A stretch of 64,000 nucleotides of DNA from positions 1 to 64,000 of the forward strand of contig NZ_CAKLBV010000021.1 in the NCBI RefSeq assembly GCF_920984675.1. The letters run 5' to 3'. The stretch is from Methylobacterium sp. Leaf118 (GTDB lineage Bacteria; Pseudomonadota; Alphaproteobacteria; Rhizobiales; Beijerinckiaceae). Position numbers and translations under genes: made by a program. The notes under the pieces were generated by a model. The model was not told the DNA's origin, ran no database searches, and saw only the letters and a program-made list of their open reading frames with translations. Positions 1-64,000 of the stretch are shown piece by piece. Every line of letters begins with the position of its first letter. The stretch's first letter is position 1.

Positions 1-1
1 C

Positions 2-118
2 ATCCGCCAGGCCTTCGACACCGAACTCTCGATCCGCACCCTGTTCGAGGCGCCGCCCCCCGCCGGCCCGACCCGGCGCGAGCAGCGCGCCGCCGCCTCG
101 GCGACCCTGGCGAGCGGG
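2..118 (+). other. Open coding-like segment in frame with the pseudouridine synthase; resembles the end of a carrier (thiolation) domain
   Basis: From base 2 to the GTG at 119 the frame of the pseudouridine synthase is open with no stop. The first residues read IRQAFDTELSIRTLFEAP, which looks like the last helix of a peptide- or acyl-carrier domain of a modular synthetase (pattern AF..EL.IR.LFEAPT). A proline- and alanine-rich stretch then leads into the enzyme. No upstream sequence is available. It could be the tail of another gene, a fusion, or a chance reading of the enzyme's own N-terminal extension. Similarity was judged by eye. Confidence 0.3.
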
Positions 119-1108
119 GTGCAGACCCTCACCGTCGCCGAGGACGAGGCGGGCATGCGCATCGACCGCTTCCTCAGCGCGCGTTTTCCCCAGCTTCCGT
201 TCACCCGCGTCCAGAGCCTCGTGCGCAAGGGCGAGCTCCGGGTCGACGGCAAGCGCGCCAAGGCCGCCGACCGGCTGGAGCCCGGCGCCGCGGTGCGGGT
301 GCCGCCGCTCAAGCTCGATCCGCAGCCCGACCGCCCGCGCAGCCCCGCCAAGGCCGCGGGCGATGCCGAGTTCCTCCGCTCGCTGATCCTCTACGAGGAC
401 GCGGAGATGATGATCCTCAACAAGCCGTTCGGCCTCGCGGTGCAGGGCGGCTCGGGCACGGTGCGCCATGTCGACGGCCTCCTCGAGGCCCTGACCGGGC
501 CGGACGGGCAGCGCCCCCGCCTCGTCCACCGCCTCGACAAGGACACCGCCGGCTGCCTCATCGTGGCCAAGACCCGGCTCGCGGCGGCGACCCTCGCGAA
601 GAGCTTCCGGTCCCGGGCGGCCCGCAAGATCTACTGGGCGCTGGTGGTGGGCGTGCCGCGCACCCGGCAGGGCCGGGTCTCGACCTATCTCGCCAAGGAC
701 GAGCCGACGGATGCCGATGCGCGGATGCGGGTGGCCAAGCACGGCGACGAGGGCGCGAGCCACGCGCTGACCTATTACGCCACCGTCGATCAGGCGGCGC
801 AGAAGCTGGCCTGGCTCTCGCTGAAGCCCGTCACCGGCCGCACCCACCAGCTGCGGGCGCATGCCGCTCATATCGGCCACCCGATCGTCGGCGACCCGAA
901 ATATTTCGAGGTCGAGAACTGGGAATTGCCCGGCGGCATCCAGAGCCGCCTGCACCTCCTGGCCCGCCGGATCGTGATCCCGCACCCGCGCACCGGCCAG
1001 CCGGTCGACGTCAGCGCGCCGCTGCCGCCGCACATGGCGCAGAGTTGGAATCTCCTCGGCTTCGATGCCGCCCGCTACGACCCGATCGTCGAGGCGCCGG
1101 AGGCCTGA
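119..1108 (+). CDS. RluA-family 23S rRNA pseudouridine synthase (RluC-like)
   Basis: Predicted to isomerise uridines to pseudouridine in large-subunit rRNA; the exact target sites cannot be read from sequence. An S4 RNA-binding domain covers about residues 14-62 (RIDRFL, LVRKGELRVDGKRA). The RluA catalytic domain follows, with the signature HRLDKDTAG, where Asp140 is the expected catalytic aspartate, and the downstream GRTHQLRAH motif. At 329 residues it has full family length. The GTG at 119 is used because it precedes the conserved QTLTVAEDEAGMRIDRF start, but the frame is open further upstream, so a longer protein is possible. HAD and ATP12 genes downstream are its usual alphaproteobacterial neighbours. 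Its stop codon lies inside repeat copy 1. Confidence 0.93.
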   Translation: MQTLTVAEDEAGMRIDRFLSARFPQLPFTRVQSLVRKGELRVDGKRAKAADRLEPGAAVRVPPLKLDPQPDRPRSPAKAAGDAEFLRSLILYEDAEMMILNKPFGLAVQGGSGTVRHVDGLLEALTGPDGQRPRLVHRLDKDTAGCLIVAKTRLAAATLAKSFRSRAARKIYWALVVGVPRTRQGRVSTYLAKDEPTDADARMRVAKHGDEGASHALTYYATVDQAAQKLAWLSLKPVTGRTHQLRAHAAHIGHPIVGDPKYFEVENWELPGGIQSRLHLLARRIVIPHPRTGQPVDVSAPLPPHMAQSWNLLGFDAARYDPIVEAPEA

Positions 1109-1213
1109 TCCGGGCTCCGCTTGATCAAAGTGGCCCGTATCAGGCAAGCCCACGCGGCGTTTGTGCGAAGCCCAGATCCGCCATCCCGAAGGGATCAACC
1201 GGATTGGGTATGA
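1104..1213 (+). repeat. Dispersed double-hairpin intergenic repeat, copy 1 (degraded)
   Basis: This is one of four copies in the window (others at 8879-8990, 21469-21580 and 37546-37620). It starts with CCTGATCCGGGCTCCGCTT, whose TGA is the stop codon of the pseudouridine synthase. The right arm of the first hairpin is decayed here (AAGTGGCCCGTATCAGG). The second part ends with a hairpin around ATCCCGAAGGGAT and the terminal GGTATGA. No coding function is seen. It may act as a terminator or RNA-processing element. Confidence 0.9.
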
Positions 1214-1525
1214 GACCGCGCGCCGGCTTGGAAAGCGGGGCGCCTGCCTTAGGTGTCCCGTCCAAGTCTCCGCGTCCCGTCCCGCCGCATCGGTCGTCCG
1301 CCGCACCGCTCGCTGCCCGCATTGTCCGGCCCGCAACCGGGATCGGGTCGGAGGTCCGACGGGTCGCCACGGGCGCAAGCCTGACAGGTCGGGTGCGGCG
1401 TCGCCGATGCCGCGTGGACGGGTGCCCGGAGAGATGATTGTATCGTCGGCGAGGGGCGCCGGAGCAGGGCGTTTCCGCCGTGCCCCTTCCCGGCCGTTTC
1501 CACGGCCGCACGAGGTCAGGACCGC
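1214..1525. other. Gap with no supported gene
   Basis: About 310 bases between repeat copy 1 and the small secreted protein. Open frames on both strands lack a start with ribosome-binding site, a recognisable domain or a signal peptide, so they look like GC-rich shadow frames. No terminator with a T-run is visible. The promoter of the next gene presumably lies near the right end. Confidence 0.6.
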
Positions 1526-1837
1526 ATGAGGCACGCCACGCTGATGTCCCTCGCGCTCGCCGCCCTGCTCGGCGCCGCTGGGCCGGCTTGCGCGGCGCCA
1601 CCCGAGCGCCCGCCCGCCGCCACACCGGCCGCAGCCCAGGGCGGAAGCCAAGGCGGGGCGGCGCGCCCCTTCGAGAAGCGACGGCGCAATTCCTACGCGG
1701 CCTGCAACCGCGAATCCCACCGACGCGACCTCCATGGCGGACCGCGACGGCGCTTCCTGATTCGCTGTCGCCTCGGCTACGAGCGGCGCCAGAATCCGTC
1801 CGGCAGCCCCGCCGCCGGCCCGGCGCGCCGGCCGTGA
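1526..1837 (+). CDS. Small secreted PsiF-repeat-like protein
   Basis: A 103-residue protein with a clear signal peptide (basic MRHATLM, hydrophobic core, cleavage near ACA-AP around residue 24) and therefore probably periplasmic. After an Ala/Pro/Gly-rich linker it holds one motif of the type C-N-x-ES-x5-L-x-G-x2-R-x2-F-x3-C. This resembles the PsiF repeat of phosphate-starvation-inducible secreted proteins, with two cysteines about 23 residues apart that could form a disulfide. Function is unknown. The HAD gene starts 20 bases downstream. The PsiF link rests on motif spacing only. Confidence 0.55.
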   Translation: MRHATLMSLALAALLGAAGPACAAPPERPPAATPAAAQGGSQGGAARPFEKRRRNSYAACNRESHRRDLHGGPRRRFLIRCRLGYERRQNPSGSPAAGPARRP

Positions 1838-1856
1838 TCCGCGGACGCGCCCCTTC

Positions 1857-2558
1857 GTGGTGAAGCTCGTCGTCTTCGACGTCGACGGAACCCTCGTCGA
1901 CAGCCAGCACCTCATCGTCGAGGCGCAGCGCCGCGCCTTCTCGGAGCATGGGCTGGTGCCGCCACCGCGCAAGGAGGCGCTCTCCGTGGTCGGCCTCTCG
2001 CTGCCCGAGGCGTTCCGGCGGCTCGTCGGCGAGGCCGGGCCGATCGAGGCGCTGTCCCACAGCTACCGCCGCGCGTTCCAGGCCCTGCGGATCGATCCGG
2101 ATTACGAGGAGCCCCTGTTTCCCGGCATGGCCGAACTCGTCGCCCGCCTGCGGAGCCGCGACGACGTCCGGCTCGGCATCGCCACCGGCAAGTCGCGGCG
2201 CGGGGTGAACCATCTCCTCGACAAGTACCACTGGGAGGGCTGGTTCTCCGCGATCCAGACCGCCGACGACGCGCCCTCGAAGCCCGACCCCACCATGCTG
2301 CGCCAAGCCATGGCGGAGGCCGGGGCCGAGCCCGCCATGACCGTGATGATCGGCGACACCACGTTCGACATGCTGATGGCCCGCGATGCGGGCGCGGCCG
2401 CCGTCGGCGTGGCCTGGGGCTATCACACGCCCGGCGCCCTGTTCGGCGCGGGCGCCGTTACGGTGGTCGACTCGGCGGAGGCGCTGGGCGACCTGTTCTC
2501 CGGCCCCCTCGACGCTTCGGCGGGCGGCCCGGTGGCGGAGCGTCTCGGCGCCGGCTGA
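1857..2558 (+). CDS. HAD-IA family hydrolase (phosphoglycolate-phosphatase-like)
   Basis: A 233-residue cytoplasmic phosphatase of the haloacid dehalogenase superfamily with all four motifs: DVDGTLVDS (nucleophile Asp8, acid Asp10), GIATGKS with the motif II threonine, the motif III lysine in SKPDP, and GDTTFD. A helical cap lies between motifs I and II, giving subfamily IA. The physiological substrate is not predictable; phosphoglycolate or a related sugar phosphate is possible. The start is one of two adjacent GTG codons (1857, 1860) without a strong Shine-Dalgarno. It lies between the pseudouridine synthase and ATP12 genes, a conserved alphaproteobacterial grouping. Confidence 0.88.
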   Translation: MVKLVVFDVDGTLVDSQHLIVEAQRRAFSEHGLVPPPRKEALSVVGLSLPEAFRRLVGEAGPIEALSHSYRRAFQALRIDPDYEEPLFPGMAELVARLRSRDDVRLGIATGKSRRGVNHLLDKYHWEGWFSAIQTADDAPSKPDPTMLRQAMAEAGAEPAMTVMIGDTTFDMLMARDAGAAAVGVAWGYHTPGALFGAGAVTVVDSAEALGDLFSGPLDASAGGPVAERLGAG

Positions 2559-2598
2559 GAGGCTCGCGCCGCGCCCCGGAACATCCTATTTGCGGGCC

Positions 2599-3411
2599 AT
2601 GAGCAGCACCGACGACGACGTGACCCGCGACTGGCTCGGCGAGCCCGGCGACGCCCCCCGGCCCGATCCCCAGCAGGCCGCCCGCGGCAGCGGCGCCCCG
2701 CGCCTGCCCAAGCGCTTCTACGCCCGGGCCGAGATCGCCGAGACGGAGCACGGCCATCGCCTCCTCCTCGACGGGCGCGGCGCCAACACGCCGGGCCGTC
2801 GGCCCCTGGCGGTGCCGACGGCCGCCCTGGGGCAGGCCCTCGCCGCCGAATGGGAGGCGCAGGCGAGCGTGATCGATCCGCGCACCATGCCGCTGACCCG
2901 CCTCGTCAACACGGCGATCGACGGCGTGGCCGACCGCCGACCCGAGGTTGCCGCCGATCTCGGCGCCTTCGCGGGCACCGACCTCGTCGCCTATCGCGCG
3001 GGCGATCCCGAGCGCCTGGTCGCCGCCCAATCCGCCGCCTGGGACCCGCTGGTGGCCTGGGCGCAGGAGAGCCTCGGGGCCCGGCTGTTCCTCGCCGAGG
3101 GGCTCATGCATGTCGCGCAGCCCCCCGCCTCGGTCGAGGCCCTGCGCATGGCCGTCGAGGCGGTGGAGGATCCCTTCCAACTCGCCGCGCTCCACACGAT
3201 GACCACTCTCACCGGCTCGCTGGTGATCGGCCTCGCGGTGCTGCGCGGGCGCCTCACCGCCGACGCGGCCTGGGACGCCGCCCATGTGGACGAGACCTAT
3301 CAGGCGGGCGTCTGGGGCCGCGACGCGGAGGCCGAGGCACGGCTGGCGCATCGCCGGAGGGAGTTCGAGGCGGCGGCGCAGGTGGCGCGTCTGGCCCGTC
3401 CGGCCGCCTGA
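2599..3411 (+). CDS. ATP12 family F1-ATPase assembly chaperone
   Basis: 270-residue homologue of mitochondrial ATP12, which binds the F1 alpha subunit and helps assemble the ATP synthase F1 sector. Family features visible are the KRFYARAEI entry motif, LDGRGANTPGRRPLAVPT, the central DPRTMPLTRLVNTAIDG segment and the C-terminal helical region with HTMTTLTGSLVIGLAVL. The ATG at 2599 is chosen because homology begins soon after; the frame is open further upstream but overlaps the HAD gene. It starts 40 bases after the HAD stop and probably belongs to the same transcription unit. Confidence 0.92.
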   Translation: MSSTDDDVTRDWLGEPGDAPRPDPQQAARGSGAPRLPKRFYARAEIAETEHGHRLLLDGRGANTPGRRPLAVPTAALGQALAAEWEAQASVIDPRTMPLTRLVNTAIDGVADRRPEVAADLGAFAGTDLVAYRAGDPERLVAAQSAAWDPLVAWAQESLGARLFLAEGLMHVAQPPASVEALRMAVEAVEDPFQLAALHTMTTLTGSLVIGLAVLRGRLTADAAWDAAHVDETYQAGVWGRDAEAEARLAHRRREFEAAAQVARLARPAA

Positions 3412-3513
3412 GCGCGGGGCGATCACCCCTCGGCCCGAGGCGGCGCCACACATCCGGGATTCGATTCTCCGATACGCGTCTCGAGCCCGCACCAACCAAG
3501 GGCCCCGCTCCCG

Positions 3514-4383
3514 TCATCGCGACGGCGCGAAGGGGGCCCGCGCGAACAGGGCGGTGATCGGCTCGGGATCGCGCCCGGACAGAAGCTTGACGCGGTCGGT
3601 GACCTGCGCCGACAGGTTCAGGCGTTTCACGCGCTCCAACGCCGCCATCAGCTCCACGACGCCCTGCGGCAGGCCCGCGGCCACCAGGGCGGCGATCAGC
3701 GCGTCCTCGGTCACGGTGCGCACGGTCACCGACTGGCCGAGCGCCTCGCTGGCCCGCGCGATCACCTCCGCGGTGGTGAGCGATTCGGGGCCCGTGATGT
3801 CGAAGATGCCGGGGATTGCCTGAGCCACGACGCCCGCGGCCGCCCGGGCGGCATCGCCGATCGCGACGTAGGAGGTCCGCCCTTCGCCGGCGGCGCTGTA
3901 CACGTCCCCCGCCTTGATGGCCGGGAGGTCGAGGGCGAGGTTCTCCTGATACAGGCTGTTGCGCAGGAACGTGAACGGGATCCCGGTCTCGAGGATGGCC
4001 GCCTCGGTGCCGTGGTGATCCTTGGCCAACGGGAGCGGTGATTCGCGTCCCGGATTCATCGTCGAGGTGTAGGCGATGTGGGAGATGCCGGCCGCAGCGG
4101 CCGCTGCCACCGCGGCGCGGTGCTGGGTGAGCCGGCGACCCGGTTGGTCGATCACGTCGGTCGAGATCAGCAGAAGCCGATCGATGCCGGCGAAGGCCTG
4201 CGTCAGCGTGTCGGGATCGTCGAAATCGACTCGCCGGGTCTCGATCGGCAAGGCCAGCTTCGCCGGGTCCCGGGTGCCCGCCACGACGGGCAGCCCCGCC
4301 TCGCGCAGCGTTTGCACCGCGATCGTCCCGAGGCGGCCCGCGGCGCCCGTCACGAGGATCTTGCCGCTGTTCAGGTTCGACAT
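3514..4383 (-). CDS. NmrA-like / atypical short-chain NAD(P)-binding oxidoreductase (QorB-like)
   Basis: 289 residues starting with a Rossmann nucleotide-binding motif ILVTGAAGRLGTIAVQTL, followed by TRDPAKL, a spacing typical of NADPH-specific NmrA-like and QorB-like quinone oxidoreductases. The middle part (IAYTSTMNP, FTFLRNSLYQEN, YVAIGDAARA) matches the same family. Substrate unknown; a quinone or other small electrophile is likely. The gene is divergent from the HxlR regulator, with about 100 bases between the starts. That is the classic arrangement of a redox-responsive repressor and its target. Confidence 0.85.
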   Translation of the reverse strand: MSNLNSGKILVTGAAGRLGTIAVQTLREAGLPVVAGTRDPAKLALPIETRRVDFDDPDTLTQAFAGIDRLLLISTDVIDQPGRRLTQHRAAVAAAAAAGISHIAYTSTMNPGRESPLPLAKDHHGTEAAILETGIPFTFLRNSLYQENLALDLPAIKAGDVYSAAGEGRTSYVAIGDAARAAAGVVAQAIPGIFDITGPESLTTAEVIARASEALGQSVTVRTVTEDALIAALVAAGLPQGVVELMAALERVKRLNLSAQVTDRVKLLSGRDPEPITALFARAPFAPSR

Positions 4384-4486
4384 CGTTGCACTCCGGTCTT
4401 AAAAAGGAACCGGTCTCTCTTCGTACCAAGTGACGAGCGATGCAATCAGGCATCATTTCCGCCCCAGTTACCGCGAGGTTCCCACG

Positions 4487-4879
4487 ATGACCGCCGCGAT
4501 CCCCCAGACTTTCGACATGGCCGCCGCGATGGAGGCGGGCCCCGAGGCCTGCCCGGTCCGCAACGTCCTGGCGCCCGTGGCCGACAAGTGGAGCACCCTG
4601 ATCCTGCTCTGTCTCGACGCCGGGCCCTGCCGCTTCGGGGGATTGGCGCGGATGATTCCGCCGATCTCGAAACGGATGCTGACGGAAACGCTGCGTCAGC
4701 TCGAGCGTGACGGATTCATCAGCCGCACGGTGTTCGAGACGAAGCTGCCGGCGGTCGAATATGCCCTGACCGAGATGGGACGGTCGTTCCTGGTCCCCCT
4801 GAGGGCCATGATCGGCTGGGCCAAGGAGCACCACGAGCCGATCCGCCGGTGCCGCGCAGCCTATGACGGCGGCGCGTGA
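4487..4879 (+). CDS. HxlR-family winged-helix transcriptional regulator
   Basis: 130 residues in the compact HxlR/MarR-like fold: N-terminal [22 protein letters not shown], the core [32 protein letters not shown] helix-turn-helix, and a wing with [15 protein letters not shown] conserved cysteine near residue 23 may sense electrophiles or redox state, as in related regulators. The ATG at 4487, preceded by GCGAGG, is preferred over an upstream in-frame GTG at 4430. It probably controls the divergent oxidoreductase. Confidence 0.88.
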
Positions 4880-4994
4880 GATCGGAGCGGGGCCGCGCGC
4901 GGCGACCGGTACCCGGGATGCGTCGTGGGGTCGAACGGCGCCCCCGTCCCTCGCATCGGCCCGGGCGGCCCATGCCGGCCCTCGGGACGAGGCG

Positions 4995-6149
4995 CTACGC
5001 CGCCGGCGCCGTCTCCGCCCGATAGGCGCTGCCCTCGCTGAGGAACACCGCGTTCGCCTCGCGCAGCTTCGCTGCGGCGTCGTCGTAGAGGAAGGGCAGG
5101 AAGGCGTAGCGCCGGCCCGCGGTGACCCGCGAGACCGCGTGCAGGAGGGCGCAGGGGAAAATCACCGCGCCGCCGGGCGGGGCCTTGTAGCTGCGCCGCC
5201 CATATTCCGGGAAGCTGACCTCGCCGCCCTCGAACTCCGCGTTGAGGTTGATCGAGACGGCGAAGCGGCGGTGTGCCGTCCCGCGGGTGGTGTTGTCGCG
5301 GTGGGCGCGGAAATGCGCGCCGTCTTCGGCCGCGTAGCAGGAGACGATGTAGCGCTCCATCCGGGTGGCGTCGAAGGCGTAGATCTTCTTGATCTCGCTC
5401 GCGACGCGACGGTGGATGCGGGCCTGGATCGCGCCGACGAGGTGCGGCTCCTCGACCGTCACGTCGCGGCGGCGCTTGTGGGCGTGGTCGTGGATGAGCG
5501 TCGTCTTGCCGTCGACCTCGCGCATGAAGCCCGATTCCTCGCCGCCCCGGCGCTCGTAGAGGGCGATCAGGTCGCGGCACAGGGCCGGCTCGAACACGTT
5601 CGGCAAGACGAGAATGGCGGGGGGGACCTCGAAGCCCGCGAAGCGCTCGGGCGGCGGCAGGCGGGCAAGTTCGGCGAACAGGGTCTCGCGGTCACTGCCG
5701 TCGCGGGCGAACGGGATGCGGGCGATGACCCGCAGGGTCGGATCGAGGATCAGCCAGAACGGGCGGATATCGACCCGGCCATCCGCCTCGGCCTCCTTCG
5801 GCACGGCGCCGTAGAGGCGCGACACCGCCCGGTCGAAATCCCAGAAATGGCGGATGCCGGGCAGGCTCTCGCGCACCCGCCCCTCGCTGCGATCGGCCGG
5901 ATCGAGGCTGACGCCGAACAAGCAGACCCGCTCGTCGTCGAACAGGGCCCGGTGCCGCTCGACCGCGGCCAAAGCCGCCGCGCCCGCCTCGCTCCCGGCC
6001 GACCCGAAGAAGCACATCACCACGTAACGGCCGGCCACGGTGTCGAAGGTGTAGCGCGGGTTGCTGGTGCTCGCCTGCGCGAACCAGGGCGCCGGATCGC
6101 CCACCCCCAGCATGGCGTAGGACGGATTCGAATCGGCGGGCGCGCTCAT
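4995..6149 (-). CDS. Fusion of a peroxiredoxin-like domain and a 2-oxoglutarate/Fe(II) dioxygenase domain
   Basis: 384 residues in two domains. Residues about 14-165 resemble the AhpC/TSA thioredoxin fold ([28 protein letters not shown]), but the position of the peroxidatic cysteine holds no cysteine, so peroxidase activity is doubtful. Residues about 175-370 form a prolyl-4-hydroxylase-type oxygenase with iron ligands His283 and Asp285 (HRD) and His337, and Arg347 in GRRYAF as the likely 2-oxoglutarate anchor. The substrate is unknown; protein or nucleic acid hydroxylation or demethylation are possible. The start at 6149 is chosen because an upstream in-frame start only adds low-complexity residues. 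It converges on hxlR and is divergent from pccB. Confidence 0.85.
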
Positions 6150-6370
6150 CGGCGGACTCGTTCGACAGTCTTCGCCGCCCCCTCGGCGGCCGGTGGCGGA
6201 CCATGGCACGGGGTGCGCGACCTCGCCAATATGCGAAGGCCGGGGCTTCGACAGGCCCGTTCCCGCCGGCTGAGCCGCGTGCTAAGGGCGATCGATCAAG
6301 GCAAGGTCAAGCTCTACGGCTCGCTTTGCATTCAAAAGACGATTTGGCCGCAGGGAGGCTCCTCAGGATC

Positions 6371-7903
6371 ATGAAGGACATTCTCGAGAAGCTTGAGGAG
6401 CGTCGCGCCCAGGCCCGCCTCGGCGGCGGGGAGAAGCGGCTCGAGGCCCAGCACAAGCGCGGCAAGCTCACCGCGCGCGAGCGCATCGAACTCCTGCTCG
6501 ACCACGGGTCGTTCGAAGAGTTCGACATGTTCGTGCAGCACCGCTCGACCGATTTCGGCATGGAGAAGCAGAAGATCTCCGGCGACGGCGTCGTGACCGG
6601 CTGGGGCACGGTGAACGGGCGGACGGTCTTCCTGTTCTCGAAGGACTTCACGGTCTTCGGGGGGTCCCTGTCCGAGGCGCACGCCGCCAAGATCGTCAAG
6701 GTCCAGGACATGGCCCTGAAGATGCGCGCCCCGATCATCGGCATCTTCGATGCCGGCGGCGCCCGCATCCAGGAGGGCGTGGCCGCGCTCGGCGGCTATG
6801 GCGAGGTGTTCCGCCGCAACGTCGCGGCCTCGGGCGTGATCCCGCAGATCTCGGTCATCATGGGCCCCTGCGCCGGCGGCGACGTGTATTCGCCGGCCAT
6901 GACCGACTTCATCTTCATGGTGCGTGACACGAGCTACATGTTCGTCACCGGCCCGGACGTGGTGAAGACCGTCACCAACGAGGTCGTGACCGCGGAGGAG
7001 CTCGGCGGCGCCAAGGTCCACACCACCAAGTCCTCGATCGCCGACGGCTCGTTCGAGAACGATGTCGAGGCGATCCTGCAGATCCGGCGGCTGCTCGACT
7101 TTCTGCCCGCCAACAACATCGAGGGCGTGCCGGAGATCGAGAGCTTCGACGACGTCAACCGCCTCGACAAGTCGCTCGACACCCTGATCCCGGACAACCC
7201 GAACAAGCCCTACGACATGGGCGAGCTGATCCGCCGGGTCGTCGACGAGGGCGATTTCTTCGAGATCCAGGCCGCCTACGCCCGCAACATCATCACCGGC
7301 TTCGGCCGCATCGAGGGCCGGACCGTCGGCTTCGTCGCCAACCAGCCGCTGGTGCTGGCGGGCGTGCTCGACTCGGACGCCTCCCGCAAGGCGGCCCGCT
7401 TCGTGCGCTACTGCGACGCCTTCTCGATCCCGATCGTCACCTTCGTGGACGTGCCGGGCTTCCTGCCGGGCACCGCGCAGGAATATGGCGGCCTGATCAA
7501 GCACGGCGCCAAGCTGCTCTTCGCCTATAGCCAGGCGACGGTGCCGCTCGTGACCATCATCACCCGCAAGGCCTTCGGCGGCGCCTATGACGTGATGGCC
7601 TCCAAGCATGTCGGGGCCGACCTGAACTACGCGTGGCCCACCGCCCAAATCGCCGTGATGGGCGCCAAGGGCGCGGTCGAGATCATTTTCCGGAGCGAGA
7701 TCGGCGACAACGAGAAGATCGCCGAGCGCACCAAGGAGTACGAGGACCGCTTCCTCTCGCCCTTCGTCGCGGCCGAGCGTGGCTATATCGACGAGGTGAT
7801 CATGCCCCACTCCACGCGCAAGCGCATCGCCCGGGCGCTGGGCATGCTGCGCACCAAGGAGATGGAGCAGCCCTGGAAGAAGCACGACAACATCCCGCTG
7901 TAA
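6371..7903 (+). CDS. pccB: Propionyl-CoA carboxylase beta (carboxyltransferase) subunit
   Basis: 510 residues, the usual length of PccB. It transfers carboxylate from biotin to propionyl-CoA, giving methylmalonyl-CoA, the last part of the ethylmalonyl-CoA and propionate routes in methylotrophs. The N-terminal acyl-CoA half contains [12 protein letters not shown] and the glycine-rich [13 protein letters not shown] oxyanion segment. The C-terminal carboxybiotin half contains [12 protein letters not shown] and [13 protein letters not shown]. The ATG at 6371 has GGGAGG about ten bases upstream; the open frame beginning at 6203 adds non-conserved residues. No alpha subunit is adjacent. A strong terminator follows. 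Confidence 0.96.
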
Positions 7904-7968
7904 GGCGTCATCCCGAACGCCGGTTTCCGGCTTTCGGATCAAGACGACGCGGAACACGAGCCGAGAGA

Positions 7969-8005
7969 ATCGCCCTGGATCCGAGATTCAGGGCGATCTT
8001 TTTTT
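7969..8005 (+). terminator. Rho-independent terminator of pccB
   Basis: A 9-bp stem ATCGCCCTG / CAGGGCGAT with an 11-base loop is followed by a C and seven T residues. It lies 65 bases after the pccB stop. Confidence 0.88.
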
Positions 8006-8189
8006 GGAGCGTTGCGGGCCTCCCTCGGCTCGTTCCGAGAGTGGGCCCCTCCCCTTTCGGGTCACAGTCCCGGACGGACTCGGCCGCGCGGCCGGCGTCG
8101 CGCAGACAGTCAGCCTCGGCGCATGGGCGGCAGACGTCGCCCCGGTTGGCCCGGCTCCGAGATCCTGTCGGGTCGGGGGGGCCCGGCCG

Positions 8190-8546
8190 CTATTCCGGCA
8201 CCGCCGCGACACAGAGGCGGACCGCGGCGTCGAGTTCGAGGTCACGGGGATCGCCGATGTTCACGGTCTCCTCCAGGCAGCGGATGAAGTAGTCCCGGTC
8301 CAGCCGGGGCGAAAGGGCGGAGAAGGACTTCGCGAGCCGGGTGGCGAGGTCGATCCGCTCCGCGCTCGACGCGCGGCGATAGGTGCTGAGCTTGTCGGTG
8401 ACCGCCAGCCGCGCCTCGGCCACGCCCGTCGCGGCGGCGAGGAGTCCGCAGGCCAGGATCAGCAGGGCGCAGGCCCGTCGCCGCGGCCCGGAAGGGTCCG
8501 GCGCCTGCGCGCGGGTCGTCGGGGTTCCGGCGCGGGGAAGCGGCAT
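8190..8546 (-). CDS. Hypothetical secreted or membrane-anchored small protein
   Basis: 118 residues, not recognised. After a basic Pro-rich leader there is a hydrophobic segment (about residues 26-42, ALLILACGLLAAATG) ending in VAEA, which suggests a signal peptide. The mature part carries RLATRLAKSFSAL-like amphipathic helices and two cysteines, in FIRCLEE and AVRLCVA. The balanced composition, unlike the arginine-rich shadow frames, supports real coding. A shorter start nearer the hydrophobic segment is possible. It faces the pccB terminator. Confidence 0.5.
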   Translation of the reverse strand: MPLPRAGTPTTRAQAPDPSGPRRRACALLILACGLLAAATGVAEARLAVTDKLSTYRRASSAERIDLATRLAKSFSALSPRLDRDYFIRCLEETVNIGDPRDLELDAAVRLCVAAVPE

Positions 8547-8627
8547 GGAGGGTCCGTGGCTCGGCCCCGGGGCGGGGCCTCCCCTCAGTGTGACGGTGCC
8601 GACCCGGGAAGGGTCAAGGTCAATCGG

Positions 8628-8846
8628 TCAGCCAATATTGCCCGCCCGGTTCGTCCGCAGGGCCGGGACGCCACCGGCGCGCCGCCGCTTCAGCCGGGCC
8701 AGCGCCGCGCGCTGACGCTCGCTCGGAGCCGAAGGGGCGGACGCGCCCTGGGTCAGCATGTCGAGGAATTGCATCCGCTCGTCCTCGGTCAGCGCCTCGC
8801 GGAACAGGGGCAGCAGGGGATCGGCGACGAGGGAGAAGGGGGCCAT
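8628..8846 (-). CDS. Hypothetical 72-residue protein
   Basis: The reading MAPFSLVADPLLPLFREALTEDERMQFLDMLTQG and onward is acidic and helical, then basic at the end (ARLKRRR), unlike a shadow frame. No family is recognised. The ATG at 8846 is used. An in-frame ATG at 8882 would add 12 residues but lies in the terminal GGTATGA of repeat copy 2, so it may be accidental. It lies on the same strand as, and downstream of, the malonate decarboxylase operon, separated by the repeat. Confidence 0.45.
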   Translation of the reverse strand: MAPFSLVADPLLPLFREALTEDERMQFLDMLTQGASAPSAPSERQRAALARLKRRRAGGVPALRTNRAGNIG

Positions 8847-8878
8847 CGACGATGCGTCACCGTCATCGTCGACGGGTC

Positions 8879-8990
8879 TCATACCAAATCCGGTTGATCC
8901 CTTCGGGATGGCGGATTTGGGCTTCGCTCAAACGCCGCGCGGGCTTGCCTGATCCGGGCTCCGCTTTGATCAAGCGGAGCCCGGATCAGG
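8879..8990 (-). repeat. Dispersed double-hairpin intergenic repeat, copy 2 (complete, reverse orientation)
   Basis: The most perfect copy. Read on the minus strand it starts with CCTGATCCGGGCTCCGCTT, a five-base loop and an exact 19-base complementary arm. A second hairpin follows in which AAATCCG pairs with CGGATTT around ATCCC-GAA-GGGAT. The TGA in the first bases is the stop codon of mdcH. Placed at the end of a seven-gene operon, it probably terminates or stabilises the transcript. Confidence 0.92.
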
Positions 8991-9918
8991 CACCGGAGCC
9001 GCGGGCGAGCCAGTCGGCGAGCCCGTCCGCCGAGCGGAAATCCTCGAGCGCATGGACACGGGCCTGCGGGAGCGCGTCGCGGGCCATGGTGGCCAGGGCA
9101 TGGCCGGGGCCGAGTTCGAGCACGGTGCGGGCGCCGAACTCGTCGCAGGCCTGGAGGCAGGCGGCCCAGTCGATGGTCTGCGCGATCTGGCCCGCGAGCT
9201 TGTCGAGGCCGGCCTGCGGGTTCAGCACCGGGGCGCCGTCGAGGCCGCTGACGAGACGCGGCGCCCCCGGGGGCGGGCGCCGCGGCGTCTCCCGGGCGAG
9301 GGCTTGCGCGAAGTCCTGGCGCGCGGCCTCCAGCAGCGGCGTGTGCGAGGGCGTGTGCACCGGCAGGACGACGGCACGGCGCGCGCCCGCGGCCAGTGCC
9401 GCCGCGCAGAGGGCCTCCAGCGCCGACACCGGGCCGCCGACGACGGCACTGTCGGCGGCGTTGCGGATGGCGACGTGGCCCTCGTGCCGGGCTGCGAGTT
9501 CGGCGATGGCGGCCAAGCCGATCCCCCGGATGCCGGCAAGGCCGAACCCCGTGCCGGAGGCGCGGTCCATGGCCTCGGCCCGGGCGGCCGCGAGGCGCAG
9601 AATCGTCTCCGGCTCGAAGCGGCCGGCGCAGCCCCAAGCCGCCAGATCGCCGATGCTGTAGCCGGCGACGATCGTGCGCCCCGGCCGCGCCGCCGCGACG
9701 ATCGTCCAGCCCGCCAGCCCGGCGATGCAGCACAGGATCTGCCCGGTGCGGTTCGCGTGCAGGGCGGAGCCGCCGGCCCGGACCAGGGCGCGCGGGTCGG
9801 TGCCGAGGAGCCGCTCGCCCGCTTCGAAGATCGCCTGCGCCGCCGGCCAATCCGCCGTGAGGGCGAACATGTCCGGGTTCTGCCCGCCCTGGCCGGAGAG
9901 GAGCACCGCCAGGGTCAC
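8986..9918 (-). CDS. mdcH: Malonate decarboxylase malonyl transferase (epsilon) subunit
   Basis: 310 residues of the FabD-like acyltransferase family. It loads malonyl groups onto the decarboxylase carrier protein to prime the cycle. Visible are LLSGQGGQNPDMF at the N terminus, the nucleophile serine in GYSIGDLAAWG (Ser88; tyrosine replaces the usual histidine of GHSxG), RAEAMDRAS and the HTPSHTPLLE histidine region. The GTG at 9918 overlaps the mdcB stop as GTGA, a translational coupling arrangement; another GTG lies six bases upstream. Last gene of the operon, ending inside repeat copy 2. Confidence 0.92.
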   Translation of the reverse strand: MTLAVLLSGQGGQNPDMFALTADWPAAQAIFEAGERLLGTDPRALVRAGGSALHANRTGQILCCIAGLAGWTIVAAARPGRTIVAGYSIGDLAAWGCAGRFEPETILRLAAARAEAMDRASGTGFGLAGIRGIGLAAIAELAARHEGHVAIRNAADSAVVGGPVSALEALCAAALAAGARRAVVLPVHTPSHTPLLEAARQDFAQALARETPRRPPPGAPRLVSGLDGAPVLNPQAGLDKLAGQIAQTIDWAACLQACDEFGARTVLELGPGHALATMARDALPQARVHALEDFRSADGLADWLARGSGA

Positions 9919-10769
9919 GGCCACACCTCGATCCGGTCGACGAAGAGCGTCATGGCGAGGAGATCGGCGGCGCCCCCGGGGCTGAGCCGGCGCGCCACGA
10001 AGGCGCGGTGCAGGCCTTCCGCGCGCTCCCGCCAATCGTCCCGCGCGATCCCGCCCTCGTCGAGGAAACGCGCCGCCGCCTGCCGGGCGAAGGCGTAGCC
10101 CTCGGGTCCGCCCCGGTGAAGCAGGTTGGTGTCTTCGAGATGCGCGATCAGGGCGAGGCAGGTTTCGACCCGCGCGGCCTCCGCATCGTCCGGCCGCCGG
10201 GCGCGGGCGCGGCGCAGGGCCGGCAGCCCGACCCGATAGAGGGTCGGAAATCCGGCCGCAGCCTCGGCCGGGGCACCACCGACGCCGTGGCGGCGCCGCG
10301 CCTGCGCGCCCGGGGCGTGCAGCAGCACCGGCCCGTCGAGGATCGCTCCGGCCCAAAGCTGCCGCACCCGCGCCCCGAGGGCGCCCGCCATGGGAGCCGA
10401 CATCGCTCCCGCGGCGGCGCAGAGGAGGCCGAGCCCGAAGATCGCGCCGCGATGGGTGTTCACGCCGCCGGTCGCGTCCCGCATCGCCGCCTCCGCGTCG
10501 AGGCCGATGCGGCGCAGGCCCGCCATCGGGGCGCCCTCGGCCCCGGCCTCGGCGAGGTCGGCGAAGAACGGCCGAAGCGCCGCCGCGCTCGCCCGGAAGG
10601 TCGCCGCGTCCATGTCGGTGTGGCTGCCGGCATCGACATGGCTGACGAGGCCGGGCTTCGGATAGGTCTCGAGTTCGAGCCGTAGGCACGCCACGCCGAC
10701 GGCCGCGAGGGTGTCGGCCGAGGATCCAGCCCAGGCGAAACCCCGCCGCGACGCCGGAAGAGCGGTCAC
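9915..10769 (-). CDS. mdcB: Triphosphoribosyl-dephospho-CoA synthase
   Basis: 284 residues of the CitG/MdcB family, which joins ATP and dephospho-CoA to make the prosthetic-group precursor of the malonate decarboxylase carrier protein. Family signatures are LELETYPKPGLVSHVDAGSH near the N terminus, GGVNTHRGAIFGLGLL in the middle, and EDTNLLHRGG near the C terminus. The GTG at 10769 overlaps the mdcG stop by four bases (GTGA) and the gene ends by overlapping mdcH, so the three are translationally coupled. Works with MdcG to modify MdcC. Confidence 0.94.
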   Translation of the reverse strand: MTALPASRRGFAWAGSSADTLAAVGVACLRLELETYPKPGLVSHVDAGSHTDMDAATFRASAAALRPFFADLAEAGAEGAPMAGLRRIGLDAEAAMRDATGGVNTHRGAIFGLGLLCAAAGAMSAPMAGALGARVRQLWAGAILDGPVLLHAPGAQARRRHGVGGAPAEAAAGFPTLYRVGLPALRRARARRPDDAEAARVETCLALIAHLEDTNLLHRGGPEGYAFARQAAARFLDEGGIARDDWRERAEGLHRAFVARRLSPGGAADLLAMTLFVDRIEVWP

Positions 10770-11422
10770 CGGATGCCTCCGTGGATCGCGTCCGCGTCCC
10801 GCAGGGCGACCCGGTCGAGGGACTTGACCAGCACGGTCTCGCCCGGCCCGGCCCCGTGCCACTCGCGCCAGTTCACGCCCCCGCCGTCGGGCAGCAGGAT
10901 CTCCCCGTCGAGCCGCATCGGCGCCCGCGCCTCGATCGCCGCGAGGCCGGACAGGAGGGCGGGGCGATCGAGGCTCTCGCTCGGCCAGAGCAGGTCGAGG
11001 TCGGAGGTCTCGGAGAGATAGGGCAGCCCGGTCAGGTGCTGCCAGAGCAGGCCGCCGAAGAGGCAGGGCGCGGCGCCGACCCGGGCCCCGAGTGCGACCA
11101 CGGCGGCGATCGTCGCCGCCCAGGCGTCCGGCGCGGCCCCGCTGGCCTCGGCGAGGCGGACGGGGGCCCGGGGGCGCACGGCCTCGGGCGGCACGGCGAG
11201 GCCGATGCGCCGCTTCCCGTCCCGCGGGGGCAAGGGCAGGCCCACCGGCACGCGCTCCCGCGCCTCGCCCGGATGGCGGCGGCGCACGATGACCGGATGC
11301 CCGCGGCCGACCCATTCGGCCACAGGCGCGAGCCCGTCGAGATCGGGGCGTTCGGCCAGGGCCGCCGCCCAGGCCGCGGGCGCGACATCGAGCAGGTCGT
11401 GGCGGCGGTACGCCTCAGCCAA
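10766..11422 (-). CDS. mdcG: Malonate decarboxylase holo-ACP synthase (phosphoribosyl-dephospho-CoA transferase)
   Basis: 218 residues. It transfers the dephospho-CoA-derived group made by MdcB onto the serine of the carrier protein. The nucleotidyltransferase-type aspartate pair is visible in ETSDLDLLW, with GGLLWQHLTGLPYL before it and a C-terminal KSLDRVALRD. The start is a TTG at 11422, overlapping the end of mdcE by eight bases; no better ATG or GTG precedes the conserved YRRHDLLDV. Coupled to both neighbours. Confidence 0.9.
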   Translation of the reverse strand: MAEAYRRHDLLDVAPAAWAAALAERPDLDGLAPVAEWVGRGHPVIVRRRHPGEARERVPVGLPLPPRDGKRRIGLAVPPEAVRPRAPVRLAEASGAAPDAWAATIAAVVALGARVGAAPCLFGGLLWQHLTGLPYLSETSDLDLLWPSESLDRPALLSGLAAIEARAPMRLDGEILLPDGGGVNWREWHGAGPGETVLVKSLDRVALRDADAIHGGIR

Positions 11423-12131
11423 GCCCGGCTTCCCGCATCACCCGATCGGCGATGTCCCCGGCCACGGGCCGGCCGCCGCGCTCGGCGCCGAGGCGGTCGC
11501 GGATATCGGCGTCGGACCGGTCGTCCATGAGGGCGGCGATCTGCGGCGCGAGGGGCTGGCCGGGATCGAGCACCGCGTGCACGGCGCCGGTCTGGACCAT
11601 GTTGTCGAGGCCAGGGGCGAAGACCGGCGTATCCTTGGCCATGGCCTCGAGCCGGTCGAGGGGCAGCTTGGTGACCCGAGCGACCGAGGGCAGGTCCATC
11701 ACCGTCGGGTTGGCGCCGGGAAGCCCGGCCAGGACGCGGGTCGCCAGCGCGGTGGCGATGAAGGCGCCGGCCGCGCTGTGCCCGTAGACGAGCCCGATCG
11801 TGGCATGGCCCTGCGCGTCGGCGAGCAGCAGGGTCTTGGCGAGATGGGCGAGGTACTCGTTCAGCCCCAGCAATTCGTCGCGCCGGCTCATGCGCTGGCT
11901 GCCGGAATCGACGGCGACCAGGATCGGCGTGCCGCCGCCCCGGCGCACCACGTCGAGGACGAGGCCGGACAGGCGACAGGCGCCCTCGATGCCGAGCGGG
12001 GTCCCGCCGTCCACGCCGATCACGGCGAGGCGCCCGCCCCGGAACGGGCCGTCGCCGGACACGATCCCGTCGGCGACCGCGACGGTGTGGCCGTCGGGGA
12101 AGAGCGAATCGAGGATCTCAGCGAGCGTCAT
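11415..12131 (-). CDS. mdcE: Malonate decarboxylase gamma subunit
   Basis: 238-residue carboxyltransferase-like subunit that pairs with MdcD. Together they decarboxylate malonyl-S-carrier protein to acetyl-S-carrier protein. Visible family features are LFPDGHTVAVADGIVSGDGPF, AVIGVDGGTPLGIE, LVAVDSGSQRMSRRDELLGL, and GLVYGHSAAGAFIATAL in the crotonase-like core. Size and sequence agree with biotin-independent MdcE. Its ATG lies 14 bases inside the end of mdcD. Confidence 0.94.
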   Translation of the reverse strand: MTLAEILDSLFPDGHTVAVADGIVSGDGPFRGGRLAVIGVDGGTPLGIEGACRLSGLVLDVVRRGGGTPILVAVDSGSQRMSRRDELLGLNEYLAHLAKTLLLADAQGHATIGLVYGHSAAGAFIATALATRVLAGLPGANPTVMDLPSVARVTKLPLDRLEAMAKDTPVFAPGLDNMVQTGAVHAVLDPGQPLAPQIAALMDDRSDADIRDRLGAERGGRPVAGDIADRVMREAGLG

Positions 12132-13038
12132 GGGTGGTCTCCCCGAGGCCGGACAGGAGCGCGTCGAAGGCGGACGCCGTCGTCGCCGGCACCGCAGCCG
12201 GATCGTTCACGCCGAGCCGCGACCAGATCTCGGTGGCCTCGCGGCAATCCCCGAAACGGGCGAGGCGCTGTTCGAGCCGCGCCTGCTCGGCCTCGAGCGT
12301 GGCGAGATCGAAGGCCGGTGCCCGTCCGATGAGGTTGAGCGCCGCCGCGCGGAAGGCCGCCACCGTGTCGTCGGCGAAGGCGTCGGCGCCGCCGGTGAGG
12401 CGGCGGTGCTTGCCGCCCATGGTCCGCCACACCAGGGCCCGGTCGCGGGAATCGAATTCCTCCGCGCCCCGGTTGGTCTCGATCACCTCGGGGCCCGAGA
12501 CGCTGATGCGCCCGCTCTCCGAGACGGCGAGCCGCGAGCAGGTCCCGGCGATGAGGCCGCCGCCGCCATAGGCGCCCGCCCGCCCGCCGATCAGGCCGAT
12601 CACCGGCACGCCGAGTGCCCGCACCTCGGCGATGGCGCGCATCACCTCGGCGATGGCCGTCTCGCCGGCATTGGCCTCCTGGAGGCGGACGCCGCCGGTG
12701 TCGAACAGGATCAGCACCGCGGCGGGCTTGCGCTGCCGGGCGGCCCGCAGGAGGCCGACGAGCTTGGCCCCGTGCACCTCGCCGAAAGCGCCGCCCATGA
12801 AACGGCCCTCCTGGGCGGCGACGAGGACCGGCCGCCCGTCGAGGATGCCCTCGCCGACCACCATGCCGTCATCGAAGGCCCGCGGCAGGTCGAACAGCGG
12901 CAGGTGCGGGCTCATCCGACGCTGCTCGGGGCCGACGAACTCGCGGAAGCCGCCCGCGTCCAGCAATCCGTCGATGCGGGCGCGGGCGCTCGCCTCGTAC
13001 CAGCTGGCGGAGGTGGGATCGGCCAAGCGATCGATCAT
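12118..13038 (-). CDS. mdcD: Malonate decarboxylase beta subunit
   Basis: 306 residues of the carboxyltransferase superfamily, the partner of MdcE in the decarboxylation step. Visible are FVGPEQRRMSPHLPLFDLP, AAQEGRFMGGAFGEVHGAKLVGLLR, ILFDTGGVRLQEANAGE and the glycine-rich oxyanion segment RAGAYGGGGLIAGT. The zinc finger of biotin-dependent relatives is absent, as expected for Mdc enzymes. The start overlaps nothing (mdcC ends three bases upstream) and the end overlaps mdcE. Confidence 0.95.
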   Translation of the reverse strand: MIDRLADPTSASWYEASARARIDGLLDAGGFREFVGPEQRRMSPHLPLFDLPRAFDDGMVVGEGILDGRPVLVAAQEGRFMGGAFGEVHGAKLVGLLRAARQRKPAAVLILFDTGGVRLQEANAGETAIAEVMRAIAEVRALGVPVIGLIGGRAGAYGGGGLIAGTCSRLAVSESGRISVSGPEVIETNRGAEEFDSRDRALVWRTMGGKHRRLTGGADAFADDTVAAFRAAALNLIGRAPAFDLATLEAEQARLEQRLARFGDCREATEIWSRLGVNDPAAVPATTASAFDALLSGLGETTHDAR

Positions 13039-13041
13039 CGT

Positions 13042-13350
13042 CTAGACCTCCATCAGTCGGGCGCCCTGCAGCAGGCGCAGGGAGACGGTGTCGGGGCGGG
13101 CGCCGCCGTCATTGATCGTGATGCGCAGGCCACCGGGCCGGGCGCGGGCGACGAAATCGGCGATGACCGCCTCCCAGACATCGCCGTAGCCGCGGATCGG
13201 CGTCTCGATCTCGACGGTGCAGACGGTCGGTTCGAGCACGCGCTCCAGCAGGATTTCGAGGTTGCCCGAGGCGACCACGCCAGTGATCGCCTGGGATTTC
13301 CGGCCCGGCAGCGGGCCCGGGGTGGCGTGTCGGAAGCTCAGCTTTTCCAT
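13042..13350 (-). CDS. mdcC: Malonate decarboxylase acyl carrier protein (delta subunit)
   Basis: 102 residues; the carrier on which malonyl and acetyl groups ride as thioesters of a 2'-(5''-phosphoribosyl)-3'-dephospho-CoA group. The attachment serine is probably Ser28 in GVVASGNLEILLE, matching the serine of characterised MdcC. A GARPDTVSLRLLQGARL segment near the C terminus also matches the family. It sits between mdcA (10 bases) and mdcD (3 bases) in the standard A-C-D-E order. Confidence 0.94.
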   Translation of the reverse strand: MEKLSFRHATPGPLPGRKSQAITGVVASGNLEILLERVLEPTVCTVEIETPIRGYGDVWEAVIADFVARARPGGLRITINDGGARPDTVSLRLLQGARLMEV

Positions 13351-13360
13351 CGCTCTGGCC

Positions 13361-15019
13361 TCACCAGTTCCGGAACTTGGCCGGCGGCTCGTAGAGCCCG
13401 CCGGACCAGTGCACGAGGTCCTTGATCGAGCGCGCGGCCAGCAGCGACCGGTCGGCGTCGAGGGGCTCGATGCCGAGGTCCTCGGGGCGGCGGATGATCC
13501 CCCTCCCCCGCAATTCCTCGACCTTGGCGCGGTCGCGCCCGCGGCCGATCTCGGTGTAGCCCGCGACCCCGCGGATCGCCTGCTCCCGCTCGTCCGCGTC
13601 CCGGCAGAGTAGGAGGTTGGCGATGCCCTCCTCCGTGACGATGTGGGTGACGTCGTCGCCGTAGATCATCACCGGGGCCAGTTCGAGCCCGATCTTCCGG
13701 GCGAGCTCCATCGCGTCGAGCCGCTCGACGAAGGTCGGCACCAGCCCGTCGCCGAAGGTCTCGACGAGCTGCACCACGAGCTTGCGTCCGCGCATCAGCG
13801 ACGGATCGCCCACGCCGCCCGCCTCGCGGCCGGCCTTCATCCAGGTGTCGGACGGGTGGCGCCGCCCGTGTGGGTCCGAGCCCATGTTCGGCGCGCCGCC
13901 GAAGCCTGCCACCCGCGATTGCGTGACGGTGGAGGAATGGCCCGCGAGGTCGATCTGGAGGGTCGCGCCGATGAACATGTCGCAGGCGTACAAGCCCGCC
14001 GTCTGGCAGAAGGCACGGTTCGAGCGCAGGGAGCCGTCGGCTCCCGTGAAGAAGATGTCCGGCCGCTCGCGGATGTAGCGGTCCATGCCGACTTCCGAGC
14101 CGAAGCAGTGGACCTGGCGGACCCAGCCCGATTCGATCGCCGGGATCAGGGTCGGGTGCGGGTTGAGCGCCCAGTGGGTCGCGATCTCGCCCTTCAGCCC
14201 GAGGCGCTCGCCGTAGGTCGGCAGCAGCAGCTCGATCGCCGCCGTGCCGAAGCCGATGCCGTGGTTGAGCCGGCGCACGCCGTACTCGGCGTAGATGCCC
14301 TTGATCGCCATCATGGCGATCAGGATCTGCGTCTCGGTCATCGCCGCCGGATCGCGGGTGAAGAGCGGCTCAACGTAGAAGGGCTTGTCGGCCTCGACCA
14401 CGAAGTCGATCCGGTCGCCGGGGATGTCGACCCGGGGCACCCGATCGACGATCTCGTTGACCTGCGCCACCACGACGCCGTTCTTGAAGGCGGTCGCCTC
14501 GACGACGGTCGGCGTGTCCTCGGTGTTGGGGCCCGTATAGAGGTTGCCGTCCCGGTCGGCTGAGACGCCGGCGATCAGGGCGACGTTCGGCGTCAGGTCC
14601 ACGAAGTAGCGGGCGAACAGCTCGAGATAGGTGTGCACCGCCCCGAGCTCGATCTGCCCGCCATAGAGCATCCGGGCGATGCGCGCGCCTTGCGGGCCGG
14701 AATACGAGTAGTCGAGCCGCCGAGCGATCCCGGTCTCGAACACGTCGAGATGCTCGGGCAGCACGACGCCCGATTGCACCATGTGCAGGTCATGCACCCG
14801 GGCGGGGTCGCACTGGACGAGCCCGCGCGCGAGGCAATCGGCCTGTTTCTGGTTGTCGCCCTCCAGGCAGACCCGGTCGCCGGGCCGGAGGATCGCCTCC
14901 AACAGCGCGACCACCCGGTCGGCGGGCACGACCTTGCCCTCGGCCTTGCCCTCGACCTGGGCCCGGCCCGCCTCGATCCGCGCCTCCCGGGCGGCCCGCT
15001 CCCGACGCCACTCGTTCAT
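13361..15019 (-). CDS. mdcA: Malonate decarboxylase alpha subunit (acetyl-S-ACP:malonate ACP transferase)
   Basis: 552 residues, normal for MdcA, a CoA-transferase-like enzyme that swaps acetate for malonate on the carrier protein. Recognisable segments are ADRVVALLEAILRPGDRVCLEGDNQKQA, HMVQSGVVLPEHLDVFE, GVSADRDGNLYTGPNTEDTP, HGIGFGTAAIELLLPTYGE and FFTGADGSLRSNRAFCQ. First gene of the operon. GGAG lies about ten bases upstream of the ATG. A CTGTATACAG palindrome in the leader is the probable repressor site. The final enzyme splits malonate to acetate and carbon dioxide. Confidence 0.96.
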   Translation of the reverse strand: MNEWRRERAAREARIEAGRAQVEGKAEGKVVPADRVVALLEAILRPGDRVCLEGDNQKQADCLARGLVQCDPARVHDLHMVQSGVVLPEHLDVFETGIARRLDYSYSGPQGARIARMLYGGQIELGAVHTYLELFARYFVDLTPNVALIAGVSADRDGNLYTGPNTEDTPTVVEATAFKNGVVVAQVNEIVDRVPRVDIPGDRIDFVVEADKPFYVEPLFTRDPAAMTETQILIAMMAIKGIYAEYGVRRLNHGIGFGTAAIELLLPTYGERLGLKGEIATHWALNPHPTLIPAIESGWVRQVHCFGSEVGMDRYIRERPDIFFTGADGSLRSNRAFCQTAGLYACDMFIGATLQIDLAGHSSTVTQSRVAGFGGAPNMGSDPHGRRHPSDTWMKAGREAGGVGDPSLMRGRKLVVQLVETFGDGLVPTFVERLDAMELARKIGLELAPVMIYGDDVTHIVTEEGIANLLLCRDADEREQAIRGVAGYTEIGRGRDRAKVEELRGRGIIRRPEDLGIEPLDADRSLLAARSIKDLVHWSGGLYEPPAKFRNW

Positions 15020-15044
15020 CCGCTCCGCTCCCTGTCGCGCCTTC

Positions 15045-15054
15045 TGTATACAGG
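15045..15054. promoter_or_regulatory. GTATAC-core operator at the mdcA promoter
   Basis: Perfect palindrome CTGTATACAG, 26 bases upstream of the mdcA ATG. On the minus strand TTGCGC is followed 18 bases later by TATACA, so the palindrome could overlap a -10 box and a bound repressor would block transcription. The core matches the two palindromes upstream of matC. FCD-type GntR proteins commonly bind sites of this kind. Binding itself is inferred. Confidence 0.6.
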
Positions 15055-15229
15055 AGGCGGGTTATCAGGCGCAATAAAATTCATGCGTCGCCATTAACTG
15101 GAATTTTGCATCCTAAAGCGCGCCTGCGTCAAGGCCGCGCATACGATTGAGGGGATCGCGCCATGCGGCCCCGCGCCGTGGCATACTACGCCGAGCCGGC
15201 ACGAAGCCGGGCGGGGAGGGACGGAGGTG

Positions 15230-15898
15230 ATGGACGGTGGTGGCGAAGGGCGGGGTCTTCTCTCCGATCGGATCCGCAACGCGCTGACGGACGAGATCGC
15301 CGCGGGGGCGCTGGCCGCGGGGGTCTCCCTCGACGAGCAGGAACTGGCCGACCGGTTCGGGGCCTCCCGGACGCCCGTCCGCGAGGCGTTGCGGCAACTC
15401 GCCTCCAGCGGCCTCGTGGAGGTGCGGCCCCGGCGCGGCGTCGTGGTCACCCGCATGACGCCCGAGCGCATCATGGAGATGTTCGAGACCACGGCCGAGT
15501 TCGAGGCGATGTGCGTACGGCTGGCGACCTACCGCATGACGCCGCTGGAACTGAGCACCCTCATGAACCTGCATGAGCAATCGGCCGTCCCCGTCAAAGC
15601 GAGCGACTTCGATACTTACGACGCACTCAACCGCGGATTCCACGAGGCCCTCTACGAGGCCACCCACAACCGCTTCATGGTCGAGCAGGCGCTCGCGATC
15701 CGGGCCCGCCTCTCGGCCTTCCGCCGCACCCAGTTGCGCCACGGCGAGCGGATCCGGCGCTCCCATGCGGAACATGGCGGCATCCTCCAGGCGATCGCCG
15801 AGGGGGACGGCGACGGGGCCGCGCGGCGGATGCGGGCGCACATGCTCAACGCCGCGAGCGCCCTCGGCCGCTACGTCGCGGAGCAGACCGGATCGTGA
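15230..15898 (+). CDS. GntR-family (FCD subfamily) transcriptional regulator, divergent from mdcA
   Basis: 222 residues: a winged helix-turn-helix at about 12-75 (DRIRNALTDEIAAGAL, EQELADRFGASRTPVREALRQLASSGLVEVRPRRG) followed by an all-helical FCD ligand-binding domain with metal- and ligand-site histidines (NRGFHEALYEATHN, EHGGILQAI). GGGGAGGGACGGAGG gives a strong ribosome-binding site for the ATG at 15230; a GTG three bases upstream is an alternative. Divergent from mdcA, so it is the likely MdcY-type malonate-responsive repressor of the operon. Confidence 0.9.
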   Translation: MDGGGEGRGLLSDRIRNALTDEIAAGALAAGVSLDEQELADRFGASRTPVREALRQLASSGLVEVRPRRGVVVTRMTPERIMEMFETTAEFEAMCVRLATYRMTPLELSTLMNLHEQSAVPVKASDFDTYDALNRGFHEALYEATHNRFMVEQALAIRARLSAFRRTQLRHGERIRRSHAEHGGILQAIAEGDGDGAARRMRAHMLNAASALGRYVAEQTGS

Positions 15899-16024
15899 GC
15901 CCGTCGCCACCGGCCCGCCTGCGACGGGGGGCCGCCCCGATGTTGCAGCGCAGCAGAAGCGTCCCATATGGAAGGACGGAGGAAACGCCCGGATTCATCG
16001 AGCCGAACGGCTCCGGAGTCACGC

Positions 16025-16252
16025 ATGGCGTTCCAGTCTCAATCCCCGATCTCGTCCCACGGCCGCACCACGGCCGGGTCTCCCGCGGCGGACGAATCCG
16101 CCACCGGTCTGCGGCGCGTGCTGCGTGCGCTCACGGCGGCCCACCGCGCCCGCATACGCTTCGACCTCGCCCGGTTTCGCCCCGGCCGCCCCTCGGCCAG
16201 CCCAGAGCCGGAGCACGCCCTGTCCTGGCGGTTCGGCGTCCCGGTGCGCTGA
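16025..16252 (+). CDS. Possible small protein of unknown function
   Basis: A 75-residue frame from the ATG at 16025 (MAFQSQSPISSHGRTT). It has a helical basic middle (LRRVLRALTAAHRARIRFDLARF) and an end reading ALSWRFGVPVR. Composition is less extreme than shadow frames, but there is no family match, signal peptide or clear ribosome-binding site. It lies between the two GntR genes and converges with the second. The rest of the 15899-16262 gap shows nothing else. Confidence 0.3.
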   Translation: MAFQSQSPISSHGRTTAGSPAADESATGLRRVLRALTAAHRARIRFDLARFRPGRPSASPEPEHALSWRFGVPVR

Positions 16253-16262
16253 AGCGTCGGCT

Positions 16263-16916
16263 TCAGGCGCCGTCGCCGGTGCCGAAGCTGGTGACGAAAT
16301 CGCTCAGGCGCTCGCCCTGGATCAGGACATGCGCCCGCAGATGCCGCTCGGCGGCGGCGGCATTGCCCGCCACGATCGCGTCCACGATCAGGCCGTGCTC
16401 GGCCAGGGACTGGGTCAGGCGATGCCGCGCCCGAAGTTGGAGCCGGCGATAGGGCTTGAGCAGAGTGTGGAGCTGATTCGCCTGCTCCGCGAGATGGGCA
16501 TTGCGGCCCATCCCGTAGATCGTCCGGTGGAACCGCTCATTGGCGTAATAGTAGGTGTCGGCGCAGCCCTGGATCGTCGCGGCCATGCAGGCGTCGTGGG
16601 CCTCGACGAGGGTCACACGTTCCTCGTCGTCGATGCGGCGCGCGGCGAGCGCGCCGCACATCCCCTCGAGCGCCGCCATCGTCTCGAAGCGCTCGACCAC
16701 GTCCCGCAGCGACAGGCAGGCGACGAAGGCCCCACGATTCGGTTGAAGGTCGATCATCCCGGTCGAGGCGAGCTGCATCAGCGCCTCCCGAATCGGGGTG
16801 CGTGAGACTCCGAATCGCGCGGCAAGCCCCTGTTCGTCGAGATGCTCCCCCGGCCGGAAATGGCCCGTGACGATGTCCTGCTCGAGCTGATCCCGCAGCG
16901 CTTCCGCACGGCGCAT
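16263..16916 (-). CDS. GntR-family (FCD subfamily) transcriptional regulator, divergent from matC
   Basis: 217 residues: winged helix-turn-helix (AEALRDQLEQDIVTGHF, EQGLAARFGVSRTPIREALMQLASTG) plus FCD domain with NERFHRTIYGMGRN and EHGLIVDAIVAG. It is clearly related to the regulator at 15230 but not identical. The ATG at 16916 follows GGGAGAAGGGG; longer in-frame starts only add residues without homology. The intergenic region with matC carries two GTATAC palindromes, so it probably regulates itself and the carrier, perhaps sharing sites with the other GntR protein. Confidence 0.9.
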   Translation of the reverse strand: MRRAEALRDQLEQDIVTGHFRPGEHLDEQGLAARFGVSRTPIREALMQLASTGMIDLQPNRGAFVACLSLRDVVERFETMAALEGMCGALAARRIDDEERVTLVEAHDACMAATIQGCADTYYYANERFHRTIYGMGRNAHLAEQANQLHTLLKPYRRLQLRARHRLTQSLAEHGLIVDAIVAGNAAAAERHLRAHVLIQGERLSDFVTSFGTGDGA

Positions 16917-16977
16917 GGCCCCTTCTCCCGAGATTGCGCATACAGGGCGAGTGGCAACATAGGCGCCAACCCGCGTC

Positions 16978-16989
16978 ATTGTATACAAT
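16978..16989. promoter_or_regulatory. ATTGTATACAAT operator between gntR and matC
   Basis: Exact 12-base palindrome. From memory it is identical to the site reported for MdcY, the GntR-type repressor of the Acinetobacter malonate decarboxylase operon. It lies 62 bases upstream of the regulator's ATG and 112 bases upstream of the matC start. The same GTATAC core occurs at mdcA. Confidence 0.7.
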
Positions 16990-17011
16990 TCCCTTGCAGG
17001 ATAGTGCTGTC

Positions 17012-17021
17012 CGGTATACCG
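17012..17021. promoter_or_regulatory. Second GTATAC-core palindrome upstream of matC
   Basis: Perfect palindrome CGGTATACCG, 34 bases from centre to centre from the ATTGTATACAAT site (about three helical turns) and 80 bases before the matC start. The spacing would place two repressor dimers on the same DNA face. Inference from sequence only. Confidence 0.5.
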
Positions 17022-17100
17022 AGCAGGCAAGACGGGGGGTTTGCACGCCACCCTGCGCCCCGGTGCGAATCGCGCCGCATCCCTGCTCGGAGGAGACGCC

Positions 17101-18477
17101 GTGACCCCCCAACTGATTTCCATATACGCGCTCTGCGCCATGTTCGTGGTGGCCACGATCTGGCCGATCAACATGGGCGTGCTCGCCTTCGTCGGCGCCT
17201 TCCTGGTCGGCACGCTGGTCGCCGGCATGCAGACCAAGGACATCATCGCCGGCTTTCCCGGCACGCTGTTCCTGACGCTCGTCGGCATCACCTATTTGTT
17301 CGCCATCGCGCAGAACAACGGCACGATCGACCTGCTCGTGCGGGTCGCGGTGCGGGCGGTGCGCGGCCGGATCGCCGCGATTCCGTGGATCATGTTCGGC
17401 ATCACCGCCGCCCTCACCTCGGTCGGCGCCGTGAGCCCGGCCGCGGTCGCCATCATCGCGCCGATCGCCATGGGCTTTGCCGTCCGCTACGGCATCAACC
17501 AGTTGCTGATGGGGCTGCTCGTCATCCACGGGGCGCAGGGCGGCGGCTTCTCGCCGATCAGCATCTACGGCGGCATCACCAACACGGTGGTGATGAAGGC
17601 CGGGCTGCCGGTGAGCGAGCTGTTCACCTTCTTCGCAAGCCTCGGCGTCAACCTCACGGTCTCGGTGATCCTGTTCTTCGCCATGGGCGGGCGCAAGCTG
17701 CTCTCGGCGCGGGCCGACTTCTCCGCCGCGACCCCGATGCCGGTGCCCAACACCCAGGTCGTGACGGCCCAGCGCGGACCCCAGGCCTACGGGGATTCCG
17801 AGAACGAGGCGCGCAGCGAGGAGCGGCGCATCTCCAACGATCCGGAGGATCCGTTGGGCGAGGACGCGGCCCAGCCGACCGGCGGCTCGCGGCTCTACCA
17901 GATCACGACTCTCGTCGGCCTCGTCACGCTGGCGGTGCTGGTGCTCGGCTTCAACCAGGATATCGGCTTCGTCTCGATCACGATCGGCCTCGTCCTGTCG
18001 CTGATGGCGCCCAACCTCCAGAAGCGGGCCATCGGGCAGGTGAGCTGGCCCGAGATCATGCTGATCACCGGCGTGAGCACCTACGTCGTCGTGCTGGAGA
18101 AGATGGGCACCATCAACTTCGTCGGGCACAGCGTCGCCGGCCTCGCCTCGCCGATGACGGCGGCCCTGCTGCTCTGCTTCATCGGCGCCGTGGTCTCGGC
18201 CTTCGCCTCCTCGACGGCGGTGCTGGGCTCGCTGATCCCGCTCGCGGTGCCGTTCCTGCAATCGGGCACCGGGGTGAACCCGGTCGGCTTCATCGGCGCG
18301 ATGGCGGTCTCCTCCACCATCGTCGATGTGAGCCCCTTCTCGACCAACGGCGCCATCGTGCTCGCCAGCGCGAAGAACGTCGACCGTGACGCCTTCTTCC
18401 GCAAGCTGATGGGCTACGGCGCCCTCATCACGGTCGTGGCGCCGGTGGTGGTCTGGTTCCTGTTCGTCGTGCTCTGA
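17101..18477 (+). CDS. matC: MatC-family dicarboxylate (malonate) carrier
   Basis: 458-residue integral membrane protein with about a dozen hydrophobic segments and one polar cytoplasmic loop in the middle (about residues 215-262, rich in Glu, Asp and Arg). The N-terminal half matches the MatC N-terminal domain seen in rhizobial malonate transporters: IWPINMGVLAFVGAFLVG, GAVSPAAVAIIAPIAMGFA, GAQGGGFSPISIYGGITN. The GTG at 17101 follows GGAGGAGA. Next to mdc genes it almost certainly imports malonate, in place of the MdcL/MdcM or MdcF carriers of other mdc operons. A terminator follows directly. Confidence 0.88.
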   Translation: MTPQLISIYALCAMFVVATIWPINMGVLAFVGAFLVGTLVAGMQTKDIIAGFPGTLFLTLVGITYLFAIAQNNGTIDLLVRVAVRAVRGRIAAIPWIMFGITAALTSVGAVSPAAVAIIAPIAMGFAVRYGINQLLMGLLVIHGAQGGGFSPISIYGGITNTVVMKAGLPVSELFTFFASLGVNLTVSVILFFAMGGRKLLSARADFSAATPMPVPNTQVVTAQRGPQAYGDSENEARSEERRISNDPEDPLGEDAAQPTGGSRLYQITTLVGLVTLAVLVLGFNQDIGFVSITIGLVLSLMAPNLQKRAIGQVSWPEIMLITGVSTYVVVLEKMGTINFVGHSVAGLASPMTAALLLCFIGAVVSAFASSTAVLGSLIPLAVPFLQSGTGVNPVGFIGAMAVSSTIVDVSPFSTNGAIVLASAKNVDRDAFFRKLMGYGALITVVAPVVVWFLFVVL

Positions 18478-18504
18478 CCACCATCACGGCGCATACGATC
18501 CGGA

Positions 18505-18538
18505 GGCCCGGCGGGGGATTCCCGCCGGGCCCTTTTTT
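18505..18538 (+). terminator. Rho-independent terminator of matC
   Basis: An 11-bp stem GGCCCGGCGGG / CCCGCCGGGCC with a five-base loop is followed by C and six T residues, 27 bases after the matC stop. Confidence 0.92.
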
Positions 18539-18643
18539 GAGTTGGGCAGGGACGAACCGATGCGGCCTCGGACGGGCGGGCGCGCATCATCGCCCGGGGC
18601 CCATCGGGCGCCGTCGATCACGGGAAAGGTCGGCCAGGACAAG

Positions 18644-18665
18644 AAAAAGGCCCGCGAAGCGGGCC
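18644..18665 (-). terminator. Terminator downstream of tRNA-Val
   Basis: On the minus strand a GGCCCGC / GCGGGCC stem with a three-base loop is followed by five T residues, nine bases past the tRNA CCA end. Confidence 0.85.
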
Positions 18666-18673
18666 GGTGGGGA

Positions 18674-18748
18674 TGGTGGGCGCGACAGGGATCGAACCTG
18701 TGACCCTTCGCGTGTGAAGCGAATGCTCTCCCGCTGAGCTACGCACCC
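18674..18748 (-). tRNA. tRNA-Val (anticodon CAC)
   Basis: Read on the minus strand it folds as a full cloverleaf. The acceptor GGGTGCG pairs with CGCGCCC (one T-G pair), the D arm is GCTC...GAGC, and the anticodon stem TTCGC/GCGAA encloses loop TTCACAC with anticodon CAC. The T arm is ACAGG-TTCGATC-CCTGT, and the discriminator A with CCA is encoded. The 75 bases include CCA. Confidence 0.96.
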
Positions 18749-18914
18749 GAACCCCTCGCATGCCGCTCGGGAAAGCGGCACGGGCGTCGCCGTGGCGACG
18801 GAGGGCCGTATACGCCGGGCCGGGGCGCTCGTAAAGCCGTTCCTTGCCAGGTCGAAGCAGACCCCACTCCCCGCTTGTCCCTCGAGCCGAATCGGTCTAG
18901 CAGGCCGAACCGTA

Positions 18915-18927
18915 CCGTACAGTACGG
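18915..18927. promoter_or_regulatory. Candidate TetR operator
   Basis: Near-perfect palindrome CCGTAC-A-GTACGG, 15 bases before the TetR gene start and within an ACCGTACCGTACAGTACGG context. Its position suggests autoregulation. Inferred from symmetry and position. Confidence 0.5.
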
Positions 18928-18942
18928 CAATGCCAACGGACC

Positions 18943-20638
<1,696 letters not shown>

Positions 20639-20689
20639 TTTTTTGCGACTTCGAGGCCGTGCTTTGCTCGGCCTCACGTCGTGGAACTG

Positions 20690-20721
20690 GCCGGTGTCGC
20701 GTGTGCGGCACCGGCTTTTTT
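20690..20721 (+). terminator. Rho-independent terminator of ilvC
   Basis: An 11-bp stem starting GCCGGTGTCGC and ending CACCGGC (one G-T pair), with loop GTGT, is followed by six T residues. A second hairpin without a T-run (GAGGCCG/CGGCCTC, about 20653-20675) lies between it and ilvC. Confidence 0.88.
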
Positions 20722-20819
20722 CGTGCCGCCCGCTCACGCCGATTTCCGTTCGCGCGCGGCCCGATGCCGTGCGAGAAGCACCCGCGGAAACCGAATAAGA
20801 ACAGCTGGAGGAAACAAGG

Positions 20820-21473
20820 ATGGAATCGCTCTACAGCGGCGAGCACCGCGCGCTCCAGGAAGAATTCGGCACGACCAAGCTCGCCGACTTCCTCGACCAG
20901 CACCACGTCCAGCCGGCGATCGGCGATCAGGAGCGCGCGTTCATCGAGAGCCGCGACATGTTCTTCCTCTCGACCGTCGACCCGGACGGCAACCCGACCG
21001 TTTCCTACAAGGGCGGCCCGACCGGCGTGGTGAAGGTGCTGGGCGCCAACGAGCTCGCCTTTCCGGGCTTCGACGGCAACGGCATGTTCTTGTCGATGGG
21101 CAACCTCGCCGGCCAGAGCCGGGTCGGACTGCTGTTCATCGATTTCGAAACGCCGCACCGCCTGCGCGTCCAGGGCACCGCCCGGATCGTGCGCGACGAT
21201 CCCCTGCTCTCGGAGTGGACGGAGGCGAAGTACGTCGTGCGCGTCGACGTGGCCAAGGCCTGGGTGAACTGCCCGCGCTACATCCACAGGCACAGCAAGG
21301 TCGAGCAGAGCCGCTATGTGCCCAAGCCCGATGCCGAAACGCCGCTCGCCCAGTGGAAGCGCCTCGACATGGTGCAGGAGGTCATCAGCGACGAGGACCG
21401 GGCACGGGTCGCGCAGGAAGGCGTGCTCGACCTCGACGCCTACGGCGCGAAGGTGATGCGGGGCGAGGCCTGA
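20820..21473 (+). CDS. Pyridoxamine 5'-phosphate oxidase-like FMN-binding protein
   Basis: 217 residues with the split-barrel flavin-binding fold: FIESRDMFFLSTVDPDGNPTVSYKGG, a GFDGNGMFLSMGNLAG core, VGLLFIDFETPHRLRVQGTARI and a C-terminal NCPRYIHRH. The last is typical of the PNPOx-like subgroup that may reduce small electrophiles or act on deazaflavin or haem substrates. The substrate is not known. GGAGGAAACAAGG precedes the ATG. Its stop is the TGA at the start of repeat copy 3, which fills the gap to the convergent HAD gene. Confidence 0.88.
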   Translation: MESLYSGEHRALQEEFGTTKLADFLDQHHVQPAIGDQERAFIESRDMFFLSTVDPDGNPTVSYKGGPTGVVKVLGANELAFPGFDGNGMFLSMGNLAGQSRVGLLFIDFETPHRLRVQGTARIVRDDPLLSEWTEAKYVVRVDVAKAWVNCPRYIHRHSKVEQSRYVPKPDAETPLAQWKRLDMVQEVISDEDRARVAQEGVLDLDAYGAKVMRGEA

Positions 21474-21580
21474 TCCGGGCTCCGCTTGATCAAAGCGGAG
21501 CCCGGTTCAGGCAAGCCCGCGCGGCGTTTGAGCGAAGCCCAAATCCGCCATCCCGAAGGGATCAACCGGATTTGGTATGA
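21469..21580 (+). repeat. Dispersed double-hairpin intergenic repeat, copy 3
   Basis: First hairpin 21469-21511: CCTGATCCGGGCTCCGCTT, loop GATCA, and a complementary arm with one mismatch. Second hairpin 21541-21573: AAATCCG...CGGATTT around ATCCC-GAA-GGGAT. The element fills almost the whole space between two convergent genes. It supplies the stop codon of the left one (21471-21473) and ends one base before the stop of the right one, so it is placed like a bidirectional terminator. Confidence 0.92.
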
Positions 21581-21581
21581 C

Positions 21582-22268
21582 TCAGGGCTCGAGCTGCCGC
21601 GCCAGGTCGGCGAGATCGCTCGCCGCGTAGGTGACCGGCCCGTGCGGCGCCGTCTCGCCGCCCGCGGGCCCGTTCTCCCGCGGGCGGGCGATATGGGCGG
21701 TGGCGAGCCCCTCCCCCGCCGCTGCGGCGAGGTCGTCCGAATGGGCGGCGACCATGAGGATCTCTCCGGCGGCAAAACCCAGAGCGGCGACCGCGTCGCG
21801 GTAGAGAGCCGGCTTCGGCTTGTAGTCGCGGGAGAAGCCGGCCCCGAGCACCGCGTCGAAGACGAAGCCGTTGCGACGGGCGAGCGCCACGATGAGGGCG
21901 ACGTGCCCATTGGAGAGCGGCGCCAGCACGAAGCGTTTTCGCAGTTCGGTCATCGCGGCGGGCACCTCCGGCCACGCTTCGAGCCGGTGCCAAGCGCGCA
22001 CCAGTTCGTGCCGGGTCTCGGGTGCCACGACCCTGCCGAACTCCGACAACACATCCGCCAGGCTCTCGGCCTGAAGCACGTCGAGATCGGCGAAGGGCCG
22101 GCGGCCGGCGCGCACCGGCTCCATGGAGGGCTGGTAGCGCGCCCGCCACGCATCGGCGAAGGCGCCCCCGTCGAGCCCCGGGCACAGGCGCTCCGCCTCG
22201 CGCGCGACGCCCGAGCGCCAATCCACCAGCGTCCCGAACGTGTCGAAGACGAGCGCCCGGATCGCCAT
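21582..22268 (-). CDS. Haloacid dehalogenase type II-like HAD hydrolase
   Basis: 228 residues. Motif I is FDTFGTLVDWRSGVARE (nucleophile Asp), the pattern of 2-haloacid dehalogenases rather than phosphatases. Motif II is LAPLSNGH, motif III lysine is in DYKPKPALYRDA, and motif IV is MVAAHSDDLAAA, where AAHxxDL is the dehalogenase signature. It may hydrolyse 2-haloacids or another small acid. The ATG at 22268 fits the family; an in-frame ATG at 22280 would add four residues and lies five bases after the trpS stop. Probably cotranscribed with trpS. Confidence 0.87.
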   Translation of the reverse strand: MAIRALVFDTFGTLVDWRSGVAREAERLCPGLDGGAFADAWRARYQPSMEPVRAGRRPFADLDVLQAESLADVLSEFGRVVAPETRHELVRAWHRLEAWPEVPAAMTELRKRFVLAPLSNGHVALIVALARRNGFVFDAVLGAGFSRDYKPKPALYRDAVAALGFAAGEILMVAAHSDDLAAAAGEGLATAHIARPRENGPAGGETAPHGPVTYAASDLADLARQLEP

Positions 22269-22285
22269 CCGGACCGCCATGCGGC

Positions 22286-23347
22286 TCACACCGCCCGCAA
22301 GGCGGGCCCGCGCCGGACGAAGCCGACGATGTCCTTGACCGCGTCGAGGGTCGGCGCGGCGATCTGCTCCGCCCGCGCGGCGCCGTCGGCGAGAACCGCG
22401 TCGATATGGGCCGGGTCGGCCACGAGCCGCTTCATCTCGGCGCTGATCGGCGCCAGGGTCTCGACGGCGAGGTCCACCAGCGCCGGCTTGAAGCTGGAGA
22501 ATTGCGCGCCGCCGAAATCCCGCAGGACCTCCTCGCGGGTGATGCCGCGCAGAGCCGCGAAGATGCCCACGAGGTTGTCGGCCTCGGGCCGGCCCTTCAG
22601 CCCCTCGAGCTCGGACGGCAGCGCCTCGGGATCGGTCTTGGCCTTGCGGACCTTCTGGGCGATGGCGTCGGCATCGTCGGTCAGCGCGATGCGCGAATAC
22701 TCGGAGGGGTCCGACTTCGACATCTTCTTGGTGCCGTCGCGCAGCGACATCACCCGCGCGGCCGGCCCGCCGATCAGGGGCTCGGTGACCGGGAAGAACT
22801 GCTCGCCGTGGCCATGCGCCTGGATCGAGCCTGCGAAGTCGTTGTTGAACTTCTGGGCGATGTCGCGGGTCAGTTCGAGGTGCTGCTTCTGGTCCTCGCC
22901 CACGGGCACGTGCGTCGCCCGGTAGGCCAGGATGTCGGCGGCCATCAGCACCGGATAGGCGTAGAGGCCGATCGAGGCGTTCTCGCGGTCCTTGCCGGCC
23001 TTGTCCTTGAACTGCGTCATGCGGTTGAGCCAGCCGAGGCGGGCGACGCAGTTGAAGATCCAGGCGAGTTCGGCGTGCTGCGGCACCTGGCTCTGATTGA
23101 AGACGATCGAGCGCGCGGGATCGATCCCGGCGGCGAGGAACGCGGCGGTCACCTCGCGGATCTGTCCCCGCAGCGCCTGCGGGTCCTGCCACAGGGTGAT
23201 CGCGTGGAGATCGACCACGCAATAGAGGCACTGCGCGTCGCGCGCCTGCATCTCGACGAAGCGCTTGATCGCGCCAAGATAGTTGCCGAGATGGAGGTTT
23301 CCGGTCGGCTGAACGCCGGAGAACACGAGTTCGGTGAACGCGGCCAT
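22286..23347 (-). CDS. trpS: Tryptophanyl-tRNA synthetase
   Basis: 353-residue class I aminoacyl-tRNA synthetase charging tRNA-Trp. The N terminus reads [19 protein letters not shown], holding the HIGH-type signature (HLGN). The second ATP site [13 protein letters not shown] is present, as are [16 protein letters not shown] and the C-terminal helical anticodon region. Full length with no odd features. A haloacid-dehalogenase-like gene follows closely on the same strand. Confidence 0.97.
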
Positions 23348-23585
23348 CGGCGCGGGTCCTTGGACAAGACGGTACTGAGAGGCGATCTCGCTCGAAGCGG
23401 CGGTTACTGGCACCCACAGCGGCAGCGGGTCAAGGACGGGCTTCGCGTCCCCGAGGCCGCCGATGCGGACTGACGCGGTCGGGATCGCCTCGGTTCGACC
23501 TCGTGCGTCCGCCCAGGGCCGCGGAGCGGAACACGGACCCCACCCGTGATGCGGCGACGGGATCCGGCCCCGTGGCCCATCATGG

Positions 23586-23616
23586 ATTCCGGGTGCGCTG
23601 GTCAGCGACCCGGAAT
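23586..23616 (-). terminator. Strong hairpin downstream of the hybrid kinase gene
   Basis: ATTCCGGGT pairs with ACCCGGAAT, and inner GCGCTG pairs largely with CAGCG, giving a long stem without a T-run. It lies 27 bases past the kinase stop and may end or protect that operon transcript, or be a palindromic repeat unit. Confidence 0.45.
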
Positions 23617-23643
23617 GACGCATTTGGCCGTGCCGGATCCGCC

Positions 23644-25365
23644 TCAGGCGCGGTTCGAGACGAGCTTCAGGTCGGGCTTGGCCCGGGTGGCGAGCACGGC
23701 GGCGGCCTTGCGCTCCAGTTCGCCGTCGCGGAACGGCTTCTGGGCGATGCGATCCTCGCCGACATGGCCGAGCCGGGCGAGTTCGGTCACGTCGGCGTAG
23801 CCCGTCACGAACAGGACCGGAACGGTGGGCCAGCGCCGCTGCATCTCCGCCGCGGCCTCCGCGCCGTTCATGCCGGGCATGGCGAAATCCATCACGACGA
23901 GATCGACGTGGGAATCCTCGGCGAGCCCCTGCAGGGCGGCGAGCCCGGAGCCGGCCTCGCGGATCTCGTAGCCGGCCTCGGCGAGCTTGGTCGCGGTGAT
24001 CTCGCGGACCGCGCGGTCGTCGTCCACGACGAGGAGGATCGGCCGGTCGTCGGGCTGGCGGATCTCGGCCCCGTCGAGCGCCGGCCGCGCGGGGGCGGTG
24101 CCCTCGGCCGCGGTGCCGACACGGGGCAGGTAGACCCGCACGGTGGTCCCCTCCCCGACCCGGGTATCGATGCGCACGCCCCCGCCCGATTGCTTGGCGA
24201 AGCCGTAGACCTGGGCGAGGCCGAGGCCGGAGCCCTTGCCGACCTCCTTGGTGGTGAAGAACGGTTCGAACACCCGCGCCAGGATCTCCGGCGTCATGCC
24301 GGTGCCGGTGTCGCTGACGGCGACCATGACGTAGTCGCCCGCGGCGGGCTCCTCCGGCCGGGTCGGGGCCGCGACCTTCACGTTGGCGGTCTCGATCGTC
24401 AGCCGACCGCCGACCGCCATGGCGTCGCGGGCGTTGATGGCGAGGTTGAGGATGACGAGCTCGATCTGCGTCGCGTCCACCAGCGCCGGCCACAGGTTCG
24501 GCTGAAGCGTCGTCTCGATCCGCACGGCGCCGCCGATCGAGCTCTCGAGGAGGTCGCGCATGGAGGCGACGGTGTCGTTGAGCTGGACCGGCGTCGGCTC
24601 GAGCCGCTGCCGCCGCGAGAAGGCGAGCAATTGGCTCGTCAACCGCGCGCCGCGCTCGGCGGCCTCCTGCATCGTGGTCAAGCGGCGCTTCTGCCGCTCC
24701 TCGGTCCCGCCCTGCTTCAGGAACTCGAGATTGCCGAGGATCACGGTGAGCAGGTTGTTGAAGTCGTGGGCGACGCCGCTGGTGAGCTGGCCCACCGCCT
24801 CCAGGCGCTGGGCCTGCCGCAGGGCCACCTCGACGCGCTCGCGCTCGACGATCTGGCGGCGCAGCTCGGCATTGGCCTCGGCGAGTTCGCGGGTGCGCGC
24901 CTCGACCCGCCGCTCCAGGCTGCCGGCCAGCTCCCGCAAGGCGGCTTCGGCAGCGCGGCGCTCGGAATGCGCATGCGCCTCGGAGAGCGCCCTTACGATG
25001 ACCCGCGGCAGCCGGTCGAGCCGCTGCTTGGTGACGTAGTCGGTCGCGCCGTGCTTGAGCGCCTCGACGGCGACCTCCTCGCCGAGCGTGCCGGAGACGA
25101 ACACGAACGGCGTCTCGGGGCAGGCCTCGCAGGCGATCTCGAGGGCCGTCATGCCATCGAAGGTCGGCAGGTTGTAATCGGCCAGGATCAGGTCGTGCCG
25201 GCCGGGCAGGGCCGCCGCGGCGAAGGCCTCGCGCGTGACGACGCGTTCGATGCGATGGGGCAGGCCCGCATCGTCGAGGACCGCCTCAAGCAGCTCCGAA
25301 TCGAGGTCGCTGTCTTCCAGGAGGAGGACGCGCAGGGGATCGGGAAGTCTGTCGGCGTCGGTCAT
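23644..25365 (-). CDS. Hybrid histidine kinase: receiver - HisKA - HATPase - receiver
   Basis: 573 residues without membrane segments. Receiver 1 (residues 11-130) has phosphoacceptor Asp63 in [13 protein letters not shown] coiled coil at 135-190 ([20 protein letters not shown]) leads into HisKA with His200 in [18 protein letters not shown]. The ATPase domain has [17 protein letters not shown] and [13 protein letters not shown]. Receiver 2 (443-560) has Asp493 in [11 protein letters not shown]. Its ATG overlaps the stop of the single-receiver gene by four bases, so it is the third gene of the phytochrome operon and probably relays light-dependent phosphate. No DNA-binding output domain is present. 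Confidence 0.92.
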
Positions 25366-25823
25366 GCGTTCGAGGGCCAGTCCGCCCGGTGCGGCGGCGG
25401 CTCGTTCAGCACCGCCCAGAACACACCGAGATCCTGGATCGCCTCGAAGAACGCCTTGAAGCCGACGGGCTTCACCACGAAGGCGTTCACCCCGAGCTGG
25501 TAGGAGCGCACGAGATCGGCCTCCTCCCGCGAGGAGGTCAGCATGACGATCGGGATGGAGCGGGTCTGGGGGTCGCCCTTGACGGCGGCCAGCACTTCGA
25601 GGCCGTCGACCTTCGGCAGCTTCAGGTCGAGCAAGACGACGGCCGGATCGCGCACGTCGCGCCCCTCGAAGGCGCCGCGGCGATAGAGGTAGTCCAGCGC
25701 CTCCGCCCCGTCGCGGCAGATGACGATCTCGTTGGCGAGTTGGCTCTGTTCGAGCGCCGCCAGCGTGAGTTCGACGTCGTTGGGACTGTCCTCGACGAGG
25801 AGGATCGGTTTGAGGTCGGCCAT
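25362..25823 (-). CDS. Single-domain response regulator (Rcp1-like)
   Basis: 153 residues consisting of one receiver domain: VEDSPNDVELTLAAL acidic pocket, phosphoacceptor Asp66 in VVLLDLKLPKVDG, the conserved Thr/Ser in VMLTSSREEADL, and Lys in FVVKPVGFKAF. The extended loop and LDYLYRRGAF helix match phytochrome-associated receivers of the cyanobacterial Rcp1 type. It starts five bases after the phytochrome stop and overlaps the hybrid kinase by four bases. It most likely receives phosphate from the phytochrome kinase. Confidence 0.93.
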   Translation of the reverse strand: MADLKPILLVEDSPNDVELTLAALEQSQLANEIVICRDGAEALDYLYRRGAFEGRDVRDPAVVLLDLKLPKVDGLEVLAAVKGDPQTRSIPIVMLTSSREEADLVRSYQLGVNAFVVKPVGFKAFFEAIQDLGVFWAVLNEPPPHRADWPSNA

Positions 25824-25828
25824 GGGTG

Positions 25829-28138
25829 TTATCTGGGGCCTTGTGCCGGAAGCGTGAAGTAGAAGGTCGCGCCGCGCCCGAGCACGCCCTCGGCCCAGGT
25901 CCGGCCGCCGTGGCGCTCGATGATCCGGCGCACGTTCGCCAGCCCGATGCCGGTGCCCTCGAACTCCTCGGCCCGGTGGAGGCGCTGGAACACGCCGAAC
26001 AGCTTGCCGACATAGGCCATGTCGAACCCGACGCCGTTGTCGCGCACGAAGAACACGGCCTCGCCGTCCCGGTCGGGCTCGCGCCCAACCTCGATCATCG
26101 CCTCGGGCTTGCCGCGGGTGTACTTCACCGCGTTCGACAGCAGGTTCTCCACGGCGAGCCGCAGCATCACCGGGTCGGCGTGGACACGGCCGAGCGAGCT
26201 GACCTGCCACCGCACCTGCCGGTCGGGCTCGAGGTCGCGCAGCACCTTGCGGCGCACCTCCTCGACCAGGACGTTCATGTCGCCGGTCACGCGGTTGAGG
26301 GCGTTGCGGCCCATCTGCGAGAAGGTGAGGAGGTTGTCGACCAGCGTGCCGGCGGAATGCGCCGCCTCGATGATGGTCTCGACGTAGCGGCGCCCGTTCT
26401 CGGAGAGCCGCTCGCCCTCCCGGGTCCGCAGCAGCTCGGAATAGCCGACGATGTGGCGGAACGGCGCGCGCAGGTCGTGGCTGACCGAGTAGGAGAAGGC
26501 CTCGAGTTCCTTGTTGGACCGCTGGAGTTCCTCGCTTAAGGACGCCATCTCCTCGGCCCGGCGCAGCACGATGCCGAGGACCGAGGCGCGCAGGTCGCGG
26601 GCCGCCTCGACCTGGGGCAGCGTCCATGGAGCGGAGCGGCCCTGAAGCGTCTCCTTCCAGATCTCGAAGGATTTGCGCGGATGAAGCCGCTCGGGCCCGC
26701 CCGCCGGATCGGCCGTGGCGGCCTTGTGCGGGTCGCCGCCCCAGCGCACCGTCCGCACCACCTCCGGCCTGAACCAGATCACGTAATGCGCGTATTTCTG
26801 CGAGATCGAGATGGCGAGCACGCCGCTCGCGCTCGCGGCGAAGGCCGCCGCCGGCGGGTAGACCTCGCCGAGCGCGTCGGTCTCGAACACCTCCTCGCCG
26901 GCGTGACGGGCCGACAGCCACGCGTACAGGCCGCGGACCTCGTCGGCGCTCGGCGTGACACCGATGAGGCGGCATTGCTCGCGCCCGACCAGCGCGGCAC
27001 CCGTGGCCTGGACGAGGGCCAGCGTGTCGTCGGGCTGGTTCAGCAGGCCGTCGAGGAAGGACTCCTCCCGCGCCATGTGGGCCAGCAGCCGGCCGCGGAT
27101 CGTGCCGAGGGCGACCCGCTCCTCCGCCAGCACGCCGCGCTCCTTGGCGGCGAGCTGGAGCGCGAACACCCGGGAGAGGAAGTCGCAGGCGTTGCGGGCC
27201 TGCAGCGGCACCCGCCGCGGGGTCTGGTTGTGGCAGGAGACCAGACCCCAGAGCGCCCCGTCGACGAGGATCGAGACGGACATGGAGGCCATGGTCCCCA
27301 TGTTGCGCATGTACTCGACATGGACCGGCGAGACGCTGCGCAGGATCGAGTGGCTGAGATCGAGCGGGCGTCCGCTCGACGGGGTCCGCTCCGGCACGAC
27401 CGGCACGGGGGCGTAGCCGGCATCCGGGATGATCCGCAGGCGGTTGCGACGGTAGAGCTCGCGGGCCTGGACCGGGATGTCGGAGGCGGGAAAGCGCAGG
27501 TCGAGATAGGAGGGCAGCACGCCGTTGCCGTCCTCCGCCACGACCGTGCCGTGCCAATCCCGGTCGAACCGGTAGACGAGGGCGCGGTCGAACCCGGTGA
27601 CGTGGCGGATGTCGGCGGCGAGCAGGCTGCACAGCACCTCCACCGTCGTCGCCGCATGGAGTCCGTCGACGAAGGCGTTGAGGCGCGGAGCCAGGGCGTC
27701 GAGGCCGCCTGTGGCCTCACCCTCGGTCTCCTCCAGCTCGGCGACGATCAGCTCGCCGGAGCGGTGGGCGGCGAGGTCGTAGCGACGGGACCCGTCGCGG
27801 GTGTCCAGGGTGAGGGTGCGCAGGTAGATCGCCCCTTCCCGGGGAAGGGCCGCGCGGTACTCCGCGAGTGCCGCGGCGATCTCGGGAAAGTTCGCCGCGA
27901 GCGGCTGGCCCCGCAGGGCCGCGCCGGACCGGTCCGGGCCGTCGGGGACGTTGGCGCTCGCCTGCACCACCCGCAGATCGTCCCCCTCCGCGGCCAGCAG
28001 GAAGCCGTGCGGCTGGAGGGTTCCCAGGATGTGGATCGGCTCGCGGTCGCAGGCAGTCAGGTCCACCCGGGCCTGCGCGGACGTCTCGGCGGTCAAAACG
28101 AGCCTGTCTCCCGGCGATCGGTCTCGGAGGACGACCAT
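25829..28138 (-). CDS. bphP: Bacteriophytochrome histidine kinase
   Basis: 769 residues, PAS-GAF-PHY-HisKA-HATPase. Cys30 in LTACDREPIHILGTLQPHG is the biliverdin-attachment cysteine at the N-terminal position used by bacterial phytochromes. The GAF chromophore pocket shows FPASDIPVQARELYRRNRLR and SPVHVEYMRNMG. The PHY domain ends near residue 515. The phosphoacceptor is His554 in SHDLRAPFRH, with NLLSNAVKYT, DNGVGFDM and GTGIGLANV in the ATPase domain. The ATG at 28138 is preferred to a start 20 codons upstream. It heads an operon with a receiver and a hybrid kinase, so it should report red/far-red light. Confidence 0.95.
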   Translation of the reverse strand: MVVLRDRSPGDRLVLTAETSAQARVDLTACDREPIHILGTLQPHGFLLAAEGDDLRVVQASANVPDGPDRSGAALRGQPLAANFPEIAAALAEYRAALPREGAIYLRTLTLDTRDGSRRYDLAAHRSGELIVAELEETEGEATGGLDALAPRLNAFVDGLHAATTVEVLCSLLAADIRHVTGFDRALVYRFDRDWHGTVVAEDGNGVLPSYLDLRFPASDIPVQARELYRRNRLRIIPDAGYAPVPVVPERTPSSGRPLDLSHSILRSVSPVHVEYMRNMGTMASMSVSILVDGALWGLVSCHNQTPRRVPLQARNACDFLSRVFALQLAAKERGVLAEERVALGTIRGRLLAHMAREESFLDGLLNQPDDTLALVQATGAALVGREQCRLIGVTPSADEVRGLYAWLSARHAGEEVFETDALGEVYPPAAAFAASASGVLAISISQKYAHYVIWFRPEVVRTVRWGGDPHKAATADPAGGPERLHPRKSFEIWKETLQGRSAPWTLPQVEAARDLRASVLGIVLRRAEEMASLSEELQRSNKELEAFSYSVSHDLRAPFRHIVGYSELLRTREGERLSENGRRYVETIIEAAHSAGTLVDNLLTFSQMGRNALNRVTGDMNVLVEEVRRKVLRDLEPDRQVRWQVSSLGRVHADPVMLRLAVENLLSNAVKYTRGKPEAMIEVGREPDRDGEAVFFVRDNGVGFDMAYVGKLFGVFQRLHRAEEFEGTGIGLANVRRIIERHGGRTWAEGVLGRGATFYFTLPAQGPR

Positions 28139-28311
28139 AGAGGCCGTGGCCCGCCGAAGCGACCCGGCCCATCCGGGAAATGCACCGGGACCGCTCACCG
28201 ATGCGCGAGGTTTGACACGCGCACCGCCACGCGCCCCGGCCGGAGGACGGGCCCGGTGGAGGGGCCGGCGCCCCTCTCATGCCGGCCCCGGGGCGGGGCC
28301 CGGCGCCCGGG

Positions 28312-28821
28312 TCAGCGGTCGGCCCGCTCGCCCGCCAGGGTCAGTTCGACGTAGCGCCGGGTCGTGGGATCGATGAGATCGCGCACGCGCTGGGCCATCG
28401 CCTCTTCCTCCTGGAGCGACTGGCGGAAACCCGACAGGCTCGCCCCCTGGCCGGCGGCATCGCCGATGGCCAGCAGCGACTGGTAGGCCGCGATCTCGAA
28501 ATTCTCGAAGGCGTGGTTGGCGTAGGTGTTCTTCAGGATCTCGTCCTGGGCCGGGGTGTGGCCCAGCGCCATCATGTTCCCGACGAAGCCCAGGAACCCT
28601 TCCTTGAGGGTCGAGGGCGCATCGCCCAGGGACTGCAGGACCTCCTCCAGGCGATCCCGCTGGCCGTGGGTCTCCTGGATGTGGCGGCGCAGGGCGTCCT
28701 CCATCTCGGGATAGTTCTTCAGCCGCTCGACCTGCCGCTCCATGATCTGCAGAGCCTGCATCTCGAGGGCGTGGGTGTTCTTGAGGGCCGTGACGTAGAG
28801 GTCGCGCGCGTCGCTCGCCAT
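28312..28821 (-). CDS. DUF892 (YciE/YciF-like) ferritin-fold stress protein
   Basis: 169 residues, all-helical, with the ferritin-like diiron pattern of the DUF892 family: FVTALKNTHALEMQAL-type helix 1 (here LYVTALKNTHALEMQALQIM), HIQETHGQRDRLEEVL, NHAFENFEIAAYQSLLAI and EEEAMAQRVRDLID. Such proteins are induced by osmotic or oxidative stress; the chemistry is not settled. It lies 73 bases downstream of the manganese catalase on the same strand, a common pairing, so both are probably one stress operon. Confidence 0.92.
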   Translation of the reverse strand: MASDARDLYVTALKNTHALEMQALQIMERQVERLKNYPEMEDALRRHIQETHGQRDRLEEVLQSLGDAPSTLKEGFLGFVGNMMALGHTPAQDEILKNTYANHAFENFEIAAYQSLLAIGDAAGQGASLSGFRQSLQEEEAMAQRVRDLIDPTTRRYVELTLAGERADR

Positions 28822-28894
28822 GACGTTCTCCGAATGTCGTTGCAAAGCCCCGTGGGGCGGGAGGATCCGGCGCCGCGGCCGGACCCGGGGGGCC

Positions 28895-29752
28895 TCAGCC
28901 CATCTGCTGCGTCTCGGCGCCGCTGTCGGGCCGGGCCGGGCCCAGCACCGGCTCCTCGCCCATCGGCGCGTTCTGGAAGACGGAGAACGTGCCCTTCCCG
29001 TCCAGCGAGGGGCCCTGGGTCCAGCGGCCCTCCGGAGGCGGCGCACCGTCGCGCGCGGTCGCGAAGAAGCTGTAGCTGAATCTCTGGTTCTCCGCGGATG
29101 GTGGGAGGCTGTTCGGGATCGGCAGCGCGCCTTCCGCGCCGCCCAGTTCCTCGATCACCGCGAGCCATTGCTGCTGGTGCATCGTGTCGCGGGCGATGAG
29201 AAAGGACCACATGTCCTTCATGCCCGGATCGTTGGTGGCGTTCGACAGCCGCACCGCCAGCGTCCGCCCGGTCGCCTCGGCGGCGACGTTGCAATACATG
29301 TCCGCGGCGAGATTTCCGCTCGCATAGATGTGGTTCATGTCGAACGGGACGCCGTCGGCATTGCCCGGGAAGGCGGCAAGACCCGACGAGAGCAGGTGCT
29401 TGTGCAGCATGCCCTCGGCGATGTGGCGCGGGTTCTCGCCGCCCATCACGGCGCCGACCAGCGCGTCGGCGGCTCCCGCTTCCTGAACGCTGGTCGGCGC
29501 GTTTTCCAGGTTCATCGCCACCGCGGTGGCGAGCATCTCGATATGCCCGATCTCCTCCGTCGCGGTGTGCAGAAGCATGTCGCGATACCGGGTATGGGGC
29601 GCGCGATTGCCCCAGGCCTGGAAGAAGTACTGCATGCAGACGCGAATCTCGCCCTCGACGCCGCCGATCGCCTGCTGCAGCATGCGGGCGTAGATCGGGT
29701 CGGGGCGATCGACCTTCACGGGATATTGGAGGCGCTTGTCGAAAGAATACAT
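28895..29752 (-). CDS. Manganese catalase
   Basis: 285 residues, dimanganese, haem-free catalase that disproportionates hydrogen peroxide. Metal ligands expected from the family are visible: Glu35 in GGVEGEIRVCMQYFFQ, Glu67 and His70 in TATEEIGHIEML, then a later glutamate in AAEATGR and a histidine in ARDTMHQQQW. The ATG at 29752 begins MYSFDKRLQYPV, the usual start; the open frame 25 codons longer adds unrelated residues. The C-terminal tail is proline- and glycine-rich. Probably cotranscribed with the DUF892 gene. Confidence 0.95.
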   Translation of the reverse strand: MYSFDKRLQYPVKVDRPDPIYARMLQQAIGGVEGEIRVCMQYFFQAWGNRAPHTRYRDMLLHTATEEIGHIEMLATAVAMNLENAPTSVQEAGAADALVGAVMGGENPRHIAEGMLHKHLLSSGLAAFPGNADGVPFDMNHIYASGNLAADMYCNVAAEATGRTLAVRLSNATNDPGMKDMWSFLIARDTMHQQQWLAVIEELGGAEGALPIPNSLPPSAENQRFSYSFFATARDGAPPPEGRWTQGPSLDGKGTFSVFQNAPMGEEPVLGPARPDSGAETQQMG

Positions 29753-29981
29753 CGGCACAGTCTCGCAGCTGAACGGCCCGGAAGACGCAGCCAACCCGGC
29801 CGAAAGCCGGGCGGCTGGCTCCGTCAATGCGAGGGAAATCGCTGGACGCGGCGATTGTTCAGAAGGAAATGCTCGCGAATGCGCACGAGAACATATGTTG
29901 TTCTATGCCGGAGCCGGCATTAACCCAGGCTAAAGAAACGTGACCTTTGCGCGACCTTGGCTTGACTGTACCTCAGGAGGA

Positions 29982-32837
29982 TCAGGCGGCCCGGCTCCGG
30001 AGGGTCTCGAACAGGTCCAGGATGCGCAGGGCGGGAACCGGGCGGCTGAACAGGTAGCCCTGCGCCTCGTCGCAGCCTTCGAGGCGGACCTGCTCCAGTT
30101 GGGCCTCGGTCTCGATGCCCTCGGCCGTGACGGTCATGCCGAGGCTGCGGCCGAGGCCAGCCACTGAGCGGACGATGAGGCGGGAATTGCCGGTCACGTC
30201 GAGGTTGCGCACGAAGGACTGGTCGATCTTGATCTTGTCGAAGGGGAAGCTCTGCAGGTAGCTCAAGCTCGAATAGCCGGTGCCGAAATCGTCCATCGAG
30301 ATGCGCACGCCGAGCCGCTTGAGGGCGTGAAGGGTGGCCAGCGTCGCGACGCTGTCGGTGAGCAGGACCGATTCGGTGATCTCCAGCTCGAGGCGGTGCG
30401 CCGGCAGCCCGCTCTCGGTGAGCGCCTCCATGACGGCACGCACCACCGCCGCGTTGCGGAACTGGGCCGCGGAGACGTTGACCGCGACGCCGACATTGCC
30501 CGGCCAGCCGGCGGCGTCGCGACAGGCTTGGCGCAGCACCCAGGCCCCGATCTCGCCGATGGCGCCGGTCTCCTCGGCGATCGGGATGAACTCGGCCGGC
30601 GAGACGAGGCCGCGCTCGGGATGGCGCCAGCGCAGGAGCGCCTCGCAGCAGGACACGCGCTGATGCGCGAGGCTGACGATCGGCTGGAAGTGAAGCTCGA
30701 ACTCGCCGTGGACGACGGCCTGTTTGAGGTCGTGTTCCAGGGCGCGGCGGCGGCGCAGCTCCAGGTCCATCTCCTCGTCGAAGAACGCCCAGCCGCCCCG
30801 TCCGCCCGCCTTGGCGCGGTAGAGGGCGAGATCGGCGCTCTTGAGGAGCTTTTCCGGATGCGACCCGTGCTCGGGCGCGAGCGAGATGCCGATGCTGATG
30901 CCGACGGTGACGATGTGGCCGTCGACGAGGAAGGGGTGCTGGAACGTCGCGATCAGCCGCCGGGCCAGGGCGACCGCGTCGTCCCGCAGCCGCGAGCCCG
31001 ACTGCACGATGGCGAATTCGTCGCCGCCGAGCCGGGCGACGAGGTCGGTTTCGCGCAGGCAGCCCTGGAGCCGCTCGGCCACCGCCCGCAGGAGGCCGTC
31101 GCCGACCGGATGGCCGAAGGTGTCGTTGACCTCCTTGAAGCGGTCGAGGTCGAGGCACAGGATCGCGAAGCCGGCGCCCTCGGCGAGGCGGGCGGTGGCC
31201 TCCTCCAGGCGCTCGCCGAACACCATGCGGTTGGCGAGTCCCGTCAGCGCGTCGCGGCGCGCCATGGTGATGATCTGCGCCTCGGCCTCGAACCGCTGGG
31301 TCACGTCCTCGTAGGTCGCGATCCAGCCGCCCTCGGCGGTCGATTGCTGGCGCACCGAGACGATGAAGTCCGAGCGGATCGAGCGGCACAGGGCTCCGCC
31401 GACCCCCGTGCGCAGGAGATGCTCCTGCTCGAGCAGCAGGTCGAGGGCGCGGGCGTCCTCGCAGGCCGAGCCCACCGCGACCGCCCCGGCCACGGCGCGC
31501 AGGCTCATGCCGGTCCGCAGGGCGTTGGCGTCGAGGCCGAACATGTCGCAGAAGCGCCGGTTGTAGACGAGCAGGCCGCCCTCGGCGTCGTAGAGGCACA
31601 GGCCCTGGAGCATGTTGCTCAGGGCCGCGTCGAGCTGGAGGTTGCTGCGCTTGAGCTGATCCTCCTGCTCCTTGAGACGGGACATGTCGGAGCACACGGC
31701 TACGAACCCGCCGTCGCGGGTGGGGCTCCGGCTGATGCGCAGCCACCGGCCATCCGCCGCCCGCGTCTCCGCGCTGGCGGTGCCGCCCGCCGGCATGGCG
31801 AGCAGCGCGTCGGCGACCGCCGTGCCGGCCAGTTCGCCGAGGGAGCGGGCCCCGACCGCGGCCGGATCGAGACCGAGCAGCGCCGCCGCACGGGCATTGG
31901 CCATCACGAGGCGACCGCCCGCATCGGCGACGACGATGCCCTCGTTCGAGCCCTGCACCGCGTCGGCGAGCAATCCCTGGGCGGAGCGGCGCTGCGCGAC
32001 CTCCTCCTGCATCATCGCCCGGATGTTGTCGCGCATCCCGTCCATCGCCCGCAGGAGCGCGCCGAACTCGTCGGCGCCGCCCTCCGGCACCGGGACCGTC
32101 AGCTCGCCCGCGGCGATGCGGGCGGCGGCGCGGGAGGCCTCGGCCACCGGCCGCACGATCTGGCGCGACAGCAGCAGCGCCACGATGCCCGAGAGGAGAA
32201 TGGCGAAGACGGTCGCGGCGATGCTGAGGCGCACGTCGCGGGCCACCATGGCGCGGGCCGCCTGCCGGTAGGAGAAGCCGTCGCCGGCCGTGAAGTTGAT
32301 GAACAGGTCGAGATGCTGCTCGGCGGTCGCCGCGTGGGCGTCGAGGGCCTGCCAGACATCGGCCGTCTGCGGCCCGGTGCCGAATTCGCGCCGCGCCGCC
32401 AGCCAGTGGCTCACGGCCTCCTTGGCCTGGGTCGCCTCGGCGGCGGCCCGGGCGGACTGGGCACGCTCGGCGGCGATGCCGATATCCTCCTCGAAGGATT
32501 GCGCGAGGGTGTCGATGCGGGTCTCCAGAGCCTGGCGCTCCTCCGCGTCGCCCGCGAGCCGCGCCCGGGCGACGGCGGCCTGGATCATCGCGAGGTCGGT
32601 CGCGGCGGCGCGGGCGTAATTGATCGACATCAGCGACCGGTCGTAGGTCTTGTCGACGAGGTTGCCGGTGCTCACGACGCCGAGCGCCGCATATCCGCCG
32701 AGCAGCGCGGTGATCCCGCTCAGCATCAGAAACGCGAGGAGGATCCGTCCACGAATGGTCCGACCGCCGCGCAGGCAGGCCTCGAAGGCCGCGGGCCAGG
32801 GAAGAAAGGCGCGCTTCGGGAGACGTGAAGCAGTCAT
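29982..32837 (-). CDS. Membrane-bound GGDEF/EAL cyclic-di-GMP protein with HAMP and PAS domains
   Basis: 951 residues. TM1 at about 31-55, a periplasmic helical sensor with regular Ala/Glu-rich repeats, TM2 at about 204-224, and HAMP to about 278 (VRPVAEASRAAARIAAGEL). Two PAS-like domains (about 290-400 and 405-540), then GGDEF (about 545-705) with intact LGGDEF, and EAL (about 715-945) with intact EALLRW and DDFGTGYSSLSYL. Both the synthase and phosphodiesterase signatures look active, so net output depends on the sensor signal. A lone gene upstream of the manganese catalase on the same strand but 229 bases away. Confidence 0.95.
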   Translation of the reverse strand: MTASRLPKRAFLPWPAAFEACLRGGRTIRGRILLAFLMLSGITALLGGYAALGVVSTGNLVDKTYDRSLMSINYARAAATDLAMIQAAVARARLAGDAEERQALETRIDTLAQSFEEDIGIAAERAQSARAAAEATQAKEAVSHWLAARREFGTGPQTADVWQALDAHAATAEQHLDLFINFTAGDGFSYRQAARAMVARDVRLSIAATVFAILLSGIVALLLSRQIVRPVAEASRAAARIAAGELTVPVPEGGADEFGALLRAMDGMRDNIRAMMQEEVAQRRSAQGLLADAVQGSNEGIVVADAGGRLVMANARAAALLGLDPAAVGARSLGELAGTAVADALLAMPAGGTASAETRAADGRWLRISRSPTRDGGFVAVCSDMSRLKEQEDQLKRSNLQLDAALSNMLQGLCLYDAEGGLLVYNRRFCDMFGLDANALRTGMSLRAVAGAVAVGSACEDARALDLLLEQEHLLRTGVGGALCRSIRSDFIVSVRQQSTAEGGWIATYEDVTQRFEAEAQIITMARRDALTGLANRMVFGERLEEATARLAEGAGFAILCLDLDRFKEVNDTFGHPVGDGLLRAVAERLQGCLRETDLVARLGGDEFAIVQSGSRLRDDAVALARRLIATFQHPFLVDGHIVTVGISIGISLAPEHGSHPEKLLKSADLALYRAKAGGRGGWAFFDEEMDLELRRRRALEHDLKQAVVHGEFELHFQPIVSLAHQRVSCCEALLRWRHPERGLVSPAEFIPIAEETGAIGEIGAWVLRQACRDAAGWPGNVGVAVNVSAAQFRNAAVVRAVMEALTESGLPAHRLELEITESVLLTDSVATLATLHALKRLGVRISMDDFGTGYSSLSYLQSFPFDKIKIDQSFVRNLDVTGNSRLIVRSVAGLGRSLGMTVTAEGIETEAQLEQVRLEGCDEAQGYLFSRPVPALRILDLFETLRSRAA

Positions 32838-33035
32838 GGGACCATCGGATACTCCGCACGAGGACGCTGGCGGAAAAACGTTAAGGTACTCTGCACTGTC
32901 TCCGGCGGCGGGACTTGCCGGATCGTCCCCCTTCGTCTCCCCCTTCGTCCGCCGTTAAGGCGACGGCAACCGGCTGAATGTCAGGTTATCCGTCGGGTGA
33001 GCGCCGAGGGCGCCCCCGTGTTCGGGGAATTGCGA

Positions 33036-33392
33036 ATGTCAGTCGTGAGCGCGAGGCGGTGGCCGCAGTTCCTCTGCGTCGCCGGATTCGCCGTCGCCTC
33101 GGCCGGAGCGGCGCTCGCCCTGACCGGCAGCCCGGCGCTCACCCGGGTCACCCAGAAGGGACGCGCCTTCGCGCCCGGCGCGGTGAGCCTGCAGGCGGGA
33201 GAGCGGATCGAGATCGTCAACGACGACGGCGAACTCGTCCACCATGCCTATCTCGAACATCCCGATTTCGGCTTCGACATCGGCGAGCAGAGCCCGGGCA
33301 GCAAGAGCGTGGTGGCCTTCCCGAAGAAGGGCACCTTCACCGTGCTCTGCGGCATCCATCCAAAAATGAAGCTTCTGGTGGCGGTGAAATGA
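33036..33392 (+). CDS. Secreted plastocyanin-like cupredoxin
   Basis: 118 residues with a signal peptide (about 1-28, ending near ALALTG) and one cupredoxin domain. Expected type-1 copper ligands are His69 or His70 in ELVHHAY, then Cys105, His108 and Met111 in CGIHPKM. This is the order seen in plastocyanin-like methylamine-utilisation and MauG-associated proteins. The ATG at 33036 with GGGGAA upstream is preferred over a GTG 13 codons earlier. A dihaem peroxidase starts 69 bases downstream, suggesting the copper protein donates electrons to it. Confidence 0.88.
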   Translation: MSVVSARRWPQFLCVAGFAVASAGAALALTGSPALTRVTQKGRAFAPGAVSLQAGERIEIVNDDGELVHHAYLEHPDFGFDIGEQSPGSKSVVAFPKKGTFTVLCGIHPKMKLLVAVK

Positions 33393-33461
33393 TCGGTCCC
33401 CCGCGACCGTTCATCATTTGCAAAGTCTAGCAGCTTACGGTTCCGGATCGAAGAGGTTCGG

Positions 33462-34517
33462 ATGGCGACGAGAATCGCGGGCGCGGCGATCGCCCTGATC
33501 GCAATTGTGGGATGCAGTTGGGCCGTCGGGATGACAGAGCCCGACCGCACGGCCCAGCTCGCCCCGTTCCGGCGCGCCGACGCGATCCCCTTCCCGGAGA
33601 CCAATCCCTACAGCCGCGCCAAGGCCGAACTCGGCCGGTCCCTGTTCTTCGATCCGGTCCTGTCGCGGGACGGGACCCGGACCTGCGGGACCTGCCATCT
33701 GCCCTCCAACGACTGGACCGACGACCGGCCGCGGGCCCCGCGCAACGACGGCGCCGCGATGGCGACCCGCACGCCGACCCTGCTCGACGTGGCCTGGTCC
33801 GAGCGCAGCCTCGGTTGGGACGGGCAGTTCCGCGATCTCGAATCCGTCGCCTTCGGACCGATCACGGCGGCGGCCAACATGAACATGACGGAGGCGCTCC
33901 TGATCGAGCGCCTGAGCGCGGTGCCATCCTATGTCAGCGCCTTCCGCGCGGCGTTTCCGGAGGCGGCCGACGAGGCTCGGCCGATCACGCGGCTGCGCAT
34001 CGAGCAGGCGCTCGCCACCTTCCAGCGCCTCATCGTCGCCGGCCCCGCCCCCTTCGATCGCTGGGTTTCCGGCGAGACGGGCGCGGTGAGCGCGGCGGCC
34101 CGGCGCGGCTTCGACCTCTTCACCGGCCGGGCCCATTGCGAGGCCTGCCATTCCGGGCCGAGCTTCACCGACGGCTCGTTCCACGACATCGGCACCGCCC
34201 AGGGCGAGGAGATCGGCCGCGGGCGCTTCTTCCCGACCTCGACGGCCCTGCGCCACGCCTTCAAGACGCCGACCCTGCGCAATGTGGCGCGGCGCCCGCC
34301 CTACATGCATGACGGGTCGGTCACCACCCTGGCCGCGGTGATCGATCTCTACGACCGCGGGGGCATCGACCGGCCGAGCCGGTCCCGCGACATCCGCCCG
34401 CTGAACCTGACGCCGGGGGAGAAGGCCGACCTGATCGCCTTCCTGGAAAGCCTGACCGATGCCGGGGCGGACGGCCCGGCCTACCAACCCCTTCCGGACC
34501 ATCCCCCCACGCCCTGA
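33462..34517 (+). CDS. Dihaem cytochrome-c peroxidase, MauG/CcpA family
   Basis: 351 residues with two c-type haem sites, CGTCH (75-79) and CEACH (226-230). The N terminus is an export signal; IVGC around residue 18 could be a lipobox. Core features are LGRSLFFDPVLSRDGTRTC, TPTLLDVAW, LGWDGQFRDLE, FKTPTLRNVARRPPYMHDG and the C-terminal LTPGEKADLIAFLESLT. It may reduce hydrogen peroxide or oxidise a protein substrate in the periplasm. No methylamine dehydrogenase gene is nearby. It forms a likely redox pair with the upstream cupredoxin. Confidence 0.94.
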   Translation: MATRIAGAAIALIAIVGCSWAVGMTEPDRTAQLAPFRRADAIPFPETNPYSRAKAELGRSLFFDPVLSRDGTRTCGTCHLPSNDWTDDRPRAPRNDGAAMATRTPTLLDVAWSERSLGWDGQFRDLESVAFGPITAAANMNMTEALLIERLSAVPSYVSAFRAAFPEAADEARPITRLRIEQALATFQRLIVAGPAPFDRWVSGETGAVSAAARRGFDLFTGRAHCEACHSGPSFTDGSFHDIGTAQGEEIGRGRFFPTSTALRHAFKTPTLRNVARRPPYMHDGSVTTLAAVIDLYDRGGIDRPSRSRDIRPLNLTPGEKADLIAFLESLTDAGADGPAYQPLPDHPPTP

Positions 34518-34539
34518 CCGGGGGCCCTGAACAGGACGA

Positions 34540-34569
34540 CGCTCCCCGGATCCTAGGATCCGGGGAGCG
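34540..34569. terminator. Perfect 30-base palindrome between convergent genes
   Basis: CGCTCCCCGGATCCT followed at once by its exact reverse complement. It lies 22 bases after the dihaem peroxidase stop and 23 bases after the stop of the convergent membrane protein gene. It has no T-run, but the position and 15-bp stem suit a bidirectional terminator. Confidence 0.7.
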
Positions 34570-34592
34570 CTCCGCTGGCCGCACAGGAACGG

Positions 34593-35666
34593 TCAGATCG
34601 TCGGTACGGTGGCGAGCGCCGCGGCGGCTCCGTAGAGGTCGCCGTAGAGCAGGCTGTGGGCGAGGTAGTAGACCCCGAGGAACGTCATCAGCGCGCTGGC
34701 ATAGTAGACGGGCGCCAGCACGACGTCCCGGCGGGTGGCGGGGGCCCGGGCATCGTCGGCGGCGATGGCGATCAGCACCGCGATGATGCCCGAGTGGCCG
34801 ATCGCGTCGACCTTGCCGAATTCGAAGATCGCCGAGATGAAGACCGCCGCCAGGATGATGGCCGAGGCGCGGCGCACCAGCGGCGTCCAGATCAGGGCGA
34901 AGGCCAGGGTAAACTCGATGACGCCCGCGGCCTGCATGAACAGCTCGGGCGTCGCGCCCATCGTCATGCTGGGCTTGGCGGCGAGCAGCGGGTCGGTCCA
35001 GTGGGGATAGGCCCATTTCTCGACCGAGGCCCACATCAGCGTGACGGCGGCGGTGACCCGCACCACATCGATCGGACGGTAGCCGAACAGGGTGCGGTCG
35101 AGCCCGGTGAGGGCGAGATAGGCGGCGACTCCGAGGAAGACCGGGTAATCGGCCAGGTGGAAGGCGCCGTAATGCCACACCGCGAAGCCGAACAGGAAGA
35201 CGATGCCGAGCGCCGTGAGCGGCAGGGTGCGCTTCCAGATGAGGCCGCCGGCCATGGCGAGCTGGAGCCACGGGATCCAGGCCGCGTCGGTCTTGAGTTC
35301 CGGCGTCAGGATGATGCCGCCGAGGTTCCACACCGAGATCAGGAAGAAGCCGACCACAACGCGGACGATCAGGCTGGTGTCCTGGCGCAGGCGCGCCGTC
35401 ACCCGGTCGAGGCTGTTCAGCAGCGCGGTGCCGAGGGGCGTGCCCTCGGCGAGGCAGCCGAACATCAGGCACAGGATCGCCAGGCCGGTCAGCCATTCGA
35501 AATCCGTACACAGGACCTGTTCCAGGCCCCGGGGCTGACCGGCCACGTCGAAGGCGCAGAACCATTTGACATGGGCGCTCGCCGCCCCCGTCCCGAGAAG
35601 GAGAAAACCAGCCGCGCTCGCAAGCACAGCGGGAGATCGCACCCAAATGTTGGACACGTTGGTCAT
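34593..35666 (-). CDS. Multi-pass membrane protein (DoxX-like features)
   Basis: 357 residues with a cleavable-looking N terminus ending ASA-HVKWFC and about eight to nine hydrophobic segments. Charged residues within or next to membrane helices (WASVEKWAYPHW, FGFAVWHYGAF, EFGKVDAIGHSG) recall DoxX-like quinone-linked membrane proteins, but assignment to a named family is tentative. It converges on the cupredoxin/peroxidase pair. Function unknown; a role in periplasmic redox is only suggested by position. Confidence 0.7.
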   Translation of the reverse strand: MTNVSNIWVRSPAVLASAAGFLLLGTGAASAHVKWFCAFDVAGQPRGLEQVLCTDFEWLTGLAILCLMFGCLAEGTPLGTALLNSLDRVTARLRQDTSLIVRVVVGFFLISVWNLGGIILTPELKTDAAWIPWLQLAMAGGLIWKRTLPLTALGIVFLFGFAVWHYGAFHLADYPVFLGVAAYLALTGLDRTLFGYRPIDVVRVTAAVTLMWASVEKWAYPHWTDPLLAAKPSMTMGATPELFMQAAGVIEFTLAFALIWTPLVRRASAIILAAVFISAIFEFGKVDAIGHSGIIAVLIAIAADDARAPATRRDVVLAPVYYASALMTFLGVYYLAHSLLYGDLYGAAAALATVPTI

Positions 35667-35991
35667 GGTGCCGCCGGATCGGAAGGAAGAGCCGTAGTTC
35701 GAAGAAAACTTAACAAAACCCGACCCATGTCGCTAAGGCTTTGTTGACGGATATTACCTGTTGGTTAACGAAGACCGCAAGCTGTGGGTGCAGGCGGGCG
35801 CGCCGCGCTCCCTCGCTTTCCTTGCACTGCAGCATTGCCGTCCGGTCATCCTCCTGTGGAAAGCGGGGGCTGTGGGGAGGCCCCCGAGGGACGTCCCGGC
35901 GTTAGGAGCTTCGAAGGGCCTGTGGGTGACGGTGGGGACGACGCCCCATCGGTCCGAGGGGCCCGCTTCGTCGTATGCTCCCGGAGAACGG
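35667..35991. other. Intergenic region, AT-richer, likely promoters
   Basis: The left part (35700-35770) is unusually AT-rich for this window, with CTTAACAAAACCC, TTTGTTGACGGATATTACC and GTTGGTTAACGAAG. It probably carries the promoter of the membrane protein gene on the minus strand. No coding frame with convincing composition is present before the small gene at 35992. Confidence 0.5.
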
Positions 35992-36153
35992 ATGACCGCC
36001 CTCACCAGCCTCGTCTGCCTGACCGGCGGCGCCGCCCTCGCGGCGAACGCCGCCCGTTTTCCGACTTGGACCGCCCGGATGGAGACCGCAGGCGGCCTCG
36101 CCTTGGTCGTCGGGCTGGCGATGATTGGGGTCGGGCTGAACGGCCACGCCTGA
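35992..36153 (+). CDS. Small two-helix membrane protein
   Basis: 53 residues starting MTALTSLVCLTGGAALAANAARFP. Two hydrophobic helices (about 3-20 and 33-50) are joined by a short polar turn WTARMETAG. GGAGA lies five bases upstream of the ATG at 35992. A longer open frame begins at 35761, but its extra residues have no ribosome-binding site or membrane character. Not recognised. Composition and ribosome-binding site support a real gene. Confidence 0.55.
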   Translation: MTALTSLVCLTGGAALAANAARFPTWTARMETAGGLALVVGLAMIGVGLNGHA

Positions 36154-36520
36154 GGCCAGGGAGGTGGAGGCCCGCAAATCTCCTCGATCCGCCGCGCGCG
36201 AGGGACCACCGGACCCGGCATCGGAAGCTGGGCAAGGGATCGTCAGCGGGCTTTGGGCACGGCCAGACAGCGGACGTTCGCAACTCGGCCGTTTGGAGCT
36301 TCCGGTCGAATGGACGCCACACGTCGGATTGAAGGTCATCGATCGAGCCATTCGCCACCACAGGGTTGGTGAAGGGCGAGAGCCGGGACACGGCTTGGTT
36401 TTCGATCCTCGGCCCTGACTGGCCCCGGCTCTCAACCGGGTTGACCGCCTGGCTCGCGCCCTCGAACGTCGACGAGGCCGGGCCGCAGCGCCGACGGCGG
36501 GACGAGGTCAGGGCCTGACG
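36154..36520. other. Gap without supported gene
   Basis: A 367-base stretch. Weak frames exist on both strands (for example plus 36164-36418), but without ribosome-binding site, domain or signal peptide. Segments such as AGCGGACGTTCGCAACTCGG look like non-coding spacer of a kind repeated in related genomes, or a decayed gene; this cannot be decided here. No terminator with T-run was seen. Confidence 0.5.
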
Positions 36521-37297
36521 ATGATGGACCACGCCATGGCCACCACGGCGTCGAAGCGGAGGGCGTTTCGCAGCCTCCACGAAAGCGGCTTCTTCCTCCT
36601 GCCCAATGCCTGGGATGGCGGCAGCGCGGTGCGGCTTGCCAAGCTCGGCTTCAAGGCCATCGCCTCGACGAGTGCGGGTGCGGCCTGGGCCGCCGGCCAG
36701 GAGGATGGGGACCTCGGCCTGGAGGCCATCCTCGACCACCTGAGGATGCTGGTGGCCAGCACCGATCTGCCGGTCAACGCGGATTTCGAGAACGGCTTCG
36801 CCGACCGTCCGGAGGATGTGGCACGGAACGTCGCGCTCGCGGTCGACACGGGTGTCGCCGCCCTGTCGATCCAGGATTGGTCCGGAACCGCGATATACGC
36901 GACGGAGCACGCCGTCGAACGGATCGCTGCCGCGCGCCGTGCCATCGACGCCATCGATCCGGCCGTGATGCTCGTCGGTCGCAACGAGAACTTCCGTGTC
37001 CCCGACATGTCGGTCGGTGCCAACATCGCCCGCGCCGTCGCCTATGCGGAGGCCGGCGCCGACTGCCTGTTCGTGCCCTTCCTCCGCGATCACGGGGCCG
37101 TCGCGGAACTCGTCGCGGCGGTGGCCCCGAAGCCGGTCAACGTCGTCGTGCACCAGTACGACGCGGGCATCCGGGCGTTCGCCGAATGCGGGGTCCGTCG
37201 GTGCAGCGTGGGGGGAAGCCTCGCTCGCAAGACCTGGGCGGCGTTCGATACCGCGGCGCAGAGTTTGAGGCGCTACGAATTGGGCGATGGCCCCTGA
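36521..37297 (+). CDS. Isocitrate lyase / PEP phosphonomutase family protein
   Basis: 258 residues with the PEP mutase/isocitrate lyase superfamily barrel. Visible are the start LHESGFFLLPNAWDGGSA, AIASTSAGAAWAAGQ, metal-binding PVNADFENGFAD, GVAALSIQDWSG and GRNENFRV. It belongs to the short uncharacterised branch (carboxyphosphonoenolpyruvate mutase or oxaloacetate-decarboxylase-like), not true isocitrate lyase. The substrate is probably a small 2-oxo- or hydroxy-acid. Three nearby ATGs (36521, 36524, 36536) could start it. It stands alone, with no obvious operon partner. Confidence 0.88.
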   Translation: MMDHAMATTASKRRAFRSLHESGFFLLPNAWDGGSAVRLAKLGFKAIASTSAGAAWAAGQEDGDLGLEAILDHLRMLVASTDLPVNADFENGFADRPEDVARNVALAVDTGVAALSIQDWSGTAIYATEHAVERIAAARRAIDAIDPAVMLVGRNENFRVPDMSVGANIARAVAYAEAGADCLFVPFLRDHGAVAELVAAVAPKPVNVVVHQYDAGIRAFAECGVRRCSVGGSLARKTWAAFDTAAQSLRRYELGDGP

Positions 37298-37545
37298 AGG
37301 TCGCGAAGGGAAAGGTTTTTGGGCCCATCGACCCCATCGCGGAACACGGGACGGCCGGAGCCGGAGCGTCTGTCAGGCGAGGGGTCCCATCATTCACGGG
37401 TCTTGGTGCGCAAGGGCATGAACGCCGTGTGGTGGGTGCCCTGACCGGGAGCACTCGGCCTCCCGTGCCCTTCGTCCGTCGGAAGCGGACCGGTGGAAGT
37501 GAGGAGCGCGCGGCGTCCGGGAGAGCCGTCGAGCCAACGCCCGTC
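37298..37545. other. Spacer before repeat copy 4
   Basis: No gene is supported. Short frames here are continuations of the previous gene's shadow frames. With repeat copy 4 and the hairpin at 37699 it makes up a 517-base gene-free stretch between two convergent genes. Confidence 0.5.
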
Positions 37546-37620
37546 TCAGGCAAGCCCGCGCGGCGTTTGAGCGAAGCCCAAATCCGCCATCCCGAAGGGA
37601 TCAACCGGATTTGGTATGAC
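37546..37620 (+). repeat. Dispersed double-hairpin intergenic repeat, copy 4 (lacks the left arm)
   Basis: Starts at TCAGGCAAGCCCGCGCGGCG and runs to GGTATGAC. The first hairpin's left arm and loop are missing, but the second hairpin (AAATCCG...CGGATTT around ATCCC-GAA-GGGAT) is identical to copy 3. It is the only copy not touching a stop codon, standing between convergent genes. Confidence 0.9.
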
Positions 37621-37698
37621 GTCCTGTGTCGAGGCCGGGCGACAAGTCGCGATCGATAGGGCGAGCCGGACCCGGGCTTCCCACCCCTTCAGACGAAA

Positions 37699-37734
37699 CG
37701 AGGCACTCGCCGCTCGAAAGCGGTGGGTGCCTCG
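37699..37734 (-). terminator. Hairpin downstream of ctpA
   Basis: A 16-bp stem beginning CGAGGCAC and closing GTGCCTCG, with some G-T pairs, has a four-base CGAA loop. On the minus strand it is followed by TTTCGTCT. It lies 80 bases past the ctpA stop and is likely the terminator of the rlmH-envC-ctpA operon. Confidence 0.65.
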
Positions 37735-37814
37735 AAATTTCATCCCCTTAGGCCGCGACCGATCGCTCGCCGCCTCGGCCCCGCATCCGCCGGCCATGGG
37801 CCGGCGAGGCTGGG

Positions 37815-39137
37815 TCAGTTCTGCGTGGCCGGCTTCGTGACGTTGGCCGCACCCTTCTGGATGCCGTGCAGGAAGTCGACCGCGGCGATGAGCTGCTTGT
37901 CCTTGGCCGGGTCCGGCGGGATGTAGGCCGAGGAACCGCCGCGCTCCTCGGTGTCCTTCTGCTTCAGGTGACCCTTCAGGCCGGCCTCGCCCTTGGTCTC
38001 GTCCTTGCCCTTCAGCTCGTCCGGGACCTCCTGCAGCACCTCCTGATCCGGCTCGATGCCCTTGGCCTGGATCGAGCGGCCCGACGGCGTGTAGTAGCGC
38101 GCGGTGGTCAGCCGCAGCGCGCCCTGGCCGCCGAGCGGGATAATCGACTGGACCGAGCCCTTGCCGAAGGAGCGCGTGCCCATGATGGTCGCGCGCTTGT
38201 GATCCTGGAGGGCGCCGGCCACGATCTCGGAGGCCGAGGCCGCGCCGCCGTTCACCAGCACCACGATCGGCTTGCCCTTGGCGAGATCGCCCGCCTTGGC
38301 CGAGAAGCGCTGGGTCTCGTCGGGGTTGCGTCCGCGGGTCGAGACGATCTCGCCCCGGTCGAGGAAGGCGTCGGACACCATCACGGCCTGATCGAGCAGG
38401 CCGCCCGGGTTGTTGCGCATGTCGAGGACGAAGCCCTTGAGCTTGTCGGGGCCGATCTCGGTCTGGAGCTTGTCGATGGCGGTCTTCAGGCCCTCGAAGG
38501 TCTGCTCGTTGAACTGGGTCAGGCGCACGTAGCCGACATCGCCGCCCTCGACCTTGGAGCGCACCGGACGGATCTTGATGACGTCGCGGGTGAGCGAGAC
38601 GTCGATCGGGTCCTTGGCCTCCTTGCGGGTGATCTTGAGGCGCACCGCGGAGTTCACCGGGCCACGCATCTTGTCGACGGCCTGGTTCAGGGTGAGGCCC
38701 TGCACCTGCTCGTCGTCGATCTGGGTGATGATGTCGTTGGCGAGCAAGCCCGCCTTGGAGGCCGGGGTGTCGTCGATGGGCGAGACGACCTTGATCAGGC
38801 CATCCTCCATCGTGACCTCGATGCCGAGCCCGCCGAACTCGCCCTTCGTCTGGGTCTGCATGTCACGGAAGGCCTTGCCGTCCATGTAGCTCGAATGCGG
38901 GTCGAGGGAGGTCAGCATGCCGTTGACCGCCGACTCGATCAGCTTCGATTCCTCGGGCTTCTCGACGTAGTCGGTGCGCACCTTTTCGAACACGTCACCG
39001 AAGAGGCTGAGCTGGCGATAGGTCTCGGCGGAGGCCGCGATGGCGCTCGTACCGGAGAGGAGTTGGGTCTGGGTCGACAAGGCCGAGGCGCCGATGCCGA
39101 GGGCCGCGCCGAGCAACACGAGGGACACTTTGCGCAT
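37815..39137 (-). CDS. ctpA: Carboxyl-terminal processing protease, S41 family
   Basis: 440 residues exported by an N-terminal signal segment (about 3-20). It cleaves C-terminal tails of periplasmic proteins, probably including cell-wall hydrolases. A PDZ domain covers about 100-180 (GGLGIEVTMEDGLIKVVSP). The catalytic dyad is Ser303 in GGAASASEIVAGAL and Lys326 in GTRSFGKGSVQ, with FVLDMRNNPGGLL before it. Start 39137 shares one base with the envC stop (TAATG), so translation is coupled. Genes for an EnvC-like activator and Ctp are often linked in alphaproteobacteria. Confidence 0.96.
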   Translation of the reverse strand: MRKVSLVLLGAALGIGASALSTQTQLLSGTSAIAASAETYRQLSLFGDVFEKVRTDYVEKPEESKLIESAVNGMLTSLDPHSSYMDGKAFRDMQTQTKGEFGGLGIEVTMEDGLIKVVSPIDDTPASKAGLLANDIITQIDDEQVQGLTLNQAVDKMRGPVNSAVRLKITRKEAKDPIDVSLTRDVIKIRPVRSKVEGGDVGYVRLTQFNEQTFEGLKTAIDKLQTEIGPDKLKGFVLDMRNNPGGLLDQAVMVSDAFLDRGEIVSTRGRNPDETQRFSAKAGDLAKGKPIVVLVNGGAASASEIVAGALQDHKRATIMGTRSFGKGSVQSIIPLGGQGALRLTTARYYTPSGRSIQAKGIEPDQEVLQEVPDELKGKDETKGEAGLKGHLKQKDTEERGGSSAYIPPDPAKDKQLIAAVDFLHGIQKGAANVTKPATQN

Positions 39138-40534
39138 TATCCGCGAACCTTCTCGCTGGAACTTCTCGCCCACCACGGCTCCGGATCGATGGAGCCGCCG
39201 TCTTTCCTGAACTCGACGTACAGGACGGGATCGTTCCGATCATCGTCCCTCTGTGACGCACTGGCCTGCGACACGCCACCGGAGCTGCCACCCTCGCCCA
39301 TAGCAGCCACCGGCTCGCCCGCCAGTACGAACTGGCCGACCTCGACGTTGATCTGGTCCATGCCCGCCAACAAGAGATAGTAGCCGTCGCCCGCATTGAT
39401 GATCAAGAGACGGCCGTAGGAGCGGAAGGGTCCGGCGAACGAAACCCAGCCATCGGCCGGAGAGGAAACGATCGCCCGCGACCGGGTCCGCAGCGAGATG
39501 CCGCGGGTGGTGCCCCCCTGGCCGTCGGGCTGGCCGAAGCCGCGGGTCAGCGTTCCGCTGACGGGCCGGGGCAGGTCGCCCCGGGCTTCGGCGAACTTCA
39601 CCTTCGGGGCGAGACGGGCCGGATCGCGGGCGCCGGCGGCGGCGAACTTCTCCTGGATCACGCGGGCCTCGCGCTCCTGGGCGGCCCGGGCCTCGTCCTC
39701 GGCGCGGCGGACGGCGGACACCTCGCCCTCCATCCGGTCGACGAGATCCTTCAGGCTTTTCGCCTGGGTGCCGAGTTCGGCGCTCCGCTGGCGCTCGGTG
39801 GTGAGGTCGGTCTCGATCTGCGCCTGCCGGGTGCGGCGGGCCGCGATCAGGCCGTCGAGGCGCTGGCGCTCGGTGGCCCAACCGGACAGGTCCTTGCGCA
39901 GGGCCTCGCGGTCGGCGGCGATGAGGCCCCGGACGCGGACCAGCTCGCTGAGATCGCCCGCCAGGGTCTCGGCCTCGCCGCGCAGCTCCGGCACCACAGC
40001 GCCGAGGAGCATGGAGGTGCGGATCGCCGCGAGGACGTCCTCGGGCCGCACCAGCACCGCTGGCGGCGGGCGCCGGCCCATGCGCTGGAGCGCGGCCAGG
40101 ATCTCGGCGATGACGGCGCGGCGCGCCTCCAGGGACTTGCGGATCGCCCCGTCGCTCTCGGTCAGCGCCTTCAGTCGCTCCTCCAGCCGGTTCAGGCGGT
40201 CCTCGGTGGCCTGGGCCTGTCGGCCGGCATCGAGCAGGGCGGCGCTGAGCTTGGTCCGGTCCGAGCCGATCGCCGCGATCTCGGCCTCCAGCGCCTTGCG
40301 GCTGCCCGCACTCGCCGCGAGCGCCTCCTCGATCTGACGCAGGTTCTGGGCGCGGCGGTCGCGCTCCTCCTGCGCCTGCCGCAGGGCCTCGGCGCTGCCG
40401 GCGCCCTGGCCGGCCCCTTGGCCAGCCCCCTGGCCGGATTCCTGCGCGAGGGCGGCCGGTCCTGCGGCGGCGAGGCACGCGAGGATGGCCAGGATGCGCG
40501 CCGGCCGTGTGGGGATCGTCACGCGGGGCCTCAT
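39137..40534 (-). CDS. EnvC-like murein hydrolase activator (coiled coil plus degenerate LytM domain)
   Basis: 465 residues: signal peptide to about residue 29, a short Gln-Gly-Ala-Gly repeat, a long coiled coil (about 50-290) and a C-terminal LytM/M23 fold (about 325-450). All zinc-ligand positions appear changed. The segment TTRGISLRTRS has no histidine at the first ligand site, YYLLLAGM replaces the usual YAHL-type motif, and LYVEFRKDG has Tyr where HFE is usual. It should therefore activate amidases rather than cut peptidoglycan. It overlaps rlmH by four bases (ATGA) and ctpA by one. Confidence 0.9.
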   Translation of the reverse strand: MRPRVTIPTRPARILAILACLAAAGPAALAQESGQGAGQGAGQGAGSAEALRQAQEERDRRAQNLRQIEEALAASAGSRKALEAEIAAIGSDRTKLSAALLDAGRQAQATEDRLNRLEERLKALTESDGAIRKSLEARRAVIAEILAALQRMGRRPPPAVLVRPEDVLAAIRTSMLLGAVVPELRGEAETLAGDLSELVRVRGLIAADREALRKDLSGWATERQRLDGLIAARRTRQAQIETDLTTERQRSAELGTQAKSLKDLVDRMEGEVSAVRRAEDEARAAQEREARVIQEKFAAAGARDPARLAPKVKFAEARGDLPRPVSGTLTRGFGQPDGQGGTTRGISLRTRSRAIVSSPADGWVSFAGPFRSYGRLLIINAGDGYYLLLAGMDQINVEVGQFVLAGEPVAAMGEGGSSGGVSQASASQRDDDRNDPVLYVEFRKDGGSIDPEPWWARSSSEKVRG

Positions 40535-41028
40535 GAATCCGGATCGCCCCGGTGATAGGGGTGACCCGCCAGGATGGTCAGCACCCGATAGGCCTGCTCC
40601 AGGACGAGCACGCGCACCAGGCCGTGCGGCAATGTCGCGGCTCCGAAGGCGAGAATGTGGTCGGCCCGGCCGCGCACGCGCTCGTGAAGGCCGTCGGCCC
40701 CGCCGATCGCGAGGACGAGGGCGGGGCGGCCGTCATCCCGCCACGCCCCCACCCGGGCCGCGAGGCGCTCGCTCGGCCAGTCGGAACGCCCGCGCTCGTC
40801 GCAGGCGAGCAGGGCCGCTTCCGCCGGCACGAGGGCGAGGATCGCCTCCGCCTCCTCGGCGACCCGGTCGGCGGAGCGCCGGGCGCGGGATTCCGGGATC
40901 TCCGTCAGGTCGCAGGCCGACACGCCGAGGCCCCGCCCCAGCGCGGCGGCGCGCTCCCGGTAGCGGGCGGCGAGCTCCCGCTCCGGCCCGTTCTTCAGGC
41001 GGCCGACGGCGACGACGAGGAGACGCAC
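40531..41028 (-). CDS. rlmH: 23S rRNA (pseudouridine-1915 N3) methyltransferase
   Basis: 165-residue SPOUT methyltransferase that methylates pseudouridine 1915 of 23S rRNA in assembled 70S ribosomes. Motifs seen are LLVVAVGRLKNGPERELAARYRERA at the start, the trefoil-knot cofactor site LAIGGADGLHERV and the C-terminal LPHGLVRVLVLEQAYRVLTILAGHPYHR. The start is a GTG at 41028, because the longer open frame upstream shows no homology. First gene of the overlapping rlmH-envC-ctpA set. Confidence 0.95.
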   Translation of the reverse strand: MRLLVVAVGRLKNGPERELAARYRERAAALGRGLGVSACDLTEIPESRARRSADRVAEEAEAILALVPAEAALLACDERGRSDWPSERLAARVGAWRDDGRPALVLAIGGADGLHERVRGRADHILAFGAATLPHGLVRVLVLEQAYRVLTILAGHPYHRGDPDS

Positions 41029-41335
41029 GGGGTGAGGGCCGGTCCGGATGTTTCGGGGCGCGACCGATAGCACGATCGCCCGCCGCCTTCCTCCCCTCGC
41101 CGCGTGCCTGTGAGAAGCCTCCCCGTCGGCGGGGAGGTCGGTTCGGGCGTCGAGAGTGCCTGGCAAAACACCGGATCGCCGCCGGTTTCCCCGGCAGGCG
41201 CCAGGGAGCCGCGGGGGTCTTGCACGAGTCATGAGGGTGGGTGACGAGGCCTCGGCTCCGGGTTCCCCCCGATCCGGCGTGGGCGGGGCCGGATGCGGTG
41301 CTGGACAGGCCGAGAAAAGGGTATATACCCGCACT
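41029..41335. other. Divergent intergenic region between rlmH and marR
   Basis: About 307 bases with no supported gene. It should contain the promoters of both divergent units. A perfect palindrome (listed separately) lies next to the marR start. Confidence 0.5.
41319..41330. promoter_or_regulatory. Palindrome at the marR start, candidate operator
   Basis: Perfect 12-base palindrome GGGTATATACCC ending five bases before the marR ATG, in the place where a ribosome-binding site would be expected. It likely serves MarR autoregulation. The TATA core may double as a -10 element for a leaderless or short-leader transcript. Confidence 0.5.
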
Positions 41336-41752
41336 ATGGCCGCAGACCCGCCCTGCCTGTGCTCGACGCTGCGCCGCGCGACCCGTGCGCTCACCGCGAC
41401 CTACGATGCGGCCCTGCGGCCGGCGGGTCTGCGGGTCACGCAATTCTCGATCCTGCGCATGCTCGAGCGCCTGGGCCCCATGCCGGTGACGCGCCTCGCG
41501 ACGGAAGCCGTGCTCGATCGCTCCACCATGGGCCGCAACCTCGATCCGCTGGAGCGGCGCGGGTTCGTGCGGCTCACGGTCAATGCCGCCGACCAGCGCG
41601 AGCGCGTCGCCAGTCTCACCGAGGCGGGTCGGGACGCCCTCGTCGCGGCGGTGCCGCTGTGGCGGGAGGCCCAGGCGCGGATCGAGGCAGCTCTGCCCTC
41701 CACCGTCGTCGCCGACATCACCGGCCGCCTCGCCACCCTCGACCGTCCCTGA
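41336..41752 (+). CDS. MarR-family transcriptional regulator
   Basis: 138 residues in the winged-helix MarR fold: CLCSTLRRATRALTATYDAALRPAGLRVTQFSILRMLERLG, recognition region TRLATEAVLDRSTMGRNLDPLERRGFV and wing RLTVNAADQRERVASLTEAGRDAL. Two cysteines near the N terminus (CLC) could sense oxidants. The ATG at 41336 lacks a Shine-Dalgarno because the palindrome occupies that place. It stands 12 bases before a tautomerase gene and then an MFS carrier, so it probably controls this small catabolic or efflux operon. Confidence 0.88.
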   Translation: MAADPPCLCSTLRRATRALTATYDAALRPAGLRVTQFSILRMLERLGPMPVTRLATEAVLDRSTMGRNLDPLERRGFVRLTVNAADQRERVASLTEAGRDALVAAVPLWREAQARIEAALPSTVVADITGRLATLDRP

Positions 41753-41764
41753 CAGGAGCCTTCC

Positions 41765-42145
41765 ATGCCGTTCGTGCGTATCGACCTGCCCCGAGGCCAG
41801 TCGCCGGATGACCGCCGCGCTGTCGGCGACATCGTCTACGAAGCGATGCGGGCGACCCTCAACGTGCCGGAGAACGACCGCTTCCAGGTCATCGCCGAGC
41901 ACGGGCCGGACGGCCTCATCATCGATCCGACCTATCTCGGCATCGAACGGAGCGCCGAGGCCATCGCGATCCAGGTGACGCTGAACGCCGGGCGCAGCGT
42001 CGCGTTGAAGACTGCCTTCTACCGGGCGGTCGCCGACGGGCTCCACGCGCGGCTGGGCCTGCGCCGGGAGGACGTGTTCATCAGCCTCGTCGAAGTGCCC
42101 AAGGAGAACTGGTCCTTCGGCAACGGCGACGCGCAATACGCCTGA
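41765..42145 (+). CDS. Tautomerase family protein (4-oxalocrotonate tautomerase superfamily)
   Basis: 126 residues, probably a long-chain member with two beta-alpha-beta halves. Pro1 after removal of Met (MPFVRIDLPRG) is the catalytic base of the superfamily. Other recognisable segments are DIVYEAMRATLNVPENDRFQVI and LGLRREDVFISLVEVPKENWSFGNG, the latter typical of the MSAD/cis-CaaD-related group. The substrate is unknown; an unsaturated or halogenated acid is possible. GACAGGAGCC gives a ribosome-binding site. Between a MarR regulator and an MFS carrier. Confidence 0.9.
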   Translation: MPFVRIDLPRGQSPDDRRAVGDIVYEAMRATLNVPENDRFQVIAEHGPDGLIIDPTYLGIERSAEAIAIQVTLNAGRSVALKTAFYRAVADGLHARLGLRREDVFISLVEVPKENWSFGNGDAQYA

Positions 42146-42180
42146 GCACCCGCTCTCCCCCACCGACCGAAAGCGGGCTC

Positions 42181-43458
42181 ATGCTCTCCCCCACGCCCCC
42201 CGCGCCCGCGCGCCTGCATTACGGCTGGATCGTCGCGGGCGTGACCTTCCTGATCCTCCTGATCGGCGCGGGCGTGCGGGCGACGCCGGGCATCCTGATC
42301 GTGCCCTGGGAGCGGGAATTCGGCTGGAGCACCGCGACAATCAGCTTCGCCATCGCGGTCAACATCTTCCTCTACGGCATGATCGGCCCCTTCGCGGTGG
42401 CGATCATCGAGCGGTTCGGCCTGCGCCGCTCGGTCTGCGTCACGCTCGTGGTGGTGTCGGCCGGCACCGCCGCGACCACGCTGATGCGCGAGGTCTGGCA
42501 GATGGTGCTGCTCTGGGGCGTCGTGGTCGGCGCCGGCACCGGCATGGTGGCCAACGTGCTCGGCGCCACCATCGCCTCGCGCTGGTTCGTGCGCCATCGC
42601 GGCCTCGTGGTCGGCCTGCTCACCGCGAGCGCCGCCACGGGCCAGCTCGTGTTCCTGCCGCTGCTGGCGAGCCTCGTCGTCGGCCAGGGGTGGCGTGCGG
42701 TGTCGATCACCGTGGCCCTCGCGGCGCTCGCCCTGGTGCCTCTGGTGGCGTGGCTGATGCGCGACCACCCGTCCGATCTCGGCCTGGCGCGGGTCGGCGA
42801 GGACCGGGTGGCGCCGACGCCGCAATCGGGCATCAACCCGGCTCGGCGCGCTCTCCAGGGCCTCGCCATGGGGCTGCGCTCCCGCGACTTCTGGCTCCTG
42901 TCCGGAACCTTCTTCATCTGCGGCGCCTCCACCAACGGGCTCGTCGGCACCCACCTGATCCCGGCCTGCGTCGATCACGGCATCCCCGAGGTCGCCGCGG
43001 CGAGCATGCTCGCACTGATGGGGCTGTGCGACCTCCTCGGCACCACGGCCTCGGGCTGGCTCACCGACCGCTACGACCCGCGCCGGCTGCTGGCGTGGTA
43101 TTACGGCCTGCGCGGGCTCTCGCTGATGTTCCTGCCCGCCGCCTTCGACCACTCCGTCTACGGGCTGTCGCTGTTCGCGGTCTTCTACGGACTCGACTGG
43201 ATCGCCACCGTCCCGCCGACCGTGAGCCTCGCCGGCAAGGCGTTCGGGGAGGAGAATGCGGCGCTCATGTTCGGCTGGATCGCCGCCGCCCACCAGATCG
43301 GCGCCGCCTCCGCCGCCTGGGCGGCCGGCACGATGCGCACCAACACGGGCGATTACCATTCGGCGTTTCTCGCCGCCGGTTTCCTGTGCCTCGCCGCGAC
43401 GATGATGGCCCTCTTCATCGGGTCGCGGCCACCGGAGGCTGCGCCCGCGACCGCGTGA
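42181..43458 (+). CDS. Major facilitator superfamily transporter (monocarboxylate/oxalate-formate antiporter-like)
   Basis: 425 residues with twelve predicted membrane helices. The start HYGWIVAGVTFLILLIGAGVRATPG resembles the oxalate/formate antiporter and monocarboxylate branches. Loop 2-3 carries IIERFGLRRSVC and the domain linker has LGLARVGEDRVAPTPQSGINPARRAL. The cargo is not certain; an organic acid linked to the upstream tautomerase is the simplest guess. It starts 35 bases after the tautomerase stop on the same strand. Confidence 0.88.
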   Translation: MLSPTPPAPARLHYGWIVAGVTFLILLIGAGVRATPGILIVPWEREFGWSTATISFAIAVNIFLYGMIGPFAVAIIERFGLRRSVCVTLVVVSAGTAATTLMREVWQMVLLWGVVVGAGTGMVANVLGATIASRWFVRHRGLVVGLLTASAATGQLVFLPLLASLVVGQGWRAVSITVALAALALVPLVAWLMRDHPSDLGLARVGEDRVAPTPQSGINPARRALQGLAMGLRSRDFWLLSGTFFICGASTNGLVGTHLIPACVDHGIPEVAAASMLALMGLCDLLGTTASGWLTDRYDPRRLLAWYYGLRGLSLMFLPAAFDHSVYGLSLFAVFYGLDWIATVPPTVSLAGKAFGEENAALMFGWIAAAHQIGAASAAWAAGTMRTNTGDYHSAFLAAGFLCLAATMMALFIGSRPPEAAPATA

Positions 43459-43714
43459 GCCGGTCGCCGATCCCCCTCGGGGCCCTCGCGCCTGCGCCGA
43501 GGCCTGCCGGACTGGGAATGCGGAGACGGTCGCTCGGCAACCGCCCGTCGGACCGGCGCGGCGCCGCGCCTCGCGGAACCGTGACGCCCTTGTGCCGGCC
43601 GCACGGCCTTCCGGGGCCGGACCTGCGCTGTCCGAACGGCCCGGCCGTTCTACCTGCGAGCCTCGCCCGCCGGCACCGGCACCGGTCCCGCGGGGACCGT
43701 AGGGAAGGACACGG

Positions 43715-45040
43715 ATGAGCCTCCACCACAGCGCGCAGGCCACCGTGCCGGCGGCGCCGACCCGCCTCGACCGCAAGGCGGTCGGCGCCGTCGTCCTCGG
43801 CAACGCCCTCGAATTCTACGACTTCACGATCTACGCCTTCTTCGCCAAGGCGATCGGCGACACCTTCTTTCCCGGCGGCAGCCCCACCGACAGCCTGCTC
43901 GCCTCCCTCGCCCTGTTCGGCATCGGCTACGTGATGCGCCCCGTCGGCGGCGTGGTGATCGGCGCCTTCGCCGACCGGGCCGGGCGCAAGCCGGCCATGC
44001 TGCTGACCATCGGCCTGATGGCGCTCGGCATGCTGATGCTGGCGGCCTGCCCCGGCACCGCCGTGCTCGGCGGCTGGGCCCAGGGCATCGTCATCGCCGG
44101 GCGCCTGATCCAGGGGCTGGCGCTCGGCGGCGAGGTCGGCCCCTCGACCGCCTACCTCATCGAGGCCGCCCCGCCGGAAAGACGCGGCTTCGTGGCGAGC
44201 TGGCAGATCGCGAGCCAGGGCTGCGCCGCCCTGTTCGCGGGCCTCGTTGCCACCGGCCTCACGCTCGGCCTGGGGGACGCCGCGATGGCGGAATGGGGCT
44301 GGCGCCTGATGTTCGGCCTCGGCCTGCTCGTGGTGCCGGTCGGCCTCGTGATCCGCAGCCACCTGCCCGAGACGGCCGGTGCCGATCACGATCCGCAAGC
44401 GGCCGCCTCCACCGGCGCGGTGGTGGTCCGGCTCCTGCGCGAGCACGGACGCCTGCTCGGGCTCGCCTTCCTGGTCTTCGCCGCCTCCACCGTCTCCAAC
44501 GCCATCGGCACCAACATGCCGGTCTATGCGGGCGCGACCCTCGGCCTATCGGAGACCGCGGCCAATGCCGTGCCGATCGCGCTGGGCCTCGCCTCGGTCG
44601 CCTTCCCGCTGCTCGGGGGATGGCTCGCCGACCGCTGGGGCCGGCGCCCGGTCCTGATCTGGCCCCGCGCCCTGATCCTCGCGCTGGCGCTCCCGGCCTT
44701 CGCGTGGCTGCTGCGCGAGCCCGGAGCCCCGGCGGTCTATGCCGTCACCTTCCTGCTCTCAGCCCTGTCCTCGATCAACGCGGCAGCGATCATCGTCGCG
44801 ATCCCCGAATCCCTGCCCCGGGCCGTGCGCTCGGCGGGACTGTCGATCGTTTACGCGGTGTCGGTCTCGGTGTTCGGCGGCAGCACGAACTACCTCGTGA
44901 ATTGGCTGATCGCCGCGACCGGCGACCGGATGGTGCCGGCCTATTACCTCGCCGCCTTCAGCCTCGTCGGCACGATCGCGGCCTTCTTCCTGCCCGAGAC
45001 GCGCGGGCGCGACCTGACGCGTCCATCGGAGCCGGCGTGA
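43715..45040 (+). CDS. MFS transporter, metabolite:H+ symporter (citrate/dicarboxylate-type)
   Basis: 441 residues, twelve helices. The sequence GNALEFYDFTIYAFFAKAIGDTFFP and the motif GAFADRAGRKPAM mark the metabolite:proton symporter branch (citrate, shikimate and related acids). LALGGEVGPSTAYLIEAAPPERRGF is also conserved there. The cargo is probably a carboxylate. GGGAAGGA lies upstream of the ATG. It follows the first MFS gene after a 256-base gap with no other feature seen, so it is likely a separate transcription unit. Confidence 0.88.
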   Translation: MSLHHSAQATVPAAPTRLDRKAVGAVVLGNALEFYDFTIYAFFAKAIGDTFFPGGSPTDSLLASLALFGIGYVMRPVGGVVIGAFADRAGRKPAMLLTIGLMALGMLMLAACPGTAVLGGWAQGIVIAGRLIQGLALGGEVGPSTAYLIEAAPPERRGFVASWQIASQGCAALFAGLVATGLTLGLGDAAMAEWGWRLMFGLGLLVVPVGLVIRSHLPETAGADHDPQAAASTGAVVVRLLREHGRLLGLAFLVFAASTVSNAIGTNMPVYAGATLGLSETAANAVPIALGLASVAFPLLGGWLADRWGRRPVLIWPRALILALALPAFAWLLREPGAPAVYAVTFLLSALSSINAAAIIVAIPESLPRAVRSAGLSIVYAVSVSVFGGSTNYLVNWLIAATGDRMVPAYYLAAFSLVGTIAAFFLPETRGRDLTRPSEPA

Positions 45041-45141
45041 GCGATCGCGCAGCGGCCCGACGGGTCGAGAGCGCGGAATAGCCGACGATGCGGCCAGAGG
45101 CTCGAGAGGAACCCCGCGGATCCGAGATCTGGGACGATGCC

Positions 45142-45768
45142 CTACCGCAGGCCCGCCGGCCGATCGCCCGCGGCCCAGGCCAGCGCCTGCTCCAGGCGGT
45201 CGTTGCCCCAGAACAACTCGCCGTCCTCGGCGAGGAAGCTCGGCGCGCCGTAGATCCCCCGCGAGCGGGCCTCCTCGCCCGCCACCTTGAGGCGGCCCTT
45301 GTTGGCTTCCGAGGAAGCGGCCCGGTTGATCGCCGTGCCGTCGAGGCCGAGCCCGTCGAGGATCCGGGCGACCGCCGTCGGTTCGGCGACGGATTCGCCC
45401 CGGGCGTAGGCGGCCGTGAACACCGCCTTGGTGAAGGGGATGAGCCAGTCCTGATCGGCGCCGTAGGTGGCCGCGCGCGTCGCCGAGAGCGAGTTCTGTG
45501 GGAAGGGGTTCGGCCGGGTCACGGGCGGCAGGCCGAACCGGGCGGCCTCGCGGTCGACGTCGCGCCACATGTTGCGGCCCTTCACCGGGTAGAGGTTGAA
45601 CGGCGAGTTGTTCCAGCCCTGGGTGGCGAAGATCGGCCCCAGCAGGAACGGGCGCCAGCGGATCTCGACCCCGCCGGCTTCCGCCAGGGCCTCGACGCGC
45701 ATGGCCGCCAGATAGGAGTAGGTCGACGCGAACTCGTACCAGAACTCCAGGGTCGGCCGCCGCGTCAT
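45142..45768 (-). CDS. 2-hydroxychromene-2-carboxylate isomerase-like DsbA-fold protein
   Basis: 208 residues of the GST-kappa/HCCA isomerase family (DSBA-like thioredoxin fold with helical insertion). The conserved start EFWYEFASTYSYLAAMR holds the active-site serine; WRPFLLGPIFATQGWNNSP and the C-terminal GIYGAPSFLAEDGELFWGNDRLEQAL also fit. It may act as a glutathione-dependent isomerase in aromatic breakdown, but no ring-cleavage genes are near. Divergent from argG and converging on the MFS gene. Confidence 0.9.
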   Translation of the reverse strand: MTRRPTLEFWYEFASTYSYLAAMRVEALAEAGGVEIRWRPFLLGPIFATQGWNNSPFNLYPVKGRNMWRDVDREAARFGLPPVTRPNPFPQNSLSATRAATYGADQDWLIPFTKAVFTAAYARGESVAEPTAVARILDGLGLDGTAINRAASSEANKGRLKVAGEEARSRGIYGAPSFLAEDGELFWGNDRLEQALAWAAGDRPAGLR

Positions 45769-45986
45769 TCCCTACCCTTTCCGCGTCATGATGGTCGGCG
45801 TGTCGGTCATCGTCCCCCGCGGCCCGATCGACCGCAAGGCGCCACCGCGCCGCAAGAGGCGGGCCGCCCCCTAACAACCGAACCGCAGCGTCACGGTTGC
45901 GCGCCGCTCCGGCCTCCTGATAAGCCGCCCCGAACCGGTTTCGCGCACCGATGCCGCCATCGAAGCCCTTACCAGAGCCCTCGCCC

Positions 45987-47228
45987 ATGTCCGACGCCAG
46001 CCCGAACAAAGCCGTCAGGAAGGTCGTGCTCGCCTATTCGGGCGGGCTGGATACCTCGATTATCCTCAAGTGGCTGCAGACCACCTACGGCTGCGAGGTC
46101 GTCACCTTCACGGCCGATCTCGGCCAGGGCGAGGAGTTGGAGCCGGCCCGCCGCAAGGCCGAGCTCCTCGGGATCAAGCCGGAAAACATTTTTATCGAGG
46201 ATCTGCGCGAGGAATTCGTCCGCGATTACGTGTTCCCGATGTTCCGGGCCAACGCGGTCTACGAGGGCGTCTATCTGCTCGGCACCTCCATCGCCCGTCC
46301 GCTCATCGCCAAGAAGCAGATCGAGATCGCCGAACGGGTCGGGGCCGACGCGGTCTGCCACGGCGCCACCGGCAAGGGCAACGATCAGGTCCGGTTCGAA
46401 CTCGGCTACTACGCCCTCAAGCCCGACGTGACCGTGATCGCTCCCTGGCGCGAGTGGGACCTGCGCTCGCGCGAGCAGCTCATCGCCTTCGCCGAGGAGC
46501 ACCAGATCCCGATCGCCAAGGACAAGCGCGGCGAGAGCCCGTTCTCGGTCGATGCCAACCTCCTGCACGCCTCCTCGGAGGGCAAGGTGCTGGAGGACCC
46601 GGCGGTCGAGGTGCCAGACTACGTCTATTCCCGCACCCTCTCGCCTGAGGAGGCGCCCGATCAGCCGACGGTCGTCACCATCGGCTTCGAGCGGGGCGAC
46701 GCCGTCTCGATCGACGGGGAAGCGCTCTCGCCCGCGGCCCTGCTGGCCCGGCTCAACGAACTCGGCCGCGCCAACGGCATCGGGCGGCTCGACCTCGTCG
46801 AGAACCGCTTCGTCGGCATGAAGAGCCGCGGCATGTACGAGACGCCCGGCGGCACCATCCTGCTGCCGGCCCACCGGGCCATCGAGTCGATCACGCTGGA
46901 TCGCGGCGCGGCCCATCTCAAGGATCAGCTGATGCCGCAATACGCGGAGCTGATCTACAACGGCTTCTGGTTCTCCCCCGAGCGCGAGATGCTCCAGGCT
47001 TTGATCGACAAGAGCCAGGAGAAGGTCACCGGCACGGTGCAGCTCAAGCTCTACAAGGGCGGCGTCCACGTCATCGGCCGGACGAGCCCGCACTCCCTGT
47101 ACGATCAGGATCTCGTGACCTTCGAGGAAGGCGCCGTCGCCTACGATCACCGCGACGCGGCGGGCTTCATCAAGCTCAACGCCCTGCGCCTGCGGACCCT
47201 GGCGCAGCGCAAGAAGCGCGAGGGCTGA
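45987..47228 (+). CDS. argG: Argininosuccinate synthase
   Basis: 413 residues. It joins citrulline and aspartate with ATP in arginine synthesis. The nucleotide-binding PP-loop is [17 protein letters not shown]. Other conserved parts are [57 protein letters not shown] and [17 protein letters not shown]. The ATG at 45987 is preferred over an in-frame start 12 codons earlier that adds a Pro-rich leader. A 26-base perfect palindrome with a T-rich tail follows the stop. Confidence 0.97.
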
Positions 47229-47279
47229 CGGCCCTGCCGGCGCCGCGGGCGAAGCGGCGCCGAGAGAGCGACAGCCCGA

Positions 47280-47311
47280 GGGGCCGGCACCCGGGTGCCG
47301 GCCCCTTCTTT
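47280..47311 (+). terminator. Terminator of argG, possibly bidirectional
   Basis: Perfect 13-bp stem: GGGGCCGGCACCC directly followed by its reverse complement (47280-47305), then TTCTTT. It is 51 bases after argG and directly next to the end of a convergent small gene (47314), so it may serve both. Confidence 0.88.
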
Positions 47312-47313
47312 CG

Positions 47314-47610
47314 TTACCAGCGGTGATGCCAGCCGGCGTGACGCCACCCCCAGGGGCGGTGGCCCCAGCCCCCGGGACGGTGCCAGCCCGCGTGGCGCCA
47401 GCCCCACGGACGGCGCCCGCCGTAGCCGTGGACGACCGGCCGGGCGAGATAGACCGGACGGGAGGCGTAGGGCCGCCAGCTCGGCTTGCACCCGCCGTCA
47501 TAGCCTCGGTGGAAGCCCGGTCCGCAGCCCTGAGCCGCCTCAGCCACACCCGCCGTTCCGGCCAGGGTGCCCAGTGCGAGGAGAGCGGCGCCGACGAATT
47601 CCAATCGCAT
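47314..47610 (-). CDS. Secreted GCG_CRPN-type small protein, His/Trp/Gly-rich
   Basis: 98 residues. A signal peptide (about 1-25, ending AEA-AQ) is followed by GCGPGFHRGYDGGCKPSW, which matches the CGPGxHRGxxGGCxPN prefix of a small family common in Rhizobiales. The tail has repeated units of the type RPWGWRHAGWH, rich in Arg, His, Trp and Gly, which might bind metal or nucleic acid. Function unknown. It ends three bases from the argG terminator palindrome. Confidence 0.78.
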   Translation of the reverse strand: MRLEFVGAALLALGTLAGTAGVAEAAQGCGPGFHRGYDGGCKPSWRPYASRPVYLARPVVHGYGGRRPWGWRHAGWHRPGGWGHRPWGWRHAGWHHRW

Positions 47611-47872
47611 CTTCTTCGTCCATGCCGAAGATCCTCAAAAAGCCGGAGCGAACGCGGATCGTTGCAAGATGACGAAGTTTTAATGCTCGACAGCCAAGGT
47701 GAGGCTTCAATCCGGATGCCGACGATCGGTATAGCTGTACTGAAAACCTCCAGACAGTCCATACCGGTACGGTCCGCACGCGGCCGGGCCTGTGGCGCCA
47801 GCGCCTCGGCCGCCGCCGCGCCGTGGTGCCGGCGGGCGGACAGCGATGGAGGTCGGGGAGCGCCGTCTCGGC

Positions 47873-48532
47873 TCAGGCCGGCTGCCAGCCCGCCGCGCCC
47901 AGGCGAAAGAAGCCCGGCCCGAGATCGGCGTAGCGCAGGAAGATCTGCATCGCCGGCTGCATCTCGCGGTGGAGCCGCATCAGGCGCTCCTCCTCAGCAT
48001 CGCTCAGGATCGCCCGGCCGTCCGCATCCTTCGGCGGCGGCTCGCCGAGATGGGCCGCCATCTCGACCGTGTACCAGGTCATCTGGCCGTAGGGCCGTTT
48101 CGGATCGACGGCCGGCACGCCCTCATCCTCGTTCCATTCGAGGCTGAGGCGGGGCAGGAGCCGCAGGTGCTCCTCCGTGATCTCGAAGGTGATGTGCTCG
48201 GGGGTCTCGCCGGTAGCGTCGTCGCGGAACACGTCGAAGGTGCCGGACGGTTCGAGCTTGGCCAGGGGGTTGTGGTACTGGTAGCGCCCGGGCTTGAGCA
48301 CCGCGCTCTGCAGGAACACCGCGAGGGCGTCGCCGAGGGCGCGGTGTTCCTCTTCGGTCCCTTCGTCGTCGCCGGTGACGTTGGCGATGTCGTCGTCCCG
48401 GTCCGGACTGCCATAGGGGGCGTCCGGATGGATCATCGGCGCACCGGCCTCGGTGCCGTTCCAGGCGACCACCATCCGACGGATCAGCGCGATGCGCTCC
48501 AGCGTCAGCTCGAAGGGGGTCGGGTCGCTCAT
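47873..48532 (-). CDS. Hypothetical protein with two internal copies of one domain
   Basis: 219 residues, acidic, no signal peptide or membrane segment. The two halves look like copies. Residues about 18-88 (RMVVAWNGTEAGAPMIHPDAPYG ... EEHRALGDALAVFLQSAVLKPGRY) align with about 128-210 (RLSLEWNEDEGVPAVDPKRPYG ... EERLMRLHREMQPAMQIFLRYADLGPG). Shared marks are W-N, G-P-x-(I/V)-(H/D)-P-x-x-PYG, a Glu-rich helix and L-x-P/G-x-x-(Y/F). I recognise no named family. It sits 77 bases downstream of gph on the same strand. Confidence 0.75.
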   Translation of the reverse strand: MSDPTPFELTLERIALIRRMVVAWNGTEAGAPMIHPDAPYGSPDRDDDIANVTGDDEGTEEEHRALGDALAVFLQSAVLKPGRYQYHNPLAKLEPSGTFDVFRDDATGETPEHITFEITEEHLRLLPRLSLEWNEDEGVPAVDPKRPYGQMTWYTVEMAAHLGEPPPKDADGRAILSDAEEERLMRLHREMQPAMQIFLRYADLGPGFFRLGAAGWQPA

Positions 48533-48609
48533 CCAGTCCTCTCGCGGTCGACCGGGCGTCCCGGTCGCGGCTCAGTGGCCCACGCGCCGGCCCGGCGCAA
48601 GCGCGAGAT

Positions 48610-49320
48610 TCAGGCGGCCGGCTTCACGGCGACGCGGGGAAAGGCGTGCGGCACGAGGGCCGCCACCGCCTCCCACAATTCGTCGAAATGGTCGATCACC
48701 CAGTCGGGTCCGAGGTCGCGCATCGGCACCGGCGTGTAGCCGAAGGTGACGCCGACCACCGGGATGCCGGCGGCCTTCGCGGCGGCCACGTCGGCCCGGG
48801 AATCGCCGACCATCACGGCGCGGGACGGGTCGCCCCCGGCGCGGGCGATCGTCGCGGTGATGTGGCGCGGATCGGGTTTGGAGAACGCGAAGGTGTCCTT
48901 GCCGACGATGACGGGGAAGCGCCGCCGCACGCCGAGGGCCTCGAGCAGCGCCACCGCGTGGGATTCGACCTTGTTGGTGCAGACCGCGAGGCGGAAGCCC
49001 TCGGCCTCCAGCCGGTCGAGGGCCGCGACGGCGCCGGGAAAGAGGTGGGAATGGTCGGTCAGGTGGGCGCCGTAATGGTCCAGGAAGTCGTCGAACAGGG
49101 TTTCCAGATGCTCCGGCGACAGCGGGGCCCCCGCGGCGGCGAAGCCCCGCTGGATCAGCGCACGGGCCCCCGCGCCCAGGAGGTCGCGGGCCTGATCCAG
49201 CGGCAGGGGCGCATGGCCCTCGCGCGCCAGGATGACGTTGAGGGTGCCGATCAGGTCGCCCGCGGTCTCGGCGAGGGTGCCGTCGAGATCGAATACGGCG
49301 ATGGGGGGAAGAACAGTCAT
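48610..49320 (-). CDS. gph: Phosphoglycolate phosphatase
   Basis: 236-residue HAD-IA enzyme removing phosphate from 2-phosphoglycolate, formed by DNA repair or by Rubisco oxygenation. All motifs are present: VFDLDGTLAETAGDL, CTNKVESHAV, FAFSKPDPRHI and MVGDSRADVAAAKAAG, with the helical cap between. The sequence GVTFGYTPVPMRDLGPDWVIDHFDEL is typical of Gph near the C terminus. The ATG at 49320 fits the family better than the one seven codons upstream. Likely cotranscribed with the duplicated-domain protein. Confidence 0.93.
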   Translation of the reverse strand: MTVLPPIAVFDLDGTLAETAGDLIGTLNVILAREGHAPLPLDQARDLLGAGARALIQRGFAAAGAPLSPEHLETLFDDFLDHYGAHLTDHSHLFPGAVAALDRLEAEGFRLAVCTNKVESHAVALLEALGVRRRFPVIVGKDTFAFSKPDPRHITATIARAGGDPSRAVMVGDSRADVAAAKAAGIPVVGVTFGYTPVPMRDLGPDWVIDHFDELWEAVAALVPHAFPRVAVKPAA

Positions 49321-49553
49321 CGGCGTCCCGGATCGGAGCAATTGTCAAGCTGGCTAGCGGTCGTCTCCGAGACGATCAACCCCGGCGGTTGACCGAGCGT
49401 TAGCGCGCGGCCCGCTGTTGCTTTCGTGCCGGGCTGGAAAAACCCGCCTCTGCCCAAGCTCTGCCATGGACGGGGCGCTTGATCGCGCCGCGACGATCCC
49501 CGACACGAGTCGACTTCTCCCCGCTTTCCCCGTTGCTCACCCCGCGCGCCCCG

Positions 49554-50072
49554 ATGAGATCGATGCCGAGCCTGATCCCGGTCTTCTCCCTCGCCCGCCT
49601 GTCGGGCCTCGCCCTCCTGGCAGTTCTCGCCTTCGCTCCCGGCGGCGCCCGCGCGGAGGGGGCGTACGAGTTCGTCGCGGCGCCCGCCGTCGATCTCAAC
49701 CGGATCTACCGAATCGACCGGGCCACCGGCGAGGTCACCTCCTGCCAATACGGCCTGCGCGACGACAGCGTCGGCGTCACCCTCTGCTTCGCCGCGGGCG
49801 AGGGCGCCGGGCCGCAGAATCCGGGCGCCTACGGGCTGATCGCCTCCCGGCACGCCCGCGAATCGGGCATCTACCGGATCAACCATCGCACCGGCGCAAT
49901 GAGCGCCTGCTACGTCCAGATCCGCCAGGAGCTCGTCGTCTGCACCGAGCAGGCCGGCCCGCCGCCCGCCGGTACCGCGAGCGGCGCGGGCGCCGCCGCC
50001 ACCGGCCCCGCGCCCGGCCGGGCCGGCCCCAGCGCCACCCCGCCGCAGGGCGGCCCGGGCGCGCGGCCCTGA
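49554..50072 (+). CDS. Hypothetical secreted protein with two YRIxxxTG motifs
   Basis: 172 residues with a signal peptide (about 1-33, cleavage near ARA-EG). The mature part has two related motifs, RIYRIDRATGEVTSCQYGL with a following VTLCF, and GIYRINHRTGAMSACYVQ with a following LVVCTE, each with a Cys pair 12-15 residues apart. The last third is a Gly/Ala/Pro-rich tail. No family recognised. The start at 49554 is chosen for the signal peptide; an ATG nine bases later is equally possible. It precedes rpiA by about 120 bases. Confidence 0.65.
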   Translation: MRSMPSLIPVFSLARLSGLALLAVLAFAPGGARAEGAYEFVAAPAVDLNRIYRIDRATGEVTSCQYGLRDDSVGVTLCFAAGEGAGPQNPGAYGLIASRHARESGIYRINHRTGAMSACYVQIRQELVVCTEQAGPPPAGTASGAGAAATGPAPGRAGPSATPPQGGPGARP

Positions 50073-50192
50073 ACGGCCCCGCCGGGGCCCGCTCCGACTT
50101 TCGCAGCGGCGACGCGGCGTGCTAGGGGCCTGCCCGTCCTTCGCGCGAGCCGGTGCGATGCAGCCGATGAACCCGATCCCGGAGACCCTGAC

Positions 50193-50906
50193 GTGAGCGG
50201 ACCGGACCTGCGTCGGGCGGCAGCCGCCCGTGCCCTCACGTTGGTCGAGCCCGGCATGCGGCTCGGCATCGGCACGGGCTCGACCGCGGCCGCCTTCATC
50301 CTGCTGCTCGGGGAACGGGTCCGGGCGGGCCTCGACATCGTCGGCGTGCCGACCTCGGAGGCGACGCGGATCGCCTGCGAGCGCGAGGGCATCCGCCTCG
50401 CGACCCTCGACGAGTTGCCCGAACTCGACCTGACCATCGACGGCACCGACGAGGTCGACGGGCAGCTGCGGCTGATCAAGGGCGGCGGCGCCGCGCTGTT
50501 GCGCGAGAAGATCGTCGCGATGGCGAGCCGGCGCATGGTGGTGATCGCCGACGCGGCCAAGCGCGTCGAGACGCTCGGCGCCTTCCCGCTCCCGATCGAG
50601 GTCAACCGTTTCGGCCTCGGCGCGACCTGGCGCGCGGTCGAGACCGCGCTGGCCGAAAGCGGCTGCGCCGGCCGCTCCCTCACCCGCCGGCGCGACGCGG
50701 CGGGCGCGCCCCTTGTCACCGATGGCGGCCACGCTCTCCTCGACGCCCATCTCGGAGCCATCCCCGATCCGGAAGGCCTCTCGGCCCGACTCTGGGCGGT
50801 GCCCGGCGTGGTCGAGCACGGCCTGTTCCTCGGCATCGCCGGAGCGGCGATCCTCGCCGAGGCCCGGGGCGAGGAGGCCGTCGTCACCGTCCTCGGCGCC
50901 CTGTAA
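50193..50906 (+). CDS. rpiA: Ribose-5-phosphate isomerase A
   Basis: 237 residues. It interconverts ribose 5-phosphate and ribulose 5-phosphate in the pentose phosphate route and, in serine-cycle or Calvin-cycle organisms, in sugar regeneration. Conserved motifs are [23 protein letters not shown] (catalytic Asp), [16 protein letters not shown], and DGGHALLD near the C terminus. The GTG at 50193 follows GGAGACCCTGAC. It is followed by a small tandem repeat and a DUF2059 gene on the same strand. Confidence 0.97.
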
Positions 50907-50919
50907 CGCCCGCCCAACG

Positions 50920-50982
50920 CCCTTCGCCCAACGCCCGTCGCTTAGGCCCTTCGCCAAACCCTTCGCCAAATCCTTCGCACAG
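50920..50982 (+). repeat. Short degenerate tandem repeat, period 12
   Basis: CCCTTCGCC at 50920, 50947 and 50959 and a diverged unit at 50971; the last three are spaced 12 bases apart as CCCTTCGCCAAA-like units. It lies in the spacer between rpiA and the DUF2059 gene. Too short and degenerate for CRISPR. Confidence 0.6.
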
Positions 50983-51002
50983 CCCCTCGGAGCCCGTTCC
51001 CC

Positions 51003-51581
51003 ATGCTGCCCCGTCTCGCCGTGCTCGCCGGCCTCCTCCTCGCGGCGGCCGCGCCGCAGAGCGCCCTCGCGCAAGCCCCGAAGCCCGGCACGCCGGCTCC
51101 CGCGCAAAAGCCGACCGCCAAGCCCGGCACGCCCGCACCGCAGGCGCCGGCCGAGCCCACCATCACGCCCTCCCATCTCGCGCTCGCCCGGGAAGTGATG
51201 CTGAGTTCGGGCATCGGCCGCTCGTTCGACACGATCATGCCGGCCATGGCCGACCAGATCCGCAAGAACGCGGTGACGCGGCCCGATCTCGCCAAGGACC
51301 TCGACGAGGTGCTCAAGAGCCTGGAGCCCGAGATGGCGCTCCAGAAGAACCGCCTGATCGAGGTCGCCTCGCGGATCTACGCCAAGCGCCTGAGCGAGGC
51401 CGAGCTCAACGAGGTCGTCGTCTTCTTCCGCTCGCCCGCGGGCCAGCGCTACGTCGAGACCCAGCCCCAGGTGCTCGACGACATGGTCGGCGCCATGCAG
51501 GACTGGACCCAGGAGGTCTCCGAATACATCATGGTCCGCACGCGGGCCGAGATGGGCAAGCGCGGCCACTCCCTCCAGTGA
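51003..51581 (+). CDS. DUF2059 domain-containing secreted protein
   Basis: 192 residues: signal peptide (about 1-23, ending ALA-QA), a Pro/Ala/Lys linker of KPGTPAP repeats to about residue 53, then an all-helical DUF2059 domain (REVMLSSGIGRSFDTIMPAMADQI, LAKDLDEVLKSLEPEM, RLSEAELNEVVVFFRSPAGQRY). The role is unknown; it is a common periplasmic alphaproteobacterial protein. Its stop overlaps the start of the next gene as GTGA, so both are coupled. Confidence 0.92.
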   Translation: MLPRLAVLAGLLLAAAAPQSALAQAPKPGTPAPAQKPTAKPGTPAPQAPAEPTITPSHLALAREVMLSSGIGRSFDTIMPAMADQIRKNAVTRPDLAKDLDEVLKSLEPEMALQKNRLIEVASRIYAKRLSEAELNEVVVFFRSPAGQRYVETQPQVLDDMVGAMQDWTQEVSEYIMVRTRAEMGKRGHSLQ

Positions 51582-52843
51582 GCGCGCGGCGGGCACGGGC
51601 GGCGGCGCGCTTCGACGCGGCCGGAACGGTCGCGCTGGCGCTGGTCCCGCCGGCGATGGCCCTCGCCAACCGGTCGAGCCCGCTGGTGATCGCAATCGCG
51701 GCGCTGCTGTTCCTCGCGGGCGCCGTGACCGAGCGCGGAACCGGGGCGGCCGGCGCCCTGCTGCGCCCGCTGACCACGCCCCTCGGCGCGGCCGGGCTCG
51801 CCTTCCTCGGCTGGTGCCTCGTCTCCTTCGCCTGGAGCCCGTTCCCGGCCCTGTCCGGTCAGGTTTTGTCGGAATTCGCGGTGACCGTGGCCGGGGCCTA
51901 CGGGGTCGCCCGCCTCGCCCCCGCCCGGATGCCGGCCTGGGGGCCGCCCCTCGCCGCGGGCCTGCTCGCGGGCGCCTGCCTCTTCATCATGGCGAGCCTC
52001 GCCCTCGACCTCGCGCCGCAGCAGGCCCTGGGGCAGCGCACCGCCCTCTACATGTTCAACCGGTCGCTGCTGACCGTGGTGCTGATCGCCGGGCCCCTCG
52101 CCGCCGTGCTGGCCCTGCGGGGCCAGCGCCTCGCCGCCCTGGCGCTCCTCGGGGTCTGCGCGGTGGCGATCCTGCGCTCGATCAGCGGCGCCGCCGCCCT
52201 GGGCCTCCTGGCCGGGCTCCTCCTGTTCCTGGTCGCGCGGCTGCTGCCGAAGCGCGTCGGCGTGTCGGTGGCGGGCGCGGTCCTGGCCCTCGCCTTCGCG
52301 CTCTCCCCGGTGGAGGGCGATCTCCTCCACCGCGTCATGCCTGAGGCGGCGCACGAGCGGCTGATCCAGAGTTCGTCGCGGGCCCGGGTCGCCATCGCCC
52401 AGAGCTTCGGGGCGGCGGTGCGGGCGGCGCCCTGGATCGGCTCCGGCTACGGCACCGGCGCGCGCTTCGCGGAGGTGCCGGCGGCCCAGTCCCTGGGGCC
52501 GGAGATGCACGTGATGCTGGGGGTGGGCCACCCGCATAACAGTTTCCTGCAGATCTGGTCCGAACTCGGCCTCGTCGGCGCGATCCTGGGCGCCCTGATC
52601 GGGTTTCTCGTCGTGCGGGCCGCCGCCGCCCTGCCGCGCCGGCAATGCGCCGTTGCGCTCGGGCTGCTCGGAACGGCGGTGGCGGTGATGTTCGTCGAGC
52701 ACGGGGCGTGGCAGGGCTGGTGGACCGCGGGCTGCGGCGCCGCCCTCGCATGGCTGAAGGTGGCCTGCACCCTGCGGCCCAGAGAAGCGGACCGTCCGGC
52801 CCCGGCCACGAGCCAGCCGAGCGTCAGCGGGAGTGTGCGATGA
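51578..52843 (+). CDS. O-antigen ligase/polymerase family membrane protein
   Basis: 421 residues with about ten to twelve hydrophobic helices. The periplasmic loop motif GHPHNSFLQIWSELGLVGA is the Wzy_C/O-antigen ligase signature, with His and Asn in the expected place. It may attach or polymerise surface polysaccharide; WaaL-type and Wzy-type functions cannot be told apart here. The GTG at 51578 overlaps the DUF2059 stop by four bases, and its end overlaps gor by four bases (ATGA). No glycosyltransferase genes are close. Confidence 0.87.
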   Translation: MSARRARAAARFDAAGTVALALVPPAMALANRSSPLVIAIAALLFLAGAVTERGTGAAGALLRPLTTPLGAAGLAFLGWCLVSFAWSPFPALSGQVLSEFAVTVAGAYGVARLAPARMPAWGPPLAAGLLAGACLFIMASLALDLAPQQALGQRTALYMFNRSLLTVVLIAGPLAAVLALRGQRLAALALLGVCAVAILRSISGAAALGLLAGLLLFLVARLLPKRVGVSVAGAVLALAFALSPVEGDLLHRVMPEAAHERLIQSSSRARVAIAQSFGAAVRAAPWIGSGYGTGARFAEVPAAQSLGPEMHVMLGVGHPHNSFLQIWSELGLVGAILGALIGFLVVRAAAALPRRQCAVALGLLGTAVAVMFVEHGAWQGWWTAGCGAALAWLKVACTLRPREADRPAPATSQPSVSGSVR

Positions 52844-54225
52844 GCGAGACCTTCGACGTCGACCTGTTCGTGATTGGCGGCGGCTCGGGCGGGGTGCGGG
52901 CGGCCCGCATCGCGGCCAGCCACGGCGCGCGGGTGATGCTGGCGGAAGAGTATCGCGTCGGCGGCACCTGCGTGATCCGCGGCTGCGTGCCCAAGAAGCT
53001 GATGGTCTATGCTGGCCGCTTCGCCGACGAGTTCGAGGATGCGGCCGGCTTCGGCTGGCGCCTGGAGCGCCCCCGCTTCGATTGGGCCGCGCTCAAGACC
53101 GCCCGCGACGCCGAGGTCGCCCGGCTGGAGGGCATCTACGGTCGCAATCTCGGCGCGGCCGGCGTCACCCTGGTGGCCGAGCGCGCCGTCATCGAGGACC
53201 CGCACACGGTCCGCCTCGTCGGCTCCGGCACGCGGGTGCGGGCGCGGGTCATCCTGATCGCCGTCGGGGCCAGCCCGGTGCGCGAGCCGCTGATCCCCGG
53301 GGCCGAACTCGCCATCGATTCGAACGGCGTGTTCGAACTGGAGACCCAGCCCGAGCGCATCCTCGTGGTGGGCGGCGGCTACATCGCCGTCGAGTTCGCG
53401 GGCGTGTTTGCCGCGCTGGGCTCGAAGACCACCCTGCTTCACCGGGGGCCGAGCCTGCTGCGCGGCTTCGATCCGGAGATCGCAGCGGCCCTCGGCGAGG
53501 CCTATGGCCAGCGGATGGACCTGCGCCTGGGATGCACCGTCGAGCGCCTGGAGCGGGACGGCGGCGCCATCCGGGCGACCCTCAGCGGCGGCGCGAGCCT
53601 GACCGTCGATGGCGTGCTGGTGGCGACCGGCCGGCGCCCGAACGTCGCGGGCCTCGGCCTCGAGGCGGTCGGCATCACCCTCGACGCGAGCGGAGCCATT
53701 CCCGTGGAGCCGGATTCGCGCACCTGCGTGCCGTCCATCTACGCCGTCGGGGATGTGACCGGCCGGGCCGCGCTGACGCCGGTGGCGATCCGCGAGGGCC
53801 ACGCCTTCGCCGACACGGTGTTCGGCGGCAAGCCCTGGTGCGTCGACCACCGGCTGATCGCCACCGCCGTGTTCTCGACGCCGGAGATCGGCGTGATCGG
53901 CCATAACGAGGACGTGGCCCGCGGCTGCTACGACGCTATCGACGTCTACAAGGCGAGCTTCCGCCCGATGAAGGCGACGCTCTCGGGCCGCGACGAACGC
54001 GTGATCATGAAGGTGATCGTGGAGCGGGCGAGCGACCGGGTGGTCGGCGTCCACGTGATGGGGCCGGATGCCGGCGAGATCATCCAGGCTGTCGGCATCG
54101 CGGTGACGATGGGCGCCACCAAGGCCGATTTCGACCGCACCATCGCCGTGCATCCGACGCTCGGCGAGGAGCTGGTGACCCTGCGCACGCCCTTCGTGGT
54201 GAAGCATCCGGCCGGGGTGGGGTAG
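52840..54225 (+). CDS. gor: Glutathione-disulfide reductase
   Basis: 461 residues. NADPH-dependent flavoprotein that keeps glutathione reduced. The FAD motif is FVIGGGSGGVRAARIAA. The redox disulfide Cys44-Cys49 lies in GGTCVIRGCVPKK. The NADPH-binding GGGYIAVEFAGVFAALGS and second FAD motif IYAVGDVTGRAALTPVAIREG are present, with the catalytic His-Glu pair in AVHPTLGEELVT near the C terminus. The ATG at 52840 overlaps the ligase-like gene by four bases. The AT-rich island begins just after its stop. Confidence 0.95.
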   Translation: MSETFDVDLFVIGGGSGGVRAARIAASHGARVMLAEEYRVGGTCVIRGCVPKKLMVYAGRFADEFEDAAGFGWRLERPRFDWAALKTARDAEVARLEGIYGRNLGAAGVTLVAERAVIEDPHTVRLVGSGTRVRARVILIAVGASPVREPLIPGAELAIDSNGVFELETQPERILVVGGGYIAVEFAGVFAALGSKTTLLHRGPSLLRGFDPEIAAALGEAYGQRMDLRLGCTVERLERDGGAIRATLSGGASLTVDGVLVATGRRPNVAGLGLEAVGITLDASGAIPVEPDSRTCVPSIYAVGDVTGRAALTPVAIREGHAFADTVFGGKPWCVDHRLIATAVFSTPEIGVIGHNEDVARGCYDAIDVYKASFRPMKATLSGRDERVIMKVIVERASDRVVGVHVMGPDAGEIIQAVGIAVTMGATKADFDRTIAVHPTLGEELVTLRTPFVVKHPAGVG

Positions 54226-54229
54226 GATT

Positions 54230-56090
54230 AGGACTCGATTGAACGAGCGCTGAAAGAGGCAGTGCGGCCACTTCACTTCGATCGCAGTCAGCCACCAAGC
54301 ATATATCCTTCATGACTAGGGACAGAAACCGTTCAGTCGACCCGACGCTCTGCCAGAGTCGTATAATACGCAATGCGTTATTTTCACCAATCAACGTGGA
54401 CCAAGCAACAACCCAAAGACCGATGGACTTCGGCGCTCGATGCCGAGCCCCTGATTGATCGTGGGCGGAAACTCATTTGGAGGAGTCCGCGATGGGCCTG
54501 GCTCGCCATTGTGAAGACCCGATCTTTCAGCATTCACGCGCGCCACAATTACACTATTAGATTTCAATCGTGTATAAAGAGCAATGGCAAATTGAACCAA
54601 CGGAACTAACCAGATAGGACTCCCAAACATAGTCAACAGTCCGCCATAGATCCCGATATTCTGATCTGGAAAACTTTTGTAGGCAAGAACGACACATTCC
54701 AATACGGCTAGTACAATCTGCCCCCATTGGGCAAGATTAATTTGATCTGCTCGGGCAATTGCTATTGATCCTTGACTTCTAATATCATGCGCACGGCTTG
54801 TCTGGCGCTTGTAATTAACTTCACGCTCTTGAGCGGTTGTGAGGCGCTGCCGAGTCTCCGGATCGAGCATGGGTGTTTTATTTACGGTGATCGGCAGGCC
54901 CTCATTCGCTTGAAATGCGGCGATAGCACCAATAGTTCTTGTCCCCCATAGCCCATCGGCCTTCCCAACCTCAAAATATTTAAGAGCCCTTAATCTAATT
55001 TGTATCTGCTTGACCTCATCATTCGAAAATGTGCTGAGAAGAACCGGATTTGAATTTGCGCGCCTTTCAGCATCCAGCCCTTGCTCCACAATATTTATCG
55101 GATTTCTTATTTCTACTCCGCTCGATTTCACTGAGTCTGGTTGAGATCTCCAATATTCGTAACGCCTCTTAAGCTTTATGTCATAGCCATTTCTCTTATA
55201 AGCCGGACCGTTGTAGACTCTAGCAACAACTTCCCAGCGCCTTGCTCTCAAATCATCATCGATGCCTGAAGATTTTAAAAATTCGACACATGCCTTTAGA
55301 TGACTCTCTTCATCATCCATTATCGCCTTAACGAATTCTTCCACAGTGTCGTAACCGACCATGCGATGGTTACTACCAATGACTTGACACAAACCCCACG
55401 AGGCTGATTTCAAACCGGCCTCAACGTCAATTTCGATGGCAGCCTCTAGCCTTCTGTATTGCTCAGAATATTTTCCGTATCGAATCATGCCCCATCGCGG
55501 AGCTGCCAGATTTTCTTTTGCGGCCCGATCGCGCTTGTGGCCGGGCAGATTCCTCCAAAATAAATGGGGCTCGAACAGTATTGTTGGTCTATTCTGGGCG
55601 TCGAATCCTTGCCCTCTCGATTCAACATCGATAAACGCCCTCAACTCATCCTCACCAACACCGATTGCAGCACCTATCCATGGAATATCACCATCCTCTA
55701 GACGCTTTGCTTTTCCTATAAAGTTATTAAACTGCGCAGAGACAGACATGAAGCCCCACAAATTCAATAATATCAGTATCGAGAATCATTATCTATCAAT
55801 AATCGGCTTATCGTCAATCTAAATTTTCTGGATCATTATAAATTATTTTGCTGCCCACATGATAAGCAACTATTGTGGGGCCTCGTTAGACTAACTCACA
55901 AATTTATAATAATTAGTTTTACAATTTTCTTAAAAATTATAGACATGCTCGGCAAAATCAAGAAATTCATTCTGCGAACTGATATGCTTATTGGAAATTT
56001 CATTGCAATTCGCACCCGTAAGCTCATAAAAACTGCAAACCTCAACCCTTTCACGGGATCGACCTAGCCTTTTCGCGAGTAAGCATAGCC
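54230..56090. other. AT-rich island, probably horizontally acquired
   Basis: Base composition drops abruptly after gor and returns to GC-rich just before 56100. AT-ending codons and runs such as AAATTTATAATAATTAG occur nowhere else in the window. It holds one real gene, a phage-type muramidase on the minus strand, and non-coding AT-rich flanks. I found no integrase, transposase, tRNA or obvious terminal repeats at the borders. The exact ends are approximate. Confidence 0.75.
54391..55749 (-). CDS. Phage-type N-acetylmuramidase with peptidoglycan-binding domain and C-terminal membrane helices
   Basis: 452 residues. Residues about 22-205 resemble the N-acetylmuramidase (DUF3380) lysozyme of phage endolysins, with catalytic Glu43 in RAFIDVESRGQGFD and RPTILFEPHLFWR. 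Residues about 243-305 form a peptidoglycan-binding domain (EVKQIQIRLRALKYFEVGKAD, GLWGTRTIGAIAAFQ). Two hydrophobic helices (about 343-360 and 367-394) precede a polar tail. There is no signal peptide, so export would need a holin-like route or the helices themselves. The ATG at 55749 follows TGGGG; another lies six codons upstream. Codon use is foreign. No other phage gene is near. Confidence 0.82.
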   Translation of the reverse strand: MSVSAQFNNFIGKAKRLEDGDIPWIGAAIGVGEDELRAFIDVESRGQGFDAQNRPTILFEPHLFWRNLPGHKRDRAAKENLAAPRWGMIRYGKYSEQYRRLEAAIEIDVEAGLKSASWGLCQVIGSNHRMVGYDTVEEFVKAIMDDEESHLKACVEFLKSSGIDDDLRARRWEVVARVYNGPAYKRNGYDIKLKRRYEYWRSQPDSVKSSGVEIRNPINIVEQGLDAERRANSNPVLLSTFSNDEVKQIQIRLRALKYFEVGKADGLWGTRTIGAIAAFQANEGLPITVNKTPMLDPETRQRLTTAQEREVNYKRQTSRAHDIRSQGSIAIARADQINLAQWGQIVLAVLECVVLAYKSFPDQNIGIYGGLLTMFGSPIWLVPLVQFAIALYTRLKSNSVIVARVNAERSGLHNGEPGPSRTPPNEFPPTINQGLGIERRSPSVFGLLLGPR

Positions 56091-56139
56091 ATACTCGGCC
56101 ACTGGCATGATCGAACGGACGGGACTCTCGGCTCGGAGC
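55750..56139. other. AT-rich non-coding flank
   Basis: The right part of the island. A 64-codon frame (plus 55873-56067, MWGLVRLTHKFIII) is open only because of low GC content and lacks a ribosome-binding site or homology. The muramidase promoter probably lies near 55770-55830. GC-rich DNA resumes near 56100 at the end of the TAXI gene. Confidence 0.55.
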
Positions 56140-57597
56140 CTACTCCGCCGCCGGCAGACTCAGCGACAGCAGGCGGGCCGTGCGGCTTCGCCCGCCGGCC
56201 GTCTCCCCGCTCGGATCCATCCCGCGCCGGCCGTCGTCCAGCGCCCCGTTCACCGCGTCGATGGCGAGGATCAGCGCCGAGATCATGCGGCTGTCGATGG
56301 TGCGTTCGCGGGCGTGGCGGACCACATCGGCGATGAGGGCGTCGGTCTCGCGGGTCAGCGCGTCGAGGGCCTCCACCGAATGCGCCGAACGGGCCTCGGC
56401 CAGGATGTCGAGCAGGCGGTCGAGCACGATGTCGATGCGCTCGCGCCGCTTGCGGGCGAGCCGCTGGCCGAGCCACGCCACGCCCGAGCCGATGGTGCCG
56501 CCGAAGAAGGCGAGCAGGTAGATCCAGTCCTCGTAGCGGTCGAGGAAGGTCTGCTGTTCGCGCTCGAAATAATCGACGGCGCCGGGGTGGTTCGGCAGCC
56601 GCGCGCTGGTGGCCGTGACGGTGGTGTCGTAGTCCGGCGGCTTCATCGCGTTGGCGATGGGCGCCACCGCCGCGAGCCGCGAGCGCCACTCGAACAGGTG
56701 CTGCACCACCGAGGCGACGGCGTAGCGGTTCACCGTCCCGCGGGCCATGAGGCGGTAGGAAACGCCGACCGTCTCGACATCCTCCTCCGGCCGCTTGGGC
56801 CGTCCGCCGAAGGTGCCGGCCGAGAGCGTCACGGCCTGCAATTCGGGCAGCCTTTGGGTGATCGCCTTGCCGTCCGGCACGCTGACGAAGGCCACCTTCC
56901 GGTCGGTCGAGGCCGCCTCCACGGCGCGCAGCATGGCGAGCGACGCTTTGGCGGTCGGCGAGGCGATCACGGCGACCGCATCGACCCGCTTGGCCTCCAG
57001 GGCCTGGGTGACCTCGTTCGCCTTGAGCGGCACCAGCCCGACGCGGCCCGGCGCCAGCGGCTCCGATCCCGCCCCCTCGCCCTCGGCGGCCGCCTTGAAG
57101 TCGTAGAAGTCGAGGAGGTTCGCGAGAAACGGCAGGTCGGCATCGTGGCGCAGGACGACGCCGAGGCGACGGGTCGAGAGATCGGAAAAACTCTCGATTT
57201 CGGCGGCCTCGGGGGCGGCGACGATCAGCGCCTCGTCGTGCAGGACGGCGAGGGTCAGGCCGTTATCCGGCAGCAGCACGTCGGGGCGCACCACGGCGAG
57301 ATCCGCTCGGTTCGTCCGCAGGGCCTCGGCGCTGTCCCGCACGTCCGGGAACGGCATGACCTGGAGCCGCACGTCCTCGTGATTGCGCACGAGCGCCCGG
57401 GCATAGGCATCGAGGAGCGCGGCCTCCGGGCCGTCGCGGGGGCCGACCGCGACGGTCAGCACGGCGGGGCGCGAGAGGGTCACGACGAGGCCGGCCAGGG
57501 CCGCGAAGCCGAGGGCCAGAGCCACGAACAGCCACTCGCGCCGCATCAGGACGGCCGCCGCGCGGAGGCGGAGGCCTCGCAATCCAGAGCGATCCAT
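56140..57597 (-). CDS. Membrane-anchored TAXI-family substrate-binding protein
   Basis: 485 residues. An N-terminal membrane anchor (about 18-42, LFVALALGFAALAGLVVTL) is followed by a periplasmic binding domain of the TAXI/NMT1 type (LTVAVGPRDGPEAALLDAYAR, DLAVVRPDVLLPDNGLTLAVLHDEALIV, RVGLVPLKANEVTQALE). A second membrane helix near residue 360 (YLLAFFGGTIGSGVAWL) and a cytoplasmic helical tail of about 110 residues complete it. The TRAP permease subunits are missing. A sensory or scaffold role is as likely as transport. Its start is 44 bases from the divergent recX start. Confidence 0.82.
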   Translation of the reverse strand: MDRSGLRGLRLRAAAVLMRREWLFVALALGFAALAGLVVTLSRPAVLTVAVGPRDGPEAALLDAYARALVRNHEDVRLQVMPFPDVRDSAEALRTNRADLAVVRPDVLLPDNGLTLAVLHDEALIVAAPEAAEIESFSDLSTRRLGVVLRHDADLPFLANLLDFYDFKAAAEGEGAGSEPLAPGRVGLVPLKANEVTQALEAKRVDAVAVIASPTAKASLAMLRAVEAASTDRKVAFVSVPDGKAITQRLPELQAVTLSAGTFGGRPKRPEEDVETVGVSYRLMARGTVNRYAVASVVQHLFEWRSRLAAVAPIANAMKPPDYDTTVTATSARLPNHPGAVDYFEREQQTFLDRYEDWIYLLAFFGGTIGSGVAWLGQRLARKRRERIDIVLDRLLDILAEARSAHSVEALDALTRETDALIADVVRHARERTIDSRMISALILAIDAVNGALDDGRRGMDPSGETAGGRSRTARLLSLSLPAAE

Positions 57598-57641
57598 CCG
57601 AGATTCATGGTTCGGAAACCTGTCCGGAACGTGAAGAACGG

Positions 57642-58280
57642 ATGATCGAGACCAAGGGTTCACACAATCGTCACGGCGCCGCCCGTGACGACGAAGCCCG
57701 CCGCCGCGACGGCCGCGCCGATCGGGAAGCAAAGCCCGAGCCGCCGGTGAGCGCCGCCTGGCTGGAGCGGGTGGCCCTGCATTACCTCGACCGCTACGGC
57801 GCCTCGGGCGAGATGCTGCGCCGGGTGCTGGCCCGCCGGGTCGAGCGGCGCTGCCGCTCCCGCGACGAGGCGTCCGAGGCCCATGCCGGACTGATCGACG
57901 AGACCGTGGAGCGCGCCCGGCGCGCCGGCCTCATCGACGACGCGCGCTTTGCCGCCGCGCGGCTTGCCCGGCTGCGGCGGCGGGGCACCTCGACCCGGCA
58001 GGCCCGGGCCCAGCTCTCCGGCAAGGGACTCGACGCCGAGACGATCGCGGCGGCGATCTCGGACGAACGCGCGGAGGCGGAGGAGGCCTCGCCCGGGGAG
58101 GCCGACACCGAGCGCCAGGCCGCCCTCGCCTATGCCCGCCGCCGCCGGCTCGGCCCCCACCGCCGCCCCGACCTCCGCGAGGCCCATCACGAGCGCGACC
58201 TCGCCGCCATGGCCCGGGCGGGCTTCCCCTACGCGCTGGCCCGGGACGTGATCGGGGGCGACGGCGAGGACGAGGCGTAG
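57642..58280 (+). CDS. recX: Regulatory protein RecX
   Basis: 212 residues. It modulates RecA filaments and recombinase activity. The helical triplet repeats are seen in ALHYLDRYGASGEMLRRVLARRV, GLIDETVERARRAGLIDDARFAAARLARLRRRGTSTRQARAQL and the C-terminal AAMARAGFPYALARDVIGG. The N-terminal 35 residues are polar and not conserved, so a later start (GTG near 57747) is possible. recA is not adjacent. Confidence 0.9.
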   Translation: MIETKGSHNRHGAARDDEARRRDGRADREAKPEPPVSAAWLERVALHYLDRYGASGEMLRRVLARRVERRCRSRDEASEAHAGLIDETVERARRAGLIDDARFAAARLARLRRRGTSTRQARAQLSGKGLDAETIAAAISDERAEAEEASPGEADTERQAALAYARRRRLGPHRRPDLREAHHERDLAAMARAGFPYALARDVIGGDGEDEA

Positions 58281-58378
58281 GCGGCTCCCTCTCGACTTCC
58301 GGACGCTTCGCCCCACGTGGCCCCCGATGCGGGAGCCCCCCGCGACGGATCTCGACGCCAGGTTTAAGGACGACGCGC

Positions 58379-58810
58379 ATGACCGACCGCCACGCGAGCG
58401 CCCATTGGGAGGGTGACGGCAAGACCGGCAAGGGCACGATCACGACCCAGTCGGGCGTGCTCTCCGCCAATCCCTACGGTTTCAACACCCGCTTCGAGAA
58501 CGAGCCGGGCACCAATCCGGAGGAGCTGATCGCCGCGGCCCATGCCAGCTGCTTCACCATGGCGCTGGCCTTCCAGCTCCAGGGCGCGGGCCTCAAGGCG
58601 ACCTCCCTGGACACCAAGGCCGTGGTCACGCTCGCGAAGGACGGCGACGGCTTCAAGGTGACGAAGTCGGCTCTGACCCTGAAGGCGGTGATCCCCGGGA
58701 TCGATCAGGCGAAGTTCGACGAACTCGCCGGCAACGCCGAGAAGGGCTGCCCGATCTCGAAGGTGCTCAACGCCGAGATCACCCTCGACAAGACGCTCAG
58801 CCAGGGCTGA
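58379..58810 (+). CDS. OsmC-family peroxide-detoxifying protein
   Basis: 143 residues. Thiol-dependent peroxidase fold. The redox cysteines are Cys58 in AAHASCFTMALAFQL and Cys124 in EKGCPISKVL, the standard spacing. N-terminal AHWEGDGKTGKGTITTQSGVL matches the OsmC branch rather than Ohr. It probably reduces organic hydroperoxides using lipoyl or other thiol donors. A stem-loop with a short T tail follows the gene. Confidence 0.93.
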   Translation: MTDRHASAHWEGDGKTGKGTITTQSGVLSANPYGFNTRFENEPGTNPEELIAAAHASCFTMALAFQLQGAGLKATSLDTKAVVTLAKDGDGFKVTKSALTLKAVIPGIDQAKFDELAGNAEKGCPISKVLNAEITLDKTLSQG

Positions 58811-58817
58811 GCGCCTC

Positions 58818-58861
58818 GGCTGTCTCGTCCCAGCGACCGGCTCGGGCGGGACAGCCATTTT
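58818..58861 (+). terminator. Probable terminator after the OsmC gene
   Basis: A 13-bp stem GGCTGTCTCGTCC / GGGCGGGACAGCC with two G-T pairs is followed by ATTTT. It starts seven bases after the stop. Confidence 0.55.
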
Positions 58862-58921
58862 CCGGTGCGAAAGGCAACGCGCCGCATTGATCCCGACGCG
58901 CCCGCGTTCATCTTCCGTTCG

Positions 58922-60133
58922 ATGGACGAGACGCTCGCGCGCAAGCTGCGCATCCTCGCGGATGCGGCCAAATACGATGCCTCCTGCGCCTCTTCGGGGG
59001 CGCCGAAGCGCAAGGCCGGCGCCGACGGGCTCGGATCGACGACGGGGGCGGGGATCTGCCACGCCTACACGCCGGACGGGCGCTGCGTCTCGCTGCTCAA
59101 GATCCTCTTGACGAATTACTGCCTGTTCGATTGCGCCTATTGCGTCAATCGGCGCTCCTCGAACGTGGCCCGGGCCCGCTTCTCCGTCGAGGAGGTGGTG
59201 ACGCTCACGGTCGAGTTCTACAAGCGCAACTACATCGAGGGCCTGTTCCTCTCGTCGGGCATCATCCGCTCGCCGGACTACACGATGGAGATGCTCACCC
59301 GCGTCGCCAAGAAGCTTCGGCGCGAGCACGGTTTTCGCGGCTACATCCATCTCAAGTCGATCCCCGAGGCGAGCCCCTGGCTGATCGAGGAGGCCGGCCT
59401 CTACGCCGACCGCCTGTCGGTCAACCTCGAGCTTCCCACGGAGGCGAGCCTCAACCGCCTCGCCCCCGAAAAGGACGGGGCGGCGATCGAGGGGGCGATG
59501 GGGCAGATCGGCGAGCGCATCGTCCAGGCGAGAGAAGAGAAGCGCCGCTTCTCGCCCGCCGGCCAATCGACCCAGGTGATCGTGGGGGCCGACGCGACCA
59601 CCGACGAGGCGCTGATCCGCAAGAGCGCCTTCCTCTACGGCAGCTACGGGCTCAAGCGCGTCTATTACTCGGCCTTCAGCCCGATCCCCGACGCCTCGTC
59701 GGCCCTGCCGCCGAAGGCCCCGCCCCTGCGCCGCGAGCACCGGCTCTATCAGGCCGACTGGCTGATCCGGTACTACGAGTTCTCCCCCGACGATGTGGCC
59801 GGCGCCTCCGAGGGCGGGATGCTCTCCCTCGACATCGACCCCAAGCTCGCCTGGGCCCTCAAGAACCGCCACTGTTTCCCCGTCGACGTGAACCGGGCCG
59901 ACCGGGAGATGCTGCTGCGGGTGCCGGGGCTCGGGGCGCGGGCGGTCGATGCCATCGTCAAGGCGCGCCGCCACGGCCGTCTCCGCCTCGACGACGTGGC
60001 CCGGCTGACCTCGGGACTGAAGCGCGCGCGCCCCTTCCTGATCGCCGAGGATTTCCGGCCGACGACGCTGACCGACCGGCTGGACTTGCGGGCGACGCTG
60101 GCGGAGCCGGCCGAGCAGTTGAGCCTGTTCTGA
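58922..60133 (+). CDS. Putative DNA repair/modification radical SAM protein (UdgX-linked family)
   Basis: 403 residues. The iron-sulfur cysteines Cys67, Cys71 and Cys74 are in NYCLFDCAYC, the CxxxCxxC radical-SAM signature. DAAKYDASCASSG at the N terminus is characteristic of the family always found next to a UdgX-type uracil-DNA glycosylase. A helix-hairpin-helix (LLRVPGLGARAVDAIVKARR, about 328-347) suggests DNA binding. The ATG at 58922 is preferred over a GTG 19 codons earlier. Its stop overlaps the next ATG (TGATG). Probably acts on damaged or modified DNA; the reaction is unknown. Confidence 0.93.
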   Translation: MDETLARKLRILADAAKYDASCASSGAPKRKAGADGLGSTTGAGICHAYTPDGRCVSLLKILLTNYCLFDCAYCVNRRSSNVARARFSVEEVVTLTVEFYKRNYIEGLFLSSGIIRSPDYTMEMLTRVAKKLRREHGFRGYIHLKSIPEASPWLIEEAGLYADRLSVNLELPTEASLNRLAPEKDGAAIEGAMGQIGERIVQAREEKRRFSPAGQSTQVIVGADATTDEALIRKSAFLYGSYGLKRVYYSAFSPIPDASSALPPKAPPLRREHRLYQADWLIRYYEFSPDDVAGASEGGMLSLDIDPKLAWALKNRHCFPVDVNRADREMLLRVPGLGARAVDAIVKARRHGRLRLDDVARLTSGLKRARPFLIAEDFRPTTLTDRLDLRATLAEPAEQLSLF

Positions 60134-61578
60134 TGGGGGCGGGCACGCGAACCGCGTCCCCCGCGGCGGCGGGCGGGAAAGGCGGCATCCACGTCGCCGC
60201 CCTCGGCCCCGGGGCGGACCTGGCCGGCTTCCGCACGGCCGCCCGGCGCCTGATTGCGGCCGGAATCCCGCCCGAGGCCATCGTCTGGCAGAGCGAGACG
60301 CCGAGCCTGTTCGGCGCCGACACCGCCCCCGCCGAGGCTCCGCCGCTCGCGTTGCCCCGCGCGGTGACCGACCTCATCCCGATGGTGGTGCCCCACCGCG
60401 ATCCCGAGCGCTACGGCCTGCTCTACGCCCTGCTGTGGCGGGTCGTGCGGGGCGAGCGGGCGCTGATGGAGGTGGCGAGCGATCCGCTGGTTCACCGCCT
60501 CCACCGGATGCGCAAGGCGATCGCCCGCGACCTGCACAAGATGCACGCTTTCCTGCGCTTCCGCCGCCTGCCGGGCGAGACGGAGCGCTACGCCGCGTGG
60601 TTCGAGCCGGACCACCACATCCTGGAGGCCGCCGCGCCGTTCTTCGTCGACCGGTTCCGCAACCTCGCATGGTCGATCCTGACCCCGGAGGGCTGCGCCC
60701 ATTGGAACGGCGCGCTGACCTTCGGCCCGCCGGGTCGCCGCGAGGACCTGCCGGAGGGGGACGGCTTCGAGGCGGGCTGGCGCGACTATTACGAGAGCAC
60801 CTTCAACCCGGCCCGGCTGAATCTCGACGCCATGCGTGCCGAGATGCCTCGGAAATACTGGCGCAACATGCCCGAGACGGCGGCGATTCCGGGCCTGATC
60901 CGGGCCGCCGGAGCCCGGGCCCAGGCGATGATCGAGCGGGGGCCGACAATCCCGGAGAAGCGCGACCCCGTCCGAGCCGTCGCCCGGATGGCGCGGGACG
61001 AGCCGGATTCGCTTGTGGCGCTGAACGCGATCATCGCCCGCTCCGAGCCGCTGGTGCCCGGCGCGACCCAGGCCGTACTGGGCGAAGGACCGATGGGGCC
61101 GGCGATCGCCTTCGTCGGCGAGCAGCCGGGCGATCAGGAAGACCGGCAGGGCCGCCCGTTCGTCGGGCCGGCGGGACAGCTCCTGGCGCGGGCGATGGCG
61201 GAGGCGGGGCTCGACCGCTCCGAAGCCTACCTCACGAATGCGGTCAAGCACTTCAAGTTCAGCCTGCGCGGCAAGCGGCGCATCCACGAGAAGCCGACGG
61301 CGGGCGAGGTGAGCCATTACCGTTGGTGGCTGGAGCGCGAACTCGGCTTCGTGGCCCCTCGACTCGTCGTGGCCCTCGGCGCCACCGCGGTGCTGGCGCT
61401 GACCGGCAAGCCGGTCCCGATCACCCGCGCCCGCGGCCCGGCCGATTTCGGCCGGGCGTTCGCGGGCTTCATCACGGTCCACCCCTCCTACCTGCTGCGC
61501 CTGCCCGAGGCGGCGAAGGCGGACGCTTACCGGGCCTTCGTCGACGACCTCCGGCGGGTCGCCGCACTGGTCGCCTGA
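60133..61578 (+). CDS. UdgX-family uracil-DNA binding protein fused to a DUF4130 domain
   Basis: 481 residues. The N-terminal half contains a DUF4130-type domain (about 60-235: HRLHRMRKAIARDLHKMHAFLRF, WFEPDHHILEAAAPFF, TPEGCAHWNGALTFGP). The C-terminal half (about 290-480) is a family-4-like uracil-DNA glycosylase fold with VGEQPGDQEDRQGRPFVGPAG, the UdgX loop KRRIHEKP and HPSYLLR. In UdgX the loop histidine forms a covalent bond with the uracil site. Unusually, the glycosylase half has no cysteine at all; the usual iron-sulfur ligands are replaced (for example ARSEPLVPGATQ and EVSHYRWWL). It starts at 60133, coupled to the radical SAM gene. Confidence 0.92.
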   Translation: MGAGTRTASPAAAGGKGGIHVAALGPGADLAGFRTAARRLIAAGIPPEAIVWQSETPSLFGADTAPAEAPPLALPRAVTDLIPMVVPHRDPERYGLLYALLWRVVRGERALMEVASDPLVHRLHRMRKAIARDLHKMHAFLRFRRLPGETERYAAWFEPDHHILEAAAPFFVDRFRNLAWSILTPEGCAHWNGALTFGPPGRREDLPEGDGFEAGWRDYYESTFNPARLNLDAMRAEMPRKYWRNMPETAAIPGLIRAAGARAQAMIERGPTIPEKRDPVRAVARMARDEPDSLVALNAIIARSEPLVPGATQAVLGEGPMGPAIAFVGEQPGDQEDRQGRPFVGPAGQLLARAMAEAGLDRSEAYLTNAVKHFKFSLRGKRRIHEKPTAGEVSHYRWWLERELGFVAPRLVVALGATAVLALTGKPVPITRARGPADFGRAFAGFITVHPSYLLRLPEAAKADAYRAFVDDLRRVAALVA

Positions 61579-61629
61579 ACCGGCCGGGATCGCCCTTCTC
61601 TCCGCAGGCGGCCCGGCCCCTGCGCGCCG

Positions 61630-63279
61630 TCAGGCGGCGAGGCTCTGGGGCGCCCGCTCGTCCCGGGGCCGAACGATCAGATGGTCGGGCATCATCGCCG
61701 CCGCGACCGCCGCGGCGATGACATGAGGACGCGCGGAGATGCGCCGTTCCGGGCGGACCTCCGGCGCCGGCGCGGCCGGCTCCGTGCGCGCGGCAAGGAA
61801 GCTCGCCATCAGGGCGTCGGAGAGGCCCGCCAGCACCGCCTCGGTCGCCTCGTGCACGACCCTGACCTCGGGGGCGGCGGAGGCCATCGCCGCGACGGGC
61901 GCGCCGATGCGATCCTGCGGGCGCGGCGCCAGGGGCCAGGCCGCGGCGGCATCCGGCAGCGCCGGCACTGCCTTTTCCTCAGCAACCTCCCTGCCAGCCC
62001 CATCGACGCTCCCTTCGCCATCCGGGCCGGACAGGATGATGACGTCCGGAAGCGGGCGCCCGGCGGCATCCTCCGCCATCGCCGCGTCCACGAATTCGGC
62101 CTGCGGCAGGGCGAGCTGCCGGGCCGCCTCATCCCGGGCATGGGCCTCGATCTGCGCCTGGGCGAACAGGCGGGCCTCGTCCCGGGCGGCCTCCGCCTCG
62201 AAGCGGGCGAGCAGGGCCAGCAGGCCGCGGGCCTCGGCGAAGGGCATGGTCTCGCAGGCGGTCAACGCCGCCTCGATCATCGAGCGGGCGAGCCGCGGCC
62301 CGCTCATCCCGTTGCGGCCGTGGGCGGATTCCCCCCAGACCGCGAGGGCCGCCTGGATCGCCGGGAGCAGCAGGGCGGGCAGGCCGGCGCGGCGGTGGAG
62401 GGCGCAGAAGCCCGCCCCGCGCGGCTCGAACATCAGTCCGGCGACGCGGGCGCGGCTGAGGCCGCTCAGTTCCGCCAGGGCCACCTCGGCGAAGGGCAGG
62501 CGCAGCGACAGGATCGCCCGCAGGATCAGCCCGGCGGTAAGCTGCTCCTGCACCCGAAGATGGGCGACGAGGCGGGCGAGCCCGGTTTCGCCGGCCTCGT
62601 CGCTCAGGGCGAGGGCCGCCGCCTCCCGGGCCTCGCGGGCGACACGGGCCCCACGGGCGGAGCTGATCCAGCCGGAATCCTGGCCGAGCTGCGAGAGCTG
62701 CTCGGCGGCGAGGGTGACGAGGGCGTGGCGGGCCTCGATGGAGAGATCGTGCCGGGCGAGCAGGGCCTGGCGCAGGTCGGCATCGGTGCCGTGGCGCTCG
62801 ACCATGCGCAGGAAGGCGGCGGTGCCGATGGCGGCGCGGGGGTTCTTGGCCAGGGCCGTCAGCGAGGGGACGCCCGCCACCTCGGCGAGGGCGGCGGCCA
62901 CGGGCTTGGACAGGTCGCCCCGGGAGGCGACGGCGGCCCGGACCCCCTCGCAGCCGACCGCGGCGCAATCGACGAGGTCGGCATCCATCAGCACCGGCGA
63001 GCGGGCGAGCACGAGGCAGGCGATGTTCGGGTGGTCGGAGGCGAGCGCCACCACCAGGGGGCGGGGCGCGACATCCGAATCCGCGGCGGCCTCGGCCATG
63101 GCCCGCCGCACCGCGAGGTCCGGATCGTCGAGGAGCGCCAGCAGCGCGGTCTTGGCCTCCCAGGCCGCGTCCGGCCCGAGGCTGCCGTCGAGATAGGCCC
63201 GGGTCAGGGCGCCCGCGGCCTCGGCCCGCCGCTCGACGGAGGCGTGCTGGGTGAGGGTGAGGAACTGGCGGAGGATCAT
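61630..63279 (-). CDS. DUF2336 domain-containing protein
   Basis: 549 residues, all-helical HEAT-like solenoid typical of DUF2336 (MILRQFLTLTQHASVERRAEAAGALTRAYL, LLALLDDPDLAVRRAMAEAAA, VALASDHPNIACLVLARSP). The C-terminal third is less ordered, with Ala/Pro-rich and acidic stretches. DUF2336 proteins are alphaproteobacterial and of unknown function, often encoded near motility, polarity or cell-wall genes. The ATG overlaps the stop of the transglycosylase-like gene by four bases (ATGA), so both are translated together. Confidence 0.9.
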   Translation of the reverse strand: MILRQFLTLTQHASVERRAEAAGALTRAYLDGSLGPDAAWEAKTALLALLDDPDLAVRRAMAEAAADSDVAPRPLVVALASDHPNIACLVLARSPVLMDADLVDCAAVGCEGVRAAVASRGDLSKPVAAALAEVAGVPSLTALAKNPRAAIGTAAFLRMVERHGTDADLRQALLARHDLSIEARHALVTLAAEQLSQLGQDSGWISSARGARVAREAREAAALALSDEAGETGLARLVAHLRVQEQLTAGLILRAILSLRLPFAEVALAELSGLSRARVAGLMFEPRGAGFCALHRRAGLPALLLPAIQAALAVWGESAHGRNGMSGPRLARSMIEAALTACETMPFAEARGLLALLARFEAEAARDEARLFAQAQIEAHARDEAARQLALPQAEFVDAAMAEDAAGRPLPDVIILSGPDGEGSVDGAGREVAEEKAVPALPDAAAAWPLAPRPQDRIGAPVAAMASAAPEVRVVHEATEAVLAGLSDALMASFLAARTEPAAPAPEVRPERRISARPHVIAAAVAAAMMPDHLIVRPRDERAPQSLAA

Positions 63280-64000
63280 GGGCCGTTCCGAAGTCGGTAG
63301 GAGGAGAGATCGAACAGGACGTGTTTCGAGGCGGCCGGCACGGGCGCGGCGGCCGGCGGGGACCCCGTCAGCGCCATCGCCGTCGTCGTGCCCGTGCTCG
63401 CCGCCTTGCCCGTGCTTGTCGTTAGGACCGTGCTTGTCGGTATGACGGTTCCTGACAGACCGGTCGGGCGGCGGGGCGGCAGCGGTATGAGGATCGGCAC
63501 CGGCGAGGCCGCCGCGGGCGCGGGCTCGAGGGCCGGGGTCGCGGCCTCCGCCCCCTCGGCTCCGTCGGAGCGCGGGAAGTAGGAGGGCGCGGTGCGGGCC
63601 GTCTCGGCGCCCGCGGCTCGGCCCTGCCAGAGCTTGGCCACCCCGTCCGAGATCGCCCCCTGGCGCCGATCGGTCTGGAACAGGGTGCGGAGGCCGCCGT
63701 CCAGCGAGGCGTAGGCGGTCGGCAGGTCCGCCGAGGCCGCCGCCGTCGCGACGGGCGTCGCCGCACCGGAGGTGGCGGTGGCGAGCAGCGCGTAGAGTTC
63801 GGAGGATGAGCGCGGGCGCCCGGCCCGGTCGTAGAACAGGCTCTTGTTGGCGGCGGCCGCCTCGGGCAGGTCGAGGGCGGCGGCGCGGGCCGGGCTTGCC
63901 TGCGCGGAGCCGATCAGGGTCGCCGCGCCCCGCGCGCCCAGCACATGGGCGGCGTAGAGGTCGCCCGAGCTCGGCTCGCGGCCGAGCGCCGTGCCGAGCG
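63276..64000 (-). CDS. Lytic-transglycosylase-like protein, partial (3' end of gene only)
   Basis: The gene runs off the right edge; about 241 C-terminal residues are visible. The edge reads LGREPSSGDLYAAHVLGARGAATLIG, then NKSLFYDRAGRPRSSSELYALL. This is the pattern found after the SLT domain in alphaproteobacterial lytic transglycosylases (ALGREPTPGELYLAHFLG and similar). The remainder is a low-complexity Ala/Pro/Thr tail ending FDLSSYRLRNGP. The catalytic glutamate would lie beyond the window. Overlaps the DUF2336 gene start. Confidence 0.75.
   Translation of the reverse strand, partial: LGTALGREPSSGDLYAAHVLGARGAATLIGSAQASPARAAALDLPEAAAANKSLFYDRAGRPRSSSELYALLATATSGAATPVATAAASADLPTAYASLDGGLRTLFQTDRRQGAISDGVAKLWQGRAAGAETARTAPSYFPRSDGAEGAEAATPALEPAPAAASPVPILIPLPPRRPTGLSGTVIPTSTVLTTSTGKAASTGTTTAMALTGSPPAAAPVPAASKHVLFDLSSYRLRNGP

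Follow-up and report, generated by a model that had tools for sequence, protein, structure and literature searches.

The stretch of DNA analysed here (64,000 nucleotides, referred to as the window) includes a gene in which a DUF4130 half is fused to a uracil-DNA glycosylase (UDG) half resembling UdgX, and the question it raises is whether a UdgX domain devoid of cysteine is a cluster-free member of a family whose Mycobacterium smegmatis representative is reported, in the available part of PMC10359453, with a 4Fe-4S cluster. The fusion gene lies within a longer open frame and its ATG shares one base with the stop codon of a radical SAM gene (Table 1). The UdgX half scored 282.8 bits against TIGR03914, over the cut-off of 189.95, and 100.8 bits against the family-4 UDG profile TIGR00758, under the cut-off of 125.3. 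The DUF4130 half matched TIGR03915 at 192.8 bits (cut-off 112.25) and PF13566 at 132 bits (cut-off 27). The nearest named relatives are from Methylobacterium (L196–L200). Two genes lie just upstream of the cassette on the same strand (57642–58807), one RecX-like, with a score barely above the Pfam cut-off, and the other OsmC.

Table 1. Features of the radical SAM/DUF4130-UdgX cassette, in window coordinates
Feature	Coordinates	Strand	Remarks
Radical SAM gene (TIGR03916, rSAM_link_UDG), CX3CX2C motif	58865..60133	+	TIGR03916 549 bits
DUF4130-UdgX fusion gene, 481 aa, ATG start	60133..61578	+	Within longer open frame
DUF4130 / TIGR03915 half, aa 29-249	60217..60879	+	Profile match; model pLDDT 91.4
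UdgX (TIGR03914) domain, aa 252-476, 0 Cys	60886..61560	+	Profile; model pLDDT 94.8
CxxC place of Cys-bearing UdgX, here A302-R-S-E305	61036..61047	+	
Motif A GEQPG, aa 329-333 (GEQPGDQED 329-337)	61117..61131	+	
H373 in VKHFKF, presumed fourth cluster ligand, retained	61249..61251	+	
R-loop KRRIH, aa 381-385	61273..61287	+	H385 aligns with cross-linking H109 of M. smegmatis UdgX
Y396 at third cluster Cys place	61318..61320	+	Cys in M. smegmatis UdgX alignment
Motif B HPSYLLR, aa 450-456	61480..61500	+	

The initial annotation had described a glycosylase half that contains no Cys and keeps GEQPGDQED, KRRIH and HPSYLLR, and the translation bears this out, the sole Cys of the 481-residue protein being C188 in the DUF4130 half. 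If Cys frequency is assumed to be about 1%, a 230-residue stretch would be Cys-free by chance about once in 10, so the absence alone is weak evidence and the strong point is its position. In Cys-bearing relatives a CxxC is followed by VKHFK and then by another Cys; the Cys-to-GEG spacing is constant in 146 of 146 such sequences that have GEG, and the His of VKHF is unchanged in all 167 that are gap-free there. Gap-free anchoring on the following GEG puts A302, E305 and Y396 at the three Cys places, while a MAFFT alternative puts S304 on the first of them; the GEG-anchored reading needs no gap. The earlier listing of the cluster positions as Ser, Pro, Tyr and similar is corrected by the GEG anchor to A302, E305 and Y396. 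H373 occupies the position of the third Cys of family 4. From the alignment we presume the cluster ligands of M. smegmatis UdgX to be three Cys and this His, a set from which the window protein has the His and lacks the three Cys. Judged by its signature and profile matches, the protein is best classed as a UdgX variant outside the cluster-bearing UdgX group.

The UdgX signature is R107 and H109, with Q53, in the available part of PMC10359453. The equivalent R383 and H385 were found in 103 of 103 Cys-less sequences and Q331 in 102 of the 103, E330, N369 and K372 were found in all 103, and H450 and R456 in all 102 that are gap-free there. Motif B is printed as HPS(S/A)(L/V)(L/V)R and has Tyr in fourth place in the window; Tyr is also the commonest residue at that place among the members that have the Cys (104 of 168). 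Purifying selection acts on the gene, with dN/dS against 11 chosen relatives of 0.13–0.27 for the UDG half, 0.15–0.50 for the DUF4130 half and 0.07–0.34 for the radical SAM gene. The solved folds nearest to an AlphaFold2 model of the UdgX half are those of UdgX, the best match being 6ajo_A from M. smegmatis (Z 29.1, rmsd 1.6, 196 residues aligned). AlphaFold2 builds its models without cofactors and is frequently confident on cluster proteins as well, which makes the model weak evidence for cluster-free stability. A UDG-like stretch in the phage phiLo family-A DNA polymerase chain (PDB 9qhs_A) also matched the UdgX-half model, at Z 16.8.

The reading that we favour, with a probability of roughly 0.78, is that the window protein is a UdgX-family domain without its 4Fe-4S cluster that would be folded and would still excise uracil and cross-link to DNA. 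The fold would form without iron, and ordinary side chains, usually Glu, His and Tyr in the main Cys-less clade, would occupy the cluster pocket. Excision of uracil would be followed by self-trapping on the abasic sugar via H385, as we infer from the published UdgX mechanism of uracil excision and a covalent His bond to the abasic sugar (PMC10359453, available part). The UdgX half would act as one member of a cassette that also includes DUF4130 and the radical SAM enzyme, and the cluster of the UdgX family would be a removable structural module, not part of catalysis. Retention of the catalytic residues suggests catalysis and is no proof of it.

The spread of the Cys-less state was followed through 275 loci, which include 100 of 101 places chosen from order and phylum matches (G675:C5 was omitted). 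Two loci (L175 and L189) were not scorable, and the 273 scored loci comprise 168 with the three presumed cluster Cys, 103 with none and 2 with two. As 'Cys-bearing' denotes all three Cys by definition, 168 of 168 is not itself a finding. The two-Cys loci are a family-4 UDG (L002) and a truncated UdgX fragment (L134), and among the 273 scored loci no intact UdgX intermediate between three Cys and none was seen. L134 and L135 are broken fragments, the latter counted in the 168, and a contig-edge piece (L188) is counted in the 103. Some named loci duplicate unnamed ones (L205/L112, L197/L194, L236/L132, L265/L076 and L262/L144), so that the figures given here number loci and not genomes independent of one another.

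The fusion is present in 97 of 99 genomes of the genus, that of the window included, and in one of these it is split across two contigs; the remaining two have a weaker family-4-like match only. All 51 genus sequences read (the window included) from the 97 genomes with the gene lack the three Cys, and this agreement excludes sequencing error as the cause. TIGR03914 scored above its cut-off in 89 of the 297 genomes searched from the order and in 78 of the 398 from the phylum. The 90 loci read from the order matches, including two of the genus, comprise 68 with three Cys, 21 with none and one fragment, and a further 54 from the phylum list divide into 51 with three Cys, 2 with none and one not scorable. 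The Cys are present in each of the 16 loci that were read from the phylum's other classes (L153, L154, L156, L160, L161, L163 and L165–L174). The Cys-less form was found in named records of Methylobacterium, Microvirga, Azospirillum, Ancylobacter, Acidocella and Pleomorphomonas, and in MAGs labelled Bosea, Enterovirga and Hyphomicrobium. It was found at separate places in the tree in Belnapia, Roseomonas nepalensis, Pararoseomonas and an Acetobacteraceae MAG, and in Parasphingorhabdus flavimaris. Both states occur in genus g81 (probably Bosea), with L110, L112 and L118 lacking the Cys and L053 and L127 having them, and this genus evidently lives with either form; Bosea sp. CRIB-10 (L232) retains the Cys, in contrast to the Cys-less MAG labelled Bosea. 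One Cys-less locus, L126 (G229:C2), has a TGA inside the UDG domain that ends the frame before motif B, reflecting either decay or an assembly error.

A tree built from all alignment columns placed 34 Cys-less rows from ten families (f1, f2, f11, f14, f16, f20, f29, f36, f45 and f50) on a single branch with an SH-aLRT of 100 and L162 separately, both nested among Cys-bearing rows when family 4 was the outgroup. A more careful tree, with the ligand columns removed and named loci added, had 115 rows, of which 52 were Cys-less (8 from the genus) and 63 were Cys-bearing rows selected by hand from the 168; L126 and L188 were omitted. The main Cys-less group was one clade of 46 rows with support of 100/100, and the loss of Cys does mark a clade, as the initial annotation had asked. 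That this subfamily never has Cys at these positions, a possibility raised there, is true of the genus and of the main clade so far as they were sampled; in the wider family, however, 168 loci have three Cys, and the Cys-less clade sits nested within this Cys-bearing set. That the change was a loss rather than a gain is suggested by this nesting and by the Cys present in M. smegmatis UdgX (at the third place) and in the family-4 sequences L290–L295.

The number of losses is where the first alternative arises, namely that the Cys were lost once and recombination carried the UDG half of the main clade into the scattered cases. The UDG domain taken alone is compatible with this, as the AU test did not reject a single Cys-less clade (p 0.182, lnL 37 lower) and the well-supported branches of the careful tree force just two changes of state. 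However, four changes are needed on the best UDG tree and over the 5–95% range of bootstrap trees, and the minor groups carry different residues at the CxxC place. A tree of the partners (radical SAM and DUF4130) was made from the 76 of the 115 loci with long enough matches, 42 of them Cys-less (L268 dropped out). It recovered a main Cys-less clade of 37 rows (SH-aLRT 100), its supported branches force four changes, and it rejects a single Cys-less clade, for which lnL is lower by 185 (p about 1e-88, from a quick tree), pointing to three further losses beyond the main clade. A single origin is therefore rather unlikely. The Cys state changed at least twice and most likely four times, a number that swapping of UDG halves between cassettes could lower.

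Loss of the whole Fe-S ligand set from an otherwise intact UdgX is real, marks a clade and is probably recurrent. The proposal that this is a cluster-free variant stands at the level of sequence, in a stronger form than originally claimed, because the loss marks a clade, is all-or-none as scored and is probably recurrent. A broader version, that the UdgX cluster is a removable module and that alphaproteobacteria became cluster-free yet competent about four times, with the three Cys lost together each time and Tyr at the third place in three of the four groups, is tentative and, to us, has slightly less than an even chance of being right.

A second alternative is that the UdgX half is inactive and has been retained in the fusion for DNA binding or as a scaffold, the loss of Cys being decay. 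UdgX activity might indeed be dispensable, since the same genome encodes a family-1 Ung (TIGR00628, 186.1 bits, cut-off 185.75) and a family-4 UDG (TIGR00758, 209.1 bits, cut-off 125.3), and the relative L126 is shortened by the stop inside its UDG domain. Against it are the catalytic residues and the His and Arg of the R-loop, kept in 103 of 103 Cys-less sequences, the low dN/dS of the UDG half (0.13–0.27) and the presence of the gene in nearly every genome of the genus (97/99). Together they make an inactive domain quite unlikely. The idea that glycosylases of this genome have lost their clusters in general was also rejected, as the C-x6-C-x2-C-x5-C loop is intact in MutY, Nth and a third HhH glycosylase.

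Two of the four cluster Cys are missing from the genome's own family-4 UDG and from all 14 of the order relatives that were read. Across the family-4 UDGs of the order (L002, at G000:C62, and L276–L289) two of the four Cys are kept in 15 of 15 read, with CxxC changed to [FY]xGC and KCRPP to [PFY]WRPP, while those from other classes (L290–L295) have four Cys in 6 of 6. Six of the 21 family-4 sequences were scanned and all six pass TIGR00758, with scores of 200–214. The family-4 UDGs of the order are possibly another case of cluster loss in the same superfamily, and their two remaining Cys suggest that partial loss can occur in a near family, which argues against a strict all-or-none rule.

The third alternative concerns the present make-up of the emptied site. 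Across the Cys-less sequences Tyr takes the third Cys place in 94 of 103, His373 is kept in 95 of 103, and the second Cys place is Glu in 73 of the 101 with a GEG anchor. Recurrence of these residues at former ligand places is what would be expected if another metal, a single iron or zinc bound by Glu, His and Tyr, had replaced the cluster. The set is not constant, however: one lineage has Gln in place of both His and Tyr, L162 has Arg and Thr, L248 has Arg where His would stand, and several have Pro or Gly instead of Glu. We regard a replacement metal as very unlikely. On the favoured cluster-free reading, Glu, His and Tyr could instead pack or hydrogen-bond in the emptied pocket. His373 varies in 8 of 103 Cys-less and 0 of 167 Cys-bearing sequences (Fisher p 0.0004, for rows that are not independent); its change only where the Cys are gone fits a role for this His as the fourth ligand. 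The His of VKHF is Gln in L130–L133, L217 and L236, which represent Pleomorphomonas (L132/L236) and relatives and Ancylobacter defluvii, and no DUF4130 or radical SAM match was found in the flanking stretch read at these loci.

DUF4130 and the radical SAM gene are both present at 117 of the 168 Cys-bearing loci and at 91 of the 103 Cys-less loci, with contig ends or short flanks truncating some of them. The pairing with a radical SAM enzyme noted at the outset is real, as judged by the TIGR03916 match (549 bits), but does not mark the Cys-less form; a radical SAM neighbour is ordinary for the UdgX family, and a tie between Cys loss and this partner was rejected, as it stands beside both forms. 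In a 2013 figure legend DUF4130 is a predicted mutagenesis-related enzyme associated with SplB-like radical SAM photolyases and UDGs (PMC3765255, available part). The DUF4130 model found no match in the PDB at E ≤ 0.001, the best having an E of 0.017. That a cluster is still held through ligands from DUF4130 or a partner protein is extremely improbable, for although the fusion has one Cys (C188) and the radical SAM gene adjoins it, the C188 position is Ser in a 53-row consensus, and DUF4130 and radical SAM are both missing from the stretch read at 11 of the 103 Cys-less loci (one of the 11, L188, being the contig-edge piece, in whose genome a second contig has another query match).

There is debate over whether Fe-S clusters in DNA glycosylases are structural or sense damage through redox chemistry (review PMC9266487, available part). 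If the broader version is true, the Cys-less forms would be a natural knock-out series, and cluster redox chemistry and DNA charge transport would not be needed for the job of UdgX. Natural cluster-free members that keep every catalytic residue, alongside cluster-bearing relatives in genus g81 (probably Bosea), would allow the role of the cluster to be tested without engineered mutants. UdgX is mentioned in papers on C-to-G base editors and uracil mapping, in the parts available, and a form needing no Fe-S assembly would, if active, be useful for both. No Cys-less UdgX was found in the titles and abstracts of the literature searched.

The three-part association of DUF4130, SplB-like radical SAM and UDG was already named in 2013, in the available text of PMC3765255, where the passage on it does not mention Cys loss. 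Family-4 UDGs (TIGR00758) share with the window domain the fold and a distant sequence similarity, and differ in that the window domain falls under the TIGR00758 cut-off and has the KRRIH loop, whereas L290–L295 have four Cys. M. smegmatis UdgX (PDB 6ajo, 6iod) shares the fold (Z 29.1), GEQPG, KRRIH, HPS.LLR and VKHFKF, with 44% identity in the structural alignment, and the window domain departs from it in lacking the three Cys and in being fused to DUF4130. The Cys-bearing TIGR03914 fusions, for example that of Bosea sp. CRIB-10 (L232), have the same DUF4130 fusion, radical SAM neighbour and catalytic motifs as the window protein, and differ from it in keeping the CxxC, the His and the Cys.
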